Positions 1 through 64,000 of a stretch of 64,000 bases of DNA are shown piece by piece. The stretch spans positions 289,540-353,539 of the forward strand of contig NZ_JAGEVF010000003.1 in the NCBI RefSeq assembly GCF_017581965.1, in the 5' to 3' direction. This stretch comes from Winogradskyella pelagia (GTDB taxonomy: Bacteria; Bacteroidota; Bacteroidia; Flavobacteriales; Flavobacteriaceae). The first letter of the stretch is position 1, and every line of letters begins with the position of its first letter. The translations under genes were made by a program, and so were the position numbers. Below the pieces are notes generated by a model, which was not told the DNA's origin, made no database searches, and worked only from the letters and a program-made list of their open reading frames with translations.

Positions 1-87
1 CGCTACTACAAAGGAACGGTTTGGATCTTAATTGCCTTTGTTGGTTTTATAGCCCTATTAGCTACAGTGAAGTTTATGTTTATGTAG
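1..87 (+). CDS. C-terminal fragment of a membrane protein (partial)
   Basis: The window opens inside a reading frame that runs to a TAG at 85-87. The 28 visible residues form one hydrophobic helix (VWILIAFVGFIALLATVKF) ending in FMFM, so this is the C-terminal transmembrane segment of an inner-membrane protein. Too little is visible to name the family. The gap after it carries the first copy of the 18-bp palindrome (155-172). Confidence 0.6.
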   Translation, partial: RYYKGTVWILIAFVGFIALLATVKFMFM

Positions 88-154
88 TAGTTTAGGCCGT
101 TTTGTCTTAAAATTCTTATTAATTCCTTATTTTTTTATAACTTAACATTCAAAT

Positions 155-172
155 ATACCTAGAACTGGGTAT
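155..172. promoter_or_regulatory. 18-bp palindromic element, copy 1
   Basis: ATACCTAGAACTGGGTAT lies 60 bp before the ATG at 233. It matches three other copies (4240, 6078, 10445) to the consensus ATMCCYASWAYWGGGKAT, each flanked by an A run on the left and a T run on the right. This is the most diverged copy, with 5-bp arms ATACC/GGTAT. It is read as an operator; a weak terminator is the alternative. Confidence 0.5.
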
Positions 173-232
173 GTTTTTGTTTAGCCCTTCTTCTCATCTT
201 TGACTTAACATTAATTCAAAAACCAACTCTTA

Positions 233-964
233 ATGAAAACTAACATTCTAAAAGTTATGTCCTTGCTAATACTTTTGTCGTACTTCGGCTGCAAAGATTG
301 TGAAGACATAGAAACTCAACTAAATTCTAAAACTGTTGAACTGAGGCAAGCAAAGGATTCAATTATATCCTTGGCAGCAACATTGGAACAATGCCAAATA
401 ATTGCTTCAAAAGAATATGGAACAATACTACTAAATCCCTATAAGCCAATACAAAAACTTATTGAAATGACAGATGCTGAAAAGAAAACTTATGGGAAAA
501 GTCATTTCAAAATTGAATCGATTGATTTTAATATGTTCAACACAGAAAAAGGAGAGATACACCTAAAATTCCCTGTTTACAACCCTTCTGGCACATCCAT
601 GGAAATTATGGATATTATAAATGCATCAAGCGAAGACCTGAATGCCATTGTCGTTCTTGTAGATGGATTTGATGGAGAAAAAAATCGAGCCTCTGATGCC
701 ACCCATTTTATAGAAGCAAAAGCTCAAATTAAACGAATTAAAGGCTTGAGCAAAGCGATGCTTGCTGACCATGAACAGCTTAAAGTCTATATATTGCACG
801 ACACTGCATTTTATAGTGACAAACTTATTGACGGCTTTAGAGCTTGCGTAAAATCTGATGGAGCAGAATATGAAGCCAATATATGTCGGCTTCCTCCACC
901 TGTTTTAATATTAGACATCAATCGTCCCCGCGAACAAGAAGGCGATATTATAGTTGGTGGTTAG
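233..964 (+). CDS. Predicted lipoprotein of unknown function
   Basis: A 243-residue protein starts with a lipoprotein signal (hydrophobic stretch, then LSYFGC, lipidated Cys about residue 20), so it should be anchored in the outer or inner membrane. Residues about 24-55 are charged and heptad-like, suggesting a short coiled coil. No enzyme motif was recognised. The stop overlaps the proposed TTG start of the histidine kinase gene by about 11 bp, indicating co-transcription and possible translational coupling. A copy of the shared palindrome lies 60 bp upstream, so this gene probably opens the signalling operon. It may be an accessory sensor or envelope component; that role is inferred only from position. 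Confidence 0.75.
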   Translation: MKTNILKVMSLLILLSYFGCKDCEDIETQLNSKTVELRQAKDSIISLAATLEQCQIIASKEYGTILLNPYKPIQKLIEMTDAEKKTYGKSHFKIESIDFNMFNTEKGEIHLKFPVYNPSGTSMEIMDIINASSEDLNAIVVLVDGFDGEKNRASDATHFIEAKAQIKRIKGLSKAMLADHEQLKVYILHDTAFYSDKLIDGFRACVKSDGAEYEANICRLPPPVLILDINRPREQEGDIIVGG

Positions 965-2732
965 GTCCGGTTACATTTTGGTTTATTTTATGCTCCTGAG
1001 TTTTGCATTAAAAGCGCAGGAGAATACTTATTTTACGCTTACAGAACTGGATTCTATTTTTAATGCAGAAGCTTATTCTGATATTATAGGTTTGGATGTT
1101 TCGCAAATTAAAACCGTTAACAAGCAAGAGCTGGCTGAGGCCAACTTTATATTTGGTAAATCCTTTGAAAACCTTAACAAGGAAGACCAAGCGGTTAATT
1201 TATACAAAAAAGCATTGGAACTGTATACTGAGCTTGGCGACACAGAACAGGTTGCGAGGCTTAACCTAGAACTTTATCTCACTATTGATAGCCAAAACAA
1301 CCTTGAAGTTAAAAATACCGATTACCTTAACAAGGTGTATGAACATGCCAAAACCAACAATTCAGTGAAATGGTTGAGCGTATATTATACCAATTATGGT
1401 GTTGAAATGCTTAAAGCCAATCAAGGTGACTCTGCCAAATATTATTTTGAAGAAGCACTAGACCTGGCTCAACAAATAGACAGTACCAGAATGCAAACCA
1501 ATATTGCCATAAATCTTGGTTCGACCTATTCACGTAAATTCAGAAATCAGGATTCTGCCATTATCTATTACAACCAAGCATTGAAATATTATTTCTCAGA
1601 TACGCTCAACTACAAAGATTTAAATACAGCGTTCAACATATACAACAACATAGGGAATGCCTACCGTCGCAAAAAGGAGTACCAAAAAGCTCTGGACTAT
1701 TATTTCATGGCAGAAGCCATTGATTTACCCAAATTGAATAGCAAGAGTAAAAAAATCCTCTACTCCAATATGGACATTACCTATTATTATCTAAAAGACT
1801 GGCCCAAGGCCTACGATTACTTATATAAATACGATTCCATTAAGGATGTCATTAACTTAAAGGAGCAAAATTCTGCTATAACAGAGATTGAAGAACGATA
1901 CGACAATGAAAAACTTAGAGCAGATAATTTAGAGAGTGAAGCAAAACGCAAACAGAATCAGAACATTGCCATTGGCCTTGGTGGCAGTTTGGCTTTGGGC
2001 AGTATAATCGCATTTCTAGTGTTTAAAAACGTTAAACGTAAACAAAAGCTTACCGAACAAGCTAAAAAACTTCAAAGTCAAAAATTGTCAACAGTTCTAA
2101 AAGAACAAGAACTTAAGGCCATAGATGCCATGATAGAAGGTCAGGAAAAAGAACGGCAACGTATAGCAAATGATTTACATGATGATTTAGGCGGAATGAT
2201 GGCAACCGTAAAACTCCATTTTGATGCCCTAAAAAGAGATGCATCGAAAGACCTATTTGAAAAAACCAATAAGTTGATTAATGAGGCCTATCAAAAGGTA
2301 CGTACGGTTGCCCATGTCAAGAATTCTGGTGTCATGGCCAAACAAGGACTACTTAAAGCTGTTCAACACCTAGCTGATACGATTTCTGCAAGTAACCAAA
2401 TTGATATTGAAGTTGTTGACCATGGCTTAGACCAACGCCTTGAAAACAGTCTCGAGCTCACCCTTTTTAGGGTTATCCAAGAATTAGTAACCAATATCAT
2501 TAAACATGCCGAAGCCACTGAGGCGACCATCCATCTCACCCATCATGACGATAGTATAAATATCATGGTAGAGGATAACGGTAAGGGCTTCAATCCAAAG
2601 CAGATTACAAAAATGAATTATGGTATGGGTATTTCTAGCATTGACAAACGTGTAGAGCACTTGGATGGTAAGCTCAGTATTGAATCTGAATTGAATAAAG
2701 GTACCACTGTAATAATAGACATCCCCTTATGA
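954..2732 (+). CDS. TPR-containing sensor histidine kinase (HisKA_3/HATPase)
   Basis: This 592-residue kinase has an N-terminal signal-like segment (residues 1-21, ending in KAQ), TPR-like helical repeats about 60-300, one transmembrane helix about 337-357, a coiled coil about 360-405, a HisKA_3 dimerisation helix with phospho-acceptor His409 in ANDLHDDLGG, and a HATPase_c domain with N514 and DNGKGF at 541-546. The topology places the TPR region in the periplasm. TTG at 954 gives a complete signal sequence; the first ATG at 990 would remove half of it, so 954 (or GTG 957) is preferred. The 3' end overlaps the response-regulator gene by 4 bp, so the two form a cognate pair. Confidence 0.9.
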   Translation: MVVRSGYILVYFMLLSFALKAQENTYFTLTELDSIFNAEAYSDIIGLDVSQIKTVNKQELAEANFIFGKSFENLNKEDQAVNLYKKALELYTELGDTEQVARLNLELYLTIDSQNNLEVKNTDYLNKVYEHAKTNNSVKWLSVYYTNYGVEMLKANQGDSAKYYFEEALDLAQQIDSTRMQTNIAINLGSTYSRKFRNQDSAIIYYNQALKYYFSDTLNYKDLNTAFNIYNNIGNAYRRKKEYQKALDYYFMAEAIDLPKLNSKSKKILYSNMDITYYYLKDWPKAYDYLYKYDSIKDVINLKEQNSAITEIEERYDNEKLRADNLESEAKRKQNQNIAIGLGGSLALGSIIAFLVFKNVKRKQKLTEQAKKLQSQKLSTVLKEQELKAIDAMIEGQEKERQRIANDLHDDLGGMMATVKLHFDALKRDASKDLFEKTNKLINEAYQKVRTVAHVKNSGVMAKQGLLKAVQHLADTISASNQIDIEVVDHGLDQRLENSLELTLFRVIQELVTNIIKHAEATEATIHLTHHDDSINIMVEDNGKGFNPKQITKMNYGMGISSIDKRVEHLDGKLSIESELNKGTTVIIDIPL

Positions 2733-3352
2733 TACGAATAGCCATAGCAGAAGACCACCAAGCCCTCATTGACGGTATAGAACTACTGCTCAAATATGAA
2801 CAGGATATAGACATTGTAGGTACCACAAATGATGGGGAAGCCTTGCTTCATTTGGTTCGTTTAAAGGAACCTAACGTTGTCATTACGGATATTAGAATGC
2901 CCAAAATGGATGGCATAACCGTCACAGAAACCATAAAAAGGGAGTTCCCACATATAAAAGTATTGGCCTTTACAATGTTCGATCAAACCGAAGCTATACA
3001 ACAAATGCTTGAAGCCGGTGCTTCTGGATATTTGTTAAAAAACTCAGCACTAGGTGAGGTACTCAAAGCCATAAAAGCCGTTTATAACGGACAGACTTAT
3101 TTTGATGCCAATATCGAACTGAATTCAATTAGTACCTCTGGGAAAAAGAAAGGTAAACTCACCAAAAGACAAATAGAAATCTTGCGTTTGGTGGGCCAAG
3201 GAAAAACCTCAAGAGAAATTGCAGATGAACTATTCATTGGCATACATACTGTGGATACCCATAGAAAAAACATGACACGCATTTTGGGACTAAAAGGCAA
3301 AGGCGAATTGATGCGTTATGCACTTGAAAAGAAATATAAATTTAAACCCTAA
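2729..3352 (+). CDS. NarL/LuxR-type response regulator
   Basis: A 207-residue regulator with a receiver domain (acidic pocket AEDH at 8-10, phospho-acceptor Asp54 in VITDIRMPKMDG, and a conserved Lys in LLKNS) followed by a LuxR/GerE helix-turn-helix about 142-205 (LTKRQIEILRLVGQGKTSR, THRKN). It overlaps the kinase gene by ATGA and is almost certainly phosphorylated by it. NarL-type proteins bind short inverted repeats as dimers, so it is a prime candidate to bind the 18-bp palindromes at 155, 4240, 6078 and 10445. This target assignment is an inference. Its recognition-helix region resembles that of the orphan regulator at 10510. Confidence 0.95.
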   Translation: MIRIAIAEDHQALIDGIELLLKYEQDIDIVGTTNDGEALLHLVRLKEPNVVITDIRMPKMDGITVTETIKREFPHIKVLAFTMFDQTEAIQQMLEAGASGYLLKNSALGEVLKAIKAVYNGQTYFDANIELNSISTSGKKKGKLTKRQIEILRLVGQGKTSREIADELFIGIHTVDTHRKNMTRILGLKGKGELMRYALEKKYKFKP

Positions 3353-3357
3353 AATTG

Positions 3358-4209
3358 ATGAAGCATACAGTTCTTATTGTTACTATATTTCTATTGCTAT
3401 GTTCGTGCTCCACAATCAAACTCAATAGTTATGGAAAAATTGGTGAGAAATCCTACCAAAAAATAAAGACACAAGCAGAATTTGTGCACTTAAAAATAAC
3501 TGAGCACAGAACCTCAGCCTTAACAAATGTTGATGAAGAAAACAATATAAGTTCAGAGAGCTTTGACCCTAGCGGACTTATCATTGAACAGATTGTTAAA
3601 ATTCCAGATTACTTGGGGAAAATCATCAAGGACCGCAAAAAGAAATATACCCAAACCTATACCGCAAGAAATACGGTGCCATTTAAAACAGGTGTCATTG
3701 ATAATGATACAGGGGATAGTATTGCATTACCTAAACTTGAATTAACCAGAACCATTTTCACAAATGCTAAAGAAACCAATAATAAATCGGCAATGCGAAT
3801 TCAGTTTGATGCCATACCTATTGACGATAGTTTATTCGTTTTTAGCTTAAAGGATATAAAAAGCAGCTATACCAAAGCCAAGACCACAGAAAAATACCCA
3901 TATGTCAATTTGCTTATTGAAATCAAAGGCACTTATTACAGCCTAGTTAATGGAAAAATCAAAGAACAGGCTCAAGATGCAAATACTATAATTGTACCTG
4001 TCAGAAATCATACAGATACTAAGGAATTATTCAAAAATTCAAAAATCTACAGTGACCTCTTTAAAATAGATGGCCTAAAAACAATTGAGGTTAAAATAAC
4101 TGAAATTAATCCCTATCACTTAAAACTAGAAGAGTTGGAAAGTAATTTGTCGGCAAATCAAGAAGACATTAACAACTTACTTCAAAGACTCAAGGAATTG
4201 CTTAATTAA
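3358..4209 (+). CDS. Predicted lipoprotein of unknown function
   Basis: The protein has a lipoprotein signal peptide (VTIFLLLCSCS; Cys about residue 17-19) and no recognised enzymatic domain. ATG at 3358 is chosen over the adjoining TTG at 3355. It follows the response regulator by 5 bp, so it probably belongs to the same operon. The middle is Lys/Thr rich with predicted beta strands, and the last 30 residues look helical (ELESNLSANQEDINNLLQRL), a possible coiled coil. Together with the lipoprotein at 233 it brackets the two-component system, which suggests envelope-linked sensing or output. That is inference from position. Confidence 0.75.
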   Translation: MKHTVLIVTIFLLLCSCSTIKLNSYGKIGEKSYQKIKTQAEFVHLKITEHRTSALTNVDEENNISSESFDPSGLIIEQIVKIPDYLGKIIKDRKKKYTQTYTARNTVPFKTGVIDNDTGDSIALPKLELTRTIFTNAKETNNKSAMRIQFDAIPIDDSLFVFSLKDIKSSYTKAKTTEKYPYVNLLIEIKGTYYSLVNGKIKEQAQDANTIIVPVRNHTDTKELFKNSKIYSDLFKIDGLKTIEVKITEINPYHLKLEELESNLSANQEDINNLLQRLKELLN

Positions 4210-4239
4210 CAAGTATATTTCCATAACATAACTTAAAAA

Positions 4240-4257
4240 ATACCCACTACAGGGGAT
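4240..4257. promoter_or_regulatory. 18-bp palindromic element, copy 2
   Basis: ATACCCACTACAGGGGAT lies 58 bp before the ATG at 4316, within A-run and T-run flanks. One stem position (A opposite G) is not paired, although the bases match the shared consensus. That favours a protein-binding site over an RNA hairpin. Confidence 0.55.
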
Positions 4258-4315
4258 TTTTTGGCGTTAAGCGGTTTTGTATTTTTAAAATGTATTAACT
4301 AACGTATTTCATAAG

Positions 4316-6028
4316 ATGAAAAAAATTACATTACTCTTAGCATGTGTTGCGTGTTTTTCGCTAAATGCACAAATTTCTGACTATTTAACTAATCTAGGTA
4401 CCACTGTAGGTGTTACGAAAAGCGGTAACACACTTTATATTGGAAGTGTAGGTGAATCCAAAGTATTATCGGTTGACATGTCTTTACCAAACCCAGTTCC
4501 TCAAGATTTAATTACCGGAATATCTTTCCCAACAAAGCTTGTCGTCGTAGGTAATGAGCTTTATCTCACCTATGGGCTCAATAACGTAGGTAAAATAGAC
4601 CTATCAGCCCCAACGCCTCAACTAGAATTCGTCCTGGTTATTCCTGGTGCTTTCGGACTTGCTACTAAAGACAACTTTATGTATGTAGGCGACAGAAACA
4701 ATGGTCAAATACTAAGATTCGATTATACCGTTCCAACACCTACAAGCGAAGTTGTCATTGATAATCTTGGCAGTTTTATGGGAGATATTGCCTTTGACGG
4801 AAACGATTTGTATGTTGCCAGAGGTAGTGATGGCTTTGTCTCTAAAATTGATGTGACCCAAACTAACCCCACAGTTGAAAATGTGGTTATAGAATCTAGT
4901 GTTTTAGACGTAGCTATTGACAACGGCTTTTTGTATTATTCGGGAAGTAGCAGTTTAAAGCGTATTAACCTTACAGATACTAATCCCACACCTATTACCT
5001 TAGCGACTGGCTTAACTTCTATTTGGGATATGTTGATAGATAATGAATTCTATATCGTTCAGCAAACAGCACAACGCATAGCCACAGTTGACATCAATAA
5101 CTTATTAGACCCAACAGCGCATCCGGATTATTCTAATTTATTAGATGTCTATAATTCATTAGGGGGCACTAATTGGTCAGATAATGTAAATTGGCTAGAT
5201 ACCTCATTACCCATTGCTATGTGGACTGGTGTTAGCCTTTCTGATAACGGTAGTGTAGGCGGATTAAACTTACCTAACAACAATTTGACTGGTAACCTGC
5301 CTGCGACCTTAGGAAATTTAACGAATCTCTTATTTGTAAATCTTAGCGGAAATAATCTTGGAGGTTCTATTCCATTTAATAGTCCTACCATCAATCTTGA
5401 TATTTCTGATAACCTTTTTGATTTTTCCGACATAGAACCTTATTTCACTAGCGGTAATTACAATAGCATTACCTATTCACCACAACGCACAACTGATTTA
5501 CCAGAAGACTTTGAGAGCCCTCCTGGTACTAACTTCACTTTTGATGTTAACGATGCTGACATCAATAGAAACTCTGAGGCTACAGCATTAAACAATCAAT
5601 ACCAATGGTTTAAGGATAACGTCGCCATTTCTGGTGCTAATGCCTCCACATATGTAATTAACAATGCTCAGGAGACGGATAGTGGCATCTATTATTGCGA
5701 AATTACCAATCCTATATTACCAGGCCTAACGATTGCCCGGGCTCCAATCACCCTATTGATAGATGCCAGCTTAAGTATGGACACTGAACAGAATTTTAAT
5801 CTAATCTTATACCCAAATCCATCAAAAGAGTGGCTAAATATTCAATTTGGGGAAACCTTAGAGAAAGGCCTTCTAAGCATTTACGATGTAAATGGCAGAC
5901 TCATACAGCAAAAAGAGGTTTCTGGGGATACCCTATTACTCAATATTGAGAACCTTAATTCTGGTATGTATATCCTTAGTATTGAAGAGCAAAATTCTAA
6001 AGTCGTCAAACGCTTTATGAAGCAATAA
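4316..6028 (+). CDS. T9SS-secreted protein with beta-propeller-like, LRR and Ig-like regions
   Basis: A 570-residue secreted protein. A signal peptide (about 1-18, ending LNAQ) is followed by a repetitive beta region resembling NHL/SMP-30 propeller blades (about 20-265, recurring VDxxxPxP motifs). Next come LRR-like turns about 310-365 (NLPNNNLTGNLPATLGNLT), an Ig-like segment about 425-480 (YQWFKDNVAISG; SGIYYCEI), and a T9SS type A sorting domain about 498-570 (LYPNPSKEWLNI through VVKRFMKQ). It should be exported by T9SS and displayed on the cell surface or released. Many such proteins bind ligands or polysaccharides; the target is unknown here. Expression is probably controlled through the palindrome at 4240. 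Confidence 0.85.
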   Translation: MKKITLLLACVACFSLNAQISDYLTNLGTTVGVTKSGNTLYIGSVGESKVLSVDMSLPNPVPQDLITGISFPTKLVVVGNELYLTYGLNNVGKIDLSAPTPQLEFVLVIPGAFGLATKDNFMYVGDRNNGQILRFDYTVPTPTSEVVIDNLGSFMGDIAFDGNDLYVARGSDGFVSKIDVTQTNPTVENVVIESSVLDVAIDNGFLYYSGSSSLKRINLTDTNPTPITLATGLTSIWDMLIDNEFYIVQQTAQRIATVDINNLLDPTAHPDYSNLLDVYNSLGGTNWSDNVNWLDTSLPIAMWTGVSLSDNGSVGGLNLPNNNLTGNLPATLGNLTNLLFVNLSGNNLGGSIPFNSPTINLDISDNLFDFSDIEPYFTSGNYNSITYSPQRTTDLPEDFESPPGTNFTFDVNDADINRNSEATALNNQYQWFKDNVAISGANASTYVINNAQETDSGIYYCEITNPILPGLTIARAPITLLIDASLSMDTEQNFNLILYPNPSKEWLNIQFGETLEKGLLSIYDVNGRLIQQKEVSGDTLLLNIENLNSGMYILSIEEQNSKVVKRFMKQ

Positions 6029-6077
6029 CATTTAATTTTACCATTTAACGATAGAATAGGCATCTTGTGACCAAAAA

Positions 6078-6095
6078 ATCCCCAGTATTGGGGAT
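6078..6095. promoter_or_regulatory. 18-bp palindromic element, copy 3
   Basis: ATCCCCAGTATTGGGGAT has perfect 7-bp arms inside an A6/T8 context. It lies 61 bp before the ATG at 6157 and 50 bp after the previous stop. By itself it could be a bidirectional terminator, but its match in sequence and spacing to the copies at 155, 4240 and 10445 argues for an operator. Confidence 0.55.
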
Positions 6096-6156
6096 TTTTT
6101 TGTGTCTCCATGAAACCTAAATTGGAAACTGTTATTAACCAATAATTTAATTTACA

Positions 6157-7212
6157 ATGAAAACGATTACAAAAATCTTTAAAACAGCAATGGTGCTTTG
6201 CTTAGGTCTTACGATAACGGCCTTAAACGCACAAACCACACACATCGTTAATAATAATGCTGGTACAGCTGCAGACTTTGATAATCTACAGGCCGCCATT
6301 GATGCTGCGGCCAACGGGGATATTATTCACGTACAGCAATCCTCAACCAGCTATGGTAATGTGACATTAGATAAACAACTCACCATTATTGGGCGATCCC
6401 ATAGTGATGCGTCCTACTCTTCTGATATTGGTACATTAGAGCTTGTAGAAGGCTCTTCCAACAGTGTTATAAAAGGTCTTGACATTTCTAGTGTAAGTGA
6501 ACCTTTTGTGTCTGGTGGAAACTACGGTACAATCACAGATTTAGTTTTTCAAGATAACAAAATCGGAAACTTTCCAAATATTGGGATTTATAGAACCTTT
6601 AATAACATTTTAATGCAAGGAAACATTATTGGATCCTTTAGTATTGGTACAAATACTTCTAACTTTTTAGTTACCAATAATATATTCACTTCATCATCTG
6701 TATCCTTTAGTATGGTAGACACGTTGCTTTTTGCAAATAATATCGTAGGCTATTTTAATGGATTTTCTATTACCAATAATACACCTGATCTTCTAAATAT
6801 CAGTAACTGCTTGTTCATTGGGGATCGATTCGCTGATATCACGGTATCTTATTTTGGTACAGGACCTTTGCAAATTACCAATTGTTTAACCTACAACTAT
6901 GACGCTAACTACAATTTTGCAACAGGCAGTAACATTACCATAAGTAACAGCCAAGAAAACATTGACCCTTTATTTACCTTTAGAGATGGCAGTAACGGGA
7001 GTATTGGTACTTCGGGTACATTTAATCCAAATTTAGACGATTTAACACTACAAGCGGGCTCTCCATTTATCAATGATGGTATTTATGAGGCCTATAATTT
7101 TAAACCTTTAGGTACACCCACTGGACTGCCAAGCCTTAAAATTGACAGCTATGATCCAACGGTACCTAAAAATTCGGATCTAACGGTAACCATTACAGCC
7201 AAAACCAACTAA
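6157..7212 (+). CDS. Secreted parallel beta-helix protein
   Basis: A 351-residue protein with a signal peptide (about 1-25, ending LNAQ). A start resembling the pectate-lyase/DUF1565 fold (LQAAIDAAANGDIIHVQ, about 44-60) leads into Asn-rich repeated strands typical of a right-handed parallel beta-helix, about 60-300. The protein ends at KTN with no T9SS sorting domain, unlike both its neighbours, so it is probably periplasmic or exported in complex with a partner. The next gene starts 17 bp downstream without a terminator, so the two are likely co-transcribed from the promoter below the palindrome at 6078. No catalytic residues for lyase activity could be assigned. Confidence 0.75.
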   Translation: MKTITKIFKTAMVLCLGLTITALNAQTTHIVNNNAGTAADFDNLQAAIDAAANGDIIHVQQSSTSYGNVTLDKQLTIIGRSHSDASYSSDIGTLELVEGSSNSVIKGLDISSVSEPFVSGGNYGTITDLVFQDNKIGNFPNIGIYRTFNNILMQGNIIGSFSIGTNTSNFLVTNNIFTSSSVSFSMVDTLLFANNIVGYFNGFSITNNTPDLLNISNCLFIGDRFADITVSYFGTGPLQITNCLTYNYDANYNFATGSNITISNSQENIDPLFTFRDGSNGSIGTSGTFNPNLDDLTLQAGSPFINDGIYEAYNFKPLGTPTGLPSLKIDSYDPTVPKNSDLTVTITAKTN

Positions 7213-7229
7213 TCTTTAAACCATATTTT

Positions 7230-10200
7230 ATGAAAACGCATATCACATTATGGTTATGCTGTTGTATCACTTGGTTTAGTTTAGGGCAGTCTATTACAGA
7301 ATTGGAGTATTTCTTTAATACCGATCCTGGTTTTGGAAATGCCAACACATTGACACCCAATGCCAATTCGGGAGAGCTTTCTCAAAGCTTCAATATTTCA
7401 CCGCCAACAGATGCAACAGGCTTTAACACCCTATATATTAGAGCAAAAGATGATACTAACACTTGGTCTTTATACGCTAATAGTATTGTATTTATAACTG
7501 ATACAGACAACAGTGGTACGGCCACAGAACTCACAGCAGCAGAATATTTTATAAATACCGACCCAGGCTTTGGCAATGCTACAGCCTTACCGCTAAACAC
7601 AAATACTGGCAATCTCACCCAGAGTTTTCCCATACCTATTGGAGCGAGTCTCAGCGGATTTAACACAATATATATTCGTACACAAGATGATTTGGGGAAT
7701 TGGAGTCTTTACGATAACGTAAAATTCTTTGTTACTGAAGAACAAGGCAGTGGCGCTACCTCAATTACAGCTTTAGAATATTTTATAGATACCGACCCAG
7801 GATTTGGTAATGCTACTAGTGTTGGAGTTAACACCAATACGGGCAGTGTGTCGCAAAGTTTTGCTATTCCTCTAGTCAATTTAGATGAAGGCTTTCACAA
7901 CTTGTACATCAGAACCCAAGATGATTTTGGGGAATGGAGCTTATATGATAAACGCTTGTTCTTTGTTACACCAGAACAAAACGTGTCACCTATTGTAGCT
8001 GCAGAATATTTCTATGACGTTGATCCTGGTTTAGGTAATGGTACATCAGTAGTTTTGCAACCAACAGGTAATCTAGACGAATTTACTGTGGATTTAAGTA
8101 CAGCCGATATTACCTGCGACTTTCATGATTTCTACATTCGCCTAATTAATGAAGATGGCTCTTGGTCACTCTATGATTATGGTTTACAAATTGAAGTTTT
8201 TGATAACGCCGACCCCACCATTGTGGTCTTCAATGATATTACCGTAGAGTTAGATGCCAGTGGACAAGGGAGTTTGACCATCGCCGATGTGGATAACGGT
8301 ACCTTTGATGATTGCGAATTGGTATCTGTAGAACTGAACCAACCACAATTTGATTACACCTGTGCCGATTTAGGTACACAGACCGTGACAGTTACCGCCA
8401 CCGATGCGGAAGCTAAAGTGAGTACACTAGATGTTGCCATTACCGTGGTAGATCTTATTGATCCGGTAGCTTTAGCACAAAATATTACGGTGCAACTCAA
8501 CACTAACGGACAAGTCACCATCACAGCAGACGATTTGGAAAATGGTTCCACAGATAATTGTAGTATTACGAGCCGCAGTGTGGATGTTTCAAGTTTTGAT
8601 TGTTCCAATTTAGGAGATAACCTTGTCAATTTTACAGTAACAGACTCCTCTGGTAATACCAATACCGTTCAAGCTACGGTAACTGTAGAAGATTCGGTTA
8701 ATCCCGAAGCACTTACTCAAAATATAACCGTACAACTTGATGCCAGTGGAAATGCAACAATAACGGCAGATGATGTGGACCAGTCCACTGATAACTGCAG
8801 CATTGTAACCAAGGCTCTAGACATCACTTCATTTGATTGTTCCAATTTAGGTGCTAATACAGTCAATTTAACGGTGACGGATCAGAGTGGTAATTCAGCT
8901 TCAACTACTGCAACCGTGACCGTAGAAGATTCAATTTCACCAACGGTAATAACGCAAGATGTTACGGTACAGCTCGATAGTAATGGAACGGCAACAATCA
9001 CCACTGCTGACATTGAAAACGGATCAACGGATAATTGCGGTATATCGAGTTTAGCTTTAGACATCGACACTTTTGATTGCTCCAACCTAGGATCAAATAC
9101 GGTTACCCTAACCGTCACAGACCAAAGTGGTAACAGTGCTTTTGGGACAGCCAACGTCACAGTTGAAGATGGTGTTGCACCAACAGTCCTAGCTCAGAAT
9201 ATAACGTTACAGCTTGATGCCACTGGCAGTGCAACTTTAGACCCTGCTTTATTAGATAATGGGTCATCAGATAATTGTGGTATTGCCTCTTTTGCTTCAG
9301 ATATCACACTATTTAGTTGTAGTGATATAGGTGCTAATACAGTGAACTTAACGGTTACTGACACCTCTGGAAATACAGATGTAACAACAGCAACTGTAAC
9401 TGTAGAAGACGGAGTTGACCCTAGTGTTATTACACAAAATATAAGTATTGGCCTGGATAGTGGCGGTATAGCAACGATAACGGTTGACGATATTGATAAT
9501 GGATCTTCAGACAATTGTGGTATTGCCACAAGAACGTTAGACATTACAACCTTCGATTGCTCCAATTTAGGCGCAAACACGGTTACCCTTAACATTACAG
9601 ATGTGAATGGAAGAACTGGTAACGCCACAGCAACTGTAACGGTAACAGACAGTACGGACCCACTTGCAGTAAGCCAGAATATCACTTTAGAATTGGATGT
9701 TAATGGAAATGCAACCCTAACGCCTGATGCTATCGATGGCGGTTCATCAGACAATTGTGGCATTGATTCCCGCAGTATTGATGTATCTAGTTTTAGTTGT
9801 GTAGATTTAGGAGCGAACACCGTTAATTTAACGGTTTTTGATGCTAGTGGTAATTCCAATACAACGAGTGCAACGGTGACCGTGGAAGATAATCTCGACC
9901 CTATTGCATTGGGGCAAGACATCACCATTGGCTTGGAGGGCAATCCATCCGTTAGCATTGTAGCATTGGATGTAGACAATGGATCTTCAGATAATTGTGG
10001 CATAAACTCGTATACCATCGATGTTGATACATTTACAGCGGTAGGTACTTATCCGGTTGTACTAACAGTGACGGATGCCTCTGGAAACTCTAATTCAACA
10101 ACGGTTACCGTTACCGTAGAGGCTACCTTAGGGCTTTCTGAAAATAGTATTGACCCTAAACGGATAGATTTACATCCCAATCCGACACAGTACGAACTGC

Positions 10201-10379
10201 GTATTACAACAGATTATACGATTTCCCAATTTAGTATCTATGATGCTCTGGGAAAAGAAGTTCTTAAATCCAATAATAGCGCTAGCACTATAAATGTCCA
10301 AGGACTATCTAACGGTGTTTATTTTATAAAGTTGAGTATTGGTAGTACTTCTGTTGTAAAGCGCTTTATAAAACAATAA
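7230..10379 (+). CDS. Giant T9SS-secreted repeat protein (adhesin-like)
   Basis: A 1049-residue surface protein: signal peptide (1-20), four N-terminal repeats of about 78 residues each opening with EYFxxTDPGFGN, then eight HYR/Ig-like repeats of about 80 residues about 328-965 (each with DNCGI or DNCSI and a second Cys in FDCSNLG), and a T9SS type A sorting domain about 975-1049 (LHPNPTQYELRI to VVKRFIKQ). The two Cys per HYR-like repeat could form one disulfide each; the last repeat has lost the second Cys. Such stalk-like proteins are usually adhesins or matrix proteins; this is inferred from architecture. It is probably co-transcribed with the beta-helix gene. Confidence 0.88.
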   Translation: MKTHITLWLCCCITWFSLGQSITELEYFFNTDPGFGNANTLTPNANSGELSQSFNISPPTDATGFNTLYIRAKDDTNTWSLYANSIVFITDTDNSGTATELTAAEYFINTDPGFGNATALPLNTNTGNLTQSFPIPIGASLSGFNTIYIRTQDDLGNWSLYDNVKFFVTEEQGSGATSITALEYFIDTDPGFGNATSVGVNTNTGSVSQSFAIPLVNLDEGFHNLYIRTQDDFGEWSLYDKRLFFVTPEQNVSPIVAAEYFYDVDPGLGNGTSVVLQPTGNLDEFTVDLSTADITCDFHDFYIRLINEDGSWSLYDYGLQIEVFDNADPTIVVFNDITVELDASGQGSLTIADVDNGTFDDCELVSVELNQPQFDYTCADLGTQTVTVTATDAEAKVSTLDVAITVVDLIDPVALAQNITVQLNTNGQVTITADDLENGSTDNCSITSRSVDVSSFDCSNLGDNLVNFTVTDSSGNTNTVQATVTVEDSVNPEALTQNITVQLDASGNATITADDVDQSTDNCSIVTKALDITSFDCSNLGANTVNLTVTDQSGNSASTTATVTVEDSISPTVITQDVTVQLDSNGTATITTADIENGSTDNCGISSLALDIDTFDCSNLGSNTVTLTVTDQSGNSAFGTANVTVEDGVAPTVLAQNITLQLDATGSATLDPALLDNGSSDNCGIASFASDITLFSCSDIGANTVNLTVTDTSGNTDVTTATVTVEDGVDPSVITQNISIGLDSGGIATITVDDIDNGSSDNCGIATRTLDITTFDCSNLGANTVTLNITDVNGRTGNATATVTVTDSTDPLAVSQNITLELDVNGNATLTPDAIDGGSSDNCGIDSRSIDVSSFSCVDLGANTVNLTVFDASGNSNTTSATVTVEDNLDPIALGQDITIGLEGNPSVSIVALDVDNGSSDNCGINSYTIDVDTFTAVGTYPVVLTVTDASGNSNSTTVTVTVEATLGLSENSIDPKRIDLHPNPTQYELRITTDYTISQFSIYDALGKEVLKSNNSASTINVQGLSNGVYFIKLSIGSTSVVKRFIKQ
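7293..8210 (+). repeat. Four tandem ~78-codon repeats (EYFxxTDPGFGN)
   Basis: Four in-frame repeats, each about 235 bp, begin with an EYF..TDPGFGN motif and end in WSLY followed by a valine-rich strand. The fourth is the most diverged (EYFYDVDPGLGN). They are coding repeats within the giant secreted protein. Confidence 0.8.
8211..10130 (+). repeat. Eight tandem ~240-bp HYR/Ig-like coding repeats
   Basis: Eight head-to-tail units of about 80 codons, each with the order DPxxxxQNITVxLD, DNGSSDNCGI, DCSNLGANTVNLTVTD and VTVED. Units 2-7 are the most alike. The unit length is constant, which favours copy-number change by recombination. Confidence 0.85.
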
Positions 10380-10444
10380 CTTAAGTTAGTGTATTGCTGA
10401 GTTGCTATTAATCTAAGGGAAACCAAATCTCAGCAAACCGAAAA

Positions 10445-10462
10445 ATCCCCACTATTGGGGAT
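10445..10462. promoter_or_regulatory. 18-bp palindromic element, copy 4
   Basis: ATCCCCACTATTGGGGAT, nearly identical to copy 3, is flanked by A5 and T8. It lies 47 bp before the ATG at 10510 of a LuxR-type regulator and 66 bp after the giant gene's stop. It may also terminate that gene's transcript. Confidence 0.55.
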
Positions 10463-10509
10463 TTTTTTATGCCTAAGCTCAACGTATTTTTAGATAAAAG
10501 TAGGAAGAG

Positions 10510-10902
10510 ATGACCAACCATCAACGGATTTCAAAATTTATAAAAGATTTAAAAGTAAACGACACCAATTTATCGACCCATGATTTAATTGAGCTGCTAA
10601 AAGCTTCAAAACGAGTTTACGACAATGAAATAATTCTCGATGCCTTGATTCAATCCCTAAAAAGTATTCTGGCCAAAGACTTAAAGTTAAAACAAAAGCT
10701 AACTCAACGCGAATGTCAGATTGTTAAATTAATTGGAAAAGGATTTTCCAATTCGGATATGGCACAATACCTAAACCTGAGTGTCTCTACTATTGAGACG
10801 CACCGTAAAAACATTAGAAAGAAACTAACCTTAAAGGGAAATGATAATCTATTTGCCTTTGCATTGGTCTTTCAATTGCAGGAAGCGCATTTGCCAAATT
10901 AA
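10510..10902 (+). CDS. Orphan LuxR-type HTH transcriptional regulator
   Basis: A 130-residue protein with no receiver domain: a short charged N-terminal helix region (1-60) and a LuxR/GerE helix-turn-helix about 66-128 (LTQRECQIVKLIGKGFSNS, VSTIETHRKNIRKKL). The THRKN segment of the recognition region matches that of the response regulator at 2729, so the two could bind similar DNA. A copy of the shared palindrome sits 47 bp upstream of its start, which fits autoregulation or control by the two-component system. It closes the surface-protein locus and probably regulates it; targets are inferred, not shown. Confidence 0.88.
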   Translation: MTNHQRISKFIKDLKVNDTNLSTHDLIELLKASKRVYDNEIILDALIQSLKSILAKDLKLKQKLTQRECQIVKLIGKGFSNSDMAQYLNLSVSTIETHRKNIRKKLTLKGNDNLFAFALVFQLQEAHLPN

Positions 10903-10995
10903 ATTTATAACGACAGAAAATCTTTTTGAATATGCTTGTTATCTTAATCTTACTTCTGATAAATTTTTTACTTCTAAAATATAGTATCAACAAAA

Positions 10996-11023
10996 AAAAG
11001 CAACCATAATAATGATTGCTTTT
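10996..11023. terminator. Bidirectional terminator between convergent genes
   Basis: AAAAGCAA and TTGCTTTT form a hairpin (with one internal mismatch and a short inner stem) between the LuxR-type gene and the convergent peptidase gene. An A run and a T-rich tail flank it. Confidence 0.6.
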
Positions 11024-11042
11024 CTCTAAGTAATACTAATTT

Positions 11043-13082
11043 TTAATTCACATCAGGTAAATTATTGTATTTACTGCTGTAGTCTAACATCTGTTCTGGG
11101 AATCCCACCGGTTGGGTGACTTTAATAGCTGTTATTTCACCATTGTCATTCACCTCTGGTACCAATACCGGGTTTACAAAACCACTATACGGTGCAGATG
11201 TAAATTGTTTATTTCGCTCCAATACCTCAGCATGAATGTCTTGATCAACCTTAACACCATAACCTTCTACTAAGGCCTCAACAGCAGCATAATCGCCTTC
11301 GGATTTAATGCGTTGGGTTTCTCGTAATAATTGACCAAATAGCTCATGTAATTTGTCGTAATCGTTGATATTGAAATAGGTCTTACCATCTCGTGTTACC
11401 TTTTCAATAACATTATCTGCCTTACCTTTTTCGTAAACCCAAGCACTCACCCATTGCCTGTTACGCATATGGGCTTCTTCTACATCGTCTCCTAAATTCA
11501 ATCGAATCAATTGGGTCATTAAACCATTTCTTATATACCCATCATAAGCAGCCATACCTACTTTTTTCCAATCTTCGACCAAACCAAGCTCCTGTAGTTT
11601 TGAATCGTATAAATAATACAACCCAACCAAGTCTGCCCTTCCTTCTTCCAAGGTGGAAGCGTAATTCTTTAGCGTTTCTTTGGTTTCTCCAACCCCTGGA
11701 TTCAATTGTCCTGAGGCGTGACCAATAACTTCATGAAGTGCAGTATGTAACTTATCCGCCAACTGACCGTAGTCTTTTTCCAACTGGTACTCTTCATCGT
11801 CATGCACAAACTCTTTTAATCGGCCTGAACTTCCTGCATTATTATACGCATTGATAATATTACCCAACGAGACAGACTTACTTCCCACTTCTTTACGTAT
11901 CCAATTAGCATTTGGTAAATTAACGCCTATCGGTGTGCTTGGAGATGCATCGCCAGCTTCACCGGCTACAGTGACTACTTTATAGGTTACACCAACAACA
12001 TTTTTCTTCTTATGTGCATCCATTAAAGGCGAATTATCTTCAAACCATTGCGCATTGTCTGACAACACCTTCATTTTTTGGGACATGTCAAAATCATTGA
12101 TTTGAACAATATTCTCGTATGAACCTCTGTATCCTAAAGGATCATTATACACTTCGATAAAACTATTAATGTAATCAACATTACCTGCTGTAGCAGCGGT
12201 CCAAGCTACGTTATAGTCATCCCATATTTGTAAATCGCCCGTTTTATAATACTGAATCAATAGGCCAATCGCATCACCTTGGGCTTTATTCTCAGCAACA
12301 CCTTGGGCTTTCTCCAACCATTTTACAATTTCATCTATAGCAGAACCATACAATCCTCCAGACTTATAAACGCGTTCTTTGAGCGCTCCATCTTCTTTAA
12401 CGAGTTGGGAATTTAAACCGAAAGCTAATGGTCTATCTGGATTAGGTGATGTTTTATTCTTATAAAAACTTATGACATCGTCATTGGTTACATTTGGGCC
12501 GTAAAAATTAACGGCAGATAAAGCCACATTATCTACACCTTTAGCCTGATTTACCTTTTTGCTGTCCTTATCATTAAATATAACATTAAAAACTTCGCCA
12601 TCTAATTTTGTGTTGGTAGCCAAAAACAATTCGTTTAAATAGTCTTTAGAAAAATCTGGTTTTAGCTTGTCGTTGGAGTAATGGTGATGAATACCATTGC
12701 TAAACCAGATACGCTTTAAATAGACCTCAAAGGCTTTCCAGTCTTCGGTAGATTTATCGCCATTATAATTTGTATAAACATTTTCCAGGGCACGTCTTAT
12801 CTTTAAATTGTGCCTGTAATTTTGGTCCCACATAATATCTCTACCAGCCAAACCTGCTTCTACGAGATAATAAACCAATTTTTGTTCTTTAAGGCTAAGG
12901 TTCTCCCATCCTGGGATTTGATATCGAAGTATCTTAACATCAGCAAACTGCTCTACGTTATAATCAAATTTAGTTTCTGAAGTCGATACATCCTGATCGT
13001 CAACCTTAGACTTTCCATCATCTTTACACGCCACAAAAAGCAATATAAAAACGAGGTAGTACATTAGGGATTTTAGTTTCAT
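11043..13082 (-). CDS. Dipeptidyl-peptidase III-like lipoprotein (peptidase family M49)
   Basis: A 679-residue zinc peptidase with the M49 signature HEVIGH at 450-455 and the second metal/catalytic motif EEGRAD at 479-484. M49 enzymes remove dipeptides from the N terminus of short peptides. The N terminus is a lipoprotein signal (FILLFVAC, Cys19), so unlike the cytosolic eukaryotic enzyme it should work on the periplasmic or outer-membrane face, probably on peptides released by extracellular proteolysis. Length fits bacterial DPP III. A TACATTTG box lies about 27-34 bp upstream of its ATG; the gene is divergent from 13178, with about 95 bp between the two starts. Confidence 0.88.
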   Translation of the reverse strand: MKLKSLMYYLVFILLFVACKDDGKSKVDDQDVSTSETKFDYNVEQFADVKILRYQIPGWENLSLKEQKLVYYLVEAGLAGRDIMWDQNYRHNLKIRRALENVYTNYNGDKSTEDWKAFEVYLKRIWFSNGIHHHYSNDKLKPDFSKDYLNELFLATNTKLDGEVFNVIFNDKDSKKVNQAKGVDNVALSAVNFYGPNVTNDDVISFYKNKTSPNPDRPLAFGLNSQLVKEDGALKERVYKSGGLYGSAIDEIVKWLEKAQGVAENKAQGDAIGLLIQYYKTGDLQIWDDYNVAWTAATAGNVDYINSFIEVYNDPLGYRGSYENIVQINDFDMSQKMKVLSDNAQWFEDNSPLMDAHKKKNVVGVTYKVVTVAGEAGDASPSTPIGVNLPNANWIRKEVGSKSVSLGNIINAYNNAGSSGRLKEFVHDDEEYQLEKDYGQLADKLHTALHEVIGHASGQLNPGVGETKETLKNYASTLEEGRADLVGLYYLYDSKLQELGLVEDWKKVGMAAYDGYIRNGLMTQLIRLNLGDDVEEAHMRNRQWVSAWVYEKGKADNVIEKVTRDGKTYFNINDYDKLHELFGQLLRETQRIKSEGDYAAVEALVEGYGVKVDQDIHAEVLERNKQFTSAPYSGFVNPVLVPEVNDNGEITAIKVTQPVGFPEQMLDYSSKYNNLPDVN

Positions 13083-13108
13083 TTGTATTATTGATTTTTA
13101 GTTATACA

Positions 13109-13116
13109 CAAATGTA
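13109..13116 (-). promoter_or_regulatory. -7 promoter box of the M49 peptidase gene
   Basis: The minus strand reads TACATTTG, an exact TAnnTTTG Bacteroidota -7 box, 26 bp before the ATG at 13082. No clear -33 TTG at the usual distance was seen. Confidence 0.45.
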
Positions 13117-13144
13117 ATACTAATATAACATACCATAAAATTGC

Positions 13145-13152
13145 TATCTTTG
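13145..13152 (+). promoter_or_regulatory. -7 promoter box of the SRPBCC/crcB operon
   Basis: TATCTTTG matches TAnnTTTG exactly and lies 25 bp before the ATG at 13178. It is back to back with the divergent box at 13109. Confidence 0.5.
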
Positions 13153-13177
13153 AGTAAGGACTAAATCAAATCAATCC

Positions 13178-14200
13178 ATGAAAACGTTAAAATACATTCT
13201 GCTGCTGTTGCTTGTAGCTATCATAGGATTTTCCATTTACGTAGCCGTACAGCCAAATGAGTACAGTTTTAGCAGAAGTCGCAACATAAAGGCACCAAAA
13301 AGTTTATTGTATAACAAAGTAAACGACTTTAAAGCATGGCCAAGCTTTTCGCCATGGATTGAACAAGACCCAGAAGCTACCATATTCTACGGAGACAAAA
13401 CTATTGGAGAAGGTGCCTCCTATTCATGGCAAGGTGAGGTTCTTGGCGAAGGAACAATGAGTACCGTAGAAACCAATCAAAACAACAGTATTGCTCAAAA
13501 ATTAGAATTCATAACACCATTTGAGGCATCCTCAAATATTAAGTGGGATTTTGAAACCACTGAAGAAGGCACTAATGTGACTTGGTCCATGGATGGCAAA
13601 CAAGATTTTATAACCAAACTTTTTACTACGGTAATGGGCTCTATTGAGTCTGAAACAGGACCAAATTTTGAACGTGGACTCTTTAAGTTGGATAGTATTG
13701 TTAATGCAGAAATGAAGGTTTATAGTATCGATGTTAACGGCGTAACGCAACATAGTGGAGGCTTTTATCTGTATAAAACTATCTCTTGCAAATTATCTGA
13801 GTTTCAAGAACACATGAAAAACATGATAGGTGATGTAGGCAGCTATGCCTTAACCCATAATATAAACAGAGCTGGTGCGCCTTTTGTCATTTATCATAAA
13901 TGGGACGAGGAAAACGATGCCGTTATGTTCTCCACATGCTATCCTACCAATTCAAGAATTAAGACAGAAGACTCAACTATTCTCACAGGACAATTAGAAT
14001 CTTTTAAAGCTGTAAAAACTACCCTAAAAGGAGATTATAGCAATCTTAAAGAGGCGTGGGAGCAATCTATGTCTTTTGTTGAAATCAATAGTTTAAAAAT
14101 GATTGAATCTGGTCCAATGTTGGAGGTTTATATCACTGATCCTATGCTTAAACCCAATCCAGCAGATTGGATTACCGAAATTTTTGTAGCTGTAGAATAA
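13178..14200 (+). CDS. SRPBCC plus GyrI-like domain protein
   Basis: A 340-residue protein with one N-terminal membrane helix (about 4-24), an SRPBCC/polyketide-cyclase-like domain about 30-165 (RSRNIKAPKSLLYNKVNDF; WPSFSPW), and a C-terminal GyrI-like/AraC effector-binding type domain about 190-338. Both folds bind small hydrophobic ligands in related proteins. There is no DNA-binding domain, so it is a membrane-tethered ligand-binding protein rather than a regulator. crcB starts immediately after its stop codon (TAA then ATG), so the two are translationally close and co-transcribed. The ligand is unknown. Confidence 0.8.
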   Translation: MKTLKYILLLLLVAIIGFSIYVAVQPNEYSFSRSRNIKAPKSLLYNKVNDFKAWPSFSPWIEQDPEATIFYGDKTIGEGASYSWQGEVLGEGTMSTVETNQNNSIAQKLEFITPFEASSNIKWDFETTEEGTNVTWSMDGKQDFITKLFTTVMGSIESETGPNFERGLFKLDSIVNAEMKVYSIDVNGVTQHSGGFYLYKTISCKLSEFQEHMKNMIGDVGSYALTHNINRAGAPFVIYHKWDEENDAVMFSTCYPTNSRIKTEDSTILTGQLESFKAVKTTLKGDYSNLKEAWEQSMSFVEINSLKMIESGPMLEVYITDPMLKPNPADWITEIFVAVE

Positions 14201-14566
14201 ATGAAACAACTTCTTTTAGTCTTTATTGGAGGCGGTATAGGCAGTACATTGCGATTTATAATTGGTAAATGGTTAAACAGTAGTTCGGATGGGATTCCAT
14301 ATGGTACCTTTGCGGCAAATATTTTAGGAAGCCTGCTCATTGGCGTTATTCTTGGATTAGCGGTTAAAAACGATAGTCTTTCACCTTCACAAACACTATT
14401 TTTAGCCACTGGGTTTTGTGGTGGGTTTACCACATTCTCCACTTTTGCCTATGAAAATCACGTATTCTTAAAATCTGGTGATTTTACCAGTTTTGCAATA
14501 TATACCATTGGTAGTTTTATAGTAGGGTTCTTAGCTGTATTTCTTGGGATGTACTTGGCCAAATAA
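14201..14566 (+). CDS. crcB: Fluoride efflux channel CrcB/Fluc
   Basis: A 121-residue protein with four transmembrane helices and the Fluc signatures: GTFAANILGS with the conserved pore Asn about 40, and GFCGGFTTFSTF at 71-82, which carries the Phe-box and Thr residues. Fluc proteins form dual-topology dimers that export fluoride and protect against its toxicity. Length is normal. No fluoride riboswitch can precede it because the upstream reading frame ends directly at its start codon. Pairing with the SRPBCC/GyrI-like gene is unusual but does not alter the assignment. Confidence 0.93.
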   Translation: MKQLLLVFIGGGIGSTLRFIIGKWLNSSSDGIPYGTFAANILGSLLIGVILGLAVKNDSLSPSQTLFLATGFCGGFTTFSTFAYENHVFLKSGDFTSFAIYTIGSFIVGFLAVFLGMYLAK

Positions 14567-14622
14567 ATAAACATTTGACCTTGAAAATTGGTTATTTAGT
14601 TATCGTTGATACAAACCTAAAG

Positions 14623-14646
14623 ATGGTCGTAGCGGCCTAAGACCAT
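14623..14646. repeat. Intergenic inverted repeat
   Basis: ATGGTC (14623-14628) and GACCAT (14641-14646) form a 6-bp stem with a GC-rich 12-nt loop. It follows crcB by about 57 bp without a T tract. It might be a weak transcription-end structure for crcB. Confidence 0.3.
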
Positions 14647-14671
14647 TTAAAGAACCTAACCATTCCCAACT

Positions 14672-14699
14672 ACTCAATACTCAATGCTCAATACTAACT
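14672..14699. repeat. Heptanucleotide tandem repeat
   Basis: Four 7-bp units follow one another: ACTCAAT, ACTCAAT, GCTCAAT, ACTAACT. They end at the stop codon of the minus-strand DUF1684 gene. A second heptad array of different sequence lies at 49704. Confidence 0.6.
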
Positions 14700-15297
14700 A
14701 CTCCTTCACAAACATCTTTACACCTGCTTCAACTTTTAGGTCAAGATAATTTGAGCGCGGTACAATTGGACAAGAGAATTTCTCATTGTAAACACAATAG
14801 GGATTATAGGCTTTGTTAAAGTCGATTTCCATTTTCTCTCCTTTTGGAATTCTCAAATCAATATATCGTCCTCCTCCATAGGTGCTTTCTCCATTGGTGT
14901 CATCTAAAAAAGGTAAAAACAGGTAGTCTTCGAGACCTTCCGTAGTCATGTTTTCTTCTCCTTGGTAAATATTTAGGGCATACGATTTACCTTTTAATTG
15001 AAACGAGAGCACGCCGAATATGCGTTCCTTAGACAAACGGTCCGTTGTAGTTCTCATATTAAACCATTCTGAATTAGGTGTGCGTTCAAGTTGGGCATTA
15101 ACGACATAAGTGTCATCAAACGGAAAGAAATCCAACCCCTTGAACGATTTTAAATCTTTTGACTTTAAAGGAGATTTTGACGCATCCTTGAAATCTGCAT
15201 TCATCTTAATTTGAAAGGGCGTATCTCCAATAGATGCTGGTTGCTTTCCTGAGCAACTTACTAAAACTAATATAGCAACACCAATAAATATTCGCAT
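14698..15297 (-). CDS. DUF1684 lipoprotein
   Basis: A 199-residue protein with a lipoprotein signal (VAILVLVSC, Cys15) and the DUF1684 pattern in its C-terminal half: a GGGRYIDL strand, then FNKAYNPYCVYNEKFSCPIVP with conserved Asn, Tyr and Cys residues. The domain is common in Bacteroidota and Actinobacteria, often near FKBP or sugar-related genes, and has no established activity. The gene lies convergent to crcB and separated from it by a hairpin and a heptad repeat. No operon partners: the upstream side is a 190-bp gap before the YpdA-like gene on the other strand. Confidence 0.85.
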   Translation of the reverse strand: MRIFIGVAILVLVSCSGKQPASIGDTPFQIKMNADFKDASKSPLKSKDLKSFKGLDFFPFDDTYVVNAQLERTPNSEWFNMRTTTDRLSKERIFGVLSFQLKGKSYALNIYQGEENMTTEGLEDYLFLPFLDDTNGESTYGGGRYIDLRIPKGEKMEIDFNKAYNPYCVYNEKFSCPIVPRSNYLDLKVEAGVKMFVKE

Positions 15298-15489
15298 TTC
15301 AGTTATAATTTAATTCAAAAATACAATTTATGAACGTTTTCCTTTGTCCATGGAATACTTGTTTTGATACAAAATAACTTGTTATAATAATATCATATCC
15401 TTAAAGAATACAAAATAGATGAAAAAGAGCTCATACCTTAGTATTTTTGAACTAACTAAAAGTCATTAAAAAATCATCGCGCAAAGACT

Positions 15490-16491
15490 ATGACAGAAGC
15501 CTCTTCAGATATTTCAAAATTACCGGTATTAGATGTTATAATTATTGGTGCAGGACCAATAGGTATTGCTTGCGCCTTGGAATGCAAAAAGCACCATTGG
15601 AACTACCTTGTGCTCGAAAAAGGAACCCTCACCAATTCCCTCTATAACTATCCTCTGAACATGACTTTCTTTTCAACATCTGAAAAGCTAGAGATTGATG
15701 ATATTCCTTTCATCAGTAATAATCCAAAACCAACTAGAAATGAAGCCTTGGAATATTACAGAAGGGTGACCACGTCAAATAACCTGAATATTAGGCTTTA
15801 CGAAGGTGTAAAATCGCTTCAAAAAGAAAGTCAACACTTCATAATCGAAAGTTCTAAACAGCATTATAAGGGACGTAAAGTTATAATCGCAACAGGTTTT
15901 TATGACATCCCAAATCAATTAGAAGTCCCTGGTGAGCATCTACCTAAGGTTGTGCATTATTATAAAGAAGCACATCCATTCGTTCTGCAAGATGTCGTTG
16001 TTGTAGGCGCTAGCAACTCTGCAGTTGATGCTGCGTTGGACATTTATCGCAAAGGTGGAAATGTGACTATGATTGTTAGAGGTGCAGAGATAGGCCCACG
16101 CGTAAAATATTGGGTGCGGCCAGATATCATCAACCGTATAGCTGAAGGAAGTATTAAGGCCTATTTTAATTCTGAACTCACAGAAATCACTGAAGATTAC
16201 GTTAAAGTAAATACTTCAAAAGGACCACTCGAACTTAAGAATGATTTTGTTGTTGCCTTAACGGGCTATAGACCAAACTTTAAGTTTTTAGAAGATGCAG
16301 GAATAACTTTTTCTAAAGATGAAAAGCATATTCCTATTTACGACTCAGAAACTATGGAATCTAACGTTGAAGGGCTGTATCTAGCAGGCGTAATTTGTGG
16401 TGGCATGGAGACCCACAAATGGTTTATTGAAAATTCCAGAATACATGCTAAACAAATTGCCAAACACATATACACTCAACTTTCCAGGTAA
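15490..16491 (+). CDS. ypdA: YpdA-family flavoprotein (putative bacillithiol disulfide reductase)
   Basis: A 333-residue pyridine-nucleotide-disulfide-oxidoreductase-like flavoprotein with two dinucleotide-binding motifs: GAGPIG at 20-25 for FAD and VVGASNSAVDAAL about 172-184 for NAD(P)H. It lacks the CxxC of thioredoxin reductases, as YpdA proteins do. In Firmicutes YpdA reduces bacillithiol disulfide; many Bacteroidota also make bacillithiol, so that role is plausible here. The segment NYPLNMTFFSTSEKLEI is typical of the family. Length is normal. It stands alone, with about 190 bp of gene-free DNA upstream. Confidence 0.85.
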   Translation: MTEASSDISKLPVLDVIIIGAGPIGIACALECKKHHWNYLVLEKGTLTNSLYNYPLNMTFFSTSEKLEIDDIPFISNNPKPTRNEALEYYRRVTTSNNLNIRLYEGVKSLQKESQHFIIESSKQHYKGRKVIIATGFYDIPNQLEVPGEHLPKVVHYYKEAHPFVLQDVVVVGASNSAVDAALDIYRKGGNVTMIVRGAEIGPRVKYWVRPDIINRIAEGSIKAYFNSELTEITEDYVKVNTSKGPLELKNDFVVALTGYRPNFKFLEDAGITFSKDEKHIPIYDSETMESNVEGLYLAGVICGGMETHKWFIENSRIHAKQIAKHIYTQLSR

Positions 16492-16598
16492 CTGACGGAA
16501 GTACTTTTCAGATTTAAGATTTGGTATAGTATATTAAAAAAAGACCTACAAAGCTGACTTATATTCCTTATTTTTAAGTCAACCTTATTCCTTTTTTT

Positions 16599-18194
16599 AT
16601 GAAAACCATTGCACTTCTATTTAGCTTAATATTTGTGGTAACAAGCGCTTGCATATTAAATGCCCAAGATACAAATCTTGCGGACGGTCCTCATGAGCAG
16701 CTTATCATAAGAGGTGTCACCTTAATAAATGGAGATGGTGCACCACCTAGAGGCCCGGTAGATATTGTCGTTGAAAAAAACATAATAAAAGAAATCAAAG
16801 TTGTTGGGTATCCAGGTGTTGATATTAAGGCTGAAAACAGACCTCAATTGAAACAGGGAGGTAAAGAACTAGATGCTTCAGGTATGTATTTAATGCCGGG
16901 ATTTATTGATATGCACGGTCATATTGGCGGTGTTGCCCAAGGTGCTGATTGGGAATATGTTTTCAAACTATGGATGGCACACGGTATCACAACTATAAGA
17001 GAACCTAGTGGGCGCAGCATTGATTGGGCCCTAGATTTAAAACACAGAAGCGAAGAGAATTCAATAGTCGCCCCTCGGATTTTTGCTTATACGGGTTTTG
17101 GACAGACAACTAAGAATTTCAACCCCTTGAATGACGCTCCTATCGGCACACCAGAGGAAGCTAGAGCATGGGTAAGAGCCAATGCTAAAAATGGTGCTGA
17201 TGGTATAAAGTTTTTTGGTGCAGAACCAGAAATCATGGCAGCGGCCTTAGATGAGAACAAGAAATTAGGACTACGATCGGCTTGTCATCATGCACAATTG
17301 AGTGTTGCCAGATGGAATGTATTACATTCAGCTAGAGCGGGTTTAACCTCAATGGAGCATTGGTATGGTCTACCTGAAGCTTTATTTAACGATAGAACTG
17401 TTCAAGATTATCCTCTCGATTATAATTACCAGAATGAACAAAATCGGTTTGAAGAGGCAGGTAAACTCTGGAAGCAAGCTGCAGAACCCTATTCTGAGCA
17501 TTGAAATGCCGTTATGAACGAGCTTATAGAACTAGATTTTACAATTGACCCAACCTTTAATATCTATGAAGCCAGCAGAGACTTGCATCGTGCTAGACGA
17601 GCAGAATGGCACGAAGATTATACCCTTCCCTCACTATGGAAGTTCTACGAACCAAGTAAGGTCAGTCATGGCAGTTATTGGCACTTTTGGGGAACAGAAC
17701 AAGAAATTGAATGGAAACATAATTTTAAATTATGGATGACCTTTATAAATGAGTATAAAAACCGAGGCGGGCGCGTAACAACAGGTTCCGACTCTGGTTT
17801 TATCTATCAACTTTACGGCTTCGCTTACATTAGGGAATTAGAATTATTACGAGAAGCTGGATTTCATCCTTTAGAAGTCATAAGATCTGCCACTCTTAAT
17901 GGTGCGGAAGCTCTTGGTTGGGATGATAAAATTGGGAGTATCCAAATAGGAAAACTTGCTGATTTTGTAATTGTTGAGGAAAACCCATTAAAAAATCTAA
18001 AAGTCCTTTATGGTACTGGTGCTATTAAATTAACCGAAGACAATGAGGTTGTGAGAGTTGGTGGTGTAAAGTATACCATAAAAGATGGAATCATTTATGA
18101 CGCTAAACAACTTTTAAAAGATGTAAAAAACATGGTTGATGAAGAGAAAGCAAAAACAGGTTGGTCTTTAAAACAACCAGGAATTAAAGATTAA
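16599..18194 (+). pseudogene. Amidohydrolase interrupted by an in-frame TGA
   Basis: One continuous frame encodes about 531 residues of a secreted metal-dependent amidohydrolase (imidazolonepropionase-like). It has a signal peptide 1-22 and the metal motif MHGH at 105-108. Further along are CHHAQL and SMEHWYG, then TGSDSG and the C-terminal VIRSATLNGAEALGW with GKLADFVIVE. The frame is broken once, by TGA at 17502-17504 (after SEH, before NAVMNEL), with no shift on either side. A Trp codon there would restore a familiar family sequence, so a single TGG-to-TGA change is the simplest reading. An ATG at 17514 could restart translation but would give only half a barrel. It could also be a sequencing error. 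Confidence 0.85.
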
Positions 18195-18198
18195 TATT

Positions 18199-18639
18199 TT
18201 AAACAGGCTTAATCTCACTGTTCTTAACCACATGAGACAACACAATTTGGGTTTTGGTCTCTCCATATGATATGAGCCTATCTATAAATGCCTCTAGATG
18301 TTTTTGGTTTTTAAGCACCACTTCCATAACTATATTTTCATTACCAGTTATTCTGTAACAATTAATCACCTCATCAAAAGATTTTACCTTTTCTAAAAAG
18401 GGTTTTAGCATGCCCATAAAAGCCCTTAGAGTAATTAAGGCTTTAAGCTGATATCCTGCTTCAAATGGAGAAACCAAGGTGGCATAGCCTTCAATAATTT
18501 CGGCATCCTCCATCTTTTTAATGCGCTCTGCTACGGCAGGTGAACTGACTCCTACACGTCTACTAATTTCAGTATTGGTCATCCTTGCATTTTCTTGCAG
18601 GCATCTAAGAATTTGCCAATTGAGGCCGTCAACTTTCAT
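18199..18639 (-). CDS. Lrp/AsnC-family transcriptional regulator
   Basis: A 146-residue regulator with an N-terminal winged HTH (LNWQILRCLQENARMTNTEI; RRVGVSSPAVAERIKKMEDA, about 5-50) and a C-terminal RAM/AsnC ligand-binding domain about 65-140. Family members form octamers and respond to amino acids. Length is standard. It ends 4 bp from the convergent amidohydrolase gene. The usual target of a lone Lrp protein is an adjacent amino-acid gene, but none is obvious here, so the regulon is unknown. Confidence 0.92.
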   Translation of the reverse strand: MKVDGLNWQILRCLQENARMTNTEISRRVGVSSPAVAERIKKMEDAEIIEGYATLVSPFEAGYQLKALITLRAFMGMLKPFLEKVKSFDEVINCYRITGNENIVMEVVLKNQKHLEAFIDRLISYGETKTQIVLSHVVKNSEIKPV

Positions 18640-18756
18640 TTTAAATTATTTAATAGTAAAATATATATATTCTAAAGTAAATATACTATATAACTTAATA
18701 TTTTAAAGCATAAATTTAGTTTTCATGCGTAATTTCGTCTTCCTTGCTATTAGAAA

Positions 18757-19152
18757 ATGAATTATAACCTACCATCTCACATGTCTGATTTGCCCATTTA
18801 TAAAAAGGCACAAGATATTATTATGCTTAGTCGTAGTATATCAACCTACCTGCATTATGATTTATCTTACTTAAATGCCGATGGCACTGAGGACGGTGAC
18901 ATCTACTTCACTGGAGATATTGTTCAGCAATCCGTAAATCTGGCGCCTGAAATTATAAACGCAGAGCGTGAGCCCTTTCCAGAAAAGAAAAGAAAGCATA
19001 TTGAACGTTTAGATAGGCTTGTATCTCTTTTAAACAGGAATTGCACACGATTAGAAAAGACCAATAGCAACGGACGCGACTATCTTCTTGTTTTAAAAGG
19101 TGAAATAAAGACCTTTAGAAAACTTCAGCGCACCTGGATGATGACTTTGTAG
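18757..19152 (+). CDS. Four-helix-bundle protein (S23/Avd-like)
   Basis: A 131-residue helical protein with the pattern LPIYKKAQDIIMLSRSISTYL near the N terminus and IERLDRLVSLLNRN in the middle. This resembles the four-helix-bundle family that includes 23S rRNA intervening-sequence proteins and Avd accessory proteins. No reverse transcriptase or variable repeat is nearby, so a diversity-generating retroelement is not indicated. It sits alone between an Lrp gene and the convergent mutase gene. Function is unknown. Confidence 0.65.
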   Translation: MNYNLPSHMSDLPIYKKAQDIIMLSRSISTYLHYDLSYLNADGTEDGDIYFTGDIVQQSVNLAPEIINAEREPFPEKKRKHIERLDRLVSLLNRNCTRLEKTNSNGRDYLLVLKGEIKTFRKLQRTWMMTL

Positions 19153-19172
19153 GAGAGTCTAGTAGATAATTC

Positions 19173-22100
19173 TTACATATTTCGTCTGTACTGACCTCCC
19201 ACTTCAAACAACGCCTTTGTGATTTGACCTAAGGAACACACCTTGCACACTTCCATTAAGGCTTCAAAAATATTCTGGTTATTTATGGCCTTTTGCTGTA
19301 ACTCCTTTAAAAGCGCCTCTGTATCGTTTGCCTTATGCAGGTTTTCTAATGTTTTTATCTGGAATTCTTTTTCCGCGGTAGTAGCTCTTATTACCTCTGC
19401 AGGTTGAACCGTTGGCGACCCTTTACTACTTAAAAAGGTATTAACCCCAATAATTGGAAACTCGCCATTGTGCTTTAAGGTTTCATAGTATAAACTCTCC
19501 TCTTGAATTTTAGAGCGTTGGTACATGGTCTCCATAGCTCCCAAAACACCACCTCGTTCAGTTATTCTATCAAACTCTAATAAAACCGCTTCCTCAACCA
19601 AATCTGTCAATTCCTCTATAATAAATGCACCTTGGATAGGATTTTCATTTTTAGCCAGTCCTAATTCTTTATTTATGATAAGCTGTATTGCCATAGCTCG
19701 TCTCACCGACTCCTCTGTAGGTGTTGTAATGGCTTCATCGTAAGCATTGGTGTGTAACGAGTTACAATTGTCATAAATAGCATATAGGGCTTGAAGCGTG
19801 GTTCTGATATCATTAAAATCAATTTCCTGAGCATGCAAACTCCGTCCAGAAGTTTGAATATGATACTTAAGCATTTGAGCTCTTGGGTTAGCAGCATACT
19901 TATACTTCAATGCCTTTGACCAAATGCGTCGAGCTACACGACCAATTACAGCATATTCTGGATCAATACCATTAGAAAAGAAGAAGGATAAATTTGGGCC
20001 AAATTTATTGATATCCATCCCTCTACTTAAATAGTATTCTACGTAAGTAAAACCGTTAGATAAGGTCAATGCCAATTGAGTAATTGGGTTAGCCCCAGCT
20101 TCTGCAATGTGATACCCTGAAATGGAAACCGAATAGAAATTACGTACATTATTCTTAATGAAATACTCTTGCACGTCTCCCATTAAGCGCAACGCAAATT
20201 CTGTCGAAAAAATGCACGTGTTCTGAGCCTGATCTTCCTTTAAAATATCAGCCTGAACGGTTCCTCTGACCTGAGCAATGGTCTTGGCCTTAATGTCCTG
20301 ATAAATGTTTTCTGGCAATACTTGGTCGCCGGTAACACCTAAAAGCATCAAACCAAGACCGTTATTACCCTCTGGTAATTCGCCATTATAGCTAGGTCTT
20401 ATTTTACCTTTATATACATTTTCTATTTTCTTTTCAACGTCTTTTTCTAGACCGTTTTCTTTAATGTAAAGTTCGCATTGCTGATCTATAGCAGCATTCA
20501 TAAAAAAGCCCAGAAGCATTGGAGCAGGTCCGTTTATGGTCATACTCACAGAGGTCATTGCATCTGCAAGATTAAATCCTGAATACAACTTTTTAGCATC
20601 GTCCAAACAGCAAATAGAAACGCCAGCATTACCAATTTTTCCATAAATATCTGGTCTGTAATCCGGGTCGTTTCCATAAAGCGTCACACTATCAAATGCT
20701 GTTGATAACCGCTTTGCAGGTAAACCCATACTAACATAGTGGAATCTTCTGTTTGTGCGTTCCGGTCCGCCTTCTCCAGCAAACATACGTGTTGGATCTT
20801 CTCCCGTTCGTTTAAATGGATAAAGCCCAGAGGTATATGGAAATTCACCGGGTACATTTTCTTGTAAACTCCATCTTAAAATATCTCCCCAAGCACTATA
20901 TTTTGGCAAGGCCACTTTTGGTATTTGGGTATGGCTAAGGGATTCCGTATGTGTTTCAATCTTAATTTCCTTATCCCGTACTTTAAAGGAATAAACTGGT
21001 GCTTTATAACGATTTACCTTCTCTTCCCATCCTAGGATGATCTCCCAATTGTAGGGATCTAAATCCATTTTAACACGGTCAAATTCGGCCAATAATAGTT
21101 TAATAAAATCCTTATTTTCTGAACTATCAGTATTCACAGATTCTGTAGTGATACCAGATTTATCCAAAGCAGGTTGTTTACCACTTACCGTTTCTACTGT
21201 TTTGTAAATGCCATAGAGCTTCTGAGCAACTTGGGATTGGGTAATAGATTTCTCGTCGTAAGCTCTATTATTCTCTGCAATTTCTGATAAATATCTCGTA
21301 CGGTTAGGAGGAATAACATATATCTTTTCACTCATTTCCTTTGAAATCTCAAAGGTGGATCTTAGATTGGTATTTGTTCTTTCTACCAATTTATCCATTA
21401 CCGCCTTATACAAGGTATTCATCCCAGGGTCATTAAATTGTGAGGCAATAGTTCCAAAGACCGGTAATTCGTCTTGAGGTATGTCCCAAAGATTATTATT
21501 GCGCATGTATTGCTTTTTTACATCTCGCAAAGCATCCAAAGCACCTCGTTTGTCGAATTTGTTTATAGCTACTAAGTCTGCAAAATCGAGCATATCAATT
21601 TTTTCTAATTGCGTTGCAGCTCCAAATTCTGGTGTCATTACGTACAATGCCACATCACTATGTTCCATAATTTCAGTATCGGACTGACCAATACCTGAAG
21701 TCTCTAGAATGATTAAATCAAACTCGGCAGCTTTAAGAACTTCAATGGCCTCACTTACGTATTTAGAGAGCGCCAAATTAGATTGGCGTGTGGCCAAACT
21801 TCGCATATAAACACGTGAGTTATTAATAGCATTCATACGAATACGGTCCCCTAATAATGCACCACCTGTCTTTCGCTTAGACGGATCAACCGAAATGAGC
21901 CCTATGGTTTTCTCAGGGAAATCAATTAAGAACCTGCGAACCAATTCATCTACTAGAGAAGACTTACCAGCACCTCCTGTACCTGTAATGCCAAGAACTG
22001 GTGTTTTTGATGTTTTATTCTTTTTATTTATTTCATCCAAAGCGTGTTTAGCAACATCCGGAAAATTTTCGGCTGCGGAAATTACGCGAGCTATATCTTT

Positions 22101-22589
22101 AGGATTCTTTTTTTCTAGAATTTTTACCTCACCATTAAGGCTATCTCCAATTGCGAAATCTGATTTTTGCACCAAATCATTAATCATACCCTGCAAACCC
22201 ATCTCACGACCATCATCTGGAGAATATATTCTAGTGATGCCATAATCCATCAATTCCTTGATTTCTTCTGGCAATATGACACCACCTCCGCCACCAAAAA
22301 TCTTAATATGGCCAGCACCTTTTTCTTTCAAGAGGTCAAACATATACTTAAAGTACTCATTATGCCCACCTTGATAAGAAGTCATAGCGATAGCATTAGC
22401 ATCCTCCTGTATTGCAGTATTTACAACCTCTTCAACACTTCTATCATGTCCTAAATGAATTACCTCCACTCCAGTAGATTGAATAATTCGTCGCATTATA
22501 TTTATTGCTGCATCATGACCATCAAATAATGACGCTGCTGTTACAATACGTACTTTGTGCTTTGGTTTGTAAGGTGCCATTTGTTCCAT
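19173..22589 (-). CDS. icmF: Fused acyl-CoA mutase IcmF (B12 domain, G-protein chaperone, mutase)
   Basis: A 1138-residue fusion in the IcmF order. A cobalamin-binding domain about 10-150 carries [11 protein letters not shown] MeaI-like GTPase chaperone about 195-420 carries the P-loop [12 protein letters not shown] and NKFDKRG. The large mutase subunit with a TIM barrel fills the rest (about 540-1138). IcmF interconverts isobutyryl- and n-butyryl-CoA using adenosylcobalamin, with the G-domain protecting and reloading the cofactor; relatives act on isovaleryl- or methylmalonyl-CoA. Length and order match IcmF rather than the two-subunit MutA/MutB enzymes. The exact substrate cannot be told from sequence alone. 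It stands alone, with convergent and divergent neighbours. Confidence 0.88.
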
Positions 22590-22725
22590 TCGTAATAATC
22601 TAGCATTTTAGTGGTACAAATTTAGAGAATATTGAAAAATCCTGTGCATATATTAAGAATTATATAAGGCTTTTCATGAAAAAACACTTTAAATCAATCT
22701 CTTTAGTATTCGTTTATTTAAAATC

Positions 22726-22733
22726 TATCTTTG
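22726..22733 (+). promoter_or_regulatory. -7 promoter box of the DUF4197 gene
   Basis: TATCTTTG, an exact TAnnTTTG box, lies 28 bp before the ATG at 22762. Confidence 0.5.
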
Positions 22734-22761
22734 TAAAACGTTTTTAAAAACTCAAATCTAT

Positions 22762-23466
22762 ATGAAACGCATATATCTTCTTTTAACAGTTCTATTAGCA
22801 ACAAATTGCGCCGAACTACAACAAGTCGTTAATCAATTACCAGAAGACAGCAGTGCTTTAACTAATGCTGATATTGCTTCCGGCTTAAGGCAAGCACTAG
22901 AATTTGGTATTGACAGACAAGTCACAAAATTGACCCAGAAAGATGGTTTCTTTAAAAATGAATTGGTAAAAATTCTTCTTCCTGAAGAGTTAAGAAAAGT
23001 AGATAAGGCATTAAGAGACATAGGTCTTGGCAATCTAGCCGACGAAGGTTTAAAAGTACTAAACCGTGCTGCGGAAGATGCCGTAAAAGAAGCTACACCT
23101 ATATTTATTGATGCTGTTAAAAATATCACCTTTGCAGATGCGAAAAATATTTTGCTAGGAAACGACAAAGCTGCTACAGACTATTTAAAATCAAAAACTC
23201 AAAGCAGTCTTTACAACAAATTTAAGCCCGTTATTAACACCTCTTTTAGCAAAGTGGGTGCCGATCAAATATGGACAAATCTAATTACAAAATATAACGC
23301 TATACCATTTACAAACAATGTCAATACTGATTTAACGGACTATGTGACTAACGAGGCTTTAAAAGGTGTTTACATAATGATAGCTGTTGAAGAAAAAGAG
23401 ATAAGAACCAAAATGGGATCTAGAACAACCGCCCTACTACAAAAGGTTTTCGCCTTACAAGATTAG
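22762..23466 (+). CDS. DUF4197 lipoprotein
   Basis: A 234-residue protein with a lipoprotein-like N terminus (LLTVLLATNC, Cys16) and a helical body of DUF4197 type: ALTNADIASGLRQALEFGI near 37-55, a central DAVKNITFADAKNILLG, and a C-terminal tail with ALKGVYIMIAVEEKEIR. The family is widespread in Proteobacteria and Bacteroidota and has no proven function. It is followed by a 76-bp gap and the small ORF at 23543. A TAnnTTTG promoter precedes it. Confidence 0.85.
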   Translation: MKRIYLLLTVLLATNCAELQQVVNQLPEDSSALTNADIASGLRQALEFGIDRQVTKLTQKDGFFKNELVKILLPEELRKVDKALRDIGLGNLADEGLKVLNRAAEDAVKEATPIFIDAVKNITFADAKNILLGNDKAATDYLKSKTQSSLYNKFKPVINTSFSKVGADQIWTNLITKYNAIPFTNNVNTDLTDYVTNEALKGVYIMIAVEEKEIRTKMGSRTTALLQKVFALQD

Positions 23467-23542
23467 GCTGTTAGTTAAATTGTTTAAAAATTATCAATTC
23501 CTTAACATTATAATTATTATATTGAAATCTTATTAAAATAAT

Positions 23543-23737
23543 GTGGGAAATACTGATAAATTATTAACGAAAAAACACGAATTAAAAAGACGCTATCTTG
23601 AGCTTATTGAGGATGCTTATAATTTTAAGCAACTTGATGACGCCTTGAGTGATTTTGCAGAATTTAAAGCTACAAAAGTCCTCTATAAAATCAACAAGTT
23701 AAAATTTGTTGTCACCGAGAAGGCATCAATGGCCTAA
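23543..23737 (+). CDS. Small charged helical protein (possibly Lacal_2735/DUF6435-like)
   Basis: A 64-residue ORF with GTG start: an amphipathic, Lys/Glu-rich pattern (KKHELKRRYLELIEDAYNF and KATKVLYKINKL). It weakly recalls short flavobacterial proteins of the Lacal_2735 type, which also carry a Y..L.EA core and a terminal helix. The frame is closed by a stop 9 bp upstream of the GTG, and an ATG two bases earlier leads only to a short out-of-frame peptide. A start-site indel is possible. The family match comes from memory and is tentative. Confidence 0.45.
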   Translation: MGNTDKLLTKKHELKRRYLELIEDAYNFKQLDDALSDFAEFKATKVLYKINKLKFVVTEKASMA

Positions 23738-24045
23738 TCCTTTGCGGACTCTGGAACAAAGGTCACATAAGACATTAGTTCTACAAGACCAACTACGCCT
23801 AATTCACATCTTTGATGATCCCTCCTCTTAAGCAGTTAAACTATATTTAATTAATTGCTAATGTTTCCATAACATTTAGTCTAAAGAAATTAAACATCTT
23901 TGTAGTGCAAAAGAATAGTTAGATACGTCTTAAAAGAGATTGCAGAAGTTAGTTAGATTAGATAAAGTCGGTACATCGTATCGACTTTTCTTTTTTATTG
24001 TATTAAGTACGGTATCAGAACTAAAGACTTAAATCTTGCTAAATT
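23738..24045. other. Gene-free region with a terminator and a possible small RNA
   Basis: No convincing ORF occurs in these 308 bp. A near-consensus -7 box CATCTTTG (about 23897-23904) precedes roughly 85 nt of non-coding sequence that ends in the hairpin at 23964-23988 followed by a T run. This layout would suit a short stand-alone RNA, but nothing identifies one. Confidence 0.3.
23964..23996 (+). terminator. Rho-independent terminator
   Basis: AAAGTCG (23964-23970) pairs with CGACTTT (23982-23988), followed by TCTTTTTT. It lies between the small ORF and the convergent pyrF gene. Confidence 0.65.
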
Positions 24046-24861
24046 CTATTTCGACAAGACCAGATGCATTTGTTGCTGAAGCTCTTCTGCTTTTCGCGCT
24101 GCAGACTGAGCAAAGTCTTTTTCTTGAGATGCGTAAATAATACCTCTTGACGAATTAATAAGAAGCCCTACATTTTCTGTCATACCATATTTACAAACCT
24201 CCTGCAAATTGCCCCCTTGAGCGCCTACACCAGGTACAAGCAAAAAGTTATCTGGAATGATTTGTCTTATCTCAGACAAATATTCAGCTTTTGTGGCTCC
24301 AATAACATACATTAGATTCTGCGCATTCTTCCAAGTTATAGACGTTTGTAAAACGTGTTTATAGAGTTCTAATCCATCAAGGGATTTCGTTTGAAAATCG
24401 AATGCACCTTGGTTAGAAGTTAATGCCAAAAGAATGGTGTGCTTATCCTTAAAAGCTAAAAACGGTTCTACCGAATCCTTACCCATGTAAGGCGCAACAG
24501 TAACACTATCAAACCCCAAATCCTCAAAAAAGGCCTTGGCATACATAGTACTTGTATTACCAATATCACCGCGTTTAGCATCGGCAATGGTATAAATCTC
24601 CGGATATTCTTTATTAAGATATGAAATTGTTCTCTCAAGAGCTTGCCACCCCTTTATGCCATAGGCCTCATAAAAGGCAGTATTTGGCTTGTAAGCCACA
24701 CAAAGATGATGTGTCGCATCAATTATGGCCTTATTAAATGCGAAAATTGGGTCATCCTCGTTTAAGAGGTGCTTTGGAATTTTATTTAAGTCAACATCTA
24801 ATCCAATACAAAGAAAAGATTGCTTTTTACGGATTTCGTTAATAAGTTGGTCTATTTTCAT
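24046..24861 (-). CDS. pyrF: Orotidine 5'-phosphate decarboxylase (type 2)
   Basis: A 271-residue decarboxylase that makes UMP from OMP, the last step of pyrimidine synthesis. It has the catalytic [10 protein letters not shown] motif about 92-101 and the phosphate-binding VPGVGAQGG about 212-220. The length and layout are those of the longer type 2 enzymes found in Bacteroidota and Actinobacteria, not the ~230-residue type 1. It follows prfA by 51 bp on the same strand and may be co-transcribed with it. Confidence 0.95.
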
Positions 24862-24912
24862 TTTTGAGATTTCTCACAGACGTTCGAAATGACAACGACA
24901 ATAATCATCGTT

Positions 24913-25989
24913 TTATATGACATCGTCATTAGCTTTTAACAACTCAGTATTTTCAGCCAACATTAACTCGTCAATTATCTTTTGGATATCACCGTTTATG
25001 ATATTGGATAAATCGTAAAGCGTTAATCCAATTCTGTGGTCTGTGACACGACCTTGAGGATAATTGTAAGTTCTGATTTTGGCACTTCGATCTCCAGAAC
25101 TCACCATGCTTTTGCGCTTCTCTGCATCTGCAGCCTGTTGTTTTGCCAGCTCTAAATCATATAATCGCGAGCGTAAGACCTTTAAAGCTTTTTCTAAATT
25201 CTTATGTGACGATTTTTGATCTTGGCAGCTTACAATCATGCCTGTAGGTTCGTGGTGTAATTTAATTGCTGAATAGGTTGTGTTTACAGACTGTCCACCA
25301 GGTCCAGTAGAGGTGGTACGTTCTATTCGTACTTCTGTCATATCCAATTCATAATCAAACTCCTCCGCTTCTGGTAACACCATAACAGTCGCTGCGCTTG
25401 TATGAACACGTCCTTGGGTCTCTGTTTGTGGGACACGCTGCACACGATGTACTCCTGCTTCAAACTTTAAGGTACCGTAAACATCCTCCCCTGAGACCTC
25501 AAAAATAATTTCTTTAAAACCGCCTGAGGTGCCATCACTTTGACTCACCACATCAACTCGCCAGCCTTTATCGCTACAATATTTTGAATACATTCTAAAT
25601 AAATCACCTGCGAAAATACTAGCTTCATCACCACCAGTACCAGCTCTAACCTCAACCACAACGTTTTTGGCATCATCCGGGTCTTTTGGAATAAGTAAAA
25701 AACGTATTTCTTCTTCAAGTTTTGTTATGGTCTCTTTAGCTTCATCGAGCTGCATTTTTGCCATTTCAACCATCTCATCATCAGAACCATCAGCTAAAAT
25801 TTCTTCAGCCTCAGCTACATTATCCAAAGCCTCTTTATACACATCCCCTTTATCTACAATTACCTTAAGGTCTTTGTATTCTTTCATCAGCTTTGTATAA
25901 CGTTGCTGATCCGATATGATATCTGGTTGAATAATGAGATCGTTAACCTCATCAAATCGCTGCTTTACTATCTGTATTTTCTCTACCAT
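24913..25989 (-). CDS. prfA: Peptide chain release factor 1
   Basis: A 358-residue class I release factor reading UAA and UAG. It has the peptidyl-hydrolysis motif GGQ at 231-233 ([13 protein letters not shown]) and the RF1-type anticodon tripeptide PxT as PQT about 187-189 in [10 protein letters not shown], which distinguishes it from RF2 (SPF). The N-terminal coiled domain spans about 1-100. Length is normal. A TATTTTTG promoter lies about 22 bp upstream. Confidence 0.97.
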
Positions 25990-26010
25990 CGCTCTTCTAA
26001 ATATTCATTT

Positions 26011-26038
26011 CAAAAATACAATATTTTATGAATTACAA
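26011..26038 (-). promoter_or_regulatory. Promoter of prfA-pyrF
   Basis: On the minus strand a -7 box TATTTTTG (26018-26011) has a TTG at 26038-26036, 17 bp upstream. The distance to the prfA start at 25989 is 21 bp. Confidence 0.5.
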
Positions 26039-26105
26039 TTACAATATGTATATAGTAAATAAACCCTCAAAAAATAAAATACCAAGAAGCTACGTTTAAT
26101 TAATT

Positions 26106-26393
26106 ATGCAGCGCTTCCTAGCTATACTTGCATTTTACAAATCGTTTGTGGCTTGGTCATTTTTGATTAATGCCATCGTTGCCTTTTTTAATCCGCATTT
26201 ACTACCGGCAATAACAACAAAACTGTTTTTAACCATTTTTATTTGGTACTATGTTAATGAAACCAATCAAAGGCGCAAGTTGACATTTTATAAAAACTTA
26301 GGAATTTCACCATTAGTATTATTTTCAATAATGTTTTTGGTAGATTGTGTATTAACTATCATTTTCCTTAGTATTTTTAAAGAATTTACATAA
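26106..26393 (+). CDS. Small membrane protein paired with an ABC ATPase
   Basis: A 95-residue protein with about three hydrophobic segments (about 5-30, 33-50 and 70-90) and a short charged loop NETNQRRKLTFYKNLG between the second and third. It ends 8 bp before the ABC ATPase gene, so the two are co-transcribed. It is too short for a normal ABC permease; it could be a minimal membrane partner or oligomerise. No family name was recognised. Confidence 0.7.
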   Translation: MQRFLAILAFYKSFVAWSFLINAIVAFFNPHLLPAITTKLFLTIFIWYYVNETNQRRKLTFYKNLGISPLVLFSIMFLVDCVLTIIFLSIFKEFT

Positions 26394-26401
26394 CCACATC
26401 A

Positions 26402-27067
26402 ATGACTTTTGAAATTGACAATGTAGAACTTTACTTTAAGACAAAACGTATTTTAAATGGCATATACCTCAAGGCAGAAACAGGTAAGGTTACTGCCATT
26501 TTGGGAAGTAATGGCTGTGGCAAGTCTTGCCTTATGGATATTATATTTGGCGACTTAAAACCCAAATACAAACTCATTCGCATAGATGGTAAACCTATTT
26601 TAAAGCAACTTTATAAAACCGGATTGGTTAAATATTTACCGCAGGATTATTTTGTCTTAAAACACTTAAAACTCAATTTTACCTTAAAATTATTCAATAG
26701 TCATTGGTCAGATTTCAGCACCCTATTTCCAGAATTTGGCAACTACCAAACCACTAAATTCAAACAATTATCTGGAGGGGAACGACGTATTTTTGAAATG
26801 TTCCTTATCCTAAAATCTAATGCTAAGATCGTACTATTGGATGAGCCATTTAATGGCATTTCTCCATTGATGATTGAACGCATTAAAACTCTTATTGAAG
26901 AAGAAAAACAAGATAAAATAATTATTCTTACAGACCACAGATTTGATGATGTGATTGATGTTTCCGATACACTTTATTTGTTAAAAAATGGCGCGACTAA
27001 AAGAATACAAAAACTTTCTGAACTTGAGGATTATGAATACCTAAACAAGGGAACCTTACTTAATTAG
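26402..27067 (+). CDS. ABC transporter ATP-binding protein
   Basis: A 221-residue ABC ATPase with Walker A GSNGCGKS (35-42), a Q-loop at PQDYF (80-84), the signature LSGGE (123-127), Walker B IVLLDEP (143-149) and an H-loop in LTDHRF. The core is complete but short, without an accessory domain. Its partner appears to be the 95-residue membrane protein just upstream. The substrate is unknown. The 3' end overlaps the stop of the convergent DUF3078 gene by 8 bp. Confidence 0.9.
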   Translation: MTFEIDNVELYFKTKRILNGIYLKAETGKVTAILGSNGCGKSCLMDIIFGDLKPKYKLIRIDGKPILKQLYKTGLVKYLPQDYFVLKHLKLNFTLKLFNSHWSDFSTLFPEFGNYQTTKFKQLSGGERRIFEMFLILKSNAKIVLLDEPFNGISPLMIERIKTLIEEEKQDKIIILTDHRFDDVIDVSDTLYLLKNGATKRIQKLSELEDYEYLNKGTLLN

Positions 27068-28055
27068 TATCGTCCTCTAAAAATTCAGATAAGTCAACGA
27101 CCACTCCAATTCCCAATATTTGTTTCCACTGCAGTTTTGGACCAGTTACTACCCTATCGATATTAGTAATCTCTTCTCGTATAATTTCGGTTTTAATATC
27201 GTCATCATATCGTAAGTGTGAGCCAAATGTGGCCCTTACGTACTTATTGACCTTAAACTCAAAATTCACTTCCCAGTCTAAATCGATATTCCCAAAGCTA
27301 TTAATATAATCTGTATACAGACTTAAAACACTGTTAACCTTAATATTTTCCATTAGAGTAGTCTGATATTGGTTTGTAATTAATATTCCAAACTCAGCAC
27401 GCACCCTATCCCCCTCGCGCAAGAGATTTCCATTTATGTCATAAATTGCTGGATTAACACCAAACGCACCAGAATTAGCTAAATCAGTGTCTAAAACAAA
27501 TGTTCCTTTTAATGTTATTGGAGAAGCATAAACAGAAAATTCCTCTATTTGCCTACCATATTCAACCCCAGCCCCTAAGAAGAGATAACCCGGTGCCATA
27601 AACCGCGATATTGGAGGATCATCTGGGTTATTAAAACCATTGGCAAACTGGGTATTAAAACTAAATCTTGCAGAATAAAACCAATTACTGTTTTTATTGA
27701 ATTCATACCCAAAATTAGAAATTAAAGAAATGGCATCTTCCGTTTTTCTTATAGGCTCACCATCTTGCTTATTGATTCCGTAAAGAAGCATTAAAGAAGA
27801 GTTCCAGAAGAGTTTATTAGTTTTAAAATTAGCCTCTCCTTTTCCATTAAAACTTGCTGATATTGAGTTTGCACCACCGGCATTCCAATTTGTAAACGAA
27901 ACCTGATTAAAGTATGCACCTACCTCTTGTATTGTGGTCCACCCATAATCGTCCGTTTCATCAGGCACCAGAAATAATGAACTCGGCTGGGCAAATACTG
28001 TAAAGGCTGAGCATAACAGAACAAAAAATATCGCTCTGGTTGTAAAAAAAATCAT
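27060..28055 (-). CDS. DUF3078 outer-membrane protein
   Basis: A 331-residue protein with a signal peptide (about 1-22, ending VFAQ). Next is a conserved opening W..GG..S.SFNGKGEANF (about 58-78), followed by alternating aromatic beta strands consistent with an outer-membrane barrel, about 80-320. DUF3078 proteins are common in Bacteroidota and are sometimes placed among T9SS- or cell-envelope-associated barrels; the function is not settled. The gene starts 3 bp downstream of the AIR synthase stop, so they probably share a transcript. Confidence 0.85.
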   Translation of the reverse strand: MIFFTTRAIFFVLLCSAFTVFAQPSSLFLVPDETDDYGWTTIQEVGAYFNQVSFTNWNAGGANSISASFNGKGEANFKTNKLFWNSSLMLLYGINKQDGEPIRKTEDAISLISNFGYEFNKNSNWFYSARFSFNTQFANGFNNPDDPPISRFMAPGYLFLGAGVEYGRQIEEFSVYASPITLKGTFVLDTDLANSGAFGVNPAIYDINGNLLREGDRVRAEFGILITNQYQTTLMENIKVNSVLSLYTDYINSFGNIDLDWEVNFEFKVNKYVRATFGSHLRYDDDIKTEIIREEITNIDRVVTGPKLQWKQILGIGVVVDLSEFLEDDTN

Positions 28056-28058
28056 AGT

Positions 28059-29258
28059 TTAGTATTCAAAAGTACCGTAAATACTAGAGATTGTTAACTT
28101 TTTGGTTTGTGCTGAATTTGAATGTGACTCATATTTTTCAACACGACCAATTATTTGAGCGTCAACATTAAATGATTGTGATATTTTAATAATGTCATTA
28201 GCTATTTTTGGAGTTACATAAAGTTCCATTCTATGACCGCAATTAAAAACTTGATACATTTCCTTCCAATCTGTTTGTGATTGTTCTTGGATGAGTTGAA
28301 ATAGCGGTGGGACATCGAATAAATTATCCTTTACAATATGGAGGTTATCTACAAAATGAAGAATCTTGGTTTGAGCACCTCCACTGCAATGCACCATACC
28401 ATGGATATTATCGCTTTTGTATCTGTTTAAAATTGACTTGATAATTGGCGCATAAGTTCTGGTTGGGGACAGGACTAACTTTCCTGCATCAAGAGGAGCA
28501 CCTTTAACAGCATCAGTCAATGCAGTATTACCAGAATAAATGAGTTCTTCTGGCACTTTTGGATCAAAACTCTCCGGGTATTTCTGGGCTAAATATTTAC
28601 TAAAAACGTCGTGTCTGGCCGATGTTAGACCATTACTCCCCATACCTCCATTATATTCTTTCTCGTAAGTAGCTTGACCAAATGAGGCTAGCCCTACTAT
28701 AACATCACCAGCTTTAATATTGGCATTATCAATGACATCTGCGCGATTCATTCTGGCCGTAACCGTAGAGTCAACAATTATAGTCCTTACTAGATCACCA
28801 ACATCTGCAGTTTCTCCTCCCGTAGAGTGTATAGTAACTCCGAATTGACCAAGGTCTCCGATTAATTCTTCTGTTCCGTTTATTATGGCCGAAATAACAT
28901 CGCCAGGAATTAAGTTTTTGTTGCGTCCTATAGTTGATGATAACATTATATTATCTGTGGCTCCAACACAAAGCAAGTCATCAACATTCATTATTAACGC
29001 ATCTTGTGCAATTCCTTTCCAAACTGATAGGTCATTGGTTTCTTTCCAATACATGTAAGCAAGTGAGGATTTAGTACCAGCACCGTCGGCATGCATAATC
29101 AAACAATAATTATCATCATTTGTTAGATAATCTGGCACAATCTTGCAAAAAGCTTTGGGATAAAGTCCTTTATCAATGTTCTTTATAGCATTGTGTACAT
29201 CTTCCTTAGAGGCAGAAACTCCTCTTTGCGCATATCGTTTACTCACAGAACCACTCAT
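28059..29258 (-). CDS. purM: AIR synthase (phosphoribosylformylglycinamidine cyclo-ligase), Bacteroidota type
   Basis: This PurM-family enzyme closes the imidazole ring of AIR in purine synthesis. Recognised parts are the N-terminal RYAQRGVSASKEDVHNAI, the ATP-grasp-like MHADGAGTKSSLAYMYW, the metal/ATP site GIAQDALIMNVDDLLCVGA, and a C-terminal GHRMELYV. The protein is longer and more diverged than E. coli PurM, as in other Bacteroidota. ATG at 29258 is chosen because an upstream TTG (29285) overlaps the -7 box and would lie ahead of the transcript start. DUF3078 follows on the same strand. Confidence 0.85.
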   Translation of the reverse strand: MSGSVSKRYAQRGVSASKEDVHNAIKNIDKGLYPKAFCKIVPDYLTNDDNYCLIMHADGAGTKSSLAYMYWKETNDLSVWKGIAQDALIMNVDDLLCVGATDNIMLSSTIGRNKNLIPGDVISAIINGTEELIGDLGQFGVTIHSTGGETADVGDLVRTIIVDSTVTARMNRADVIDNANIKAGDVIVGLASFGQATYEKEYNGGMGSNGLTSARHDVFSKYLAQKYPESFDPKVPEELIYSGNTALTDAVKGAPLDAGKLVLSPTRTYAPIIKSILNRYKSDNIHGMVHCSGGAQTKILHFVDNLHIVKDNLFDVPPLFQLIQEQSQTDWKEMYQVFNCGHRMELYVTPKIANDIIKISQSFNVDAQIIGRVEKYESHSNSAQTKKLTISSIYGTFEY

Positions 29259-29282
29259 TATAAATTGCCTTAATTGGTTCTG

Positions 29283-29290
29283 CAAAAGTA
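29283..29290 (-). promoter_or_regulatory. -7 promoter box of purM
   Basis: The minus strand reads TACTTTTG, an exact TAnnTTTG box, 24 bp before the ATG at 29258. It decides the purM start against the TTG at 29285. Confidence 0.5.
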
Positions 29291-29300
29291 AGCAATGAGA

Positions 29301-29957
29301 TTAATTTTTTATAAGGTTGGAATTAATAATTGTTTCCATTTCTTCAGTTTTCTTTGCACGTTCCTTAGTACCTCCAAAATAGTAATTGACACCAATACCG
29401 AATCTCAAAAACTTATCATTTCTATCGTCAACTATTAGCGGTAGCAACTCGTCTTCGAAACTGTAGTTGTACTCATAATAAAGCTTAACACCAAGTTGGC
29501 CCATAACAATATATTCAACCCCAATACCAATCTGTGTTTTTACTGCACTAGCATCTACGTCATTAGAGGTGTTTATTCCAAAACCACCGTAAACAATTGG
29601 TGAAAACCTATCGTATGGTAAAACTAAAACCTCCATACCAAAGTCAAAGGACATGAGGCTAAAATCCGTATCTTCCGCGCTTATCGTATAGCCATTAGCC
29701 GTTAAACCCAAAAAAATATTTGGTGTTATAAAGCGCTTATAGCCGACCCTGTAGTAAAATCCAAAATCCTTATTTTCATAATCTCCAAATAAGGTACTAC
29801 CGCCTAGTCCAACATCCGCCACGTTAGTTCCTCTTAAGTCAAAAAACTTTAATGTAGAATCAAAACTAGTAGAATCTTGCTCTTGTTGCGCAGATAATGG
29901 TGAAAAAAATAGAACTGAAGCAAGCAAAATTATAATCGCGTCTTTTGATATAATCAT
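29301..29957 (-). CDS. Outer-membrane beta-barrel protein
   Basis: A 218-residue protein with a signal peptide (about 1-23, ending SAQQ) and eight or so amphipathic strands with aromatic ends (FYYRVGYKRF; VKLYYEYNYSF; FGIGVNYYFGG), typical of a small OmpA/OprF-like or Curli CsgG-neighbour barrel. The last 25 residues are charged and lie beyond the barrel. No peptidoglycan-binding domain is present. Function is unknown. It is upstream of purM on the same strand by 43 bp, though purM has its own -7 box. Confidence 0.75.
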   Translation of the reverse strand: MIISKDAIIILLASVLFFSPLSAQQEQDSTSFDSTLKFFDLRGTNVADVGLGGSTLFGDYENKDFGFYYRVGYKRFITPNIFLGLTANGYTISAEDTDFSLMSFDFGMEVLVLPYDRFSPIVYGGFGINTSNDVDASAVKTQIGIGVEYIVMGQLGVKLYYEYNYSFEDELLPLIVDDRNDKFLRFGIGVNYYFGGTKERAKKTEEMETIINSNLIKN

Positions 29958-30129
29958 AATATCCTAACATATGAATTTAGCATTATTATTGATTTGAGGC
30001 GTTGCAATATAGAAAAATATTGCTCAATTTGTAATAAAAAGAAACATTAAGCGCACAAAAAGGTCTATTCACAATGTGAATAAACCTATTATATGTCATA
30101 GACTAAATAGTCTTTAATGTCTTAGGGAA

Positions 30130-30267
30130 TTAGGACTCTGCTTGTAACTTGGCCTGCATCGCGACAACATCTTCATTTGTAACTTTATTCAAGTCGTCTG
30201 AATTGTCTTGAGTAAGAATTAAGGTCGCACCTACAAGAATAGCTACACTAAGTAGTAACTTCTTCAT
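30130..30267 (-). CDS. Small secreted or membrane peptide (45 aa)
   Basis: A short ORF starts with ATG and encodes a hydrophobic N-terminal helix (KKLLLSVAILVGATLIL), then an acidic/polar tail (DNSDDLNKVTNEDVVAMQAK) ending AES. The lysine-led hydrophobic segment looks like an uncleaved signal anchor or signal peptide. It lies in a 537-bp stretch between the barrel gene and the GSIII gene that is otherwise empty. The coding pattern is plausible but no family was recognised. Confidence 0.5.
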   Translation of the reverse strand: MKKLLLSVAILVGATLILTQDNSDDLNKVTNEDVVAMQAKLQAES

Positions 30268-30494
30268 CTTTACGAATATTGATTAATAGCACTGTAAAAA
30301 TACGAAATAAAGACGTTCGATAAAGTGTTATTACCAGTTTTCTAGGGCAATAAAGTGGTGTTTTCGATAATTAGCAACTTGTTATCGACAAACGGCACAA
30401 AAACATTAATTGCCAACAAAAAATATACGTAGAAGTACTCATTTATTAACACTAGATTTACATTGAAACCTGCGTTATGTTTAAGGCTTCAGGG

Positions 30495-32681
30495 TTATTT
30501 GGTAAACAAAAGTTCGCGATATTTTGTTAAAGGCCACAATTCGTCATCAATCATTAGCTCTAATTTATCACAGTGATATCTAATCTTGTCAAAAATTGGT
30601 TTTATAACCTCACAATAGCCCATCGCTCTTTTGTCAATTCTAGTTTCTTGATTGAACATTTTTCTAGCATTTGTCATTTCAGTTACCAAAGAGTTAATAG
30701 CTTCAATATGAGTTGATATCTTTTCAATCAACACTAATTGTTCTTTAGCTAACGTTTTAAACGCATCTCCATAAATAGATTTTAAACCGGTAACATTCTC
30801 TATTAACACATTCTGATAACGGACTGCTGTGGGCACTACATGATTACGCGCTATGTCACCAAGAACCCGGCTTTCAATTTGTATGCGCATAATGTATTCT
30901 TCCATCTCAACTTCGTAACGCGCTTCAGATTCAATTCTGTTCATCACACCAAGACTTTCAAATAAACTAATGGCATTATCAGAAATTTTAATTCTTAGGG
31001 CCTCCGGTGTATTTACATTATTACTTAAGCCTCTTTTCTTAGCTTCCTTTTTCCAGTCTTCACTGTAGCCATTACCTTCAAATAAAATGGACTTAGACGT
31101 TTTAATGTACTCTCGCAATACATTAAAGATGGCGTCGTCCTTTTTCATACCATTACCAGCGATCAAACCATCAACCTCAGTTTTAAAATCTTGTAATTGT
31201 TTGGCGACTATAGAGTTGAGAACTGTCATAGGGTTGGCGCAATTTGCTTTGGAACCTACTGCTCTAAATTCGAATTTGTTCCCTGTAAACGCAAAAGGAG
31301 ACGTTCTATTTCTATCTGTGTTATCCAATAAAATCTCGGGGATTTTGCCAACAACGTTGAGTTTTAAGTCTGTCTTTTCCTTTGGTGATAGTTTACCTTT
31401 AGTTACGGTTTCTAACTCGTCTAGGACTTTCGTCAATTGTTTTCCAATAAACACAGACATGACCGCTGGCGGCGCCTCATTGGCACCTAATCTATGGTCA
31501 TTCCCTGCGGAAGCTATAGATCCTCGCAGAAGCTCCTCATATTTTTGAACAGCTTTAATTGTATTTATAAAGAATGTCAAAAATTGAAGATTGCTCATCG
31601 GTGTCTTTCCAGGTGAGAGAAGGTTTATACCTTTATCGGTTCTTAAACTCCAATTGTTGTGTTTACCAGACCCATTTACGCCAGCAAATGGTTTTTCATG
31701 TAACAAAACTTTGAAATTGTGGCGTTTGGCTACCTTTTCCATCACGTCCATTAGTAATGAATTATGGTCAACTGCCAGATTAGCCTCCTCAAAAATGGGT
31801 GCTAGTTCAAATTGATTTGGCGCTACTTCGTTATGTCTTGTTTTTACCGGGATACCTAATAGCATACATTCGGTTTCTAAGTCGCGCATATAAGCCATTA
31901 CCCTAGACGGAATACTGCCAAAATAATGATCGTCTAGTTGTTGTCCTTTTGCCGGAGAATGCCCCAAGAGCGTTCTTCCGGTTAAAACGATATCTGGTCT
32001 AGATGTGGCGAGGGCATTATCAATAAGGAAATACTCTTGTTCCCATCCAAGAGAAGCACTTACCTTTTTTACGTTTTTATCAAAGTACTTACAAACCGAA
32101 ACAGCAGCATTATCTACTACGTTTAAAGCTCTTAGCAAAGGGGTCTTATAATCTAAAGCTTCGCCTGTATATGAAACAAAAACTGTGGGTATACAGAGCG
32201 TAGAACCATAAACAAATGCTGGTGATGTTGGGTCCCAAGCTGTATATCCTCTTGCTTCAAACGTATTTCTAATGCCTCCACTTGGAAAACTTGAGGCATC
32301 AGGTTCTTGCTGAACAAGTTGGCTACTGTCAAACTTTTCGATGGCAGATTCTTCATCGATGGTTTCAAAAAAAGCATCATGCTTTTCTGCCGTTGATCCT
32401 GTTAATGGCTGAAACCAATGGGTATAATGTGTAGCACCTTTTGATATCGCCCATTCTTTCATACCAGTTGCTACATGTTCTGCGGTGTGCCTATCGATTT
32501 TATTTCCTTTTTCAATTGCCTCAGTAATTAAGTCTAAAGCATTTTTTGTGAGGTATTGTCGCATAGCGACCTTATTAAATACGTTTTGGTTAAATATATC
32601 TGAGCGGCGTATCGGTTCCTTAATACTTACTGGTGCTCTATTTAAAGATGCTTTGACGGCATAAAATCTTAACGTTGACAT
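30495..32681 (-). CDS. glnN: Glutamine synthetase type III
   Basis: A 728-residue GSIII, roughly twice the size of GSI subunits and typical of Bacteroidota and cyanobacteria. It has the GSIII N-terminal region, the catalytic ATP/glutamate sites (LGWEQEYFLID about 220-230; GSGKHNNWS; GNDHRLGANEAPPA; RNRTSPFAFTGNKFEFRA) and the long C-terminal helical extension. It makes glutamine from glutamate and ammonia. It is divergent from a GSII gene across 178 bp, giving the cell two unlike glutamine synthetases at one locus. Confidence 0.95.
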   Translation of the reverse strand: MSTLRFYAVKASLNRAPVSIKEPIRRSDIFNQNVFNKVAMRQYLTKNALDLITEAIEKGNKIDRHTAEHVATGMKEWAISKGATHYTHWFQPLTGSTAEKHDAFFETIDEESAIEKFDSSQLVQQEPDASSFPSGGIRNTFEARGYTAWDPTSPAFVYGSTLCIPTVFVSYTGEALDYKTPLLRALNVVDNAAVSVCKYFDKNVKKVSASLGWEQEYFLIDNALATSRPDIVLTGRTLLGHSPAKGQQLDDHYFGSIPSRVMAYMRDLETECMLLGIPVKTRHNEVAPNQFELAPIFEEANLAVDHNSLLMDVMEKVAKRHNFKVLLHEKPFAGVNGSGKHNNWSLRTDKGINLLSPGKTPMSNLQFLTFFINTIKAVQKYEELLRGSIASAGNDHRLGANEAPPAVMSVFIGKQLTKVLDELETVTKGKLSPKEKTDLKLNVVGKIPEILLDNTDRNRTSPFAFTGNKFEFRAVGSKANCANPMTVLNSIVAKQLQDFKTEVDGLIAGNGMKKDDAIFNVLREYIKTSKSILFEGNGYSEDWKKEAKKRGLSNNVNTPEALRIKISDNAISLFESLGVMNRIESEARYEVEMEEYIMRIQIESRVLGDIARNHVVPTAVRYQNVLIENVTGLKSIYGDAFKTLAKEQLVLIEKISTHIEAINSLVTEMTNARKMFNQETRIDKRAMGYCEVIKPIFDKIRYHCDKLELMIDDELWPLTKYRELLFTK

Positions 32682-32699
32682 AAACTGAAATATTTAGGG

Positions 32700-32707
32700 C
32701 AAAAATA
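32700..32707 (-). promoter_or_regulatory. -7 promoter box of the GSIII gene
   Basis: The minus strand reads TATTTTTG, exact TAnnTTTG, 18 bp before the GSIII ATG at 32681. Confidence 0.5.
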
Positions 32708-32798
32708 CTACAAATACTATTTTTTAAATAGCAACCCTTAAAAAAATAGGGTTATCAACAATTATTAATAACATTTCATCTAAAAGACCCTAATTTTT

Positions 32799-32828
32799 TT
32801 GACCAAACTAAAAAAATAATAATCTTTG
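32799..32828 (+). promoter_or_regulatory. Promoter of the GSII gene
   Basis: A -33 TTG (32799-32801) and a near-consensus -7 box AATCTTTG (32821-32828) are 19 bp apart. The predicted leader to the ATG at 32860 is about 25 nt. Confidence 0.45.
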
Positions 32829-32859
32829 CAACGTCAATTTTTTTTAAACGATAAAAACG

Positions 32860-33882
32860 ATGAGTAAATCGAAATTAGAGTACATATGGCTAGATGGCTA
32901 TAAACCTACTCAAAACATGAGAAGTAAAACAAAGGTTGAAGAAAATTTCAGTGGTAAATTAGAGGACTGTCCAATATGGTCTTTTGACGGAAGTTCTACA
33001 AGACAAGCTACTGGAGATAATTCTGATTGTTTGTTAAAACCCGTTGCTATTTACCCAGACCCTGTAAGAAAAGACGGTTTCTTAGTAATGACAGAGGTTC
33101 TAAATCCTGACGGCACACCACATGAGTCTAATGGTAGAGCTACCATTGATGATGATGATAACGATTTCTGGTTTGGTTTTGAACAGGAATACTTCATTAT
33201 GAATAGAAAAACGCAATTACCTCTTGGCTTCCCTGTGGGTGGTTATCCAGCCCCTCAAGGGCTGTACTACTGTTCTGTAGGCGGAAGAAACACCCATGGT
33301 AGGGATATCGTAGAAGAACATGCTGACCAATGCATTGAAGCTGGGCTTAACTTTGAAGGTATTAACCAAGAAGTAGCATGCGGCCAATGGGAATTTCAGC
33401 TTTTTGCTAAAGGAGCTAAAAAAGCAGGAGACGAGATTTGGGTTGCGCGCTATCTCTTAGACAGACTTACGGAAAAATATGGATACTATATAGACTATCA
33501 CCCTAAACCTCTTGGGCAAGAGATGGATTGGAATGGCTCTGGTATGCATGCAAATTTCTCCAATACCGTATTAAGAACATGTGGTAGCAAAGAAACTTAC
33601 GAAAAAATCTGTGAAGCATTTAGGCCTGTTGTTAAAGAGCATATTGCCGTTTATGGTGAGTTCAATGACCAGCGCTTAACAGGAGACCACGAAACTGCTT
33701 CTATTGATGATTTCAGTTATGGTGTTTCCGATAGAGGTGCTTCTATTAGAATTCCAATTATTACTGTTGAGAAAGGCTGGAAAGGTTGGCTTGAAGATAG
33801 ACGACCAGCATCTAATGCCGATCCTTATAAAGTGGCTGGGCGCATTGTTAAGACTGTAAAAAGTGCAAACATAGAAGCTTAG
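32860..33882 (+). CDS. glnII: Glutamine synthetase type II (eukaryotic-like)
   Basis: A 340-residue GSII with the beta-grasp domain (YIWLDGYKPTQNMRSKTK; CPIWSFDGSSTRQA), the catalytic FGFEQEYFIM about 107-116, the NGSGMHANFS active-site loop, and the flap TGDHETASIDDFSYGVSDRGAS. GSII is common in eukaryotes and occurs in several bacterial phyla. It is transcribed away from GSIII and followed by a strong terminator. Whether the two enzymes serve different nitrogen conditions cannot be told from the sequence. Confidence 0.95.
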   Translation: MSKSKLEYIWLDGYKPTQNMRSKTKVEENFSGKLEDCPIWSFDGSSTRQATGDNSDCLLKPVAIYPDPVRKDGFLVMTEVLNPDGTPHESNGRATIDDDDNDFWFGFEQEYFIMNRKTQLPLGFPVGGYPAPQGLYYCSVGGRNTHGRDIVEEHADQCIEAGLNFEGINQEVACGQWEFQLFAKGAKKAGDEIWVARYLLDRLTEKYGYYIDYHPKPLGQEMDWNGSGMHANFSNTVLRTCGSKETYEKICEAFRPVVKEHIAVYGEFNDQRLTGDHETASIDDFSYGVSDRGASIRIPIITVEKGWKGWLEDRRPASNADPYKVAGRIVKTVKSANIEA

Positions 33883-33904
33883 TTCATTATATATTTAAAT
33901 TGTT

Positions 33905-33934
33905 AAAAGCTCACCTTCGAGGTGGGCTTTTTTT
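33905..33934. terminator. Terminator after the GSII gene
   Basis: AAAAGCTCACCT and AGGTGGGCTTTT (one wobble pair) form a hairpin with a TCG loop and T run. It can serve both the GSII gene and the convergent antiporter gene. Confidence 0.8.
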
Positions 33935-34895
33935 ATGTGAACGCCCCAACTATAAAAATAAGGTAGGCGATAAATAGTAATATTCCATTACCTCTTGTTA
34001 TCTGATAGCGTTTTGGCCACAACATTAGTGGAACTAGTATTGCCGCAAAACCAATCATCCAAAAGATGTTAGTCGATAGAATCTCTGGCGTTTCTGGATT
34101 TACAGTTATCGGTTTTATAATCGCTGTAAGCCCTAAAACAGAGGCAATATTAAAAATATTTGACCCTATTAAATTACCTAAAGAAATAGCTTTTTCTTGT
34201 TTTAATGCCGCAATAACCGATGCCGCTAGCTCAGGTACACTTGTACCAATGGCAATCACCGTTACAGATATAGCATAATCACTGATACCCACAGATTGGG
34301 CAAGTTCTTTAGCTCCGTCAACAAGCCATTCTGACCCAAAATACAACCCTAAACCTCCTATTAAAAGCCATAATGCGATTTTAAATGTTGACACAACAGC
34401 CAGTGTTTCATCAACATCATCTACAACCGTAACGTTTGAGAGAGAATTTATTGAATTTTTAATCAGGAAAAATAAGAACACGCAGAGGGAAATGAGCAAT
34501 ATAAAACCTTCTATTGCGCTGAGAAGTAAATCGTTCTTTAGAAAAACATAAAGGGCTATAGACAATAACATCATCATAGGCCAATTGAGCCTATAAAAAT
34601 CCCTATCCACAATAAGAGGTGAAATAATAGCGGTTATCCCAAGGACTAAACCGATATTGGCAATATTAGAGCCTATGACATTGCCTAAAGAAATATCAGA
34701 AACACCATCTAGTGCAGCCTGTAAGCTTACCAAAAGTTCTGGTGCTGAAGTGGCGAAGGATACAACCGTCATTCCTATTACTAGCTTAGATAACTTCAGT
34801 TTAAATGAAAGCGCCACTGAAGACCTTACCAAAAACTCACCGCCTATGACCAGAAGTGCTAGACCTACCAACACCAAAAGGATACTCATTACCAT
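33933..34895 (-). CDS. Calcium/sodium antiporter (YrbG/CaCA family)
   Basis: A 320-residue membrane protein of two inverted repeats of about five helices. It carries the alpha-repeat motifs TSAPELLVSLQAALDG and SLGNVIGSNIANIGLVLG in the first half and GTSVPELAASVIAALKQE with SLGNLIGSNIFNIASVLG in the second. These are the YrbG-type Na+/Ca2+ exchanger signatures; they carry the conserved Glu and Asn ion ligands. The length is normal. It stands alone, with the BlaI gene divergent upstream. Confidence 0.92.
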   Translation of the reverse strand: MVMSILLVLVGLALLVIGGEFLVRSSVALSFKLKLSKLVIGMTVVSFATSAPELLVSLQAALDGVSDISLGNVIGSNIANIGLVLGITAIISPLIVDRDFYRLNWPMMMLLSIALYVFLKNDLLLSAIEGFILLISLCVFLFFLIKNSINSLSNVTVVDDVDETLAVVSTFKIALWLLIGGLGLYFGSEWLVDGAKELAQSVGISDYAISVTVIAIGTSVPELAASVIAALKQEKAISLGNLIGSNIFNIASVLGLTAIIKPITVNPETPEILSTNIFWMIGFAAILVPLMLWPKRYQITRGNGILLFIAYLIFIVGAFT

Positions 34896-34993
34896 AAAAA
34901 CTCAAACGTTTTATATCAAAATGCGAAGATAAGACATCAAAAGAACAGATACACTAAACTAAATTTTTCGTTAAATAACTGTTTTTTTAGTTT

Positions 34994-35015
34994 TATAACT
35001 ATAAAAATAGTTATA
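34994..35015. promoter_or_regulatory. Palindromic operator of the BlaI/M56 operon
   Basis: Perfect 9-bp arms TATAACTAT (34994-35002) and ATAGTTATA (35007-35015), separated by AAAA, lie 20 bp before the blaI-like ATG. BlaI/MecI repressors bind such dyads and repress their own operon, so autoregulation is the natural reading. Confidence 0.65.
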
Positions 35016-35035
35016 TTGCGTTTAAATAAAACAAA

Positions 35036-35395
35036 ATGAAAAAACTCACTAATAAAGAAGAGGAAATAATGCATATTTTATGGAAGCTCGAGAAGGCCTT
35101 TGTAAAAGATGTACTGAGTGAAATAAAAACAGATAAGCCGCACTACAATACGCTGTCTACCATTATACGTCATCTTGAAGAAAAGGGCTATGTGAGTTAC
35201 AATGCTTATGGAAAAACACACCAATACTACCCTATTGTTTCTAAAGAAGATTACAAAAAGCGTTTTATGAATACGGCAATAGACCACTTCTTTAACAGCT
35301 CTTATAAAAATGTCGTATCCTTTTTTGCCAAGGAAGAAAAAATCAGTGTAAAGGAGCTTAAGGAAATTATTGAACTTATTGAGAAAAAAGACTAA
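35036..35395 (+). CDS. BlaI/MecI-family transcriptional repressor
   Basis: A 119-residue winged-helix protein: LTNKEEEIMHILWKLEKAFV at the N terminus, the recognition helix region HYNTLSTIIRHLEEKGYVSY about 43-62, and a C-terminal dimerisation/cleavage helix region. BlaI repressors are cleaved when the partner M56 protease is activated. The stop is 2 bp before the M56 gene, and a perfect dyad sits in front of the start. A beta-lactam link is not implied; no beta-lactamase is nearby. Confidence 0.93.
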   Translation: MKKLTNKEEEIMHILWKLEKAFVKDVLSEIKTDKPHYNTLSTIIRHLEEKGYVSYNAYGKTHQYYPIVSKEDYKKRFMNTAIDHFFNSSYKNVVSFFAKEEKISVKELKEIIELIEKKD

Positions 35396-35397
35396 TT

Positions 35398-37485
35398 ATG
35401 GAGTACCTATTAAAAGCAAGTGTGATTATTAGTGTTTTTTATGTCTGTTATTACGTTCTATTGAAAAAAGAAACATTCTTCCAACACAATAGATGGTTTT
35501 TACTTTTAGGACTGGTTACAGCAGTAACTTTACCGTTAGTAGTAATCCCAATTGCAATTCCCGCAGAACCTATTGTATTTGAATACAATATTTCACCGAT
35601 TGAAAATACAGGAACACTTGAACAAGTGAGCAACAACCACAACCCTTTTGACTGGTGGTCTTTATTACCATTCATTTATACTATAGGCTTAGTCATTTTC
35701 CTATTGCGCTTCATGCTTCAATTTGGCTCACTGCTACAATTACTGTTGCGACATCCGAAATTAAAGGACGGTATCTACACTTACGTGATTGTAAAAAGTA
35801 ACCTATCCCCCTTCTCATTTTTTAAATGGATTGTTTATAATCCTGAGAGTATGGACGACGAGGAAGTTCGACTGATGCTCAAACATGAAAAAGTTCACGT
35901 CAATCAAATGCATTCCATTGATATCATCTTATCGCAATTAGCCTGCAGTATGTTTTGGTTCCACCCATTGATTTGGACCTACCGAAATACCATAAGACAG
36001 AATTTAGAATTCATTGCCGATTTTAAGACTCAAGCATCAACGCACGATTCTAAGTCCTATCAAAAACTATTATTAAAAACTAGTGTTGCTAATCACAACC
36101 TTTCACTTACCAATAATTTTTACAATTCATTAATTAAAGAACGCATAGTTATGTTACAAAAAACAAGATCTCAATCTCAGAAACAATGGCGATTTGCCTT
36201 AATCATTCCATTATTGGCTTTAGTCTTAATGAGCATGAATACCAAAGAAGTTTATGTTGAAACATCCTCTGCGTCTGCAACAGAGGTTTCCGATGAGGTT
36301 TTCAATCCAGAAATTGAAATTGTTTTTACCAAGGCTACAACAGGCCAACAGATTGAGCAGATTAAAAAAGAATTAAAATCTAACGGAATTACTATGGTAA
36401 TAAATGACCTTAAACGCAATTCTATTGGAGATATCGTTTCCATTAATGTAGACTTTAATACTTCAAATGGTTCGGCCAATTATAGTATTAGTGATGACAA
36501 TGGCATCTCTGATTTTTATTTTAGAAGGTCAAAGGATGGTAGTTTTGGAGTCGGTGCCCTTAGTAAAGAATTTATCATTGTTGAAGAAAAAGATAACACA
36601 AATGTTATAAGCGCTGACAAAATACTTATTCGAAATAATGATGACACTGTACAAGAAATTATCATTGAAGAAGACAAGGATGATATTAAAATTTTAAATG
36701 GAAAAACGATGGTTTTTAAGAGTGATGATGATACTGAGGTTGTTATTAAAATAGATTCTGCGTCTTCATTGAATAGTTGGACCAACAAAAACAATTTTAC
36801 ATATAAGTTAAACTCATTGGTCGATACAATTCATGTTGAACAGGAAGTCAAAGTTATTAGAGCGGATGGCAACACTTTTGAATATAAAGTTGGAGATATT
36901 AAAAAAGGAGAAAATTACGATATTAAATTTATTGAAGGAGATTCTGGTAAAAATCCACTTTTTATTATCAATGGTGAAGCCAAAGATAAAAGCGTCATTC
37001 AAACTCTAGACACCGATAAAATAAAAAGCGTAACAGTCCTTAAAGAAGATAATGCCGTTAGTCTATATGGAGAAAAAGCAAAAGACGGCGTAATTATAGT
37101 TGAAACCCAAAAATCGGTTAAAAACAATAAACCAAAATCTAAATGGGTTATAAGCAAACCTCAAGTAAGCAGTATCACCTATGTTGATGATAAGGACACG
37201 AGAAAAAATGCAACCCTTGCCTATATAACCAAATATACTCCAGATGATATCCTAGATAAGAATAAAGCCCTGTTAGAAAAAGCCGGCATCTCGGTTAAGT
37301 ATTCAAAAATACGCCGGAATAAAGCTGGGGAAATCACAAGTATTAAAATTAAAATAAAGAATAATTCTGGCGATGAAAGCTCTGCATCATGGAAGAATGA
37401 TGATGGTATTTCTGGTATAGAATATGGTATCTCCGAAGGCGCTTTAGTGGCCAGAACAAGTGAGATGAATTTTAATAACGATTAA
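35398..37485 (+). CDS. M56-family (BlaR1-like) membrane metallopeptidase with plug-like C terminus
   Basis: A 695-residue membrane protein with N-terminal helices about 1-20, 35-55 and 90-115, a zinc motif HEKVH at 163-167, and the following FHPLIW segment typical of M56 proteases, then a fourth helix about 265-280. Instead of a penicillin-binding sensor domain, the extracytoplasmic region carries strand repeats and, about 515-575, a TonB-plug-like segment (INGEAKD; IKSVTVLKEDNAVSLYGEKAKDGVIIVETQ). The architecture is widespread in Bacteroidota. It should sense an envelope signal and cleave the BlaI-like repressor encoded just upstream. The signal is unknown. Confidence 0.88.
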   Translation: MEYLLKASVIISVFYVCYYVLLKKETFFQHNRWFLLLGLVTAVTLPLVVIPIAIPAEPIVFEYNISPIENTGTLEQVSNNHNPFDWWSLLPFIYTIGLVIFLLRFMLQFGSLLQLLLRHPKLKDGIYTYVIVKSNLSPFSFFKWIVYNPESMDDEEVRLMLKHEKVHVNQMHSIDIILSQLACSMFWFHPLIWTYRNTIRQNLEFIADFKTQASTHDSKSYQKLLLKTSVANHNLSLTNNFYNSLIKERIVMLQKTRSQSQKQWRFALIIPLLALVLMSMNTKEVYVETSSASATEVSDEVFNPEIEIVFTKATTGQQIEQIKKELKSNGITMVINDLKRNSIGDIVSINVDFNTSNGSANYSISDDNGISDFYFRRSKDGSFGVGALSKEFIIVEEKDNTNVISADKILIRNNDDTVQEIIIEEDKDDIKILNGKTMVFKSDDDTEVVIKIDSASSLNSWTNKNNFTYKLNSLVDTIHVEQEVKVIRADGNTFEYKVGDIKKGENYDIKFIEGDSGKNPLFIINGEAKDKSVIQTLDTDKIKSVTVLKEDNAVSLYGEKAKDGVIIVETQKSVKNNKPKSKWVISKPQVSSITYVDDKDTRKNATLAYITKYTPDDILDKNKALLEKAGISVKYSKIRRNKAGEITSIKIKIKNNSGDESSASWKNDDGISGIEYGISEGALVARTSEMNFNND

Positions 37486-37489
37486 ATCT

Positions 37490-37517
37490 AAAAGGTGGTT
37501 CCTATGAGCCACCTTTT
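37490..37517. terminator. Bidirectional terminator
   Basis: AAAAGGTGGTTC (37490-37501) and GAGCCACCTTTT (37506-37517) form a 12-bp stem with one wobble and a 4-nt loop, between the M56 gene and the convergent nuclease gene. Confidence 0.8.
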
Positions 37518-37518
37518 A

Positions 37519-39477
37519 TTATTGAATAATCAATTTCCTAGTCACTACAGAATTCCCTTTTCGTAGTTTAAGAATGTATAAACCCTGTGCTAGATTTAGC
37601 TCTAAGGGTTGAGTAAAGTCTTTTAGTTGTTTTACTAATTTACCATCTGAGGAATACACTTTAATGTCCGTATCACTTGATAAACCAGAAATATAAACCT
37701 TCCCTTTTGTTGGAACAGGGTATACCCTAATCTTAGATTCAATATAGTCTTCAACACTTAAGGATTGAAACCAAGTGTCCCCAACATTATTTCCCCAAAT
37801 ATATTCAACCAATAAGGGTTGATCTATAAAGGGGTTTCTATTACGTTGCCATTGATAAACTATGTTATTACGGTTCATCTCATAATCATCTGGCGGGTCA
37901 TTTCTATGCCAATCTAAAAGTGTTGCTAAATCCCCTAACTGACCTATAGTATCGGGAAAGCCATTAACCACTTCTAGTCCATTATAGCGGATCTCCATAT
38001 AAAGCACACTCCTTGCAACATCTCCTCTAAAACTCCCTAAGGTACCCGTAGGCCCAACATATTGGCCATAATGTTGATTGCCGCGCGAACTGTTCTCCGC
38101 TGCATCTGCAGCTCTTAAAGCATGGGCATCGGAATTACCGTGGCGAAGTGAATCTGCTTCTGTAGTCCAAAAAACATCAATACCATCGGCAATTTCATCT
38201 TCCTCAATATCATCAAAACCACCTCTAGACCTAGGATAAGTGTGCTCTCTATTCCATTTCCCAGTGTTATTACTTCCTGTTTGCAAATCGAGCTTAGGGC
38301 GCCCTTCTTCGGAATACACCAGCCATACTTGATTGCTATTTTCTGGATTTTGGTCTGCCTCTTTTAAAATATCGATGACATCTGCATAGGTCTGTGCCCT
38401 TACTTCGTTAGGATTGGCAATAATGTCTTGCAATGCTTGACGCAATGCTGCGTCTGCTAAAGCGTCGAGACTATCGTAATAGCCAGATGGCTGTGTGCTT
38501 TGCACTTGGTTAAAAGTTGGGTTAACTGGAGTTCCCCATGGTGCTACCGTAAAATCATCGTCAATGACTCTAATTTCAACATTATTATTACCAGGAACTA
38601 TGGGCTCTATCACATCTACAAACCTAATTCTTAAAACCTCATCGCCTTCATCATCAGAATCATTAACCAAGGTTATGGTAGTACTCACTGTATTGCCTCC
38701 ATTTGGTATAGTTAGACTGGTATTACCGGTGAAATCAGACGAATTAAATCCAAAATTGCTTAAATCTAAATTAAATATTACATCTGAGGTTACGTTAGTT
38801 TCAGCAGTAATAGTAATGTCAAATGTTTCGCCTTCCGTGTACTGGGTGTTATTCACGGTAATACTAAGTGGATTAATTTCAATTCCAGACCCATCGTTTT
38901 CTCGTCTTGGAGTTGGCGTTGCTGCATTGTAGGTTTCATTATTACTTCCATCTACAAACCGTTGAATTGACCTAGGGTTAGAATTAGTACCGTTATCATT
39001 ATATTGATTAGTTTCACCCATTAATGCCAATAAATCAGCATCTACAGCATCATTGGTACCATATACCAAAGCATCAATTAAATTGGTGGTGGTTGCCAGT
39101 GTTCCCTCTGGAAAATCATCAACTTGAGCTTGATAAATCCCTACAGCATCTGCTCCGTTCTGGATTATATTATCCGCAACTAATACTTGAGGATAGGGAA
39201 ATACTTCTGATGCACCAACAACTAACAGGCCGTTATTATCTGTAGTATATCCATTTAAATCAATCACTAAATAACTAGAGTCTCCTCCGCTTGATGACCC
39301 ATTGAAAAAGACCAATATAAATCCGTCCGTGGAGAAATTTGCTGATTCTGATTTTAATTCAATGAACTCTGCAGTATCCGTACTTGGGGAATCTGGATCT
39401 AGCTCGTTTATGACTAATTGTTGTGACCATACCAAGGAACAGATTAAAAATAAAGGCAAAACGCGTATTAAATGCAT
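37519..39477 (-). CDS. T9SS-secreted endonuclease I with lamin-tail and Calx-beta-like domains
   Basis: A secreted multidomain nuclease: signal peptide ending VWSQ, a lamin-tail domain (LVINELDPDSPSTDTAEFIE), a Calx-beta-like strand region about 205-310, an endonuclease I domain about 320-575 with the catalytic NREHTYPRSRGGFDD and HGNSDAHALRAAD, and a T9SS type A sorting domain (VYPVPTKGKVYISG to RKLIIQ). It probably degrades extracellular DNA for phosphate or nucleotides, or remodels biofilm. ATG at 39477 replaces an upstream in-frame codon at 39495 because it gives a compact signal peptide. Convergent with the M56 gene. Confidence 0.9.
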   Translation of the reverse strand: MHLIRVLPLFLICSLVWSQQLVINELDPDSPSTDTAEFIELKSESANFSTDGFILVFFNGSSSGGDSSYLVIDLNGYTTDNNGLLVVGASEVFPYPQVLVADNIIQNGADAVGIYQAQVDDFPEGTLATTTNLIDALVYGTNDAVDADLLALMGETNQYNDNGTNSNPRSIQRFVDGSNNETYNAATPTPRRENDGSGIEINPLSITVNNTQYTEGETFDITITAETNVTSDVIFNLDLSNFGFNSSDFTGNTSLTIPNGGNTVSTTITLVNDSDDEGDEVLRIRFVDVIEPIVPGNNNVEIRVIDDDFTVAPWGTPVNPTFNQVQSTQPSGYYDSLDALADAALRQALQDIIANPNEVRAQTYADVIDILKEADQNPENSNQVWLVYSEEGRPKLDLQTGSNNTGKWNREHTYPRSRGGFDDIEEDEIADGIDVFWTTEADSLRHGNSDAHALRAADAAENSSRGNQHYGQYVGPTGTLGSFRGDVARSVLYMEIRYNGLEVVNGFPDTIGQLGDLATLLDWHRNDPPDDYEMNRNNIVYQWQRNRNPFIDQPLLVEYIWGNNVGDTWFQSLSVEDYIESKIRVYPVPTKGKVYISGLSSDTDIKVYSSDGKLVKQLKDFTQPLELNLAQGLYILKLRKGNSVVTRKLIIQ

Positions 39478-39495
39478 TGTATAAATTTTCCACAA

Positions 39496-40043
39496 ATATA
39501 AAGGTAAAATAATGGTGTATCGCTAAGCTACAATGAATAATATTGCTTCAATGTATTCTTAAAAAAAAGTTAGTCTTTTGAGATTGTAAAAGATAAAAAT
39601 CAGTTAAACCATACGTTTTACTACAAATTGACCCCTTGGTTTTTAAATAAAACCCTGAAAAGGCTCTACAATTATTACAATTATTAATACAAAGTATATT
39701 TTAATATTATTATTTATAACATTTATGAAGAGAAGTCACGATTTTTTATAACCAATCATGTTTTTTTACTTATAAATATGAATTTAATTTCACAGATTTC
39801 TTAAAAAACCCTTGGAGGTCACTCATCCCTCATTATATATTGGCAACTCAATCAAGTTAAAAAACGAAAATTATTAACCTCTAAACCAAAAAAAATTATG
39901 ATGACTTTAGCCAAACTTATTATTGATTTTGTTTTATCTCTATAATTCAAATTCAATAAGATTACAACCAACCTATCCCTAGTAAAACTTAGTTCTAGAA
40001 TAAGTTTTACTATTTTTACTAAAGATTTTGAACTACAACTAAA
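39496..40043. other. Gene-free 548-bp AT-rich region
   Basis: No ORF of ordinary size is convincing here. It holds a 15-codon ORF at 39898-39945 (hydrophobic peptide) and a strong hairpin at 39981-40011 just before a 50-residue ORF. The first 300 bp are AT-rich and featureless. A minus-strand frame at 39852-40055 looks like chance. Confidence 0.5.
39981..40011. terminator. Perfect 11-bp hairpin with T tract
   Basis: AGTAAAACTTA (39981-39991) and TAAGTTTTACT (40001-40011) pair perfectly around a 9-nt loop, followed by ATTTTTA. It resembles an intrinsic terminator but stands 33 bp upstream of an ORF, after a short leader-like peptide, so attenuation is a possibility. Confidence 0.55.
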
Positions 40044-40196
40044 ATGAAACGTCAAATCTTTAGAGCCTTAGCCAAATTAAATAAAGTTGTACTTCCGTCT
40101 TATTCTAAGAAACAACTCGATTTAAGTAAAGCAACCAAATTTCAGCTTGCCATTATTGGATGGAGAACTTTTGTGACTAAAAATGCTCTAGCTTAA
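40044..40196 (+). CDS. Small basic protein (50 aa)
   Basis: An ATG-started 50-residue ORF, basic and partly hydrophobic: KRQIFRALAKLNKVVLPSYS then KATKFQLAIIGWRTFVTKNAL. Short flavobacterial proteins of this pattern (LPS-S--, KATK-QLAIIG-R) are recalled from related genomes, sometimes labelled loosely as SsrA-binding, but nothing here supports that label. The composition is unlike random AT-rich sequence. It is preceded by the hairpin at 39981. Confidence 0.55.
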   Translation: MKRQIFRALAKLNKVVLPSYSKKQLDLSKATKFQLAIIGWRTFVTKNALA

Positions 40197-40331
40197 TGCT
40201 TACCTTAAAGTCTAACACAATACCTGAAAATGGCATTACTTTTTAAAAAAGGTTAAGCTCCCCTTCAAACCTGACGTTTGTCATTTGTAGTTTCTGGATT
40301 TAGCTATAATTTAAAGGTCAAATCTTTCATT

Positions 40332-40784
40332 ATGATCAGAAATCTCAATCGACAACAGTGCTCAGATGTTTTAGAACGTAACTATATTGGCTACCTCTCC
40401 TATATTTGCAATAATAGACCGTTCACTATACCCATTACCTATTTTTACAATCAAAAAGAGAACCATATTATTTGTTATTCTGGATTGGGTCATAAGATAA
40501 AAGCAATGCGCAAAAATATTGATGTCTCTCTCGCCGTAGTGGATATTTACAGGGCTAACAAATGGGAGTCTGTGCTGGTACACGGTCAATATAACGAAAG
40601 TAATGGATCAACAGCCAGAAATTACCTTCATGAATTTTCTCTTGGCATTAAAGAAATTGTATTGGCTAAAGAGAATAAAGATCTAGATTTCATCAGTGAA
40701 TTTTCGAGTAAAATATATTCGGATGATATACCCATTGTATTTTTAATCAAAGTTGAAGAACTTACTGGAAAAATTAGAGTTTAA
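40332..40784 (+). CDS. Pyridoxamine 5'-phosphate oxidase-like flavin-binding protein
   Basis: About 150 residues of a split-barrel FMN-binding protein: LERNYIGYLSYICNNRPF, then ITYFYNQKENHIICYSG, followed by HKIKAMRKNIDVSLAVVDI, the standard beginning of PNPOx/NimA-type proteins. ATG 40332 is chosen over an in-frame TTG at 40278. Related proteins reduce nitro compounds or act as heme/flavin-binding stress proteins; the substrate is unknown. It precedes the tRNA-Arg and the sulfur module but is probably a separate unit. Confidence 0.8.
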   Translation: MIRNLNRQQCSDVLERNYIGYLSYICNNRPFTIPITYFYNQKENHIICYSGLGHKIKAMRKNIDVSLAVVDIYRANKWESVLVHGQYNESNGSTARNYLHEFSLGIKEIVLAKENKDLDFISEFSSKIYSDDIPIVFLIKVEELTGKIRV

Positions 40785-40851
40785 TCTTAATACCAAAATT
40801 AATTTACTGGTTTGGCACTATAATTTAAAAGAATAAAATCTTGTCAATAAA

Positions 40852-40882
40852 AAAAGCAAGCTATTTACGTTAGCTTGCTTTT
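40852..40882. terminator. Bidirectional terminator
   Basis: AAAAGCAAGCTA (40852-40863) and TAGCTTGCTTTT (40871-40882) form a perfect 12-bp stem with a 7-nt loop. It ends both the PNPOx-like transcript and the tRNA-Arg transcript. Confidence 0.85.
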
Positions 40883-40891
40883 AACTTTTTG

Positions 40892-40965
40892 TGACCTCGA
40901 CAGGATTCAAACCTGTAACCTTCTGAGCCGTAATCAGATGCGCTATTCAGTTGCGCCACGAGGCC
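40892..40965 (-). tRNA. tRNA-Arg (anticodon ACG)
   Basis: The minus strand folds into a full cloverleaf: acceptor GGCCTCG/CGAGGTC, D stem GCGC/GCGC, anticodon stem TCTGA/TCAGA with loop TTACGGC (anticodon ACG), T arm ACAGG-TTTGAAT-CCTGT, discriminator A. CCA is not encoded. ACG is normally deaminated to ICG by TadA and reads CGN codons. Confidence 0.95.
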
Positions 40966-40980
40966 GTTTTTAAGTGGGTG

Positions 40981-41012
40981 CAAATATAATATAAAACTTA
41001 AAAAACTACCAA
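40981..41012 (-). promoter_or_regulatory. Promoter of tRNA-Arg
   Basis: Minus-strand -7 box TATATTTG (40988-40981) with a TTG at 41012-41010, 21 bp upstream. The distance to the tRNA 5' end (40965) is 15 bp. Confidence 0.55.
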
Positions 41013-41039
41013 ACTATTTATTTCAAATATGGAATTGAT

Positions 41040-41047
41040 TATTTTTG
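41040..41047 (+). promoter_or_regulatory. -7 promoter box of the crp-like gene (leaderless)
   Basis: TATTTTTG ends 4 bp before the ATG at 41052, so transcription would start at or within a few bases of the start codon. This predicts a leaderless mRNA. Confidence 0.5.
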
Positions 41048-41051
41048 AAAT

Positions 41052-41687
41052 ATGATTTCAAAAGAGCATTTAGAATCGTTTAGTTACCTCTTCGATGAAG
41101 AGATTCTAACCGGAATACAAAAAGTAGCCCAACTCAAGTCTTTCAAAAAAAATGATATCATAATCGATATTGGTCAAGAACTCAAATATATACCTCTTCT
41201 ACTAAATGGAAATATTAAGGTATTACGTGAGGATGACGATGGCAATGAATTGTTGCTATACGTTTTAGAAAATGGTGACACCTGTGCCATGTCCTTAACT
41301 TGCTGTATGGGGAAATCGGCCAGTAAAATACGCGCTATAGCTGATGAGGATGTTGAAGTTATAATGATTCCTATCAATGAAATGCATAGCTGGTTTCATA
41401 CCAACGATAGTTGGCGAAATTTTATTCTTCAAAGCTATCAGACTAGGTTTGATGAAATGCTTGAAACTATAGATACTCTGGCATTCATGAAAATGGATAA
41501 ACGTCTGTTTAAGTACCTTACAGATCATGTTAAGCTCTCAGCATCTACAACCTTAGAAATGACCCATCAAGATATTGCAGAGGACTTAAATACATCTAGA
41601 GTAGTTGTTTCGAGACTTTTAAAACAATTAGAAAAAGAAAAGAAAATTGAGCTTGGACGAAATAAGATTATCGTTATTGACTTTTAG
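41052..41687 (+). CDS. Crp/Fnr-family regulator with a Cys cluster
   Basis: A 211-residue regulator with a cyclic-nucleotide-binding-like beta roll about 10-115, a long dimerisation helix about 120-145, and a winged HTH about 165-205 (HQDIAEDLNTSRVVVSRLL). The cAMP-contacting residues are not conserved; instead the effector domain has TCAMSLTCCMG with Cys78, Cys84 and Cys85. Genes of this type are often placed next to sulfur genes, and the cysteines suggest persulfide or redox sensing. That is inference from context. It heads the cluster, and matching dyads precede both downstream operons. Confidence 0.88.
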   Translation: MISKEHLESFSYLFDEEILTGIQKVAQLKSFKKNDIIIDIGQELKYIPLLLNGNIKVLREDDDGNELLLYVLENGDTCAMSLTCCMGKSASKIRAIADEDVEVIMIPINEMHSWFHTNDSWRNFILQSYQTRFDEMLETIDTLAFMKMDKRLFKYLTDHVKLSASTTLEMTHQDIAEDLNTSRVVVSRLLKQLEKEKKIELGRNKIIVIDF

Positions 41688-41701
41688 TAACATATATTAC
41701 A
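41686..41701. promoter_or_regulatory. Crp-like operator upstream of the YeeE operon
   Basis: AGTAA-N6-TTACA (41686-41701) is centred 29.5 bp before the -7 box TAATTTTG at 41723-41730. It resembles the TGTNA-N6-TNACA pattern at 42862, in a class II activator position. It overlaps the stop of the crp-like gene. Confidence 0.5.
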
Positions 41702-41722
41702 CAACTCATAAATCTTTCAAAA

Positions 41723-41730
41723 TAATTTTG
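41723..41730 (+). promoter_or_regulatory. -7 promoter box of the YeeE/YedE operon
   Basis: TAATTTTG is an exact TAnnTTTG box, 17 bp before the ATG at 41748. The same eight bases serve the MBL-rhodanese promoter. Confidence 0.55.
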
Positions 41731-41747
41731 CAATTAAAAAATTGACT

Positions 41748-42305
41748 ATGGATTTAATATTAGAGCCGTGGCCGTGGTACGTTAGCGGTCCATGCATAGC
41801 TATTGTTATGTTTCTGCTGCTTTATTTTGGCAGAACCTTTGGGATGTCTTCAAATCTAAGAACCATTTGCGCCATGGGTGGTGCTGGCAAACGCGTTAAG
41901 TTTTTTGACTTTGATTGGCGCCAATATCAGTGGAATTTAATTGTCATTTGCGGCGCTTTTGTAGGCGGCTATATCGCACATAATTTTTTATCCAACCCTA
42001 TTAATATAAATCTCAGTGAGGCGACCATTACCGATTTAAATTCTCTTGGTTTTAAGAATATTGGGAAAAGCCTTTTACCCGGCGAATTATTTAGTTGGGA
42101 AGCATTTTTCAGTATCAAAGGGTTTTTAATTTTGGTCATAGGAGGTTTCTTAGTTGGTTTTGGAACAAGATATGCCGGAGGATGCACATCTGGTCATGCG
42201 ATCACAGGTCTCAGCAGCTTACAATTACCATCATTTATAGCCGTCATCGGCTTTTTTATTGGTGGCTTAATAATGATTCATCTTATTTATCCAATTCTGT
42301 TTTAA
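41748..42305 (+). CDS. YeeE/YedE-family membrane protein, first half
   Basis: About 185 residues with four to five transmembrane helices, the DUF395/YeeE repeat FGTRYAGGCTSGHAITGLSS (with the conserved Cys of the GCTSGH motif) and a C-terminal FIGGLIMI helix. YeeE-type proteins import thiosulfate or other sulfur species in the cases studied. ATG 41748 is preferred to the TTG at 41742. The second half is encoded 2 bp downstream, so the two polypeptides make one pseudo-symmetric transporter. Likely under the Crp-like regulator. Confidence 0.9.
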   Translation: MDLILEPWPWYVSGPCIAIVMFLLLYFGRTFGMSSNLRTICAMGGAGKRVKFFDFDWRQYQWNLIVICGAFVGGYIAHNFLSNPININLSEATITDLNSLGFKNIGKSLLPGELFSWEAFFSIKGFLILVIGGFLVGFGTRYAGGCTSGHAITGLSSLQLPSFIAVIGFFIGGLIMIHLIYPILF

Positions 42306-42307
42306 TT

Positions 42308-42724
42308 ATGGGCAAGTATCTAAAATTCTTTTTAGTTGGTATATTTTTTGGTATAGTTCTCGTTAAATCTGAAGCGGTATCATGGTATCGCATTTATGAA
42401 ATGTTCAAATTTCAGTCCTTTCATATGTACGGCATTATTGGAAGTGCCGTAATCACAGGCGTTATTTTACTTGTAGCATCTAAACAACTTAAGCTAAAAA
42501 CCACGGAAGGCACCTATTTAAGAGTTCCATTAAAAGATAGAGGCTTAATTCGGTATATCCTTGGTGGAAGTGTTTTTGGACTAGGATGGGCCTTGTGTGG
42601 CGCATGTCCTGGCCCTATGTACATCTTAGTTGGCACAGGCGTAATGACCATGCTTATAGTTATTTTAGCTGCCATTGTTGGTACTTATGCCTATGGTGCT
42701 TTACGTTCTAAACTGCCTCATTAA
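42308..42724 (+). CDS. YeeE/YedE-family membrane protein, second half (DUF6691-like)
   Basis: A 138-residue membrane protein with about four helices and the matching motif FGLGWALCGACPGPMYILVG, in which Cys residues correspond to the GCTSGH cysteine of the first half. Starting at ATG 42308, the gene follows its partner by 2 bp, so equal expression is likely. In other phyla these halves are fused in one YeeE chain. Together with the MBL-rhodanese protein it points to sulfur uptake and oxidation. Confidence 0.9.
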   Translation: MGKYLKFFLVGIFFGIVLVKSEAVSWYRIYEMFKFQSFHMYGIIGSAVITGVILLVASKQLKLKTTEGTYLRVPLKDRGLIRYILGGSVFGLGWALCGACPGPMYILVGTGVMTMLIVILAAIVGTYAYGALRSKLPH

Positions 42725-42861
42725 AAATATCTAAATATTATATTGAGGACTTATTATTGGTTGTTTAAACACAAATTGATTCTAGTAAGGAAATCATAAA
42801 TTAAACGACTGTTAAAGTGAAGTTTGTTATATCTAAATTAACTAACTTTATAAAGTGTTAG

Positions 42862-42877
42862 TGTTACAATTGTCACA
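42862..42877. promoter_or_regulatory. Crp-like operator upstream of the MBL-rhodanese operon
   Basis: TGTTACAATTGTCACA is a Crp/Fnr-type dyad (TGTTA-N6-TCACA). Its centre lies 28.5 bp before the -7 box TAATTTTG and close to -41.5 from the predicted start, the class II activator position. Confidence 0.6.
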
Positions 42878-42897
42878 TATTGAAAAATAGAGTTTAT

Positions 42898-42905
42898 TAA
42901 TTTTG
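42898..42905 (+). promoter_or_regulatory. -7 promoter box of the MBL-rhodanese operon
   Basis: TAATTTTG lies 24 bp before the ATG at 42930. A TTG at 42880-42882 is only 15 bp upstream, so activator-dependent recognition is plausible. Confidence 0.55.
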
Positions 42906-42929
42906 CTCCATTAAAAAATTGAAAAGAAT

Positions 42930-44336
42930 ATGAAAATAGAACAATTATATACAGGATGTTTGGCTCAAGGTGCCTATTATATTGAATCTGATGGGGAAGT
43001 TGCCATAATAGATCCTTTAAGGGAAACGCAACAATATATGGATAAGGCCAAAGCAAATAATTCCGAAATCAAATATATTTTAGAAACACACTTCCATGCA
43101 GATTTTGTATCTGGTCATGTAGATTTAGCTAAAAAAACTGGAGCAAGTATTGTATTTGGACCAGGAGCAACTACAGACTACGATATTCACTCGGCTAAGG
43201 ACGGAGAGGTTTTACAATTAGGCAAAGTAAGTCTAAAAGTACTACATACTCCGGGACACACTTTAGAGTCTACTACGTATTTATTAAGAGATGAAAACGG
43301 AAAAGACCACGCTATTTTTTCTGGCGACACTTTATTCTTAGGTGATGTTGGCCGTCCAGATTTAGCAATAAAATCAGACCTTACCAAAGAGGATTTGGCA
43401 GCCATGCTATATGATTCCTTAAGAACAAAAATAATGACGTTAGCAGATGATGTTATTGTTTATCCAGCGCATGGTGCTGGTTCGGCTTGCGGTAAAAATT
43501 TAAGTAAAGAAACCGTAGGAATATTAGGCGAGCAGAAGAAAACCAATTATGCCTTGCGCGAAGATATGACCAAAGCTGAATTTGTAAAGGAAGTACTAGA
43601 TGGCATCGCTCCACCACCACAGTATTTTGCTAAAAACGCCATGATGAATAAAATGGGTTATAACACCTTTGATTCAATTTTAAAAACTGGTGATAATGCC
43701 TTAAATCCAGAAGACTTTGAAGCTATGGCCAATCACGAATCTGCTTTAGTCCTCGATGTAAGACCACAATCTGAATATATAAAATCTCATATCCCTAACT
43801 CCATCTTTATTGGATTAAATGGTCAATTTGCACCATGGGTAGGTGCTCTGATCACTGACATTAAACAGCCCATACTTTTAGTAGTTCCTGAAGGTAAATC
43901 TGCAGAGGCCGTTACCCGATTGTCTAGAGTAGGTTATGATAATACCCTTGGGTATCTCGAAGGTGGTATTGAAGCTTGGAAAAATGCCGGAAAAGATATA
44001 GACACTTTAGAATCCATTTCTGCTGAAGAATTCGCCGAAAAAGCCAAAGCAACTGAGATCAATATTTTAGATGTACGAAAAGACGGTGAATACAAATCGA
44101 GCCATCTAGAAAATGCCCAACACTTTGCACTGGATTTTATTAATGAGCAAATGAATGCTGTAGATAGGAACAAAACGTACCACATTCATTGTGCAGGAGG
44201 TTACCGTTCGGTTATTGCAGCCTCCATTTTAAAGGCAAGAGGTTTTAATAACCTAATTGATGTTGCGGGAGGTTTTGGTGCTATTAAAAAAACAGATTTA
44301 CCATTAACGGATTTTGTATGTCCATCAACCCTTTAA
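42930..44336 (+). CDS. MBL-fold persulfide dioxygenase-like protein with two rhodanese domains
   Basis: A 468-residue fusion. The N-terminal metallo-beta-lactamase fold of ETHE1 type holds the iron ligands THFHAD (53-58), His63, HTPGH (about 106-110) and the later Asp/His. Rhodanese-like domain 1 is about 262-350, and rhodanese domain 2 about 365-460 has Cys421 in HCAGGYRS. In domain 1 the catalytic Cys is replaced by Pro320 (LLVVPEGKS), so only domain 2 should transfer sulfur. The layout matches CstB-type enzymes that oxidise persulfide and release thiosulfate or sulfite. Fits a sulfide/persulfide detoxification role beside the YeeE genes. Confidence 0.9.
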   Translation: MKIEQLYTGCLAQGAYYIESDGEVAIIDPLRETQQYMDKAKANNSEIKYILETHFHADFVSGHVDLAKKTGASIVFGPGATTDYDIHSAKDGEVLQLGKVSLKVLHTPGHTLESTTYLLRDENGKDHAIFSGDTLFLGDVGRPDLAIKSDLTKEDLAAMLYDSLRTKIMTLADDVIVYPAHGAGSACGKNLSKETVGILGEQKKTNYALREDMTKAEFVKEVLDGIAPPPQYFAKNAMMNKMGYNTFDSILKTGDNALNPEDFEAMANHESALVLDVRPQSEYIKSHIPNSIFIGLNGQFAPWVGALITDIKQPILLVVPEGKSAEAVTRLSRVGYDNTLGYLEGGIEAWKNAGKDIDTLESISAEEFAEKAKATEINILDVRKDGEYKSSHLENAQHFALDFINEQMNAVDRNKTYHIHCAGGYRSVIAASILKARGFNNLIDVAGGFGAIKKTDLPLTDFVCPSTL

Positions 44337-44347
44337 AATTAAAAGAT

Positions 44348-44554
44348 ATGACAAAAAACATGAGTAACTTAGATAAAGGGATCCGCGTAATTGTAGCGGC
44401 TGTGGTGGCCTTATTATATTATTTTAATGTTATTGAAGGTACTTTAGCTTATATATTAATGGCAGTGGCAATTATATTGCTTGTTACCAGTCTTATCAAT
44501 TTCTGTCCTCTTTACAGAGTATTGGGTATCAGTACCTGTAAAATTAAAAACTAA
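44348..44554 (+). CDS. DUF2892 (YgaP-like) membrane protein
   Basis: A 68-residue protein of two transmembrane helices with the DUF2892 ending LINFCPLYRVLGISTCK, in which the Cys of CP is conserved. The same domain forms the membrane part of the rhodanese YgaP. ATG 44348 follows the MBL-rhodanese stop by 11 bp; an earlier ATG at 44318 overlaps that gene. It probably tethers or assists the upstream sulfur enzyme. It belongs to the MBL-rhodanese operon. Confidence 0.85.
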   Translation: MTKNMSNLDKGIRVIVAAVVALLYYFNVIEGTLAYILMAVAIILLVTSLINFCPLYRVLGISTCKIKN

Positions 44555-44559
44555 CTAAA

Positions 44560-44832
44560 ATGAATACTACAACTATAGAAATACAAAACTTAAAATGTCA
44601 TGGCTGCGCCAATACTATTATAACACAGCTTGAAAAACTAGAAGGCATTTCGGAGGTTTCCGTTAACAATGATACTGATGAAGTTACTTTTAATATATCT
44701 GCAGGGACTTCGGTTGGATTGGTAAAACAAAAACTATCGGACCTAGGTTACCCTTCGATTAGTGATTCAAATTCTCTATCTAAAAAAGCCAAATCTTTTG
44801 TGAGCTGTGCTGTTGGTAGAATGAACAAATAA
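44560..44832 (+). CDS. Heavy-metal-associated (HMA) domain protein
   Basis: A 90-residue protein with an HMA fold about 3-66 and metal motif CHGCANT (CxxC, Cys13 and Cys16), plus a short C-terminal tail with one further Cys. It is typically a soluble copper-chaperone-like protein. It starts 5 bp after the DUF2892 gene. Its presence in a sulfur operon suggests either copper handling linked to thiol stress or binding of sulfur at the CxxC; neither is shown. Confidence 0.85.
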   Translation: MNTTTIEIQNLKCHGCANTIITQLEKLEGISEVSVNNDTDEVTFNISAGTSVGLVKQKLSDLGYPSISDSNSLSKKAKSFVSCAVGRMNK

Positions 44833-44851
44833 CTGAATAAAGACTATAAAT

Positions 44852-44880
44852 AAAAAAAGCCTGCTTTCGCAGGCTTTTTT
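44852..44880. terminator. Bidirectional terminator
   Basis: AAAAAAGCCTGC and GCAGGCTTTTTT form a 12-bp stem with a TTTC loop. It overlaps the end of clpS and closes the sulfur operon. Confidence 0.9.
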
Positions 44881-45155
44881 TATACAATTTCAGCGCTCAA
44901 TCCGGCTTCTAATAGTTTTGAACACCTTGGTTTTAAATCATCATAAGGACCCGTTTTTACAGTACATTTTCCTTTGTAATGTACAATAATAGAACATTGT
45001 TCTGCTTGTTCTGGTGTATGATCGCAAGCGTACATTAGCGTATCAATAACATGGTCAAAACTATTAACGTCATCATTAAATAAGACAATCTCGTTCTGTT
45101 TTACAGTTTCTTCTTCAACCAATAGGTCTTCCGACTGTTTTTCTTTTGTACTCAT
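44880..45155 (-). CDS. clpS: Clp protease adaptor ClpS
   Basis: A 91-residue adaptor with the N-degron pocket: LFNDDVNSFDHVIDTLMYA (about 26-44) followed by the H/EQAEQCSIIVHYKGKC segment. ClpS hands N-end-rule substrates to ClpAP. The N terminus is a short acidic tail. Length is normal. It follows prmA (60 bp), an arrangement often seen in this phylum. Confidence 0.92.
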   Translation of the reverse strand: MSTKEKQSEDLLVEEETVKQNEIVLFNDDVNSFDHVIDTLMYACDHTPEQAEQCSIIVHYKGKCTVKTGPYDDLKPRCSKLLEAGLSAEIV

Positions 45156-45214
45156 AGCAAATTGTTTTAAAACGTATCGTTAACTGATACAACAACTTAT
45201 AATTAAATTCTCAA

Positions 45215-46051
45215 CTAATTTATAAATTTTAGAGAAACCCACTCACCTCTTTGTAAAGTTTCATTCAATTTTAACATAGATTCGGCGCAAGTTTTCTCTA
45301 TTAATTCGATATCCTTTTCATAGAAACCACTTAAAAATAAACTGCTATTAGGGCTTAAGCAAGACGCATAAATTGGCAAATCATCTACCAATATATTTCT
45401 ATTGATATTAGCAATAATAACATCGTAAGTTTTACTCTTCAAAAGAGCACAATCGCCTTCAAATACAGAAATATATTTACAATGGTTTCGTTCAACATTT
45501 TCTATACTATTTAGGTAACACCAATTATCAATATCAATAGCATCAACCCTATTGGCGCCAACCTTTTCTGCCATAATGGCTAAAACACCGGTTCCACAAC
45601 CCATATCTAAAACAGATTTATCTTTTAAATCGTTTCTTAAAATATGTTGAATCATCATATGAGTAGTTTCATGATGGCCAGTACCAAAACTCATTTTGGG
45701 CTCAATGATAATATCATATTCTGTATTCGACTTTTCATGAAAAGGTGCTCTTACAGTAACTCTGTCATCTACAACAATTGGTTTAAAATTGCTCTCCCAT
45801 TCGGCATTCCAATTGGTCTGTTTTATTTCATTAAAACTAAACGTAATTTTAAATTCATCTGAAGATAATATGTGTATATCTTCTAAAATAAAGGCATTCC
45901 ATTCCTTTTTCTGAATATAGGCAGTAACGCCTTCATCAGTTTCTACGAAGCTCTCAAAGCCTGCATCCCCTAATTCTGCAATTAGAATTTCAGTAGCTGG
46001 TTGTAGCGGCTCAACATTAAAGTCGTAGCCTATATAAATCAAATTATCCAA
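45215..46051 (-). CDS. prmA: Ribosomal protein L11 methyltransferase
   Basis: A 278-residue SAM-dependent methyltransferase with motif I VLDMGCGTGVLAIMA, preceded by the PrmA-specific MSFGTGHHETTHMM (about 121-134). It also has an IIANINRNIL motif and an N-terminal recognition domain of about 100 residues. It trimethylates L11. It begins directly after the tpiA stop (46052), so tpiA-prmA-clpS form one transcript. Confidence 0.93.
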   Translation of the reverse strand: MDNLIYIGYDFNVEPLQPATEILIAELGDAGFESFVETDEGVTAYIQKKEWNAFILEDIHILSSDEFKITFSFNEIKQTNWNAEWESNFKPIVVDDRVTVRAPFHEKSNTEYDIIIEPKMSFGTGHHETTHMMIQHILRNDLKDKSVLDMGCGTGVLAIMAEKVGANRVDAIDIDNWCYLNSIENVERNHCKYISVFEGDCALLKSKTYDVIIANINRNILVDDLPIYASCLSPNSSLFLSGFYEKDIELIEKTCAESMLKLNETLQRGEWVSLKFIN

Positions 46052-46801
46052 CTAAAATGCGTTTACAATGGCATAAAAATCCTCAGCCTTAAGCGAAGCA
46101 CCTCCGATTAATCCACCATCAACATCTGGTTTAGAAAATATCTCTTTAGCGTTATTAGGCTTCACACTTCCACCATATAGAATAGAGACTGAATCTGCAA
46201 CTTCAGCGCCATATTTATCTGCTAAAGTTTTTCTTATAAATGCATGCATATCCTGAGCTTGTTCTGGACTTGCTGTTTCACCAGTGCCAATGGCCCAAAC
46301 AGGTTCATATGCCAAGACGATATGCGTGAATGCATCTGGATCTAAATGAAATAGCGCATTTTTTATTTGGTCACCAACCACAGACTCTTCATTTCCAGCT
46401 TTACGATCCGCTAATTCCTCCCCAAAGCAAAAAATAATACGCATGTTATTTGCCAAGGCTGCATCTACTTTTTTTGCTAAGGACTCGTCTGTTTCATTGA
46501 AGTAAGCACGACGTTCGCTATGTCCCAATATCACTGTTTTAATACCCAAACTAGACAACATTCCTGCACTGATTTCTCCAGTATAAGCTCCATTTTCTGC
46601 GAAATGCATATTCTGGGCAATAACCTCTATCTCTGTTTGCTTAGTGGATTGAAAAGCGTGCCACAAGTTTGTGAATGTTGGAGCGATCATAACTTCTGCA
46701 TCTGAAGTTTTAGATTGTTGTTTTAATTCTGCTATTAAGGATTCGGTCTGAATAAGTCCGTTATTCATTTTCCAGTTACCTGCAACAATATGCTTTCTCA
46801 T
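46052..46801 (-). CDS. tpiA: Triose-phosphate isomerase
   Basis: A 249-residue TIM barrel with N-terminal AGNWKMN (Lys11), the catalytic His in VILGHSERR and Glu in AYEPVWAIGTG, and the phosphate loop YGGSVKP with GLIGGASL. It interconverts DHAP and glyceraldehyde 3-phosphate in glycolysis. Length is standard. A TATTTTTG box lies upstream. Confidence 0.97.
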   Translation of the reverse strand: MRKHIVAGNWKMNNGLIQTESLIAELKQQSKTSDAEVMIAPTFTNLWHAFQSTKQTEIEVIAQNMHFAENGAYTGEISAGMLSSLGIKTVILGHSERRAYFNETDESLAKKVDAALANNMRIIFCFGEELADRKAGNEESVVGDQIKNALFHLDPDAFTHIVLAYEPVWAIGTGETASPEQAQDMHAFIRKTLADKYGAEVADSVSILYGGSVKPNNAKEIFSKPDVDGGLIGGASLKAEDFYAIVNAF

Positions 46802-46836
46802 AATCTATGTAATAAGTTAATTTTTAAAATATAATA

Positions 46837-46844
46837 CAAAAATA
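46837..46844 (-). promoter_or_regulatory. -7 promoter box of tpiA-prmA-clpS
   Basis: The minus strand reads TATTTTTG, an exact TAnnTTTG box, 35 bp before the tpiA ATG at 46801. Confidence 0.5.
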
Positions 46845-46886
46845 AGGTATTATGCACCAATGCATATTGATAAATGTCAGGTGTAT

Positions 46887-47963
46887 TTAGATGAGCTTAA
46901 CCCTTGGATCCAACCATGAGTATATAAAGTCCACTAAAATATTAATGGTTATAAAAATAATAGCTATGACAAGAACAGAACCCATAATTACTGGTAGGTC
47001 TAAAGTATTTAATGCATTTACAATTTCTTTACCCAGACCATTCCATCCAAAAATATACTCCACAAAAACTGCACCAGCCAGCATTGAAGCAAACCAACCA
47101 GAAATAGCTGTTACAACAGGGTTTAACGCGTTTTTTACGGCATGGTTTTTAATAACCTGAAACTCACTTAACCCCTTTGCTCTCGCTGTCCTTATGTAAT
47201 CTTCGCTTAAGACTTCCAATAACGAGTTACGCATTAATTGAATAACAACGGCTAATGGCCGTATACCTAACACAATTGCCGGAAGAATTAAGTTTTTCCA
47301 TTGAAGGGTCATGCGCTCGCCAAAATCATCTAGCTCATATAGACTGCCTGTCATTTCTAAATTGGTAAATTCGTGCAGTACAAACCCAAATAACCAAGCA
47401 AACAAAATAGCGCTAAAAAATGAAGGTACGCTCATACCCAAGGTGCTGAATACCTGAATAATTTTATCTATCCAAGTATCTTTTTTTAAAGCAGAAATTA
47501 TCCCAAATACTACACCCAGAATAATAGCGATAACTATAGCTGAGACCGCAAGCACAAAAGTATTCGGCAAGGTTTCTCCAATAACTTCCGTGACTTTTTT
47601 ACCCTGTTTAGTGAACGATTCGCGTAAATAGGGTGTCTTTAGTGCTACACCTGTTTGACCTAGGGTAAAAAGGTGCTTCGCATAATACTTGTTTGACTTT
47701 AATGACGTATAATTTTCAGGATTTATTGCGTGTAATGAGATTGGCGATAAATCATTGAGATAGTACAAGTATTGAGTTGTGATGGGTTTGTCAAACCCAT
47801 ATTTCTTCTTAACTGCTGCAACCTGCTCTGCGGTTTGATTTTGACCAAGCATCATTTTCGCCGGGTCCCCTGGCAATACCGTAAATAAAAAGAAAATAAC
47901 AGTGACTACTCCCAATAAGGTAAGTAAGGCATAAAGTATTTTATTTAATAGATATCCTAAAAT
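46887..47963 (-). CDS. ABC transporter permease (DppB/OppB type)
   Basis: A peptide/nickel-type permease: first helix then FFLFTVLPGDPAKMMLG, a periplasmic insert of about 120 residues, and the BPD_transp_1 core with the EAA-like loop RTARAKGLSEFQVIKNHAVKNALNP about 240-265 of the shorter form. A TTG at 47915 would cut off most of helix 1. The frame is open further upstream with helix-forming residues (YLLNKILYALLTLLGVV). No ATG, GTG or TTG occurs there, so an ATT at 47963 is the likely start by comparison with family N termini. The ATPase and binding protein are not adjacent. Confidence 0.8.
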   Translation of the reverse strand: MLGYLLNKILYALLTLLGVVTVIFFLFTVLPGDPAKMMLGQNQTAEQVAAVKKKYGFDKPITTQYLYYLNDLSPISLHAINPENYTSLKSNKYYAKHLFTLGQTGVALKTPYLRESFTKQGKKVTEVIGETLPNTFVLAVSAIVIAIILGVVFGIISALKKDTWIDKIIQVFSTLGMSVPSFFSAILFAWLFGFVLHEFTNLEMTGSLYELDDFGERMTLQWKNLILPAIVLGIRPLAVVIQLMRNSLLEVLSEDYIRTARAKGLSEFQVIKNHAVKNALNPVVTAISGWFASMLAGAVFVEYIFGWNGLGKEIVNALNTLDLPVIMGSVLVIAIIFITINILVDFIYSWLDPRVKLI

Positions 47964-47986
47964 AAGATATGAGTTATTTAGGTTGA

Positions 47987-49096
47987 CTAATTACTACCAT
48001 TTCCAATATCAATGTCCTCAATATCGTTCCAATGGGCCTTTTGAGTTACAGTACCATTATTAAGCACTACAATACCTGGATTAGCCCTCACTATGGTTTT
48101 AATCACTTTTTCGTCACAGAGATAAAAATCGAAATTCAATTTGTATTGCGATTTAATGTTTTCCTTATCCTCTTCTCCAGAGGAGGTTAATCCAATGACT
48201 TTATAGCCCCTTTTAATGGCATTATCAGTAAAAACCTTAAGTTTCGCCACACCCTCTTGCTCTGCACTAGAAATACTATAAAGAGCTACAATAACCAAGT
48301 TTTCCTCATTCAAAAATTCAGTAGTAAAATCTTGATCATCAGATTCTATTGAAAAATCTTGAATCGGCGGAATGTAACCCTCATCAATCAATTTAGTTTC
48401 TACACCGACGTACTCTCCTTCTACATTTGGATAACTTCCATTTGTAATAAAAGTTTGTTCTTTTCCAGCTACATTAAAGGTCCAAGTATATTCTGTAATT
48501 GGTTTAGCGGCATCTTCTGGTATTTCCATTTGTTGCTTCAGGTTTTTACCAATAGCATAGGCTCTAAAATCTATTGCAGGTAAGTGCATCAATACATGAT
48601 AACCAAACCATAAGGACACAATAAAGCTTAATAATGCAATAACTGTATTAGGAAGTTTGGGGAAAATGGGTTTTATATACTTAATGCCTGCAACCAGAAT
48701 CAATATCAATACAAGAAGCACAACATCTTTGGTAAAACTCTCCCAAGGTGTCAATTTAAGAGCATCTCCAAAACACCCACAATCTTTTACTTTATCGAAA
48801 TAGGCAGAATAAAATGTAAGAAAAGTAAAGAATACAATCATAGCTAGTAAGCTCCAAATGGTAAACTTTACCTTATAACCAATTAAAAGAAATACACCTA
48901 GAATGACCTCAAAAACTACTACAAACACGGAAATACCCAGAGCATACGGAATTAAAAATTCCATATTGAGTACATCTGCGCCAAAATACTCCTGAAGCTT
49001 ATATGAAAATCCCAAAGGATCATTAAGCTTTATAAACCCTGAAATTATAAATAAAACACCTACAAAAATTCTACTGAGCTGTACTATATATTTCAT
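47987..49096 (-). CDS. DoxX-type membrane protein with C-terminal thioredoxin-like region (BT_3928-like)
   Basis: A 369-residue protein with four to five N-terminal helices of DoxX/MauE type (FVGVLFIISGFIKLNDPLGF; DCGCFGDALKLT), a further helix about 155-170, and a C-terminal domain of thioredoxin/AhpC-like order (VVALYSISSAEQEGVAKLKV; then a region with IVVLNNGTV) without a CxxC. Such proteins are common in Bacteroidota, often beside triose-phosphate isomerase genes. Here it lies between DUF1599 and the permease gene, and it may help in periplasmic redox chemistry; that is inference. Confidence 0.85.
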   Translation of the reverse strand: MKYIVQLSRIFVGVLFIISGFIKLNDPLGFSYKLQEYFGADVLNMEFLIPYALGISVFVVVFEVILGVFLLIGYKVKFTIWSLLAMIVFFTFLTFYSAYFDKVKDCGCFGDALKLTPWESFTKDVVLLVLILILVAGIKYIKPIFPKLPNTVIALLSFIVSLWFGYHVLMHLPAIDFRAYAIGKNLKQQMEIPEDAAKPITEYTWTFNVAGKEQTFITNGSYPNVEGEYVGVETKLIDEGYIPPIQDFSIESDDQDFTTEFLNEENLVIVALYSISSAEQEGVAKLKVFTDNAIKRGYKVIGLTSSGEEDKENIKSQYKLNFDFYLCDEKVIKTIVRANPGIVVLNNGTVTQKAHWNDIEDIDIGNGSN

Positions 49097-49120
49097 ACAC
49101 GTATTTATGGATTAAAAGTA

Positions 49121-49660
49121 TTAGGATTCTTCAAGATGGATTAATGCAAATACAGCATAATTAATCATATCCTGGTAATTGGCATCTATGCCCTCACTGA
49201 CAATGGTTTTACCGGCATTATCCTCAATTTGCTTAACACGCAACAGTTTTTGTAAAATCAAATCAGTCAACGAACTTACACGCATATCTCGCCACGCCTC
49301 ACCATAATCATGGTTTTTGTCCATCATAAGCTGCTTGGTCTGGGCAATTTTCTCATCATACAATTTAGTAGCCTCATCATTTTCTAAATCTGGTTGCTCT
49401 ACAACACCTCTATCTATTTGGATGAGCGCCATAACACAATAATTAATGATCCCTATGAATTCACTTTTTTCACCTTCATCTACCTTTCTAACCTCATTTT
49501 GTTGAAGACTCCTTATGCGTTGAGCTTTGATAAAAATCTGATCTGTTAAAGAGGGCAATCTAAGTATGCGCCATGCACAACCGTAATCACTCATTTTTTT
49601 TACAAAAAGTGAACGGCATTGTTCTATGATAGCATCGTATTCTGCGGACGTATCTTGCAT
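49121..49660 (-). CDS. DUF1599 protein
   Basis: A 179-residue protein made of two similar halves. Each has a motif of the type KMSDYGCAWRILRLPSLTDQ or KNHDYGEAWRDMRVSSLTDL, followed by INYCVMALIQI or INYAVFALIHL. The internal repeat suggests gene duplication and a helical fold related to nucleotide-binding MazG-like or dCMP-binding proteins. No role is established. It precedes the DoxX gene by 24 bp and is divergent from folP. Confidence 0.88.
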   Translation of the reverse strand: MQDTSAEYDAIIEQCRSLFVKKMSDYGCAWRILRLPSLTDQIFIKAQRIRSLQQNEVRKVDEGEKSEFIGIINYCVMALIQIDRGVVEQPDLENDEATKLYDEKIAQTKQLMMDKNHDYGEAWRDMRVSSLTDLILQKLLRVKQIEDNAGKTIVSEGIDANYQDMINYAVFALIHLEES

Positions 49661-49703
49661 CTATTCCATTAAAATTTCCGTAAATTTCGCATAAATAAAT
49701 TAG

Positions 49704-49731
49704 AAGTTCAAAGTTTAAGGTTTAAAGTTTA
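49704..49731. repeat. Heptanucleotide tandem repeat upstream of folP
   Basis: Four 7-bp units in a row: AAGTTCA, AAGTTTA, AGGTTTA, AAGTTTA. They occupy the divergent promoter region between the DUF1599 gene and folP. Confidence 0.6.
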
Positions 49732-49755
49732 CCACCTTAAATCACACTATCAAAT

Positions 49756-50583
49756 ATGACAATAAACTGTAAAGGCCAACTTATTGATTTGTCTCTCCCA
49801 AAAATTATGGGTATTCTTAATGTAACACCAGACTCATTCTATGATGGTGGCCACTATAAAGATAAAAATACTATTCTAGAGCAGGTAGAATATATGATAC
49901 GTGAAGGTGCAACCTTTATAGATGTTGGTGGCTACAGTTCTCGGCCTGGAGCTGATTTCGTCTCTGAAAATGAAGAACTTAAGCGTGTTGTTCCTATTAT
50001 AAAACTAATTCTCGCTAATTTTCCAAGTACTATAATTTCTATTGACACCTTTAGAAGCAATGTTGCCAAAGCAAGTATTTCTGAAGGTGCTGCATTAATA
50101 AATGATATCTCTGGTGGTCAATTAGACAATAAGATGATACCTACAATAGGAGCGTTGGGTGTACCCTATATAATGATGCATATGCGAGGAAATCCTAAAA
50201 CTATGCAGCAGCTTACCGATTACGATGATTTATTAAAAGACATCATTGTCTATTTTGGAGAACGCATATCCGAGGCTCATGCGGCCAACATAAAGGATAT
50301 TATTATTGATCCTGGATTTGGTTTTGCCAAAACTTTAGAGCAAAATTATAATTTATTACAAAAAATGGAATTGCTTCAAATAGCTGGAAAACCTGTATTG
50401 GCTGGTGTCTCAAGGAAGTCCATGATATATAAACCCCTAAAAACAGATGCCCAAAATGCACTTAATGGTACCACAGCACTTCACATGGTATGTTTACAAA
50501 AAGGTGCTTCAATTTTAAGGGTTCACGATGTTAAAGAAGCCATGGAATGTGTAACTTTATTTAACCAAATCAACTCCTACTAA
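49756..50583 (+). CDS. folP: Dihydropteroate synthase
   Basis: A 275-residue TIM-barrel enzyme that joins p-aminobenzoate to dihydropterin pyrophosphate in folate synthesis. It carries the PABA/pterin loops GILNVTPDSFYDGG and DVGGYSSRPGA, plus INDISGG, IIDPGFGFAK and the C-terminal HDVKEA. It is the target of sulfonamides. Length is normal. A lipoprotein gene begins immediately after its stop codon. Confidence 0.96.
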   Translation: MTINCKGQLIDLSLPKIMGILNVTPDSFYDGGHYKDKNTILEQVEYMIREGATFIDVGGYSSRPGADFVSENEELKRVVPIIKLILANFPSTIISIDTFRSNVAKASISEGAALINDISGGQLDNKMIPTIGALGVPYIMMHMRGNPKTMQQLTDYDDLLKDIIVYFGERISEAHAANIKDIIIDPGFGFAKTLEQNYNLLQKMELLQIAGKPVLAGVSRKSMIYKPLKTDAQNALNGTTALHMVCLQKGASILRVHDVKEAMECVTLFNQINSY

Positions 50584-51273
50584 ATGAAACGATATTTAAA
50601 GCTATTTCTACTTTTTTTTGTTTTAAGCTGCAATAATGAACGTACTTTAATTCTACCAGAAATAGAGAGTGCGGAGGTTACCGAAGTATTGGATGTTTCG
50701 GCAGCTTATATTTTTTATGACGAATCTCAATCAGATTCTACACTATTAAACCGCAAAAACCTTATTAGTACAACCAACTGGCTCGTTAATGTGGATAAAC
50801 GCCTTTCACTAAAACAGGCCTTAACTCATATAATATTTCTACAGGAAAAGAAACGTAATGCTCAAATGCATAAAAATGAAAATGCTAAAAACTACTTTAC
50901 ATGCAATAATATAGAAACTAAGACTCTTGGTTTTTTAGAATTTACCGATATTTACTTTAAAGATGAAAACCCCAACTACCTTGAATACAGTAAAAACAAT
51001 CCTAATGACTACCTGCTTGTAAAAATCGAAGAGGACAAAAAAGTAAGATTGATTAGTGTAACTCAGGATTTTAAAACTGAAGTTTCAGAAGGGTACTATT
51101 TCAATGATTCTGAGAATTTTCTTGACAAGTTGCAAGCTGCAAAAACTAAAAACCTTATTTTATTTTTTGACTATGATTTAAGCTTTCAAGATTATATTGA
51201 TGTAAAGCATTTTTTCAGCCTACCCATGAATAGTGATTTTGAGATATCCGAAAACGAATACTTGTTTCCATAA
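50584..51273 (+). CDS. Predicted lipoprotein of unknown function
   Basis: A 229-residue protein with a lipoprotein signal (FFVLSCN, Cys16) and an acidic, mainly helical/beta body. It is rich in Asp, Asn and Tyr, with no recognised catalytic motif. It sits directly between folP and cdaA, and the three probably share a transcript. In this phylum a lipoprotein in this slot is a recurring neighbour of cdaA, but any link to c-di-AMP signalling is inference. Confidence 0.75.
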   Translation: MKRYLKLFLLFFVLSCNNERTLILPEIESAEVTEVLDVSAAYIFYDESQSDSTLLNRKNLISTTNWLVNVDKRLSLKQALTHIIFLQEKKRNAQMHKNENAKNYFTCNNIETKTLGFLEFTDIYFKDENPNYLEYSKNNPNDYLLVKIEEDKKVRLISVTQDFKTEVSEGYYFNDSENFLDKLQAAKTKNLILFFDYDLSFQDYIDVKHFFSLPMNSDFEISENEYLFP

Positions 51274-51312
51274 TCCTCATTTATTTTTATAAATTAGCAA
51301 AAAGAGCTAACA

Positions 51313-52095
51313 TTGGAAGACTTACAACTTTGGGATTTTAGATTAATCGATTTTGTAGATGTCTTTTTGGTCGCTATTCTACTCTATTATATCTATCGCC
51401 TTGTGAGAGGTACCGTTGCCGTTAATATTTTCATTGGCATTCTGATTATTTACTTTGCTTGGCGTCTCACCGACTACCTCAATATGTATATGCTCTACAG
51501 TATATTTGATGGTTTTATGAAAGTTGGTATCATCGCATTAATTGTGGTCTTTCAACCAGAGATTAGAAAATTCCTTCTCTTAGTAGGCTCAACAAATATT
51601 GCGGGAAAAAAAGGACTTTTTAGAGATTTTAAATTCTTAAAAAACAATGACCAAACCTCAACTGATGTTGAAGCTATTGTTAAGGCTTGCACAAAAATGG
51701 CAGCTTCAAATACGGGAGCGTTAATTGTTATTGAGCGCAACAATAATCTAGACTTTTTAACTAACACAGGTGATGAAATGAATATCCTGGTATCCCAACC
51801 CATTATTGAAAGTATCTTTTTTAAAAATAGCCCGTTACATGACGGAGCTATCATTATAGATAATAACATCGTAAAAGCCACGCGCGTTATTTTGCCTGTA
51901 AATAATGAGAAGAATATCCCGGAACGTTTTGGCCTAAGGCATAGAGCTGCTGTAGGGATTACTGAAAAAACAGATGCCTTGGCTTTAGTTGTTAGTGAAG
52001 AAACTGGCCAAATATCCTATTTAAAAAATGGCGAATTCGTTATGTTCAAGGATACAGATGATCTTATAAAAAAGATTAAAGATGACCTTAGATAA
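51313..52095 (+). CDS. cdaA: Diadenylate cyclase CdaA
   Basis: A 260-residue membrane enzyme that makes c-di-AMP from two ATP. Three N-terminal transmembrane helices (about 12-30, 35-52 and 60-80) precede a DAC domain with the catalytic motifs DGA (177-179) and RHR (209-211). The start is TTG with LQLWDFR at the N terminus, as family members begin. c-di-AMP controls potassium and osmotic balance in many bacteria. It overlaps the DUF3667 gene by one base and follows the lipoprotein gene by 39 bp. No YbbR regulator gene is seen next to it. Confidence 0.95.
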   Translation: MEDLQLWDFRLIDFVDVFLVAILLYYIYRLVRGTVAVNIFIGILIIYFAWRLTDYLNMYMLYSIFDGFMKVGIIALIVVFQPEIRKFLLLVGSTNIAGKKGLFRDFKFLKNNDQTSTDVEAIVKACTKMAASNTGALIVIERNNNLDFLTNTGDEMNILVSQPIIESIFFKNSPLHDGAIIIDNNIVKATRVILPVNNEKNIPERFGLRHRAAVGITEKTDALALVVSEETGQISYLKNGEFVMFKDTDDLIKKIKDDLR

Positions 52096-52880
52096 TGCAC
52101 TGTAAAAATTGCCATATACAGCTACGAGAAGACCAGAACTACTGTGATGAATGTGGTGCGCGGATTATTAAAAATAGATTAACACTACGTATTATAGCTC
52201 AACAAGTCAATGAAGAATTTTTTTCACTAGACAACAGGTTATTGAGCACATTTATAGCATTGTTTACTAAACCTGAAGACGTCATTGTCGGTTATATCGA
52301 AGGGACAAGAAAGAAATTCTTTGATGTTATCCCATATTTTGCATTTTCATTAACCTTAGCAGGTATTCAGGTGTTTTTGATGTCAACCTTTTTTAAGGAA
52401 GCTTTAGATGTTAATATCTACGAAGGAATGGAAAGTATACAAGGACAAGAGAACAACCCTTTAAAAGATATGGACTTTGGTTTTTTTACGGATTATCAAG
52501 GTTTATTTTATATTATTGGAGTCCCAATTTCTGCCTTTTCAACTTGGATTGTTTATTACTTTTTAAGCGAAAAACGTTATAATTTCACTGAACATATTGT
52601 TATCAATTTATATTATTCAGCTCAAGTTATAATCATAACCGCTGTTTTTAGTATTCTATTTTTATTCTTTGGCCTTAACTATTTAATGGTATCCACTATA
52701 TTAAGTATACCGTACTTTATTTATTTATACTTCATACTAAAACGTGTATTTAAAGAGCAACATGTTCATACCCTTGCTAAATTTTTATTGGTTATGGTAG
52801 TTTATATAGGAGGTTACTTGGTGCTTGGATTGATAGTCGCTGTTATAGGTGCATTAATTACCGTAGGCCTTATAAAATAA
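52095..52880 (+). CDS. DUF3667 membrane protein, paralog 1
   Basis: A 261-residue protein with an N-terminal zinc ribbon (CKNCHIQLREDQNYCDECGA), a soluble linker, and about five transmembrane helices, where the FDVIPYFAFSLTLAG motif marks the first. DUF3667 proteins are common in Bacteroidota and have unknown function. Its start overlaps the last base of cdaA, so translation is coupled. The next gene is a diverged paralog. Confidence 0.85.
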   Translation: MHCKNCHIQLREDQNYCDECGARIIKNRLTLRIIAQQVNEEFFSLDNRLLSTFIALFTKPEDVIVGYIEGTRKKFFDVIPYFAFSLTLAGIQVFLMSTFFKEALDVNIYEGMESIQGQENNPLKDMDFGFFTDYQGLFYIIGVPISAFSTWIVYYFLSEKRYNFTEHIVINLYYSAQVIIITAVFSILFLFFGLNYLMVSTILSIPYFIYLYFILKRVFKEQHVHTLAKFLLVMVVYIGGYLVLGLIVAVIGALITVGLIK

Positions 52881-52886
52881 CGTAAA

Positions 52887-53690
52887 ATGAACTGTAAAAA
52901 TTGTAATACAGCGTTACGAGAAGATTTTGAATATTGCAGCATCTGCGGTGGCAAAGTTGTTAGAAAACGATTAACTCTTAAAAACTTATTTGAACACCTA
53001 AGCGAAACGTTTTTCAATTATGATAACAAACTGCTAAGGACTATAATCGATTTATGTAAAAAGCCCGAAGAAGTTATCTCAACTTATATTGACGGGGTTA
53101 GGAAACGCTACGTCAACCCGATTAGTCTTTTTGGATTGTCCTTAACGATATCTGGGCTATCAGTATTTTTAATTCAAAGATTTTATCTGGAGTATTTTGA
53201 CATAGTAGCATGGATGTCTAGCCTTGAGATTTTTAATAATCCTCTATCCCAAGAAGCCCTTGCAAATTATTCCGCGGGTGATACAATGGAATATAGCTCT
53301 TTAATTTACTCAGCAATTGTTCCCGTTTTTGGTCTAATTTCGTGGATTGTCTTTTGGGATAAAAAATACAACTTTACAGAGCATATTATAATTTATCTGT
53401 ACAGTATGTCCCTAATCTCAATTTTTTCTGTTATCGCTGGGCAAATTATCCTTTTAATTATTCCAACATATTATATTCCTTTTATCTTTATAACCTACCC
53501 CATTATTTTACTTTACCACTGTTTTTTACTAAAACGAATTTTCAATCTCAGTATTTCAGAGTTGCTTGTAAAAACAATTTTGTTTTTAGCAATTTTCTTT
53601 GTTCTCTATATAATCTTGGCGGTAATTTCCTTTGTCTTAGGAGTTTTAACGGGTCAGTACAACCTTGGAGATTTTAAACCTAAACAATAA
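52887..53690 (+). CDS. DUF3667 membrane protein, paralog 2
   Basis: A 267-residue paralog of the preceding protein with the same zinc ribbon order (CKNCNTALREDFEYCSICGG), the YVNPISLFGLSLTISG helix and a matching TM layout. The two genes are 6 bp apart and clearly a tandem duplication. Sequence identity is modest apart from the ribbon, so the duplication is old. Neighbouring cdaA in the same transcript suggests a link to membrane or osmotic homeostasis, which is inferred. Confidence 0.85.
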   Translation: MNCKNCNTALREDFEYCSICGGKVVRKRLTLKNLFEHLSETFFNYDNKLLRTIIDLCKKPEEVISTYIDGVRKRYVNPISLFGLSLTISGLSVFLIQRFYLEYFDIVAWMSSLEIFNNPLSQEALANYSAGDTMEYSSLIYSAIVPVFGLISWIVFWDKKYNFTEHIIIYLYSMSLISIFSVIAGQIILLIIPTYYIPFIFITYPIILLYHCFLLKRIFNLSISELLVKTILFLAIFFVLYIILAVISFVLGVLTGQYNLGDFKPKQ

Positions 53691-55457
53691 TTAAACGGCC
53701 TCAGCCTTTAAGAACTGAACCTCGTAAAGATTTTTGTAGTAACCGTCCTTCTTTTTAAGTAGGGATTTATGCGTCCCCATTTCTACAATTTGACCAGAAT
53801 CCATTACTATAATTTTATCAGCTTGTTGCACCGTTGCTAAACGATGCGCAATAACTATAGACGTTCTTCCTTTGGTTATGGTATCGGTAGCATCTTGTAT
53901 CAATTGCTCGGAGTAAGAATCTACAGAGGAGGTCGCCTCATCCAAAATTAAAATGCTTGGATTGGTAACATACGCTCTTAAAAAGGAAATTAACTGACGC
54001 TGCCCAGAGGACAACATCACACCACGCTCCTTAACGTTATAGTGATAACCACCTGGTAAACTCGAAATAAAATCATGTATACCAATAGCTTTAGCTGCAG
54101 TAACCACGTCTTCTTCAGTAATATATTCGTTATTTAAAGTGATATTATTTAAAATAGTATCTGCAAACAAAAATACATCTTGTAAAACCACAGCTATTCG
54201 GTGCCTTAATGAACTTAAGGTCATTGACTTAATATCAACTCCATCTATTTTTATAGCTCCAGAATCAATATCGTAAAATCGGTTTAACAAATTAATGATA
54301 GTTGATTTTCCTGCGCCTGTTGCGCCAACAATGGCAACCGTTTGTCCGGCGTCAACATTAAAGGATACACCTTTTAAGACTTCTTCATCTTTTATATAGG
54401 AGAATCTAACATCTTCAAAAGTCAACTGCCCTTTAAAATGATTGGCTTCAATAGTTCCTGTGTCGTTAATATTAGAGTTGGTATCCAAAACCTTAAAGAC
54501 ACGATCGGCAGCGACCATACCCATCTGTAGTGTGTTGAATTTATTAGCAATTTGGTTTAGGGGCCTAAACAACATAGGAATAAACATAGTAAAAGCAATA
54601 AGATCTCCCATACTCGCCGTTTGACCCACCACAGTGTTAAGTCCTCCAATCCAAATGATTGCACCCATGGTTAAAGACGATACAAATTCAGCAATTGGAA
54701 AAAAAATAGAGTTATACCACACCGTTTTTAACCAACCCTTTTTATGGCGCTCATTAATAGCTTTAAACTTTTTAAACTCTGTGCCTTCTCTTGTAAAGAG
54801 CTGCAAGATTTTCATCCCAGTCACACGCTCTTGCACAAAAGAATTAAGATTCGAAACTTCCGTGCGCACCTCTTCAAAGGCCCGCTTCATGTATTTTTGA
54901 AATATCTTGGTCGCAAAAATGATAATAGGGAGCGTGATGAATACAATAAGACTTAATTTCCAGTTCATATACAACATAAAACCAGCAACAACACCCATTT
55001 TTAATATATCACTGAAAATCATAAAAAGACCTTGACCAAAAATGTCTGCTATACGCTCCATGTCGGTAACAGCCCGGGTTATTAAAATCCCTACCGACGA
55101 TTTATCAAAATAGGTCATCTTAAATTTGAGCATATGGCTAAATAGCCTTACCCTAATATCCCTTACCACAGATTGACCTAACCAACTTGCGTAATAAATA
55201 AATAGTAACTGAGAGATGACTTCGAGTAAAAGAAGGGCTAACATCAAAACGATATATACAATGAAGCCATCGTATTTTTTTTGCGCTATTTGAGTATCAA
55301 TGGCCTGTTGAAGAACATAGGGCCGTAAAGCTCCAAATATAGACAACCCAATTACACATACTAAGGACAAGACAAAGACCGTTCTATAAGGCTTTATATA
55401 ATTTAAGAGCCTTTTAAACAATGAAACATCAAATATTTTCTTTTGCTTTTCTGCCAT
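53691..55457 (-). CDS. ABC exporter, ATPase fused to permease (MsbA/LmrA type)
   Basis: A half-transporter of about 588 residues: six-helix membrane domain about 20-310, then an ATPase domain about 335-585 with Walker A GATGAGKST, signature LSSGQRQ (Gly replaced by Ser in LSGGQ), Walker B ILILDEATSSVDS and H-loop IVIAHRLATV. Homodimers of this class flip lipids or export drugs or peptides. ATG 55457 is chosen over an in-frame TTG at 55484. The truA gene lies upstream on the same strand. Confidence 0.92.
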   Translation of the reverse strand: MAEKQKKIFDVSLFKRLLNYIKPYRTVFVLSLVCVIGLSIFGALRPYVLQQAIDTQIAQKKYDGFIVYIVLMLALLLLEVISQLLFIYYASWLGQSVVRDIRVRLFSHMLKFKMTYFDKSSVGILITRAVTDMERIADIFGQGLFMIFSDILKMGVVAGFMLYMNWKLSLIVFITLPIIIFATKIFQKYMKRAFEEVRTEVSNLNSFVQERVTGMKILQLFTREGTEFKKFKAINERHKKGWLKTVWYNSIFFPIAEFVSSLTMGAIIWIGGLNTVVGQTASMGDLIAFTMFIPMLFRPLNQIANKFNTLQMGMVAADRVFKVLDTNSNINDTGTIEANHFKGQLTFEDVRFSYIKDEEVLKGVSFNVDAGQTVAIVGATGAGKSTIINLLNRFYDIDSGAIKIDGVDIKSMTLSSLRHRIAVVLQDVFLFADTILNNITLNNEYITEEDVVTAAKAIGIHDFISSLPGGYHYNVKERGVMLSSGQRQLISFLRAYVTNPSILILDEATSSVDSYSEQLIQDATDTITKGRTSIVIAHRLATVQQADKIIVMDSGQIVEMGTHKSLLKKKDGYYKNLYEVQFLKAEAV

Positions 55458-55487
55458 ATTAATTTTCCTAAATATGGGAATCAATTT

Positions 55488-56234
55488 TTAAATTAAAAAA
55501 AGGTCTTTCGGATAGAATATCTCCACTAAATATAATCCTTGTGCAGGAACTGAAAACCCTGCTTTACTCCTATCTTTAGATTTAATGATATGGTGCATAT
55601 CCTCTACTGCAATTTTTCCTAAACCTATATTAATTAGCGTCCCAACAATCGCGCGTACCATATTCCTCAAAAAGCGGTCCGCCTTTATTGTAAAAATAAT
55701 TTCTTGGTTCTCAAGCCTTAAATAGGCCTCTTTTATATCGCAATTATATGTCTTTACATCCGTATGTGTTTTTGAGAAGCATTGAAAATTCTTATGCGTC
55801 AATAAGATATCGCAAGCTGCTTGCATAGCCTCTAAATTTAAAGGCAGCTGCATACAATATGTAAAGTCAAAGTTAAAAGCATCCTTAATCGTAGAAATTC
55901 TATAATTATAGGTTCTACTCACAGCATCAAACCGAGCATGAGCATCAGGTTTCACCTTTAGCACATTCTTAATTACAATATCTTTAGACAGAAAGGAATT
56001 CATTTTGTATTTTAAATCATCCTCCAAAACTAGATTACTGCAATCAAAGTGGGCAAACATTTGTGTGGCATGAACACCAGTATCTGTCCGACCCGCTCCT
56101 ACAATTTTAAGTGGTTCCTTTAAGATAGTACTTAGTGCCGTTTCCAAGACCTCTTGCACCGTTATTGCATTTGGCTGCACCTGCCAACCATGATAAGCCC
56201 TTCCGTTAAATGAAAGCTCTAAAAAATATCTCAA
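55488..56234 (-). CDS. truA: tRNA pseudouridine synthase A
   Basis: A 248-residue enzyme that isomerises uridines 38-40 in the anticodon arm. The catalytic Asp51 lies in GAGRTDTGVHA (about 46-56), with the opening YFLELSFNGRAYHGWQVQPN and the C-terminal RNMVRAIVGTLINIG. The start is TTG, because no ATG fits in frame. It is divergent from the phosphoesterase gene, with 75 bp between the two start codons. Confidence 0.95.
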   Translation of the reverse strand: MRYFLELSFNGRAYHGWQVQPNAITVQEVLETALSTILKEPLKIVGAGRTDTGVHATQMFAHFDCSNLVLEDDLKYKMNSFLSKDIVIKNVLKVKPDAHARFDAVSRTYNYRISTIKDAFNFDFTYCMQLPLNLEAMQAACDILLTHKNFQCFSKTHTDVKTYNCDIKEAYLRLENQEIIFTIKADRFLRNMVRAIVGTLINIGLGKIAVEDMHHIIKSKDRSKAGFSVPAQGLYLVEIFYPKDLFLI

Positions 56235-56308
56235 AAGTTTGCTTTATTTTTGCTTCACAAACTACAAATATACTTAGAATAGCTAGGTATAATCACAATA
56301 TTATCTTA

Positions 56309-56806
56309 ATGCGAAAAATCCTCTTGCTCTCGGATACACATAGTTATATAGATGATAACATCCTCAAGTATGTAAAGCAAGCAGACGAAGTCTGGCACGC
56401 AGGAGATATTGGAGATTTAGTTGTAACAGATAAAATTAAAGCCTTAAGACCTTTAGTAGCTGTTTATGGCAATATTGATGATGCTAAAGCAAGAACAGAA
56501 TTTCCGTTACATCAACGTTTTCTATGTGAAAACCTAGATGTTTGGATTACACATATTGGAGGATACCCTCCAAAGTACAATACAAGAGTTAGGGAGGAAC
56601 TACAGAAAAACCCTCCAGACCTATTTATTTGCGGACATTCCCATATACTAAAGGTCATGCCAGACAAAAAATTAAATCTTCTACATATGAATCCAGGTGC
56701 TGCGGGCAAGCACGGTTTTCATAAAATTAGAACGATGCTAAGATTCACTATAGACAATAAGCAGATTGACAACCTAGAAGTTATAGAGTTTAATAAAAGG
56801 CATTAA
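56309..56806 (+). CDS. YfcE-family metallophosphoesterase
   Basis: A 165-residue phosphoesterase with the metal-binding motifs LLSDTHSYID, WHAGDIGD, VYGNIDDAK, ITHIGGYPP and ICGHSHILKV. These are the five conserved blocks of the MJ0936/YfcE-type fold. The enzyme hydrolyses phosphodiesters, substrate unknown. ATG 56309 is preferred to an earlier in-frame ATG at 56210, which would overlap truA and lacks family sequence. Terminator downstream. Confidence 0.9.
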   Translation: MRKILLLSDTHSYIDDNILKYVKQADEVWHAGDIGDLVVTDKIKALRPLVAVYGNIDDAKARTEFPLHQRFLCENLDVWITHIGGYPPKYNTRVREELQKNPPDLFICGHSHILKVMPDKKLNLLHMNPGAAGKHGFHKIRTMLRFTIDNKQIDNLEVIEFNKRH

Positions 56807-56808
56807 AA

Positions 56809-56832
56809 AACCCAGACGGCAGTGTCTGGGTT
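56809..56832. terminator. Bidirectional terminator
   Basis: AACCCAGAC (56809-56817) and GTCTGGGTT (56824-56832) pair perfectly, with an A run upstream and a weaker T tract downstream. Confidence 0.65.
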
Positions 56833-56860
56833 ATTCACTAATACTACTAAGATTTTAGGT

Positions 56861-57271
56861 TCATCGTAATCGGTCTACAGATTTTACAAGATCTTCATCC
56901 TTTTTAATAGCCTTGTTAGCCAAGACTAAACACACAATAGAAAAAATAGGAAGAAGCATCCCAATACCTTTCTCAGAAACATTGGTTTCTCCAGATAGAT
57001 TTAGCGACTGATAAACAAAGACTCCTAGTAAAATAAAGTTTAATATTATACTGAGTCGCCCAAGAACAAATTGGGACTTTCTGTTTTTAAAACTGAATAT
57101 TGAAATTAAAGACAAAACAGCCGAAGCTACAAAAAAACCCAAATACAGGTAATTATCCTTGGCATATACTTGTTGACCCTCACTGTTAGTCCATAAATGG
57201 AAAACAAAAATTAATCCTGTCATAATACCAATTGACAGCAATAAATAAAGTGTTTGTATCCTTTGAATCAT
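56861..57271 (-). CDS. DUF4293 membrane protein
   Basis: A 136-residue protein of four transmembrane helices that begins MIQRIQTLYLLLSIGIM, the hallmark of DUF4293, a family restricted to Bacteroidota. A charged C-terminal tail (KAIKKDEDLVKSVDRLR) follows. The function is unknown. It is regularly found next to rho in this phylum, as here, in divergent arrangement. Confidence 0.92.
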   Translation of the reverse strand: MIQRIQTLYLLLSIGIMTGLIFVFHLWTNSEGQQVYAKDNYLYLGFFVASAVLSLISIFSFKNRKSQFVLGRLSIILNFILLGVFVYQSLNLSGETNVSEKGIGMLLPIFSIVCLVLANKAIKKDEDLVKSVDRLR

Positions 57272-57491
57272 ATCTTTTTTATCAAAAGCAATGCAAAATT
57301 AGTAGTTTATTTTTTAAAAAGATAGATTTTGTTTTAAAATAAAATTGTATTATTGCAATGGAATCGGAGATATAAACGAAGAATCTGCGAGTTCAATCTT
57401 CCAAATTAATTTCACCAGTTTTCTTTTTTTATCATTTAGAAAAGCTTGAATTAATTATATCAAAGTTATTATACATTATATTACATACTAA

Positions 57492-59123
57492 ATGTTCGAA
57501 ATTTCTCAGTTAAAGGCTAAAAAGCTACCTGAATTACAGGATATTGCCAAACAACTAAAAGTCCCAAAGTATCGTAGTTTGAAAAAACTCGATTTAGTTT
57601 ATCAAATTCTAGATTATCAAGCGGCCAATCCAGATGCTGTTAAAGCAACTATAGCTACAGACTCAAAAACAGCGGCTAAACCAGCGGCTAATTCAGAGAC
57701 CAATCAAAGTAACCAAAGACAGAAAAGGTCTAGAGTTCAGAATAAACCAAAAGATACTAAAAACCAAAAATCATTAGATTTTAAGGATAAAAAAGAAGAG
57801 GTTACAAATAAACGTAACGAATCTCAGAAAAATCAAAAACCAAGACCTAGAGATAATAAGTCAACGGACAGGAATGATAATAAACGTTCCAATCAAAACT
57901 CCGACAATAGGCAACAAAATAGACCTAAGGATAATTCTAATAAGTCTAATTCCAAAAACAACGGAAATAAAGATAACCGCAATCGCTATAAAGAGCCTGA
58001 TTTTGAATTTGATGCGATTATTGAAAGCGAAGGCGTATTAGATATTATGCAAGACGGCTATGGTTTCTTAAGATCTTCGGATTATAATTACCTAACCTCG
58101 CCAGATGATATTTACGTATCGCAATCACAAATCCGTTTGTTCGGATTAAAAACTGGTGACACCGTTCTTGGACACGTCCGCCCTCCAAAAGAAGGTGAAA
58201 AATATTTCCCTTTAATTAAAGTAAGTAAAATCAATGGCCAAAGCCCTCAGGTTGTAAGAGACCGTGTTGCTTTTGAACATTTGACACCATTATTTCCAAA
58301 GGAGAAATTTAATATTGCAGAAAGGCAATCGACCATTTCTACGCGTATTATGGACTTATTTGCACCTATCGGTAAAGGTCAGCGCGGAATGATTGTTTCA
58401 CAGCCTAAAACTGGAAAAACAATGCTACTCAAAGATGTTGCCAATGCAATAGCTGCAAATCATCCAGAAGTGTATCAAATGATTCTTCTAATAGATGAAC
58501 GTCCAGAGGAAGTAACAGACATGCAGCGAAATGTTAATGGAGAGGTTATAGCCTCAACTTTTGACAAAGAAGCTCATGAGCACGTAAAAATAGCTAACAT
58601 AGTGTTAGAGAAAGCGAAACGCCTTGTTGAATGTGGTCACGATGTTGTTATTCTTTTAGATTCAATAACACGTTTAGCAAGAGCCTATAATACAGTTCAA
58701 CCTGCATCTGGTAAAATACTCTCGGGAGGTGTTGATGCTAATGCATTGCACAAACCAAAACGATTCTTTGGTGCTGCGCGTAACATAGAAAATGGAGGTT
58801 CTTTAACTATAATCGCTACTGCATTAACCGAAACCGGTTCTAAAATGGATGAAGTGATTTTTGAAGAATTTAAGGGTACTGGAAATATGGAACTTCAATT
58901 AGACCGTAAGATTTCTAATAGAAGGATTTTCCCTGCGATTGATTTAATGTCCTCAAGTACAAGACGAGACGACTTATTGCTCGATGACACTACCATCCAA
59001 AGAATGTGGGTAATGCGCAAGTACCTTGCGGATATGAATCCTGTTGAAGCTATGGAATTTATAAATGATAGATTTAAACAAACTCGTAACAACGAGGAGT
59101 TTTTAATATCAATGAATGGCTAA
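57492..59123 (+). CDS. rho: Transcription termination factor Rho with long basic N-terminal insert
   Basis: A 543-residue Rho. It has an N-terminal Rho_N domain about 1-50 ([18 protein letters not shown]) and an inserted low-complexity region about 60-170, rich in Lys, Asn, Arg and Gln. A cold-shock-like RNA-binding domain is about 175-250 ([19 protein letters not shown]), followed by the ATPase core with [21 protein letters not shown] and the Q-loop. E. coli Rho has 419 residues, so the extra length is the insert; Bacteroidota and Actinobacteria often have such inserts, which may bind RNA or promote phase separation. A hairpin terminator follows. Confidence 0.96.
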
Positions 59124-59147
59124 TTGCCAGAATAGAATTATAATAAC

Positions 59148-59180
59148 AAAAAGACCTTGATTTAAAATTAAGGTCTTTTT
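59148..59180 (+). terminator. Terminator of rho
   Basis: AAAAAGACCTT and AAGGTCTTTTT form an 11-bp stem ending in T7, 25 bp after the rho stop. Confidence 0.8.
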
Positions 59181-59187
59181 TTATACA

Positions 59188-59218
59188 AAAAAACCTTTCC
59201 GTCATGGAAAGGTTTTTT
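59188..59218 (-). terminator. Terminator of rpsT
   Basis: AAAAAACCTTTCC and GGAAAGGTTTTTT form a perfect 13-bp stem with loop GTCAT. It lies 20 bp past the rpsT stop and back to back with the rho terminator. Confidence 0.85.
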
Positions 59219-59237
59219 CCTTTATAAAGTAGTGCGC

Positions 59238-59489
59238 TTATAGAGCAGCTACATGTTTCATTAGTTGAGACTTTAAATTGCCAGCCTTATTTGCGTGGAT
59301 AACGTTTTTCTTAGCCAACTTGTCAATCATACCCAATACAGAAGGTAACATTTTTTGAGCTTCCTTAGCATCAGTTATTTCGCGTAACTTTTTTATTGCA
59401 CCACGAGTAGTCTTGTGCTGGTACCTGTTCAAGACACGTCTCTTTTCGTTACTTCTTATTCTCTTTAAAGCTGACTTATGATTTGCCAT
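59238..59489 (-). CDS. rpsT: 30S ribosomal protein S20
   Basis: An 83-residue very basic helical protein (ANHKSALKRIRSNEKRRV at the N terminus; VIHANKAGNLKSQLMKHV at the C terminus). S20 binds 16S rRNA early in 30S assembly. It begins 22 bp after tRNA-Glu on the same strand, so the two genes share the promoter at 59634. Confidence 0.97.
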   Translation of the reverse strand: MANHKSALKRIRSNEKRRVLNRYQHKTTRGAIKKLREITDAKEAQKMLPSVLGMIDKLAKKNVIHANKAGNLKSQLMKHVAAL

Positions 59490-59511
59490 TATGTTTTTTA
59501 TTAAAAAATTG

Positions 59512-59583
59512 TAGCCCGTAGGGGAATCGAACCCCTCTTACCAGGATGAAAACCTGGCGTCCTAGCCGATAGACGAACGGGCC
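59512..59583 (-). tRNA. tRNA-Glu (anticodon TTC)
   Basis: A full cloverleaf on the minus strand: acceptor GGCCCGT/ACGGGCT, anticodon stem CCAGG/CCTGG with loop TTTTCAT (anticodon TTC), T arm GAGGG-GTTCGAT-TCCCC region, discriminator A, no encoded CCA. It also serves in tetrapyrrole synthesis in bacteria using the C5 path. Confidence 0.96.
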
Positions 59584-59633
59584 ATTTGTATATTCTCATT
59601 ATTAAATGAACGACAATGTTTCCATTGCGGATG

Positions 59634-59663
59634 CAAAAATACAACTATTTTTAAATGTTGCAA
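59634..59663 (-). promoter_or_regulatory. Promoter of tRNA-Glu-rpsT
   Basis: On the minus strand a TTG at 59663-59661 and the exact -7 box TATTTTTG at 59641-59634 are 19 bp apart, the canonical Bacteroidota layout. The box is 50 bp before the tRNA 5' end. Confidence 0.6.
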
Positions 59664-59689
59664 CCCCAAAGAAATATTTTTTAAAAATT

Positions 59690-61168
59690 TTAATAGGCCT
59701 TTGCAAATAAAACCCTCTGCTTAGAAGGTTTACCTGTATATACGCATACTCCATCTTCTAACTTGTTGTTTTCTGGTATGCATCTTATTGTAGCTTTGGT
59801 CTGCTCTTTGATTTTTTGCTCTGTTTCTGCTGTTCCATCCCAATGGGCTGAGATAAATCCTGTTTTAGTTTCGAGCTCTTTCTTAAAATCCTCAAAATTA
59901 TCAACTATGGTTATGTGCGAGTCCCTGAAATTCAAGGCCTTTTTGTACAACGCATCTTGAATTTCTTCGAGCAAAGTCGTAACTGTTTCGTTTAATTGAC
60001 TAATAGCGACAAATTGCTTACTCAAGGTGTCTCGTCTTGCCAATTCAACTGTATCATTTTCTAAGTCTTTTGGACCAATCGCTATTCTTAAAGGCACACC
60101 CTGCAACTCATATTGTGCAAATTTTGCACCAGGCCTATGCGTTGTCCTATTATCAAATTTACAGGATATACCAAGATTTCGCAATCCTTTAATCACTTCG
60201 TTTGCCTTTTCTGAGATAGCGTCAAACTGCTCCTCACTTTTGTATATTGGCACAATTACTACTTGATATGGTGCAAGTTTAGGAGGTAGAACCAAACCTC
60301 TATCATCACTATGAGTCATTATTAGTGCACCAATCAGCCGTGTAGAAACACCCCAGGATGTCGCCCAAACATAATCGAGTTTACCTTCTTTGTTTGTAAA
60401 TTTTACGTCAAAAGCCTTGGCAAAATTTTGCCCTAAAAAATGAGAAGTCCCAGCTTGCAAAGCTTTTCCATCTTGCATTAAAGCTTCAATGCAATAGGTT
60501 TCTAAGGCTCCTGCAAATCGTTCACTCTCCGTCTTAATTCCTTTTATAACAGGAATAGACATAAACTGTTCAACGAATGTCGCGTACACATTATTCATTA
60601 ATTCAGCTTCTTTGATGGCTTCTTGTTTCGTTGCATGAGCAGTATGCCCTTCTTGCCAAAGAAACTCTGCAGTTCTCAAAAACAGACGCGTTCTCATCTC
60701 CCAGCGCACCACATTAGCCCACTGATTAATTAGTATAGGTAAATCCCTATAACTCTGAATCCAATTTTTATAAGTGTTCCATATTATTGCTTCACTTGTA
60801 GGCCTAACAACTAATTCTTCCTCTAATTTAGCCTCAGGATCCACTCTGAGCTTACCCGCACGATCAGGGTCGCTTTGCAACCTGTAATGGGTTACAACAG
60901 CACATTCCTTCGCAAAACCTTCGGCGTTTTTTTCTTCTGCCTCAAATAGATTTTTAGGCACAAATATTGGAAAGTATGCATTTTGATGACCTGTCTCCTT
61001 AAACATCCTATCTAATTCTGCCTGCATCTTTTCCCATATTGCATAACCATATGGTTTTATAACCATACAGCCCCTTACGGCAGAATTTTCTGCTAAGTCA
61101 GCCTTAACAACTAATTCATTGTACCATTTTGAATAGTCCTCGGCCCTACTTGTAAGATTTTTACTCAT
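59690..61168 (-). CDS. proS: Prolyl-tRNA synthetase (short, eukaryote/archaeal type)
   Basis: A 492-residue class IIa synthetase without the bacterial editing insertion. It has the class II motif 2 region [20 protein letters not shown] and motif 3 ([18 protein letters not shown] region), followed by the anticodon-binding domain and a C-terminal zinc-like/α domain ending AKAY. This type 3 ProRS is standard in Bacteroidota. It charges tRNA-Pro. It is alone, with its start divergent from the Gly/Trp-repeat gene (100 bp). Confidence 0.95.
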
Positions 61169-61232
61169 CGTCAGTGGTTTGGCACAAATATTGCGCTTAT
61201 GTTAAATAAAAAAATAGTAGGGCAAAACTAAC

Positions 61233-61240
61233 TATTTTTG
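61233..61240 (+). promoter_or_regulatory. -7 promoter box of the Gly/Trp-repeat operon
   Basis: TATTTTTG, exact TAnnTTTG, lies 28 bp before the ATG at 61269. Confidence 0.5.
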
Positions 61241-61268
61241 TGATGTTCAACAATTAAATAAAAGAGTT

Positions 61269-62282
61269 ATGCAATTTAAGTCAAATACAATAAAAAAATT
61301 GCCATTCTTTGTTGTTCTAAACCTTTCTCTGATAATCACCTCTTGTGGGTCATATCAGTACGCAGGTTACGATAACGATGGCATTTATTCAAGCGGTAAT
61401 GATAATATTTATCAAGAACGTCCTGTTGAACAAAAAGCTGTAACAAATGCAGATGATTCTAATTATTTTGAAAACTATTTTTCTGAAAATAAAGCTCAAT
61501 TAGATGCTATTACAGCTTCTGAAGAAGAGGTCTTTACTGATGTGGATAGTTACCAATCAGAAAATCTAGAGCATGAACAAGATAGTCTAGCTAATCGCAT
61601 TCCTTATGGTGGTTGGGGTCAGGCTAATGAAAATATTACTATAAATTATATCGATAATGGCTGGGGTTGGAATAACCCATGGTTATGGAACGCTGGCTGG
61701 GGCTTTGGATGGAGTGCTGGCTGGGGCTGGGGCGCTGGCTGGGGCTGGGGCGCTGGCTGGGGTTGGGGATACCCAGGTTGGGGGTACCCTGGATATGGCT
61801 GGGGCTGGGGTCCAGGCTGGGGCTGGGGATATCCTGGTTGGGGATATCCTGGATATGGCTGGGGCTGGAATAATGGTTATTATGGAAATAATAGACTCTC
61901 ATTTACCAATAGTAGACGTGGCTCATTATTATATAATAACGATTTAAGTAGAGTTGGTAGAAGTAATGCCGCTATATCTAGAAGAGGAACAACCTCAAAC
62001 CGCAGATCATACAATTCATCAGGCTATTCTAGTAGACGATATTCTGGACAATCCGTTCGTTCTAATTCTAGGAGTGGTAATACAAGAGTTACTAGACCTA
62101 ACAGAACTATAAGAAATTCCAGTTCGTCACGTTCAAGATCAAACTCAAGTATTAATCGTTCCTCCAGAAGTTCTAGAAGCTACAGTGGCTCCCGTTCTTC
62201 AGGAAGGACAATGCGATCTTCAGGCGGTTCTAGATCTTCTAGTGGACGATCTTCTGGTGGAGCTAGACGTGGAAGAGGTTAA
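61269..62282 (+). CDS. Lipoprotein with Gly/Trp repeats and Arg/Ser-rich tail
   Basis: A 337-residue protein: lipoprotein signal (LSLIITSCG, Cys26), a polar region about 30-115, a Gly/Trp/Tyr/Pro repeat region about 129-200 built from GWGWG, GWGYPG and GYGWG units, and a C-terminal tail about 210-337 dominated by Ser and Arg. No known enzyme domain. The repeats resemble low-complexity structural or surface proteins. The tail is strongly basic, so it may bind nucleic acid, polysaccharide or LPS. It is followed after 38 bp by the FadL-like gene, probably the same transcript. Confidence 0.8.
   Translation: MQFKSNTIKKLPFFVVLNLSLIITSCGSYQYAGYDNDGIYSSGNDNIYQERPVEQKAVTNADDSNYFENYFSENKAQLDAITASEEEVFTDVDSYQSENLEHEQDSLANRIPYGGWGQANENITINYIDNGWGWNNPWLWNAGWGFGWSAGWGWGAGWGWGAGWGWGYPGWGYPGYGWGWGPGWGWGYPGWGYPGYGWGWNNGYYGNNRLSFTNSRRGSLLYNNDLSRVGRSNAAISRRGTTSNRRSYNSSGYSSRRYSGQSVRSNSRSGNTRVTRPNRTIRNSSSSRSRSNSSINRSSRSSRSYSGSRSSGRTMRSSGGSRSSSGRSSGGARRGRG
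61657..61875 (+). repeat. GC-rich coding repeats (GWGWG/GYPGWG)
   Basis: About 200 bp of imperfect tandem GGCTGGGG-type units encode the Gly/Trp repeats. Longer duplicated blocks with ATATCCTGG are present. Long open frames on the other strands here are products of the biased composition. Confidence 0.75.
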
Positions 62283-62320
62283 TCCTAAAAACATTTTTAC
62301 TTTTTAAAAGATTATAACTT

Positions 62321-63841
62321 ATGAAAAAAACGATTCTCATATTCATAGGGCTGATTTTTAGTTCCTTAGCCCAAGCACAAGATGTATCGGACGCACTGAG
62401 ATACTCAATCGATGAGATACAAGGAACTGCGCGATTTAGGGCAATGGGTGGTGCATTTGGAGCTCTTGGTGGCGACATGTCTGCCGTTAATATTAACCCA
62501 GCTGGTTCAGCTATATTTAATACAAGCCATGCATCATTGTCATTTGGTGTCTTTGACATTAATAGAAATGTTAATTACTTCAATGGCACCAATTCTTCTT
62601 CAAACACCAATTTTGATTTAAATCAGCTAGGAGCTGCTTTTGTCTTAAAAAACGTCAATCCAAATTCTAAATGGAAAGGTTTTACCTTAAGCGTAGCCTA
62701 CGACCGAGCAGCAGATTTCGATGAAGATTGGCTAGCATCAGGGGTTAATCCAAATACTAGTATCGGCAACTATTTCTCAGAATATGCACAAGGAAGAAGA
62801 CTTGATGAAATTTCGGCTTTGCCAGGAGAATCAATCTCTCAGGCATATGACATTATCGGTTCTCTTTACGGCTTCGGTAACCAGCAAGCCTTCTTAGGTT
62901 ATGAAGGTTATATTATAGACCCTATTTCAGACACTGGTGACAATACCGCATATACAAGTAATATTTCTGGTTCTAATTTTGCCCAAGACTTTTCATATAT
63001 AAGTAGAGGTTATAATGGCAAATTCGCCTTTAATTTTGCTTCCAATTATAATGATAAAATTTATTTTGGTATTAATTTAAATGGACATTTCATTAATTAC
63101 GAACGTTCAACATTTTTAAGAGAGTCAAATTCAAATCAATCCTCTACTGTAACTAATGTGAATTTTGGTAATGACTTAAGGGTCTTCGGTAGTGGATTTT
63201 CAATCCAACTTGGAGCTATCGCAAAACTCACGGAGGAGCTTAGGGTCGGCCTATCCTATAATTCTCCTACATGGTATAGAATCTCAGAGGAAACCAGCCA
63301 ATATCTTGCTACGACAAGAATTGAAAACGGAACAAATATTTCTGAAATTATTAGTCCAAATGTCATCAACATTTATCCAGAATACAGATTGCAATCGCCA
63401 AGTAGATTTACTGGAAGCTTAGCTTATGTATTTGGTAAAAAAGCAATACTTAGTTTTGATTATTCGTTTAGAGATTACAGCAACGCACAATTCAGGCCGT
63501 CATCAGATAGTTTTTTCAATGTGCTGAACAACCAAATTTCCAATACATTGGGCACTGCGTCAACATATAGAATTGGCGGTGAATATAGAATTAATCGATT
63601 TAGTTTAAGAGGTGGTTATCGCTTTGAAGAAAGTCCATATCAAGATGATAGGTTTTTCGGTGACTTAACTGGTTATTCAGCTGGATTAGGTTATAATTTA
63701 GGCAGTATGTCCATTGATTTTGCATTCAGTCAATCTGAACGAAATATTGGTTATCAACTTTATAGTGTTGGGCTTACAGACTCTGCTCAATTAGATACAA
63801 GATTTACGGATTTTATTTTAACACTCGCTTTTGCCTTCTAA
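62321..63841 (+). CDS. OmpP1/FadL/TodX-type outer-membrane protein
   Basis: A 506-residue outer-membrane barrel with a signal peptide (1-19, ending AQAQ). The N-terminal hatch-like motif RFRAMGGAFGALGGDMSAVNINPAG (in pieces about 37-61) is typical of FadL/TodX relatives in Bacteroidota, followed by about 14 amphipathic strands. FadL proteins move hydrophobic compounds across the outer membrane; the substrate here is unknown. It probably belongs with the upstream lipoprotein. A strong terminator follows. Confidence 0.9.
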   Translation: MKKTILIFIGLIFSSLAQAQDVSDALRYSIDEIQGTARFRAMGGAFGALGGDMSAVNINPAGSAIFNTSHASLSFGVFDINRNVNYFNGTNSSSNTNFDLNQLGAAFVLKNVNPNSKWKGFTLSVAYDRAADFDEDWLASGVNPNTSIGNYFSEYAQGRRLDEISALPGESISQAYDIIGSLYGFGNQQAFLGYEGYIIDPISDTGDNTAYTSNISGSNFAQDFSYISRGYNGKFAFNFASNYNDKIYFGINLNGHFINYERSTFLRESNSNQSSTVTNVNFGNDLRVFGSGFSIQLGAIAKLTEELRVGLSYNSPTWYRISEETSQYLATTRIENGTNISEIISPNVINIYPEYRLQSPSRFTGSLAYVFGKKAILSFDYSFRDYSNAQFRPSSDSFFNVLNNQISNTLGTASTYRIGGEYRINRFSLRGGYRFEESPYQDDRFFGDLTGYSAGLGYNLGSMSIDFAFSQSERNIGYQLYSVGLTDSAQLDTRFTDFILTLAFAF

Positions 63842-63859
63842 AGCATAGTCTTGAACATA

Positions 63860-63890
63860 AAAAAAAGCCCGATATTTTTCGGGCTTTTTC
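63860..63890. terminator. Bidirectional terminator
   Basis: AAAAAAGCCCG and CGGGCTTTTT flank an ATATTTTT loop. It lies between the FadL-like gene and the convergent gene entering from the right edge. Confidence 0.85.
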
Positions 63891-63905
63891 ATTTATTATA
63901 ATGTT

Positions 63906-64000
63906 TTATCGTTTCAAGGTAAAATGGGCATTGAGTTCCTTCCGTTGTCCGGTCAGGGGCTCGTCATAGGCCAGTGTGAACCAGTAGTCGCTCGTGGGCA
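63906..64000 (-). CDS. C-terminal end of a T9SS type B (CHU_C) sorted protein (partial)
   Basis: The minus strand encodes SDYWFTLAYDEPLTGQRKEL followed by NAHFTLKR and a stop, the characteristic end of the gliding-motility/T9SS type B C-terminal domain. The gene continues beyond the right edge. These 60 bases are about 62 percent G+C, far above the surrounding DNA. Type B sorting domains end large surface proteins; the body is unseen. Confidence 0.75.
   Translation of the reverse strand, partial: PTSDYWFTLAYDEPLTGQRKELNAHFTLKR

What the first reader, a model, noticed from the sequence alone, without database searches (positions are those of the whole stretch)
155..10462. Four-copy 18-bp palindrome marks a candidate regulon of surface-protein genes
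Seen: ATACCTAGAACTGGGTAT (155), ATACCCACTACAGGGGAT (4240), ATCCCCAGTATTGGGGAT (6078) and ATCCCCACTATTGGGGAT (10445). Gaps to the next ATG are 60, 58, 61 and 47 bp. All four lie in A-run/T-run flanks and all precede genes of one locus: a lipoprotein-kinase-regulator operon, two secreted-protein units and an orphan LuxR regulator. Copies 1 and 2 keep the base pattern but not full stem pairing, which fits a protein site better than an RNA hairpin. Known: NarL/LuxR-type proteins bind short inverted repeats. Inferred: the response regulator (2729) or the LuxR protein (10510) binds them and co-ordinates expression.
Basis: partly seen in the sequence, partly recalled or inferred. Interest (0 to 1): 0.75.

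Follow-up and report, generated by a model that had tools for sequence, protein, structure and literature searches.

The report
Response-regulator promoter switch for surface genes
Four 18-letter palindromes each sit exactly 23 bases before a promoter-like box, ahead of a sensor operon, two surface-protein units and a small regulator gene; they are likely the docking sites of the sensor's own response regulator, and such palindromes recur around relatives of that regulator in 74 of the 80 loci examined, mostly from flavobacteria.

Summary
The palindromes are where stated, and in the 3.36 Mb genome they are the only perfect matches to a slightly loosened consensus. In 80 loci around orthologues of response regulator (RR) 2729 there are 155 such sites against 3 for the reversed pattern; 97 of 155 carry the box at +23, against a mean of 1.6 at other offsets. 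Geometry: a NarL-like 7-2-7 inverted repeat centred near -43.5, as for an activator beside RNA polymerase. The likely binder is RR 2729, autoregulating its kinase operon. LuxR protein 10510 looks like an optional target: full-length stand-alone homologues lie in 6 of 80 loci. Terminators are probably not the main function, though copies 3 and 4 could double as such. The regulon is local here; targets differ greatly between genomes and 8 of 98 carry a T9SS tail. Sites with the box also occur in genomes without this RR (17 of 25 tested), so other proteins probably share the operator. Binding and activation are untested.

The parts
155..172 (.). palindrome copy 1, predicted operator of the lipoprotein-kinase-RR operon
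195..202 (+). -7-like box CATCTTTG, 23 nt after copy 1; predicted start site about 207
233..964 (+). lead gene of the operon, lipoprotein-like, no Pfam family; possible sensor partner
954..2732 (+). TPR sensor histidine kinase (HisKA_3, HATPase_c); in-frame ATG also at 990
2729..3352 (+). NarL/FixJ-type response regulator, likely binder of the sites
3358..4209 (+). lipoprotein-like protein, no Pfam family, last gene of the operon
4240..4257 (.). palindrome copy 2, predicted operator
4280..4287 (+). -7-like box TATTTTTA, 23 nt after copy 2; predicted start site about 4292
4316..6028 (+). surface protein with Ig-like domain and T9SS sorting domain
6078..6095 (.). palindrome copy 3, predicted operator; could also fold as a terminator hairpin
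6118..6125 (+). -7-like box TAAATTGG, 23 nt after copy 3; predicted start site about 6130
6157..7212 (+). secreted-type protein, no Pfam family
7230..10379 (+). HYR/PKD-repeat surface protein with T9SS sorting domain
10445..10462 (.). palindrome copy 4, predicted operator; could also fold as a terminator hairpin
10485..10492 (+). -7-like box TATTTTTA, 23 nt after copy 4; predicted start site about 10497
10510..10902 (+). stand-alone LuxR-type (GerE) protein without receiver domain; predicted target, possible feedback regulator

Best explanation
The four palindromes are likely operators of the response regulator encoded at 2729, each lying exactly 23 nt upstream of a sigma-A -7-like box, from which the regulator would activate its own kinase operon, two surface-protein units and a small LuxR-type gene. 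Shown by sequence: the sites, the fixed spacing in the window, and the recurrence of site and spacing around orthologues of this regulator. Inferred: a dimer of the phosphorylated regulator reads the two heptamers (TACCYAN-NN-NTRGGTA, a 7-2-7 inverted repeat) centred near -43.5 and makes up for a missing -33 element, as a class-II activator does. Also inferred: positive autoregulation, a lead protein that partners the periplasmic TPR sensor, and feedback by LuxR 10510 on the same sites.
For: (1) 155 sites with at most 1 mismatch in 80 RR-orthologue loci against 3 for the reversed pattern; 74 of 80 loci. (2) TAnnTTTG at 5 or more of 6 letters at +23 in 97 of 155, mean 1.6 and largest 8 at offsets other than +22 to +24; all four window copies, which were not in that set, have it at +23 and at no other of 52 offsets. 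(3) Distance from site to ATG peaks at 50-59 bp. (4) Among 120 genomes, two or more perfect sites in 14 of 28 with the RR orthologue and in 7 of 92 without (Fisher 2.7e-6); 23 of 68 sites in RR genomes lie within 10 kb of the RR. (5) The RR is a receiver-GerE protein, and its recognition helix (T-V/I-D-T-H-R-K-N) is kept in nearly all orthologues listed. (6) NarL, of the same protein family, binds 7-2-7 inverted repeats and works from -44.5 at ogt1052 (PMC9314961, passages).
Against: No binding or expression data. Sites with the box also occur away from the RR and in genomes without it (22 of 39 and 17 of 25 tested), so the operator is not exclusive to this RR. 7 of 28 genomes with the RR have no perfect site. 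LuxR 10510 has nearly the same recognition helix. The fit between helix class and site letters (T at position 6 in 18 of 56 sites for H-type helices, 61 of 87 for S/T-type) is confounded by kinship. Activation rather than repression is inferred from geometry alone.
Confidence: 0.78

Rival explanations
1. The palindromes are intrinsic terminators of the preceding genes.
For: Copies 3 and 4 fold at -18.5 and -16.7 kcal/mol (z -4.4 and -5.3) and end in a T-run; 95 of the 149 intergenic sites in relatives lie within 75 bp of a 3' end. At columns 6/13, T-G (40), which an RNA can pair, outnumbers C-A (15).
Against: 103 of 155 sites lie 35-75 bp before a start codon, 34 of them with no 3' end within 75 bp; columns 3/16 mispair in 28 of 155. 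The spacing to the -7-like box is fixed (97 of 155 at +23) while distances to the preceding stop vary widely. Copy 2 has two mispairs.
Confidence: 0.08
2. The stand-alone LuxR protein 10510, not the RR, is the main binder.
For: Its recognition helix TIETHRKN is nearly that of the RR, TVDTHRKN; where a full-length homologue occurs, 5 of 6 have a site within 150 bp upstream, and two short ones of three as well.
Against: Full-length stand-alone homologues lie in 6 of 80 RR loci and short ones in 3 more, while 74 of 80 loci have sites. Homologues elsewhere in those genomes were not searched for.
Confidence: 0.1
3. The sites are operators at which the regulator represses rather than activates.
For: The site, about -52 to -35 by inference, ends next to the -33 region and is followed by a T-run, so a bound protein could hinder polymerase.
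Against: A strictly kept spacing to the -7-like box is more typical of contact with polymerase; NarL works as activator from a similar place (PMC9314961, passages).
Confidence: 0.12

Closest known systems
NarL/NarP 7-2-7 inverted-repeat operators (Escherichia coli)
   Same: Two 7-bp elements as an inverted repeat with a 2-bp spacer, read by a NarL-family regulator; a single site at -44.5 drives ogt1052 (PMC9314961, passages; PMC2718512, passages). The half-site TACCYA also fits the NarL heptamer TACYYMT, which I recall and did not find in a call.
   Different: Other phylum, a sigma-A promoter of the TAnnTTTG type, one site per promoter as a rule, a TPR sensor instead of a nitrate sensor, and variable surface-protein targets.
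Bacteroidetes sigma-A promoter box TAnnTTTG
   Same: The block at +23 to +30 matches the consensus placed at -12 to -5 in Flavobacterium psychrophilum (PMC9723704, section 15 part 1).
   Different: Here the box is tied at a fixed distance to an operator. The main text of that paper holds neither 'palindrom' nor 'LuxR'; its supplements were not seen.
VraR, DesR and other NarL/FixJ response regulators with solved structures
   Same: Whole-length sequence matches of RR 2729 (best: VraR, E 6.4e-32; DesR; NarL 1a04).
   Different: Their operators and signals were not compared here.

Membership tests
NarL/FixJ-family response regulator (RR 2729) | receiver domain followed by a GerE/LuxR-type helix-turn-helix | tested here: met
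   Response_reg 6.1e-27 and GerE 1.7e-14
NarL-type 7-2-7 operator | inverted repeat of two 7-bp elements, 2 bp apart | tested here: met
   logo of 187 sites reads TACCYAN-NN-NTRGGTA; layout as described in PMC9314961
NarL-type 7-2-7 operator | bound by the cognate response regulator | not testable with these tools
   no binding data; co-occurrence only
Bacteroidetes sigma-A promoter | TAnnTTTG -7 box | tested here: met
   97 of 155 sites and 4 of 4 window copies at +23 with 5 or more of 6 letters; transcription start not measured
Class-II activator promoter | regulator needed for transcription from the adjoining promoter | not testable with these tools
   geometry only
Intrinsic terminator | paired stem with T-run at the 3' end of a transcript | tested here: inconclusive
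   copies 3 and 4 fit, copy 2 has two mispairs; 54 of 155 sites in relatives have no 3' end within 75 bp and are intergenic
Genome-wide T9SS regulon | further sites before T9SS-secreted genes across the genome | tested here: not met
   only the four local perfect sites; looser matches near background

The most novel reading that the evidence does not exclude
A portable operator-promoter cassette (18-bp palindrome, 22-nt spacer, -7 box) is the conserved core of a family-wide flavobacterial surface-response island: kinase domain, regulator and operator are kept, while the periplasmic sensor, its partner lipoprotein and the cargo behind each copy are swapped or diversify quickly, so that one fixed switch is rewired to new stimuli and new surface proteins, with a stand-alone LuxR protein as optional feedback.
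Probability: 0.45. Interest if true: 0.68.

Novelty: new member of a known kind. Interest (0 to 1): 0.52.

Why it matters
It gives a readable promoter grammar (site, spacing, box, predicted start) for a two-component system spread through Flavobacteriaceae, where I know of few response-regulator operators. Targets can be listed in many genera from sequence alone, and the pattern of a kept switch with changing sensors and cargo makes the signal and the role of the surface proteins open to simple reporter tests.

Tried and rejected
Wider regulon in this genome: rejected; no further perfect sites. Of the 20 other near-match loci fetched (L005-L024; the remaining strand matches were not fetched), only a pair of sites in L005/L011 (the same stretch) and one in L012 have a box-like octamer at +23.

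Known RNA element: no Rfam family in window 1-13000.

Same operator before other GerE regulators of this genome: a relaxed 7-2-7 pattern with the box turned up only in the RR 2729 locus among 10 GerE loci; these stretches are only about 3.1 kb long, so distant operon promoters were not covered.

Who binds the sites in genomes without the RR: in five stretches of G054, G060 and G082 no site lay directly before a NarL-type kinase/RR operon. Left unexplained. One paralogous pair (about 42% RR identity, G102, L168) does have a perfect site with boxes on both strands before its operon.

Matrix scores over the training loci (first half) are circular, so I rely on the literal-consensus count and on sites outside the training set.

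Papers: ten searches listed nothing that by title or abstract start describes this operator; two searches returned nothing; one search showed 10 of 294 hits, unrelated by title. Most subscription papers are not held, so this absence is weak.
Full report
OBSERVATION. The four palindromes are at the stated places with the stated gaps to the next ATG. At up to 3 mismatches the window gives 13 strand matches against 2.07 expected, with 0 of 100 shuffles reaching 13. In the assembly (3,363,831 bases, 58 contigs) the loosened pattern has perfect matches at these four places only; with up to 2 mismatches there are 60 strand matches against 49 for the reversed pattern, so no wider regulon stands out here.

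THE PROMOTER BOX. I aligned 187 intergenic sites (up to 2 mismatches) from relatives on the palindrome, selecting for nothing downstream. A second conserved block appears at +23 to +30 after the site: A at +24 (74%), T at +27 (88%), T at +28 (90%), T at +29 (67%), G at +30 (52%); the T at +23 itself is weak (43%). That is the Bacteroidetes -7 box TAnnTTTG, placed at -12 to -5 in Flavobacterium psychrophilum (PMC9723704, section 15 part 1 read). Counting the literal consensus at 5 or more of 6 letters in the 155 sites with at most 1 mismatch: 97 at +23, 23 at +22, 2 at +24, and a mean of 1.6 (largest 8) at the other 49 offsets. The window copies, not in that set, have CATCTTTG, TATTTTTA, TAAATTGG and TATTTTTA at +23, and no other of 52 offsets reaches 5 of 6. 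A matrix trained on the relatives ranks +23 first of 45 offsets in all four. With the box at -12 to -5, each site spans about -52 to -35 and is centred at -43.5; predicted start sites are about 207, 4292, 6130 and 10497 (inferred).

WHICH REGULATOR. These 80 loci (1,525,849 bases) hold 74 perfect and 81 one-mismatch sites against 0 and 3 for the reversed pattern; 74 of 80 loci have at least one and 52 have two or more. The six without are L050, L051, L054, L055, L103 and L104. L055 has two 2-mismatch intergenic sites, one of them with the box, and L050, L051 and L054 each have a 3-mismatch version with the box beside the kinase or RR (a looser search of chosen loci); L103 and L104 hold distant RR relatives (38% and 33% identity). 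Counting also 2-mismatch sites that carry the box, 60 of 80 loci have a site 1.2-5 kb before the RR, where the kinase operon usually begins, 52 have one within 1.5 kb after the RR, and 13 have one just before the RR. Full-length stand-alone homologues of LuxR 10510 lie in 6 of 80 loci (L025, L026, L034, L042, L043, L047); 5 of the 6 have a site within 150 bp upstream; three more loci have short matches (L028, L062, L069), two of them with a perfect site within 150 bp upstream. So the sites follow the RR, and LuxR 10510 behaves like an optional target. The two proteins have nearly the same recognition helix (TVDTHRKN and TIETHRKN), so feedback by LuxR on the same sites is plausible but untested. 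Site letters differ between helix classes (T at position 6 in 18 of 56 sites for H-type, 61 of 87 for S/T-type), but kinship alone could explain this.

GENOME SURVEY. Of 120 genomes of the family, 28 have an RR orthologue: 27 with 56% identity or more, and one partial match at 73%; the next matches are at 44% (at most 26 candidates were scored per genome, so a few could be missed). Perfect sites number 68 in those 28 and 44 in the other 92, 112 in all against 30 for the reversed pattern by my count of the table (8 and 22). Two or more sites: 14 of 28 against 7 of 92 (Fisher 2.7e-6); 7 of the 28 have none. By my count 23 of the 68 lie within 10 kb of the RR. Of the 45 other sites in RR genomes, 39 were tested, one was set apart because it belongs to a paralogous pair, and 5 were not fetched; 22 of 39 have the box at +23 on the better of two strands, against 5.0% on average at other offsets. 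Of the 44 sites in genomes without the RR, 25 were tested and 17 have the box (4.7% at other offsets). This counts against exclusivity: the operator is probably shared with other regulators. One example is a paralogous kinase/RR pair (about 42% RR identity) whose operon is preceded by a perfect site with boxes on both strands (L168).

TERMINATOR TEST. Copies 3 and 4 would make good terminator hairpins. But of 155 sites 103 lie 35-75 bp before a start codon, 34 of them with no 3' end within 75 bp; 26 are near a 3' end only, 20 near neither, and 6 are inside ORFs (ORFs were called mechanically). Columns 3/16 mispair in 28 of 155; at columns 6/13, T-G (40) outnumbers C-A (15), which on its own would suit an RNA stem. 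The box spacing is fixed while the distance to the preceding stop is not. I take termination as at most a second role, for copies 3 and 4.

WHAT IT CONTROLS. In relatives, 98 target genes (13 RR genes removed from 111) have signal-like N-termini in 56 cases, against 268 of 744 other plus-strand ORFs of the same loci, by a simple heuristic. Pfam finds Por_Secre_tail in 8 of 98, LRR and Ig families in up to 5, Trypsin_2 in 5 and subtilase in 3. In 95 randomly drawn other plus-strand ORFs, which include kinases and RRs, Por_Secre_tail is not among the 25 families shown of 110. The 48 targets after the RR fall into 30 clusters, the 50 lead genes before it into 13 (one of these is the kinase itself). 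The kinase halves of 72 kinases, the window's included, all hit one another (median 58% identical), whereas 1711 of 2556 pairs of sensor halves have no BLAST hit (some ORF starts are probably too short, and sensor halves evolve fast in many kinases). Lead-gene similarity follows sensor similarity after control for the kinase half (partial r 0.42, 0 of 2000 permutations, 46 loci). I read this as a conserved switch with fast-changing sensor, partner and cargo (inferred).

KNOWN KINDS. The layout TACCYAN-NN-NTRGGTA is a 7-2-7 inverted repeat as described for NarL (PMC9314961 and PMC2718512, passages only), and a NarL site at -44.5 drives the ogt1052 promoter. RR 2729 is a NarL/FixJ-family protein with VraR and DesR as the best solved matches. 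It would work like a NarL-type class-II activator; binding was not tested. What is new is a rule kept across the family and its promoter geometry, not a new kind of system. By the best matches of the RR (79-80% identity, Winogradskyella records) the window comes from a flavobacterium near that genus.

Noticed in passing
L168 (G102:C1:1500000-1514000), site at 8889: A paralogous kinase/RR pair (about 42% RR identity) has a perfect palindrome in a divergent promoter with -7-like boxes at +23 on both strands.
   Followed up: partly
L076, L079, L084 and other Tenacibaculum and Polaribacter loci, about 9880-9943: A further site lies in the gap between kinase and RR, about 40-50 bp before the RR start, so the RR may have its own promoter there (13 of 80 loci).
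   Followed up: partly
L064, L068, L072, L074, L075 (Kordia records): Gene order is changed: the RR comes first and the kinase gene lies downstream, with a site after the RR and, in most, another after the kinase.
   Followed up: partly
G054, G060, G082 (L146, L201-L205): Genomes without the RR orthologue hold several palindromes with the box at +23, not directly before a NarL-type kinase/RR operon; the binder is unknown.
   Followed up: partly
window 6157-10379; L044, L046, L099, L161: The pair 6157 (no Pfam family) plus HYR-repeat protein 7230 recurs as a cassette near the RR in other genomes.
   Followed up: no
G000:C3:35564-35615 (L005, L011): Two imperfect palindromes 34 bp apart elsewhere in the own genome, one with a weak box-like octamer at +23.
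   Followed up: no
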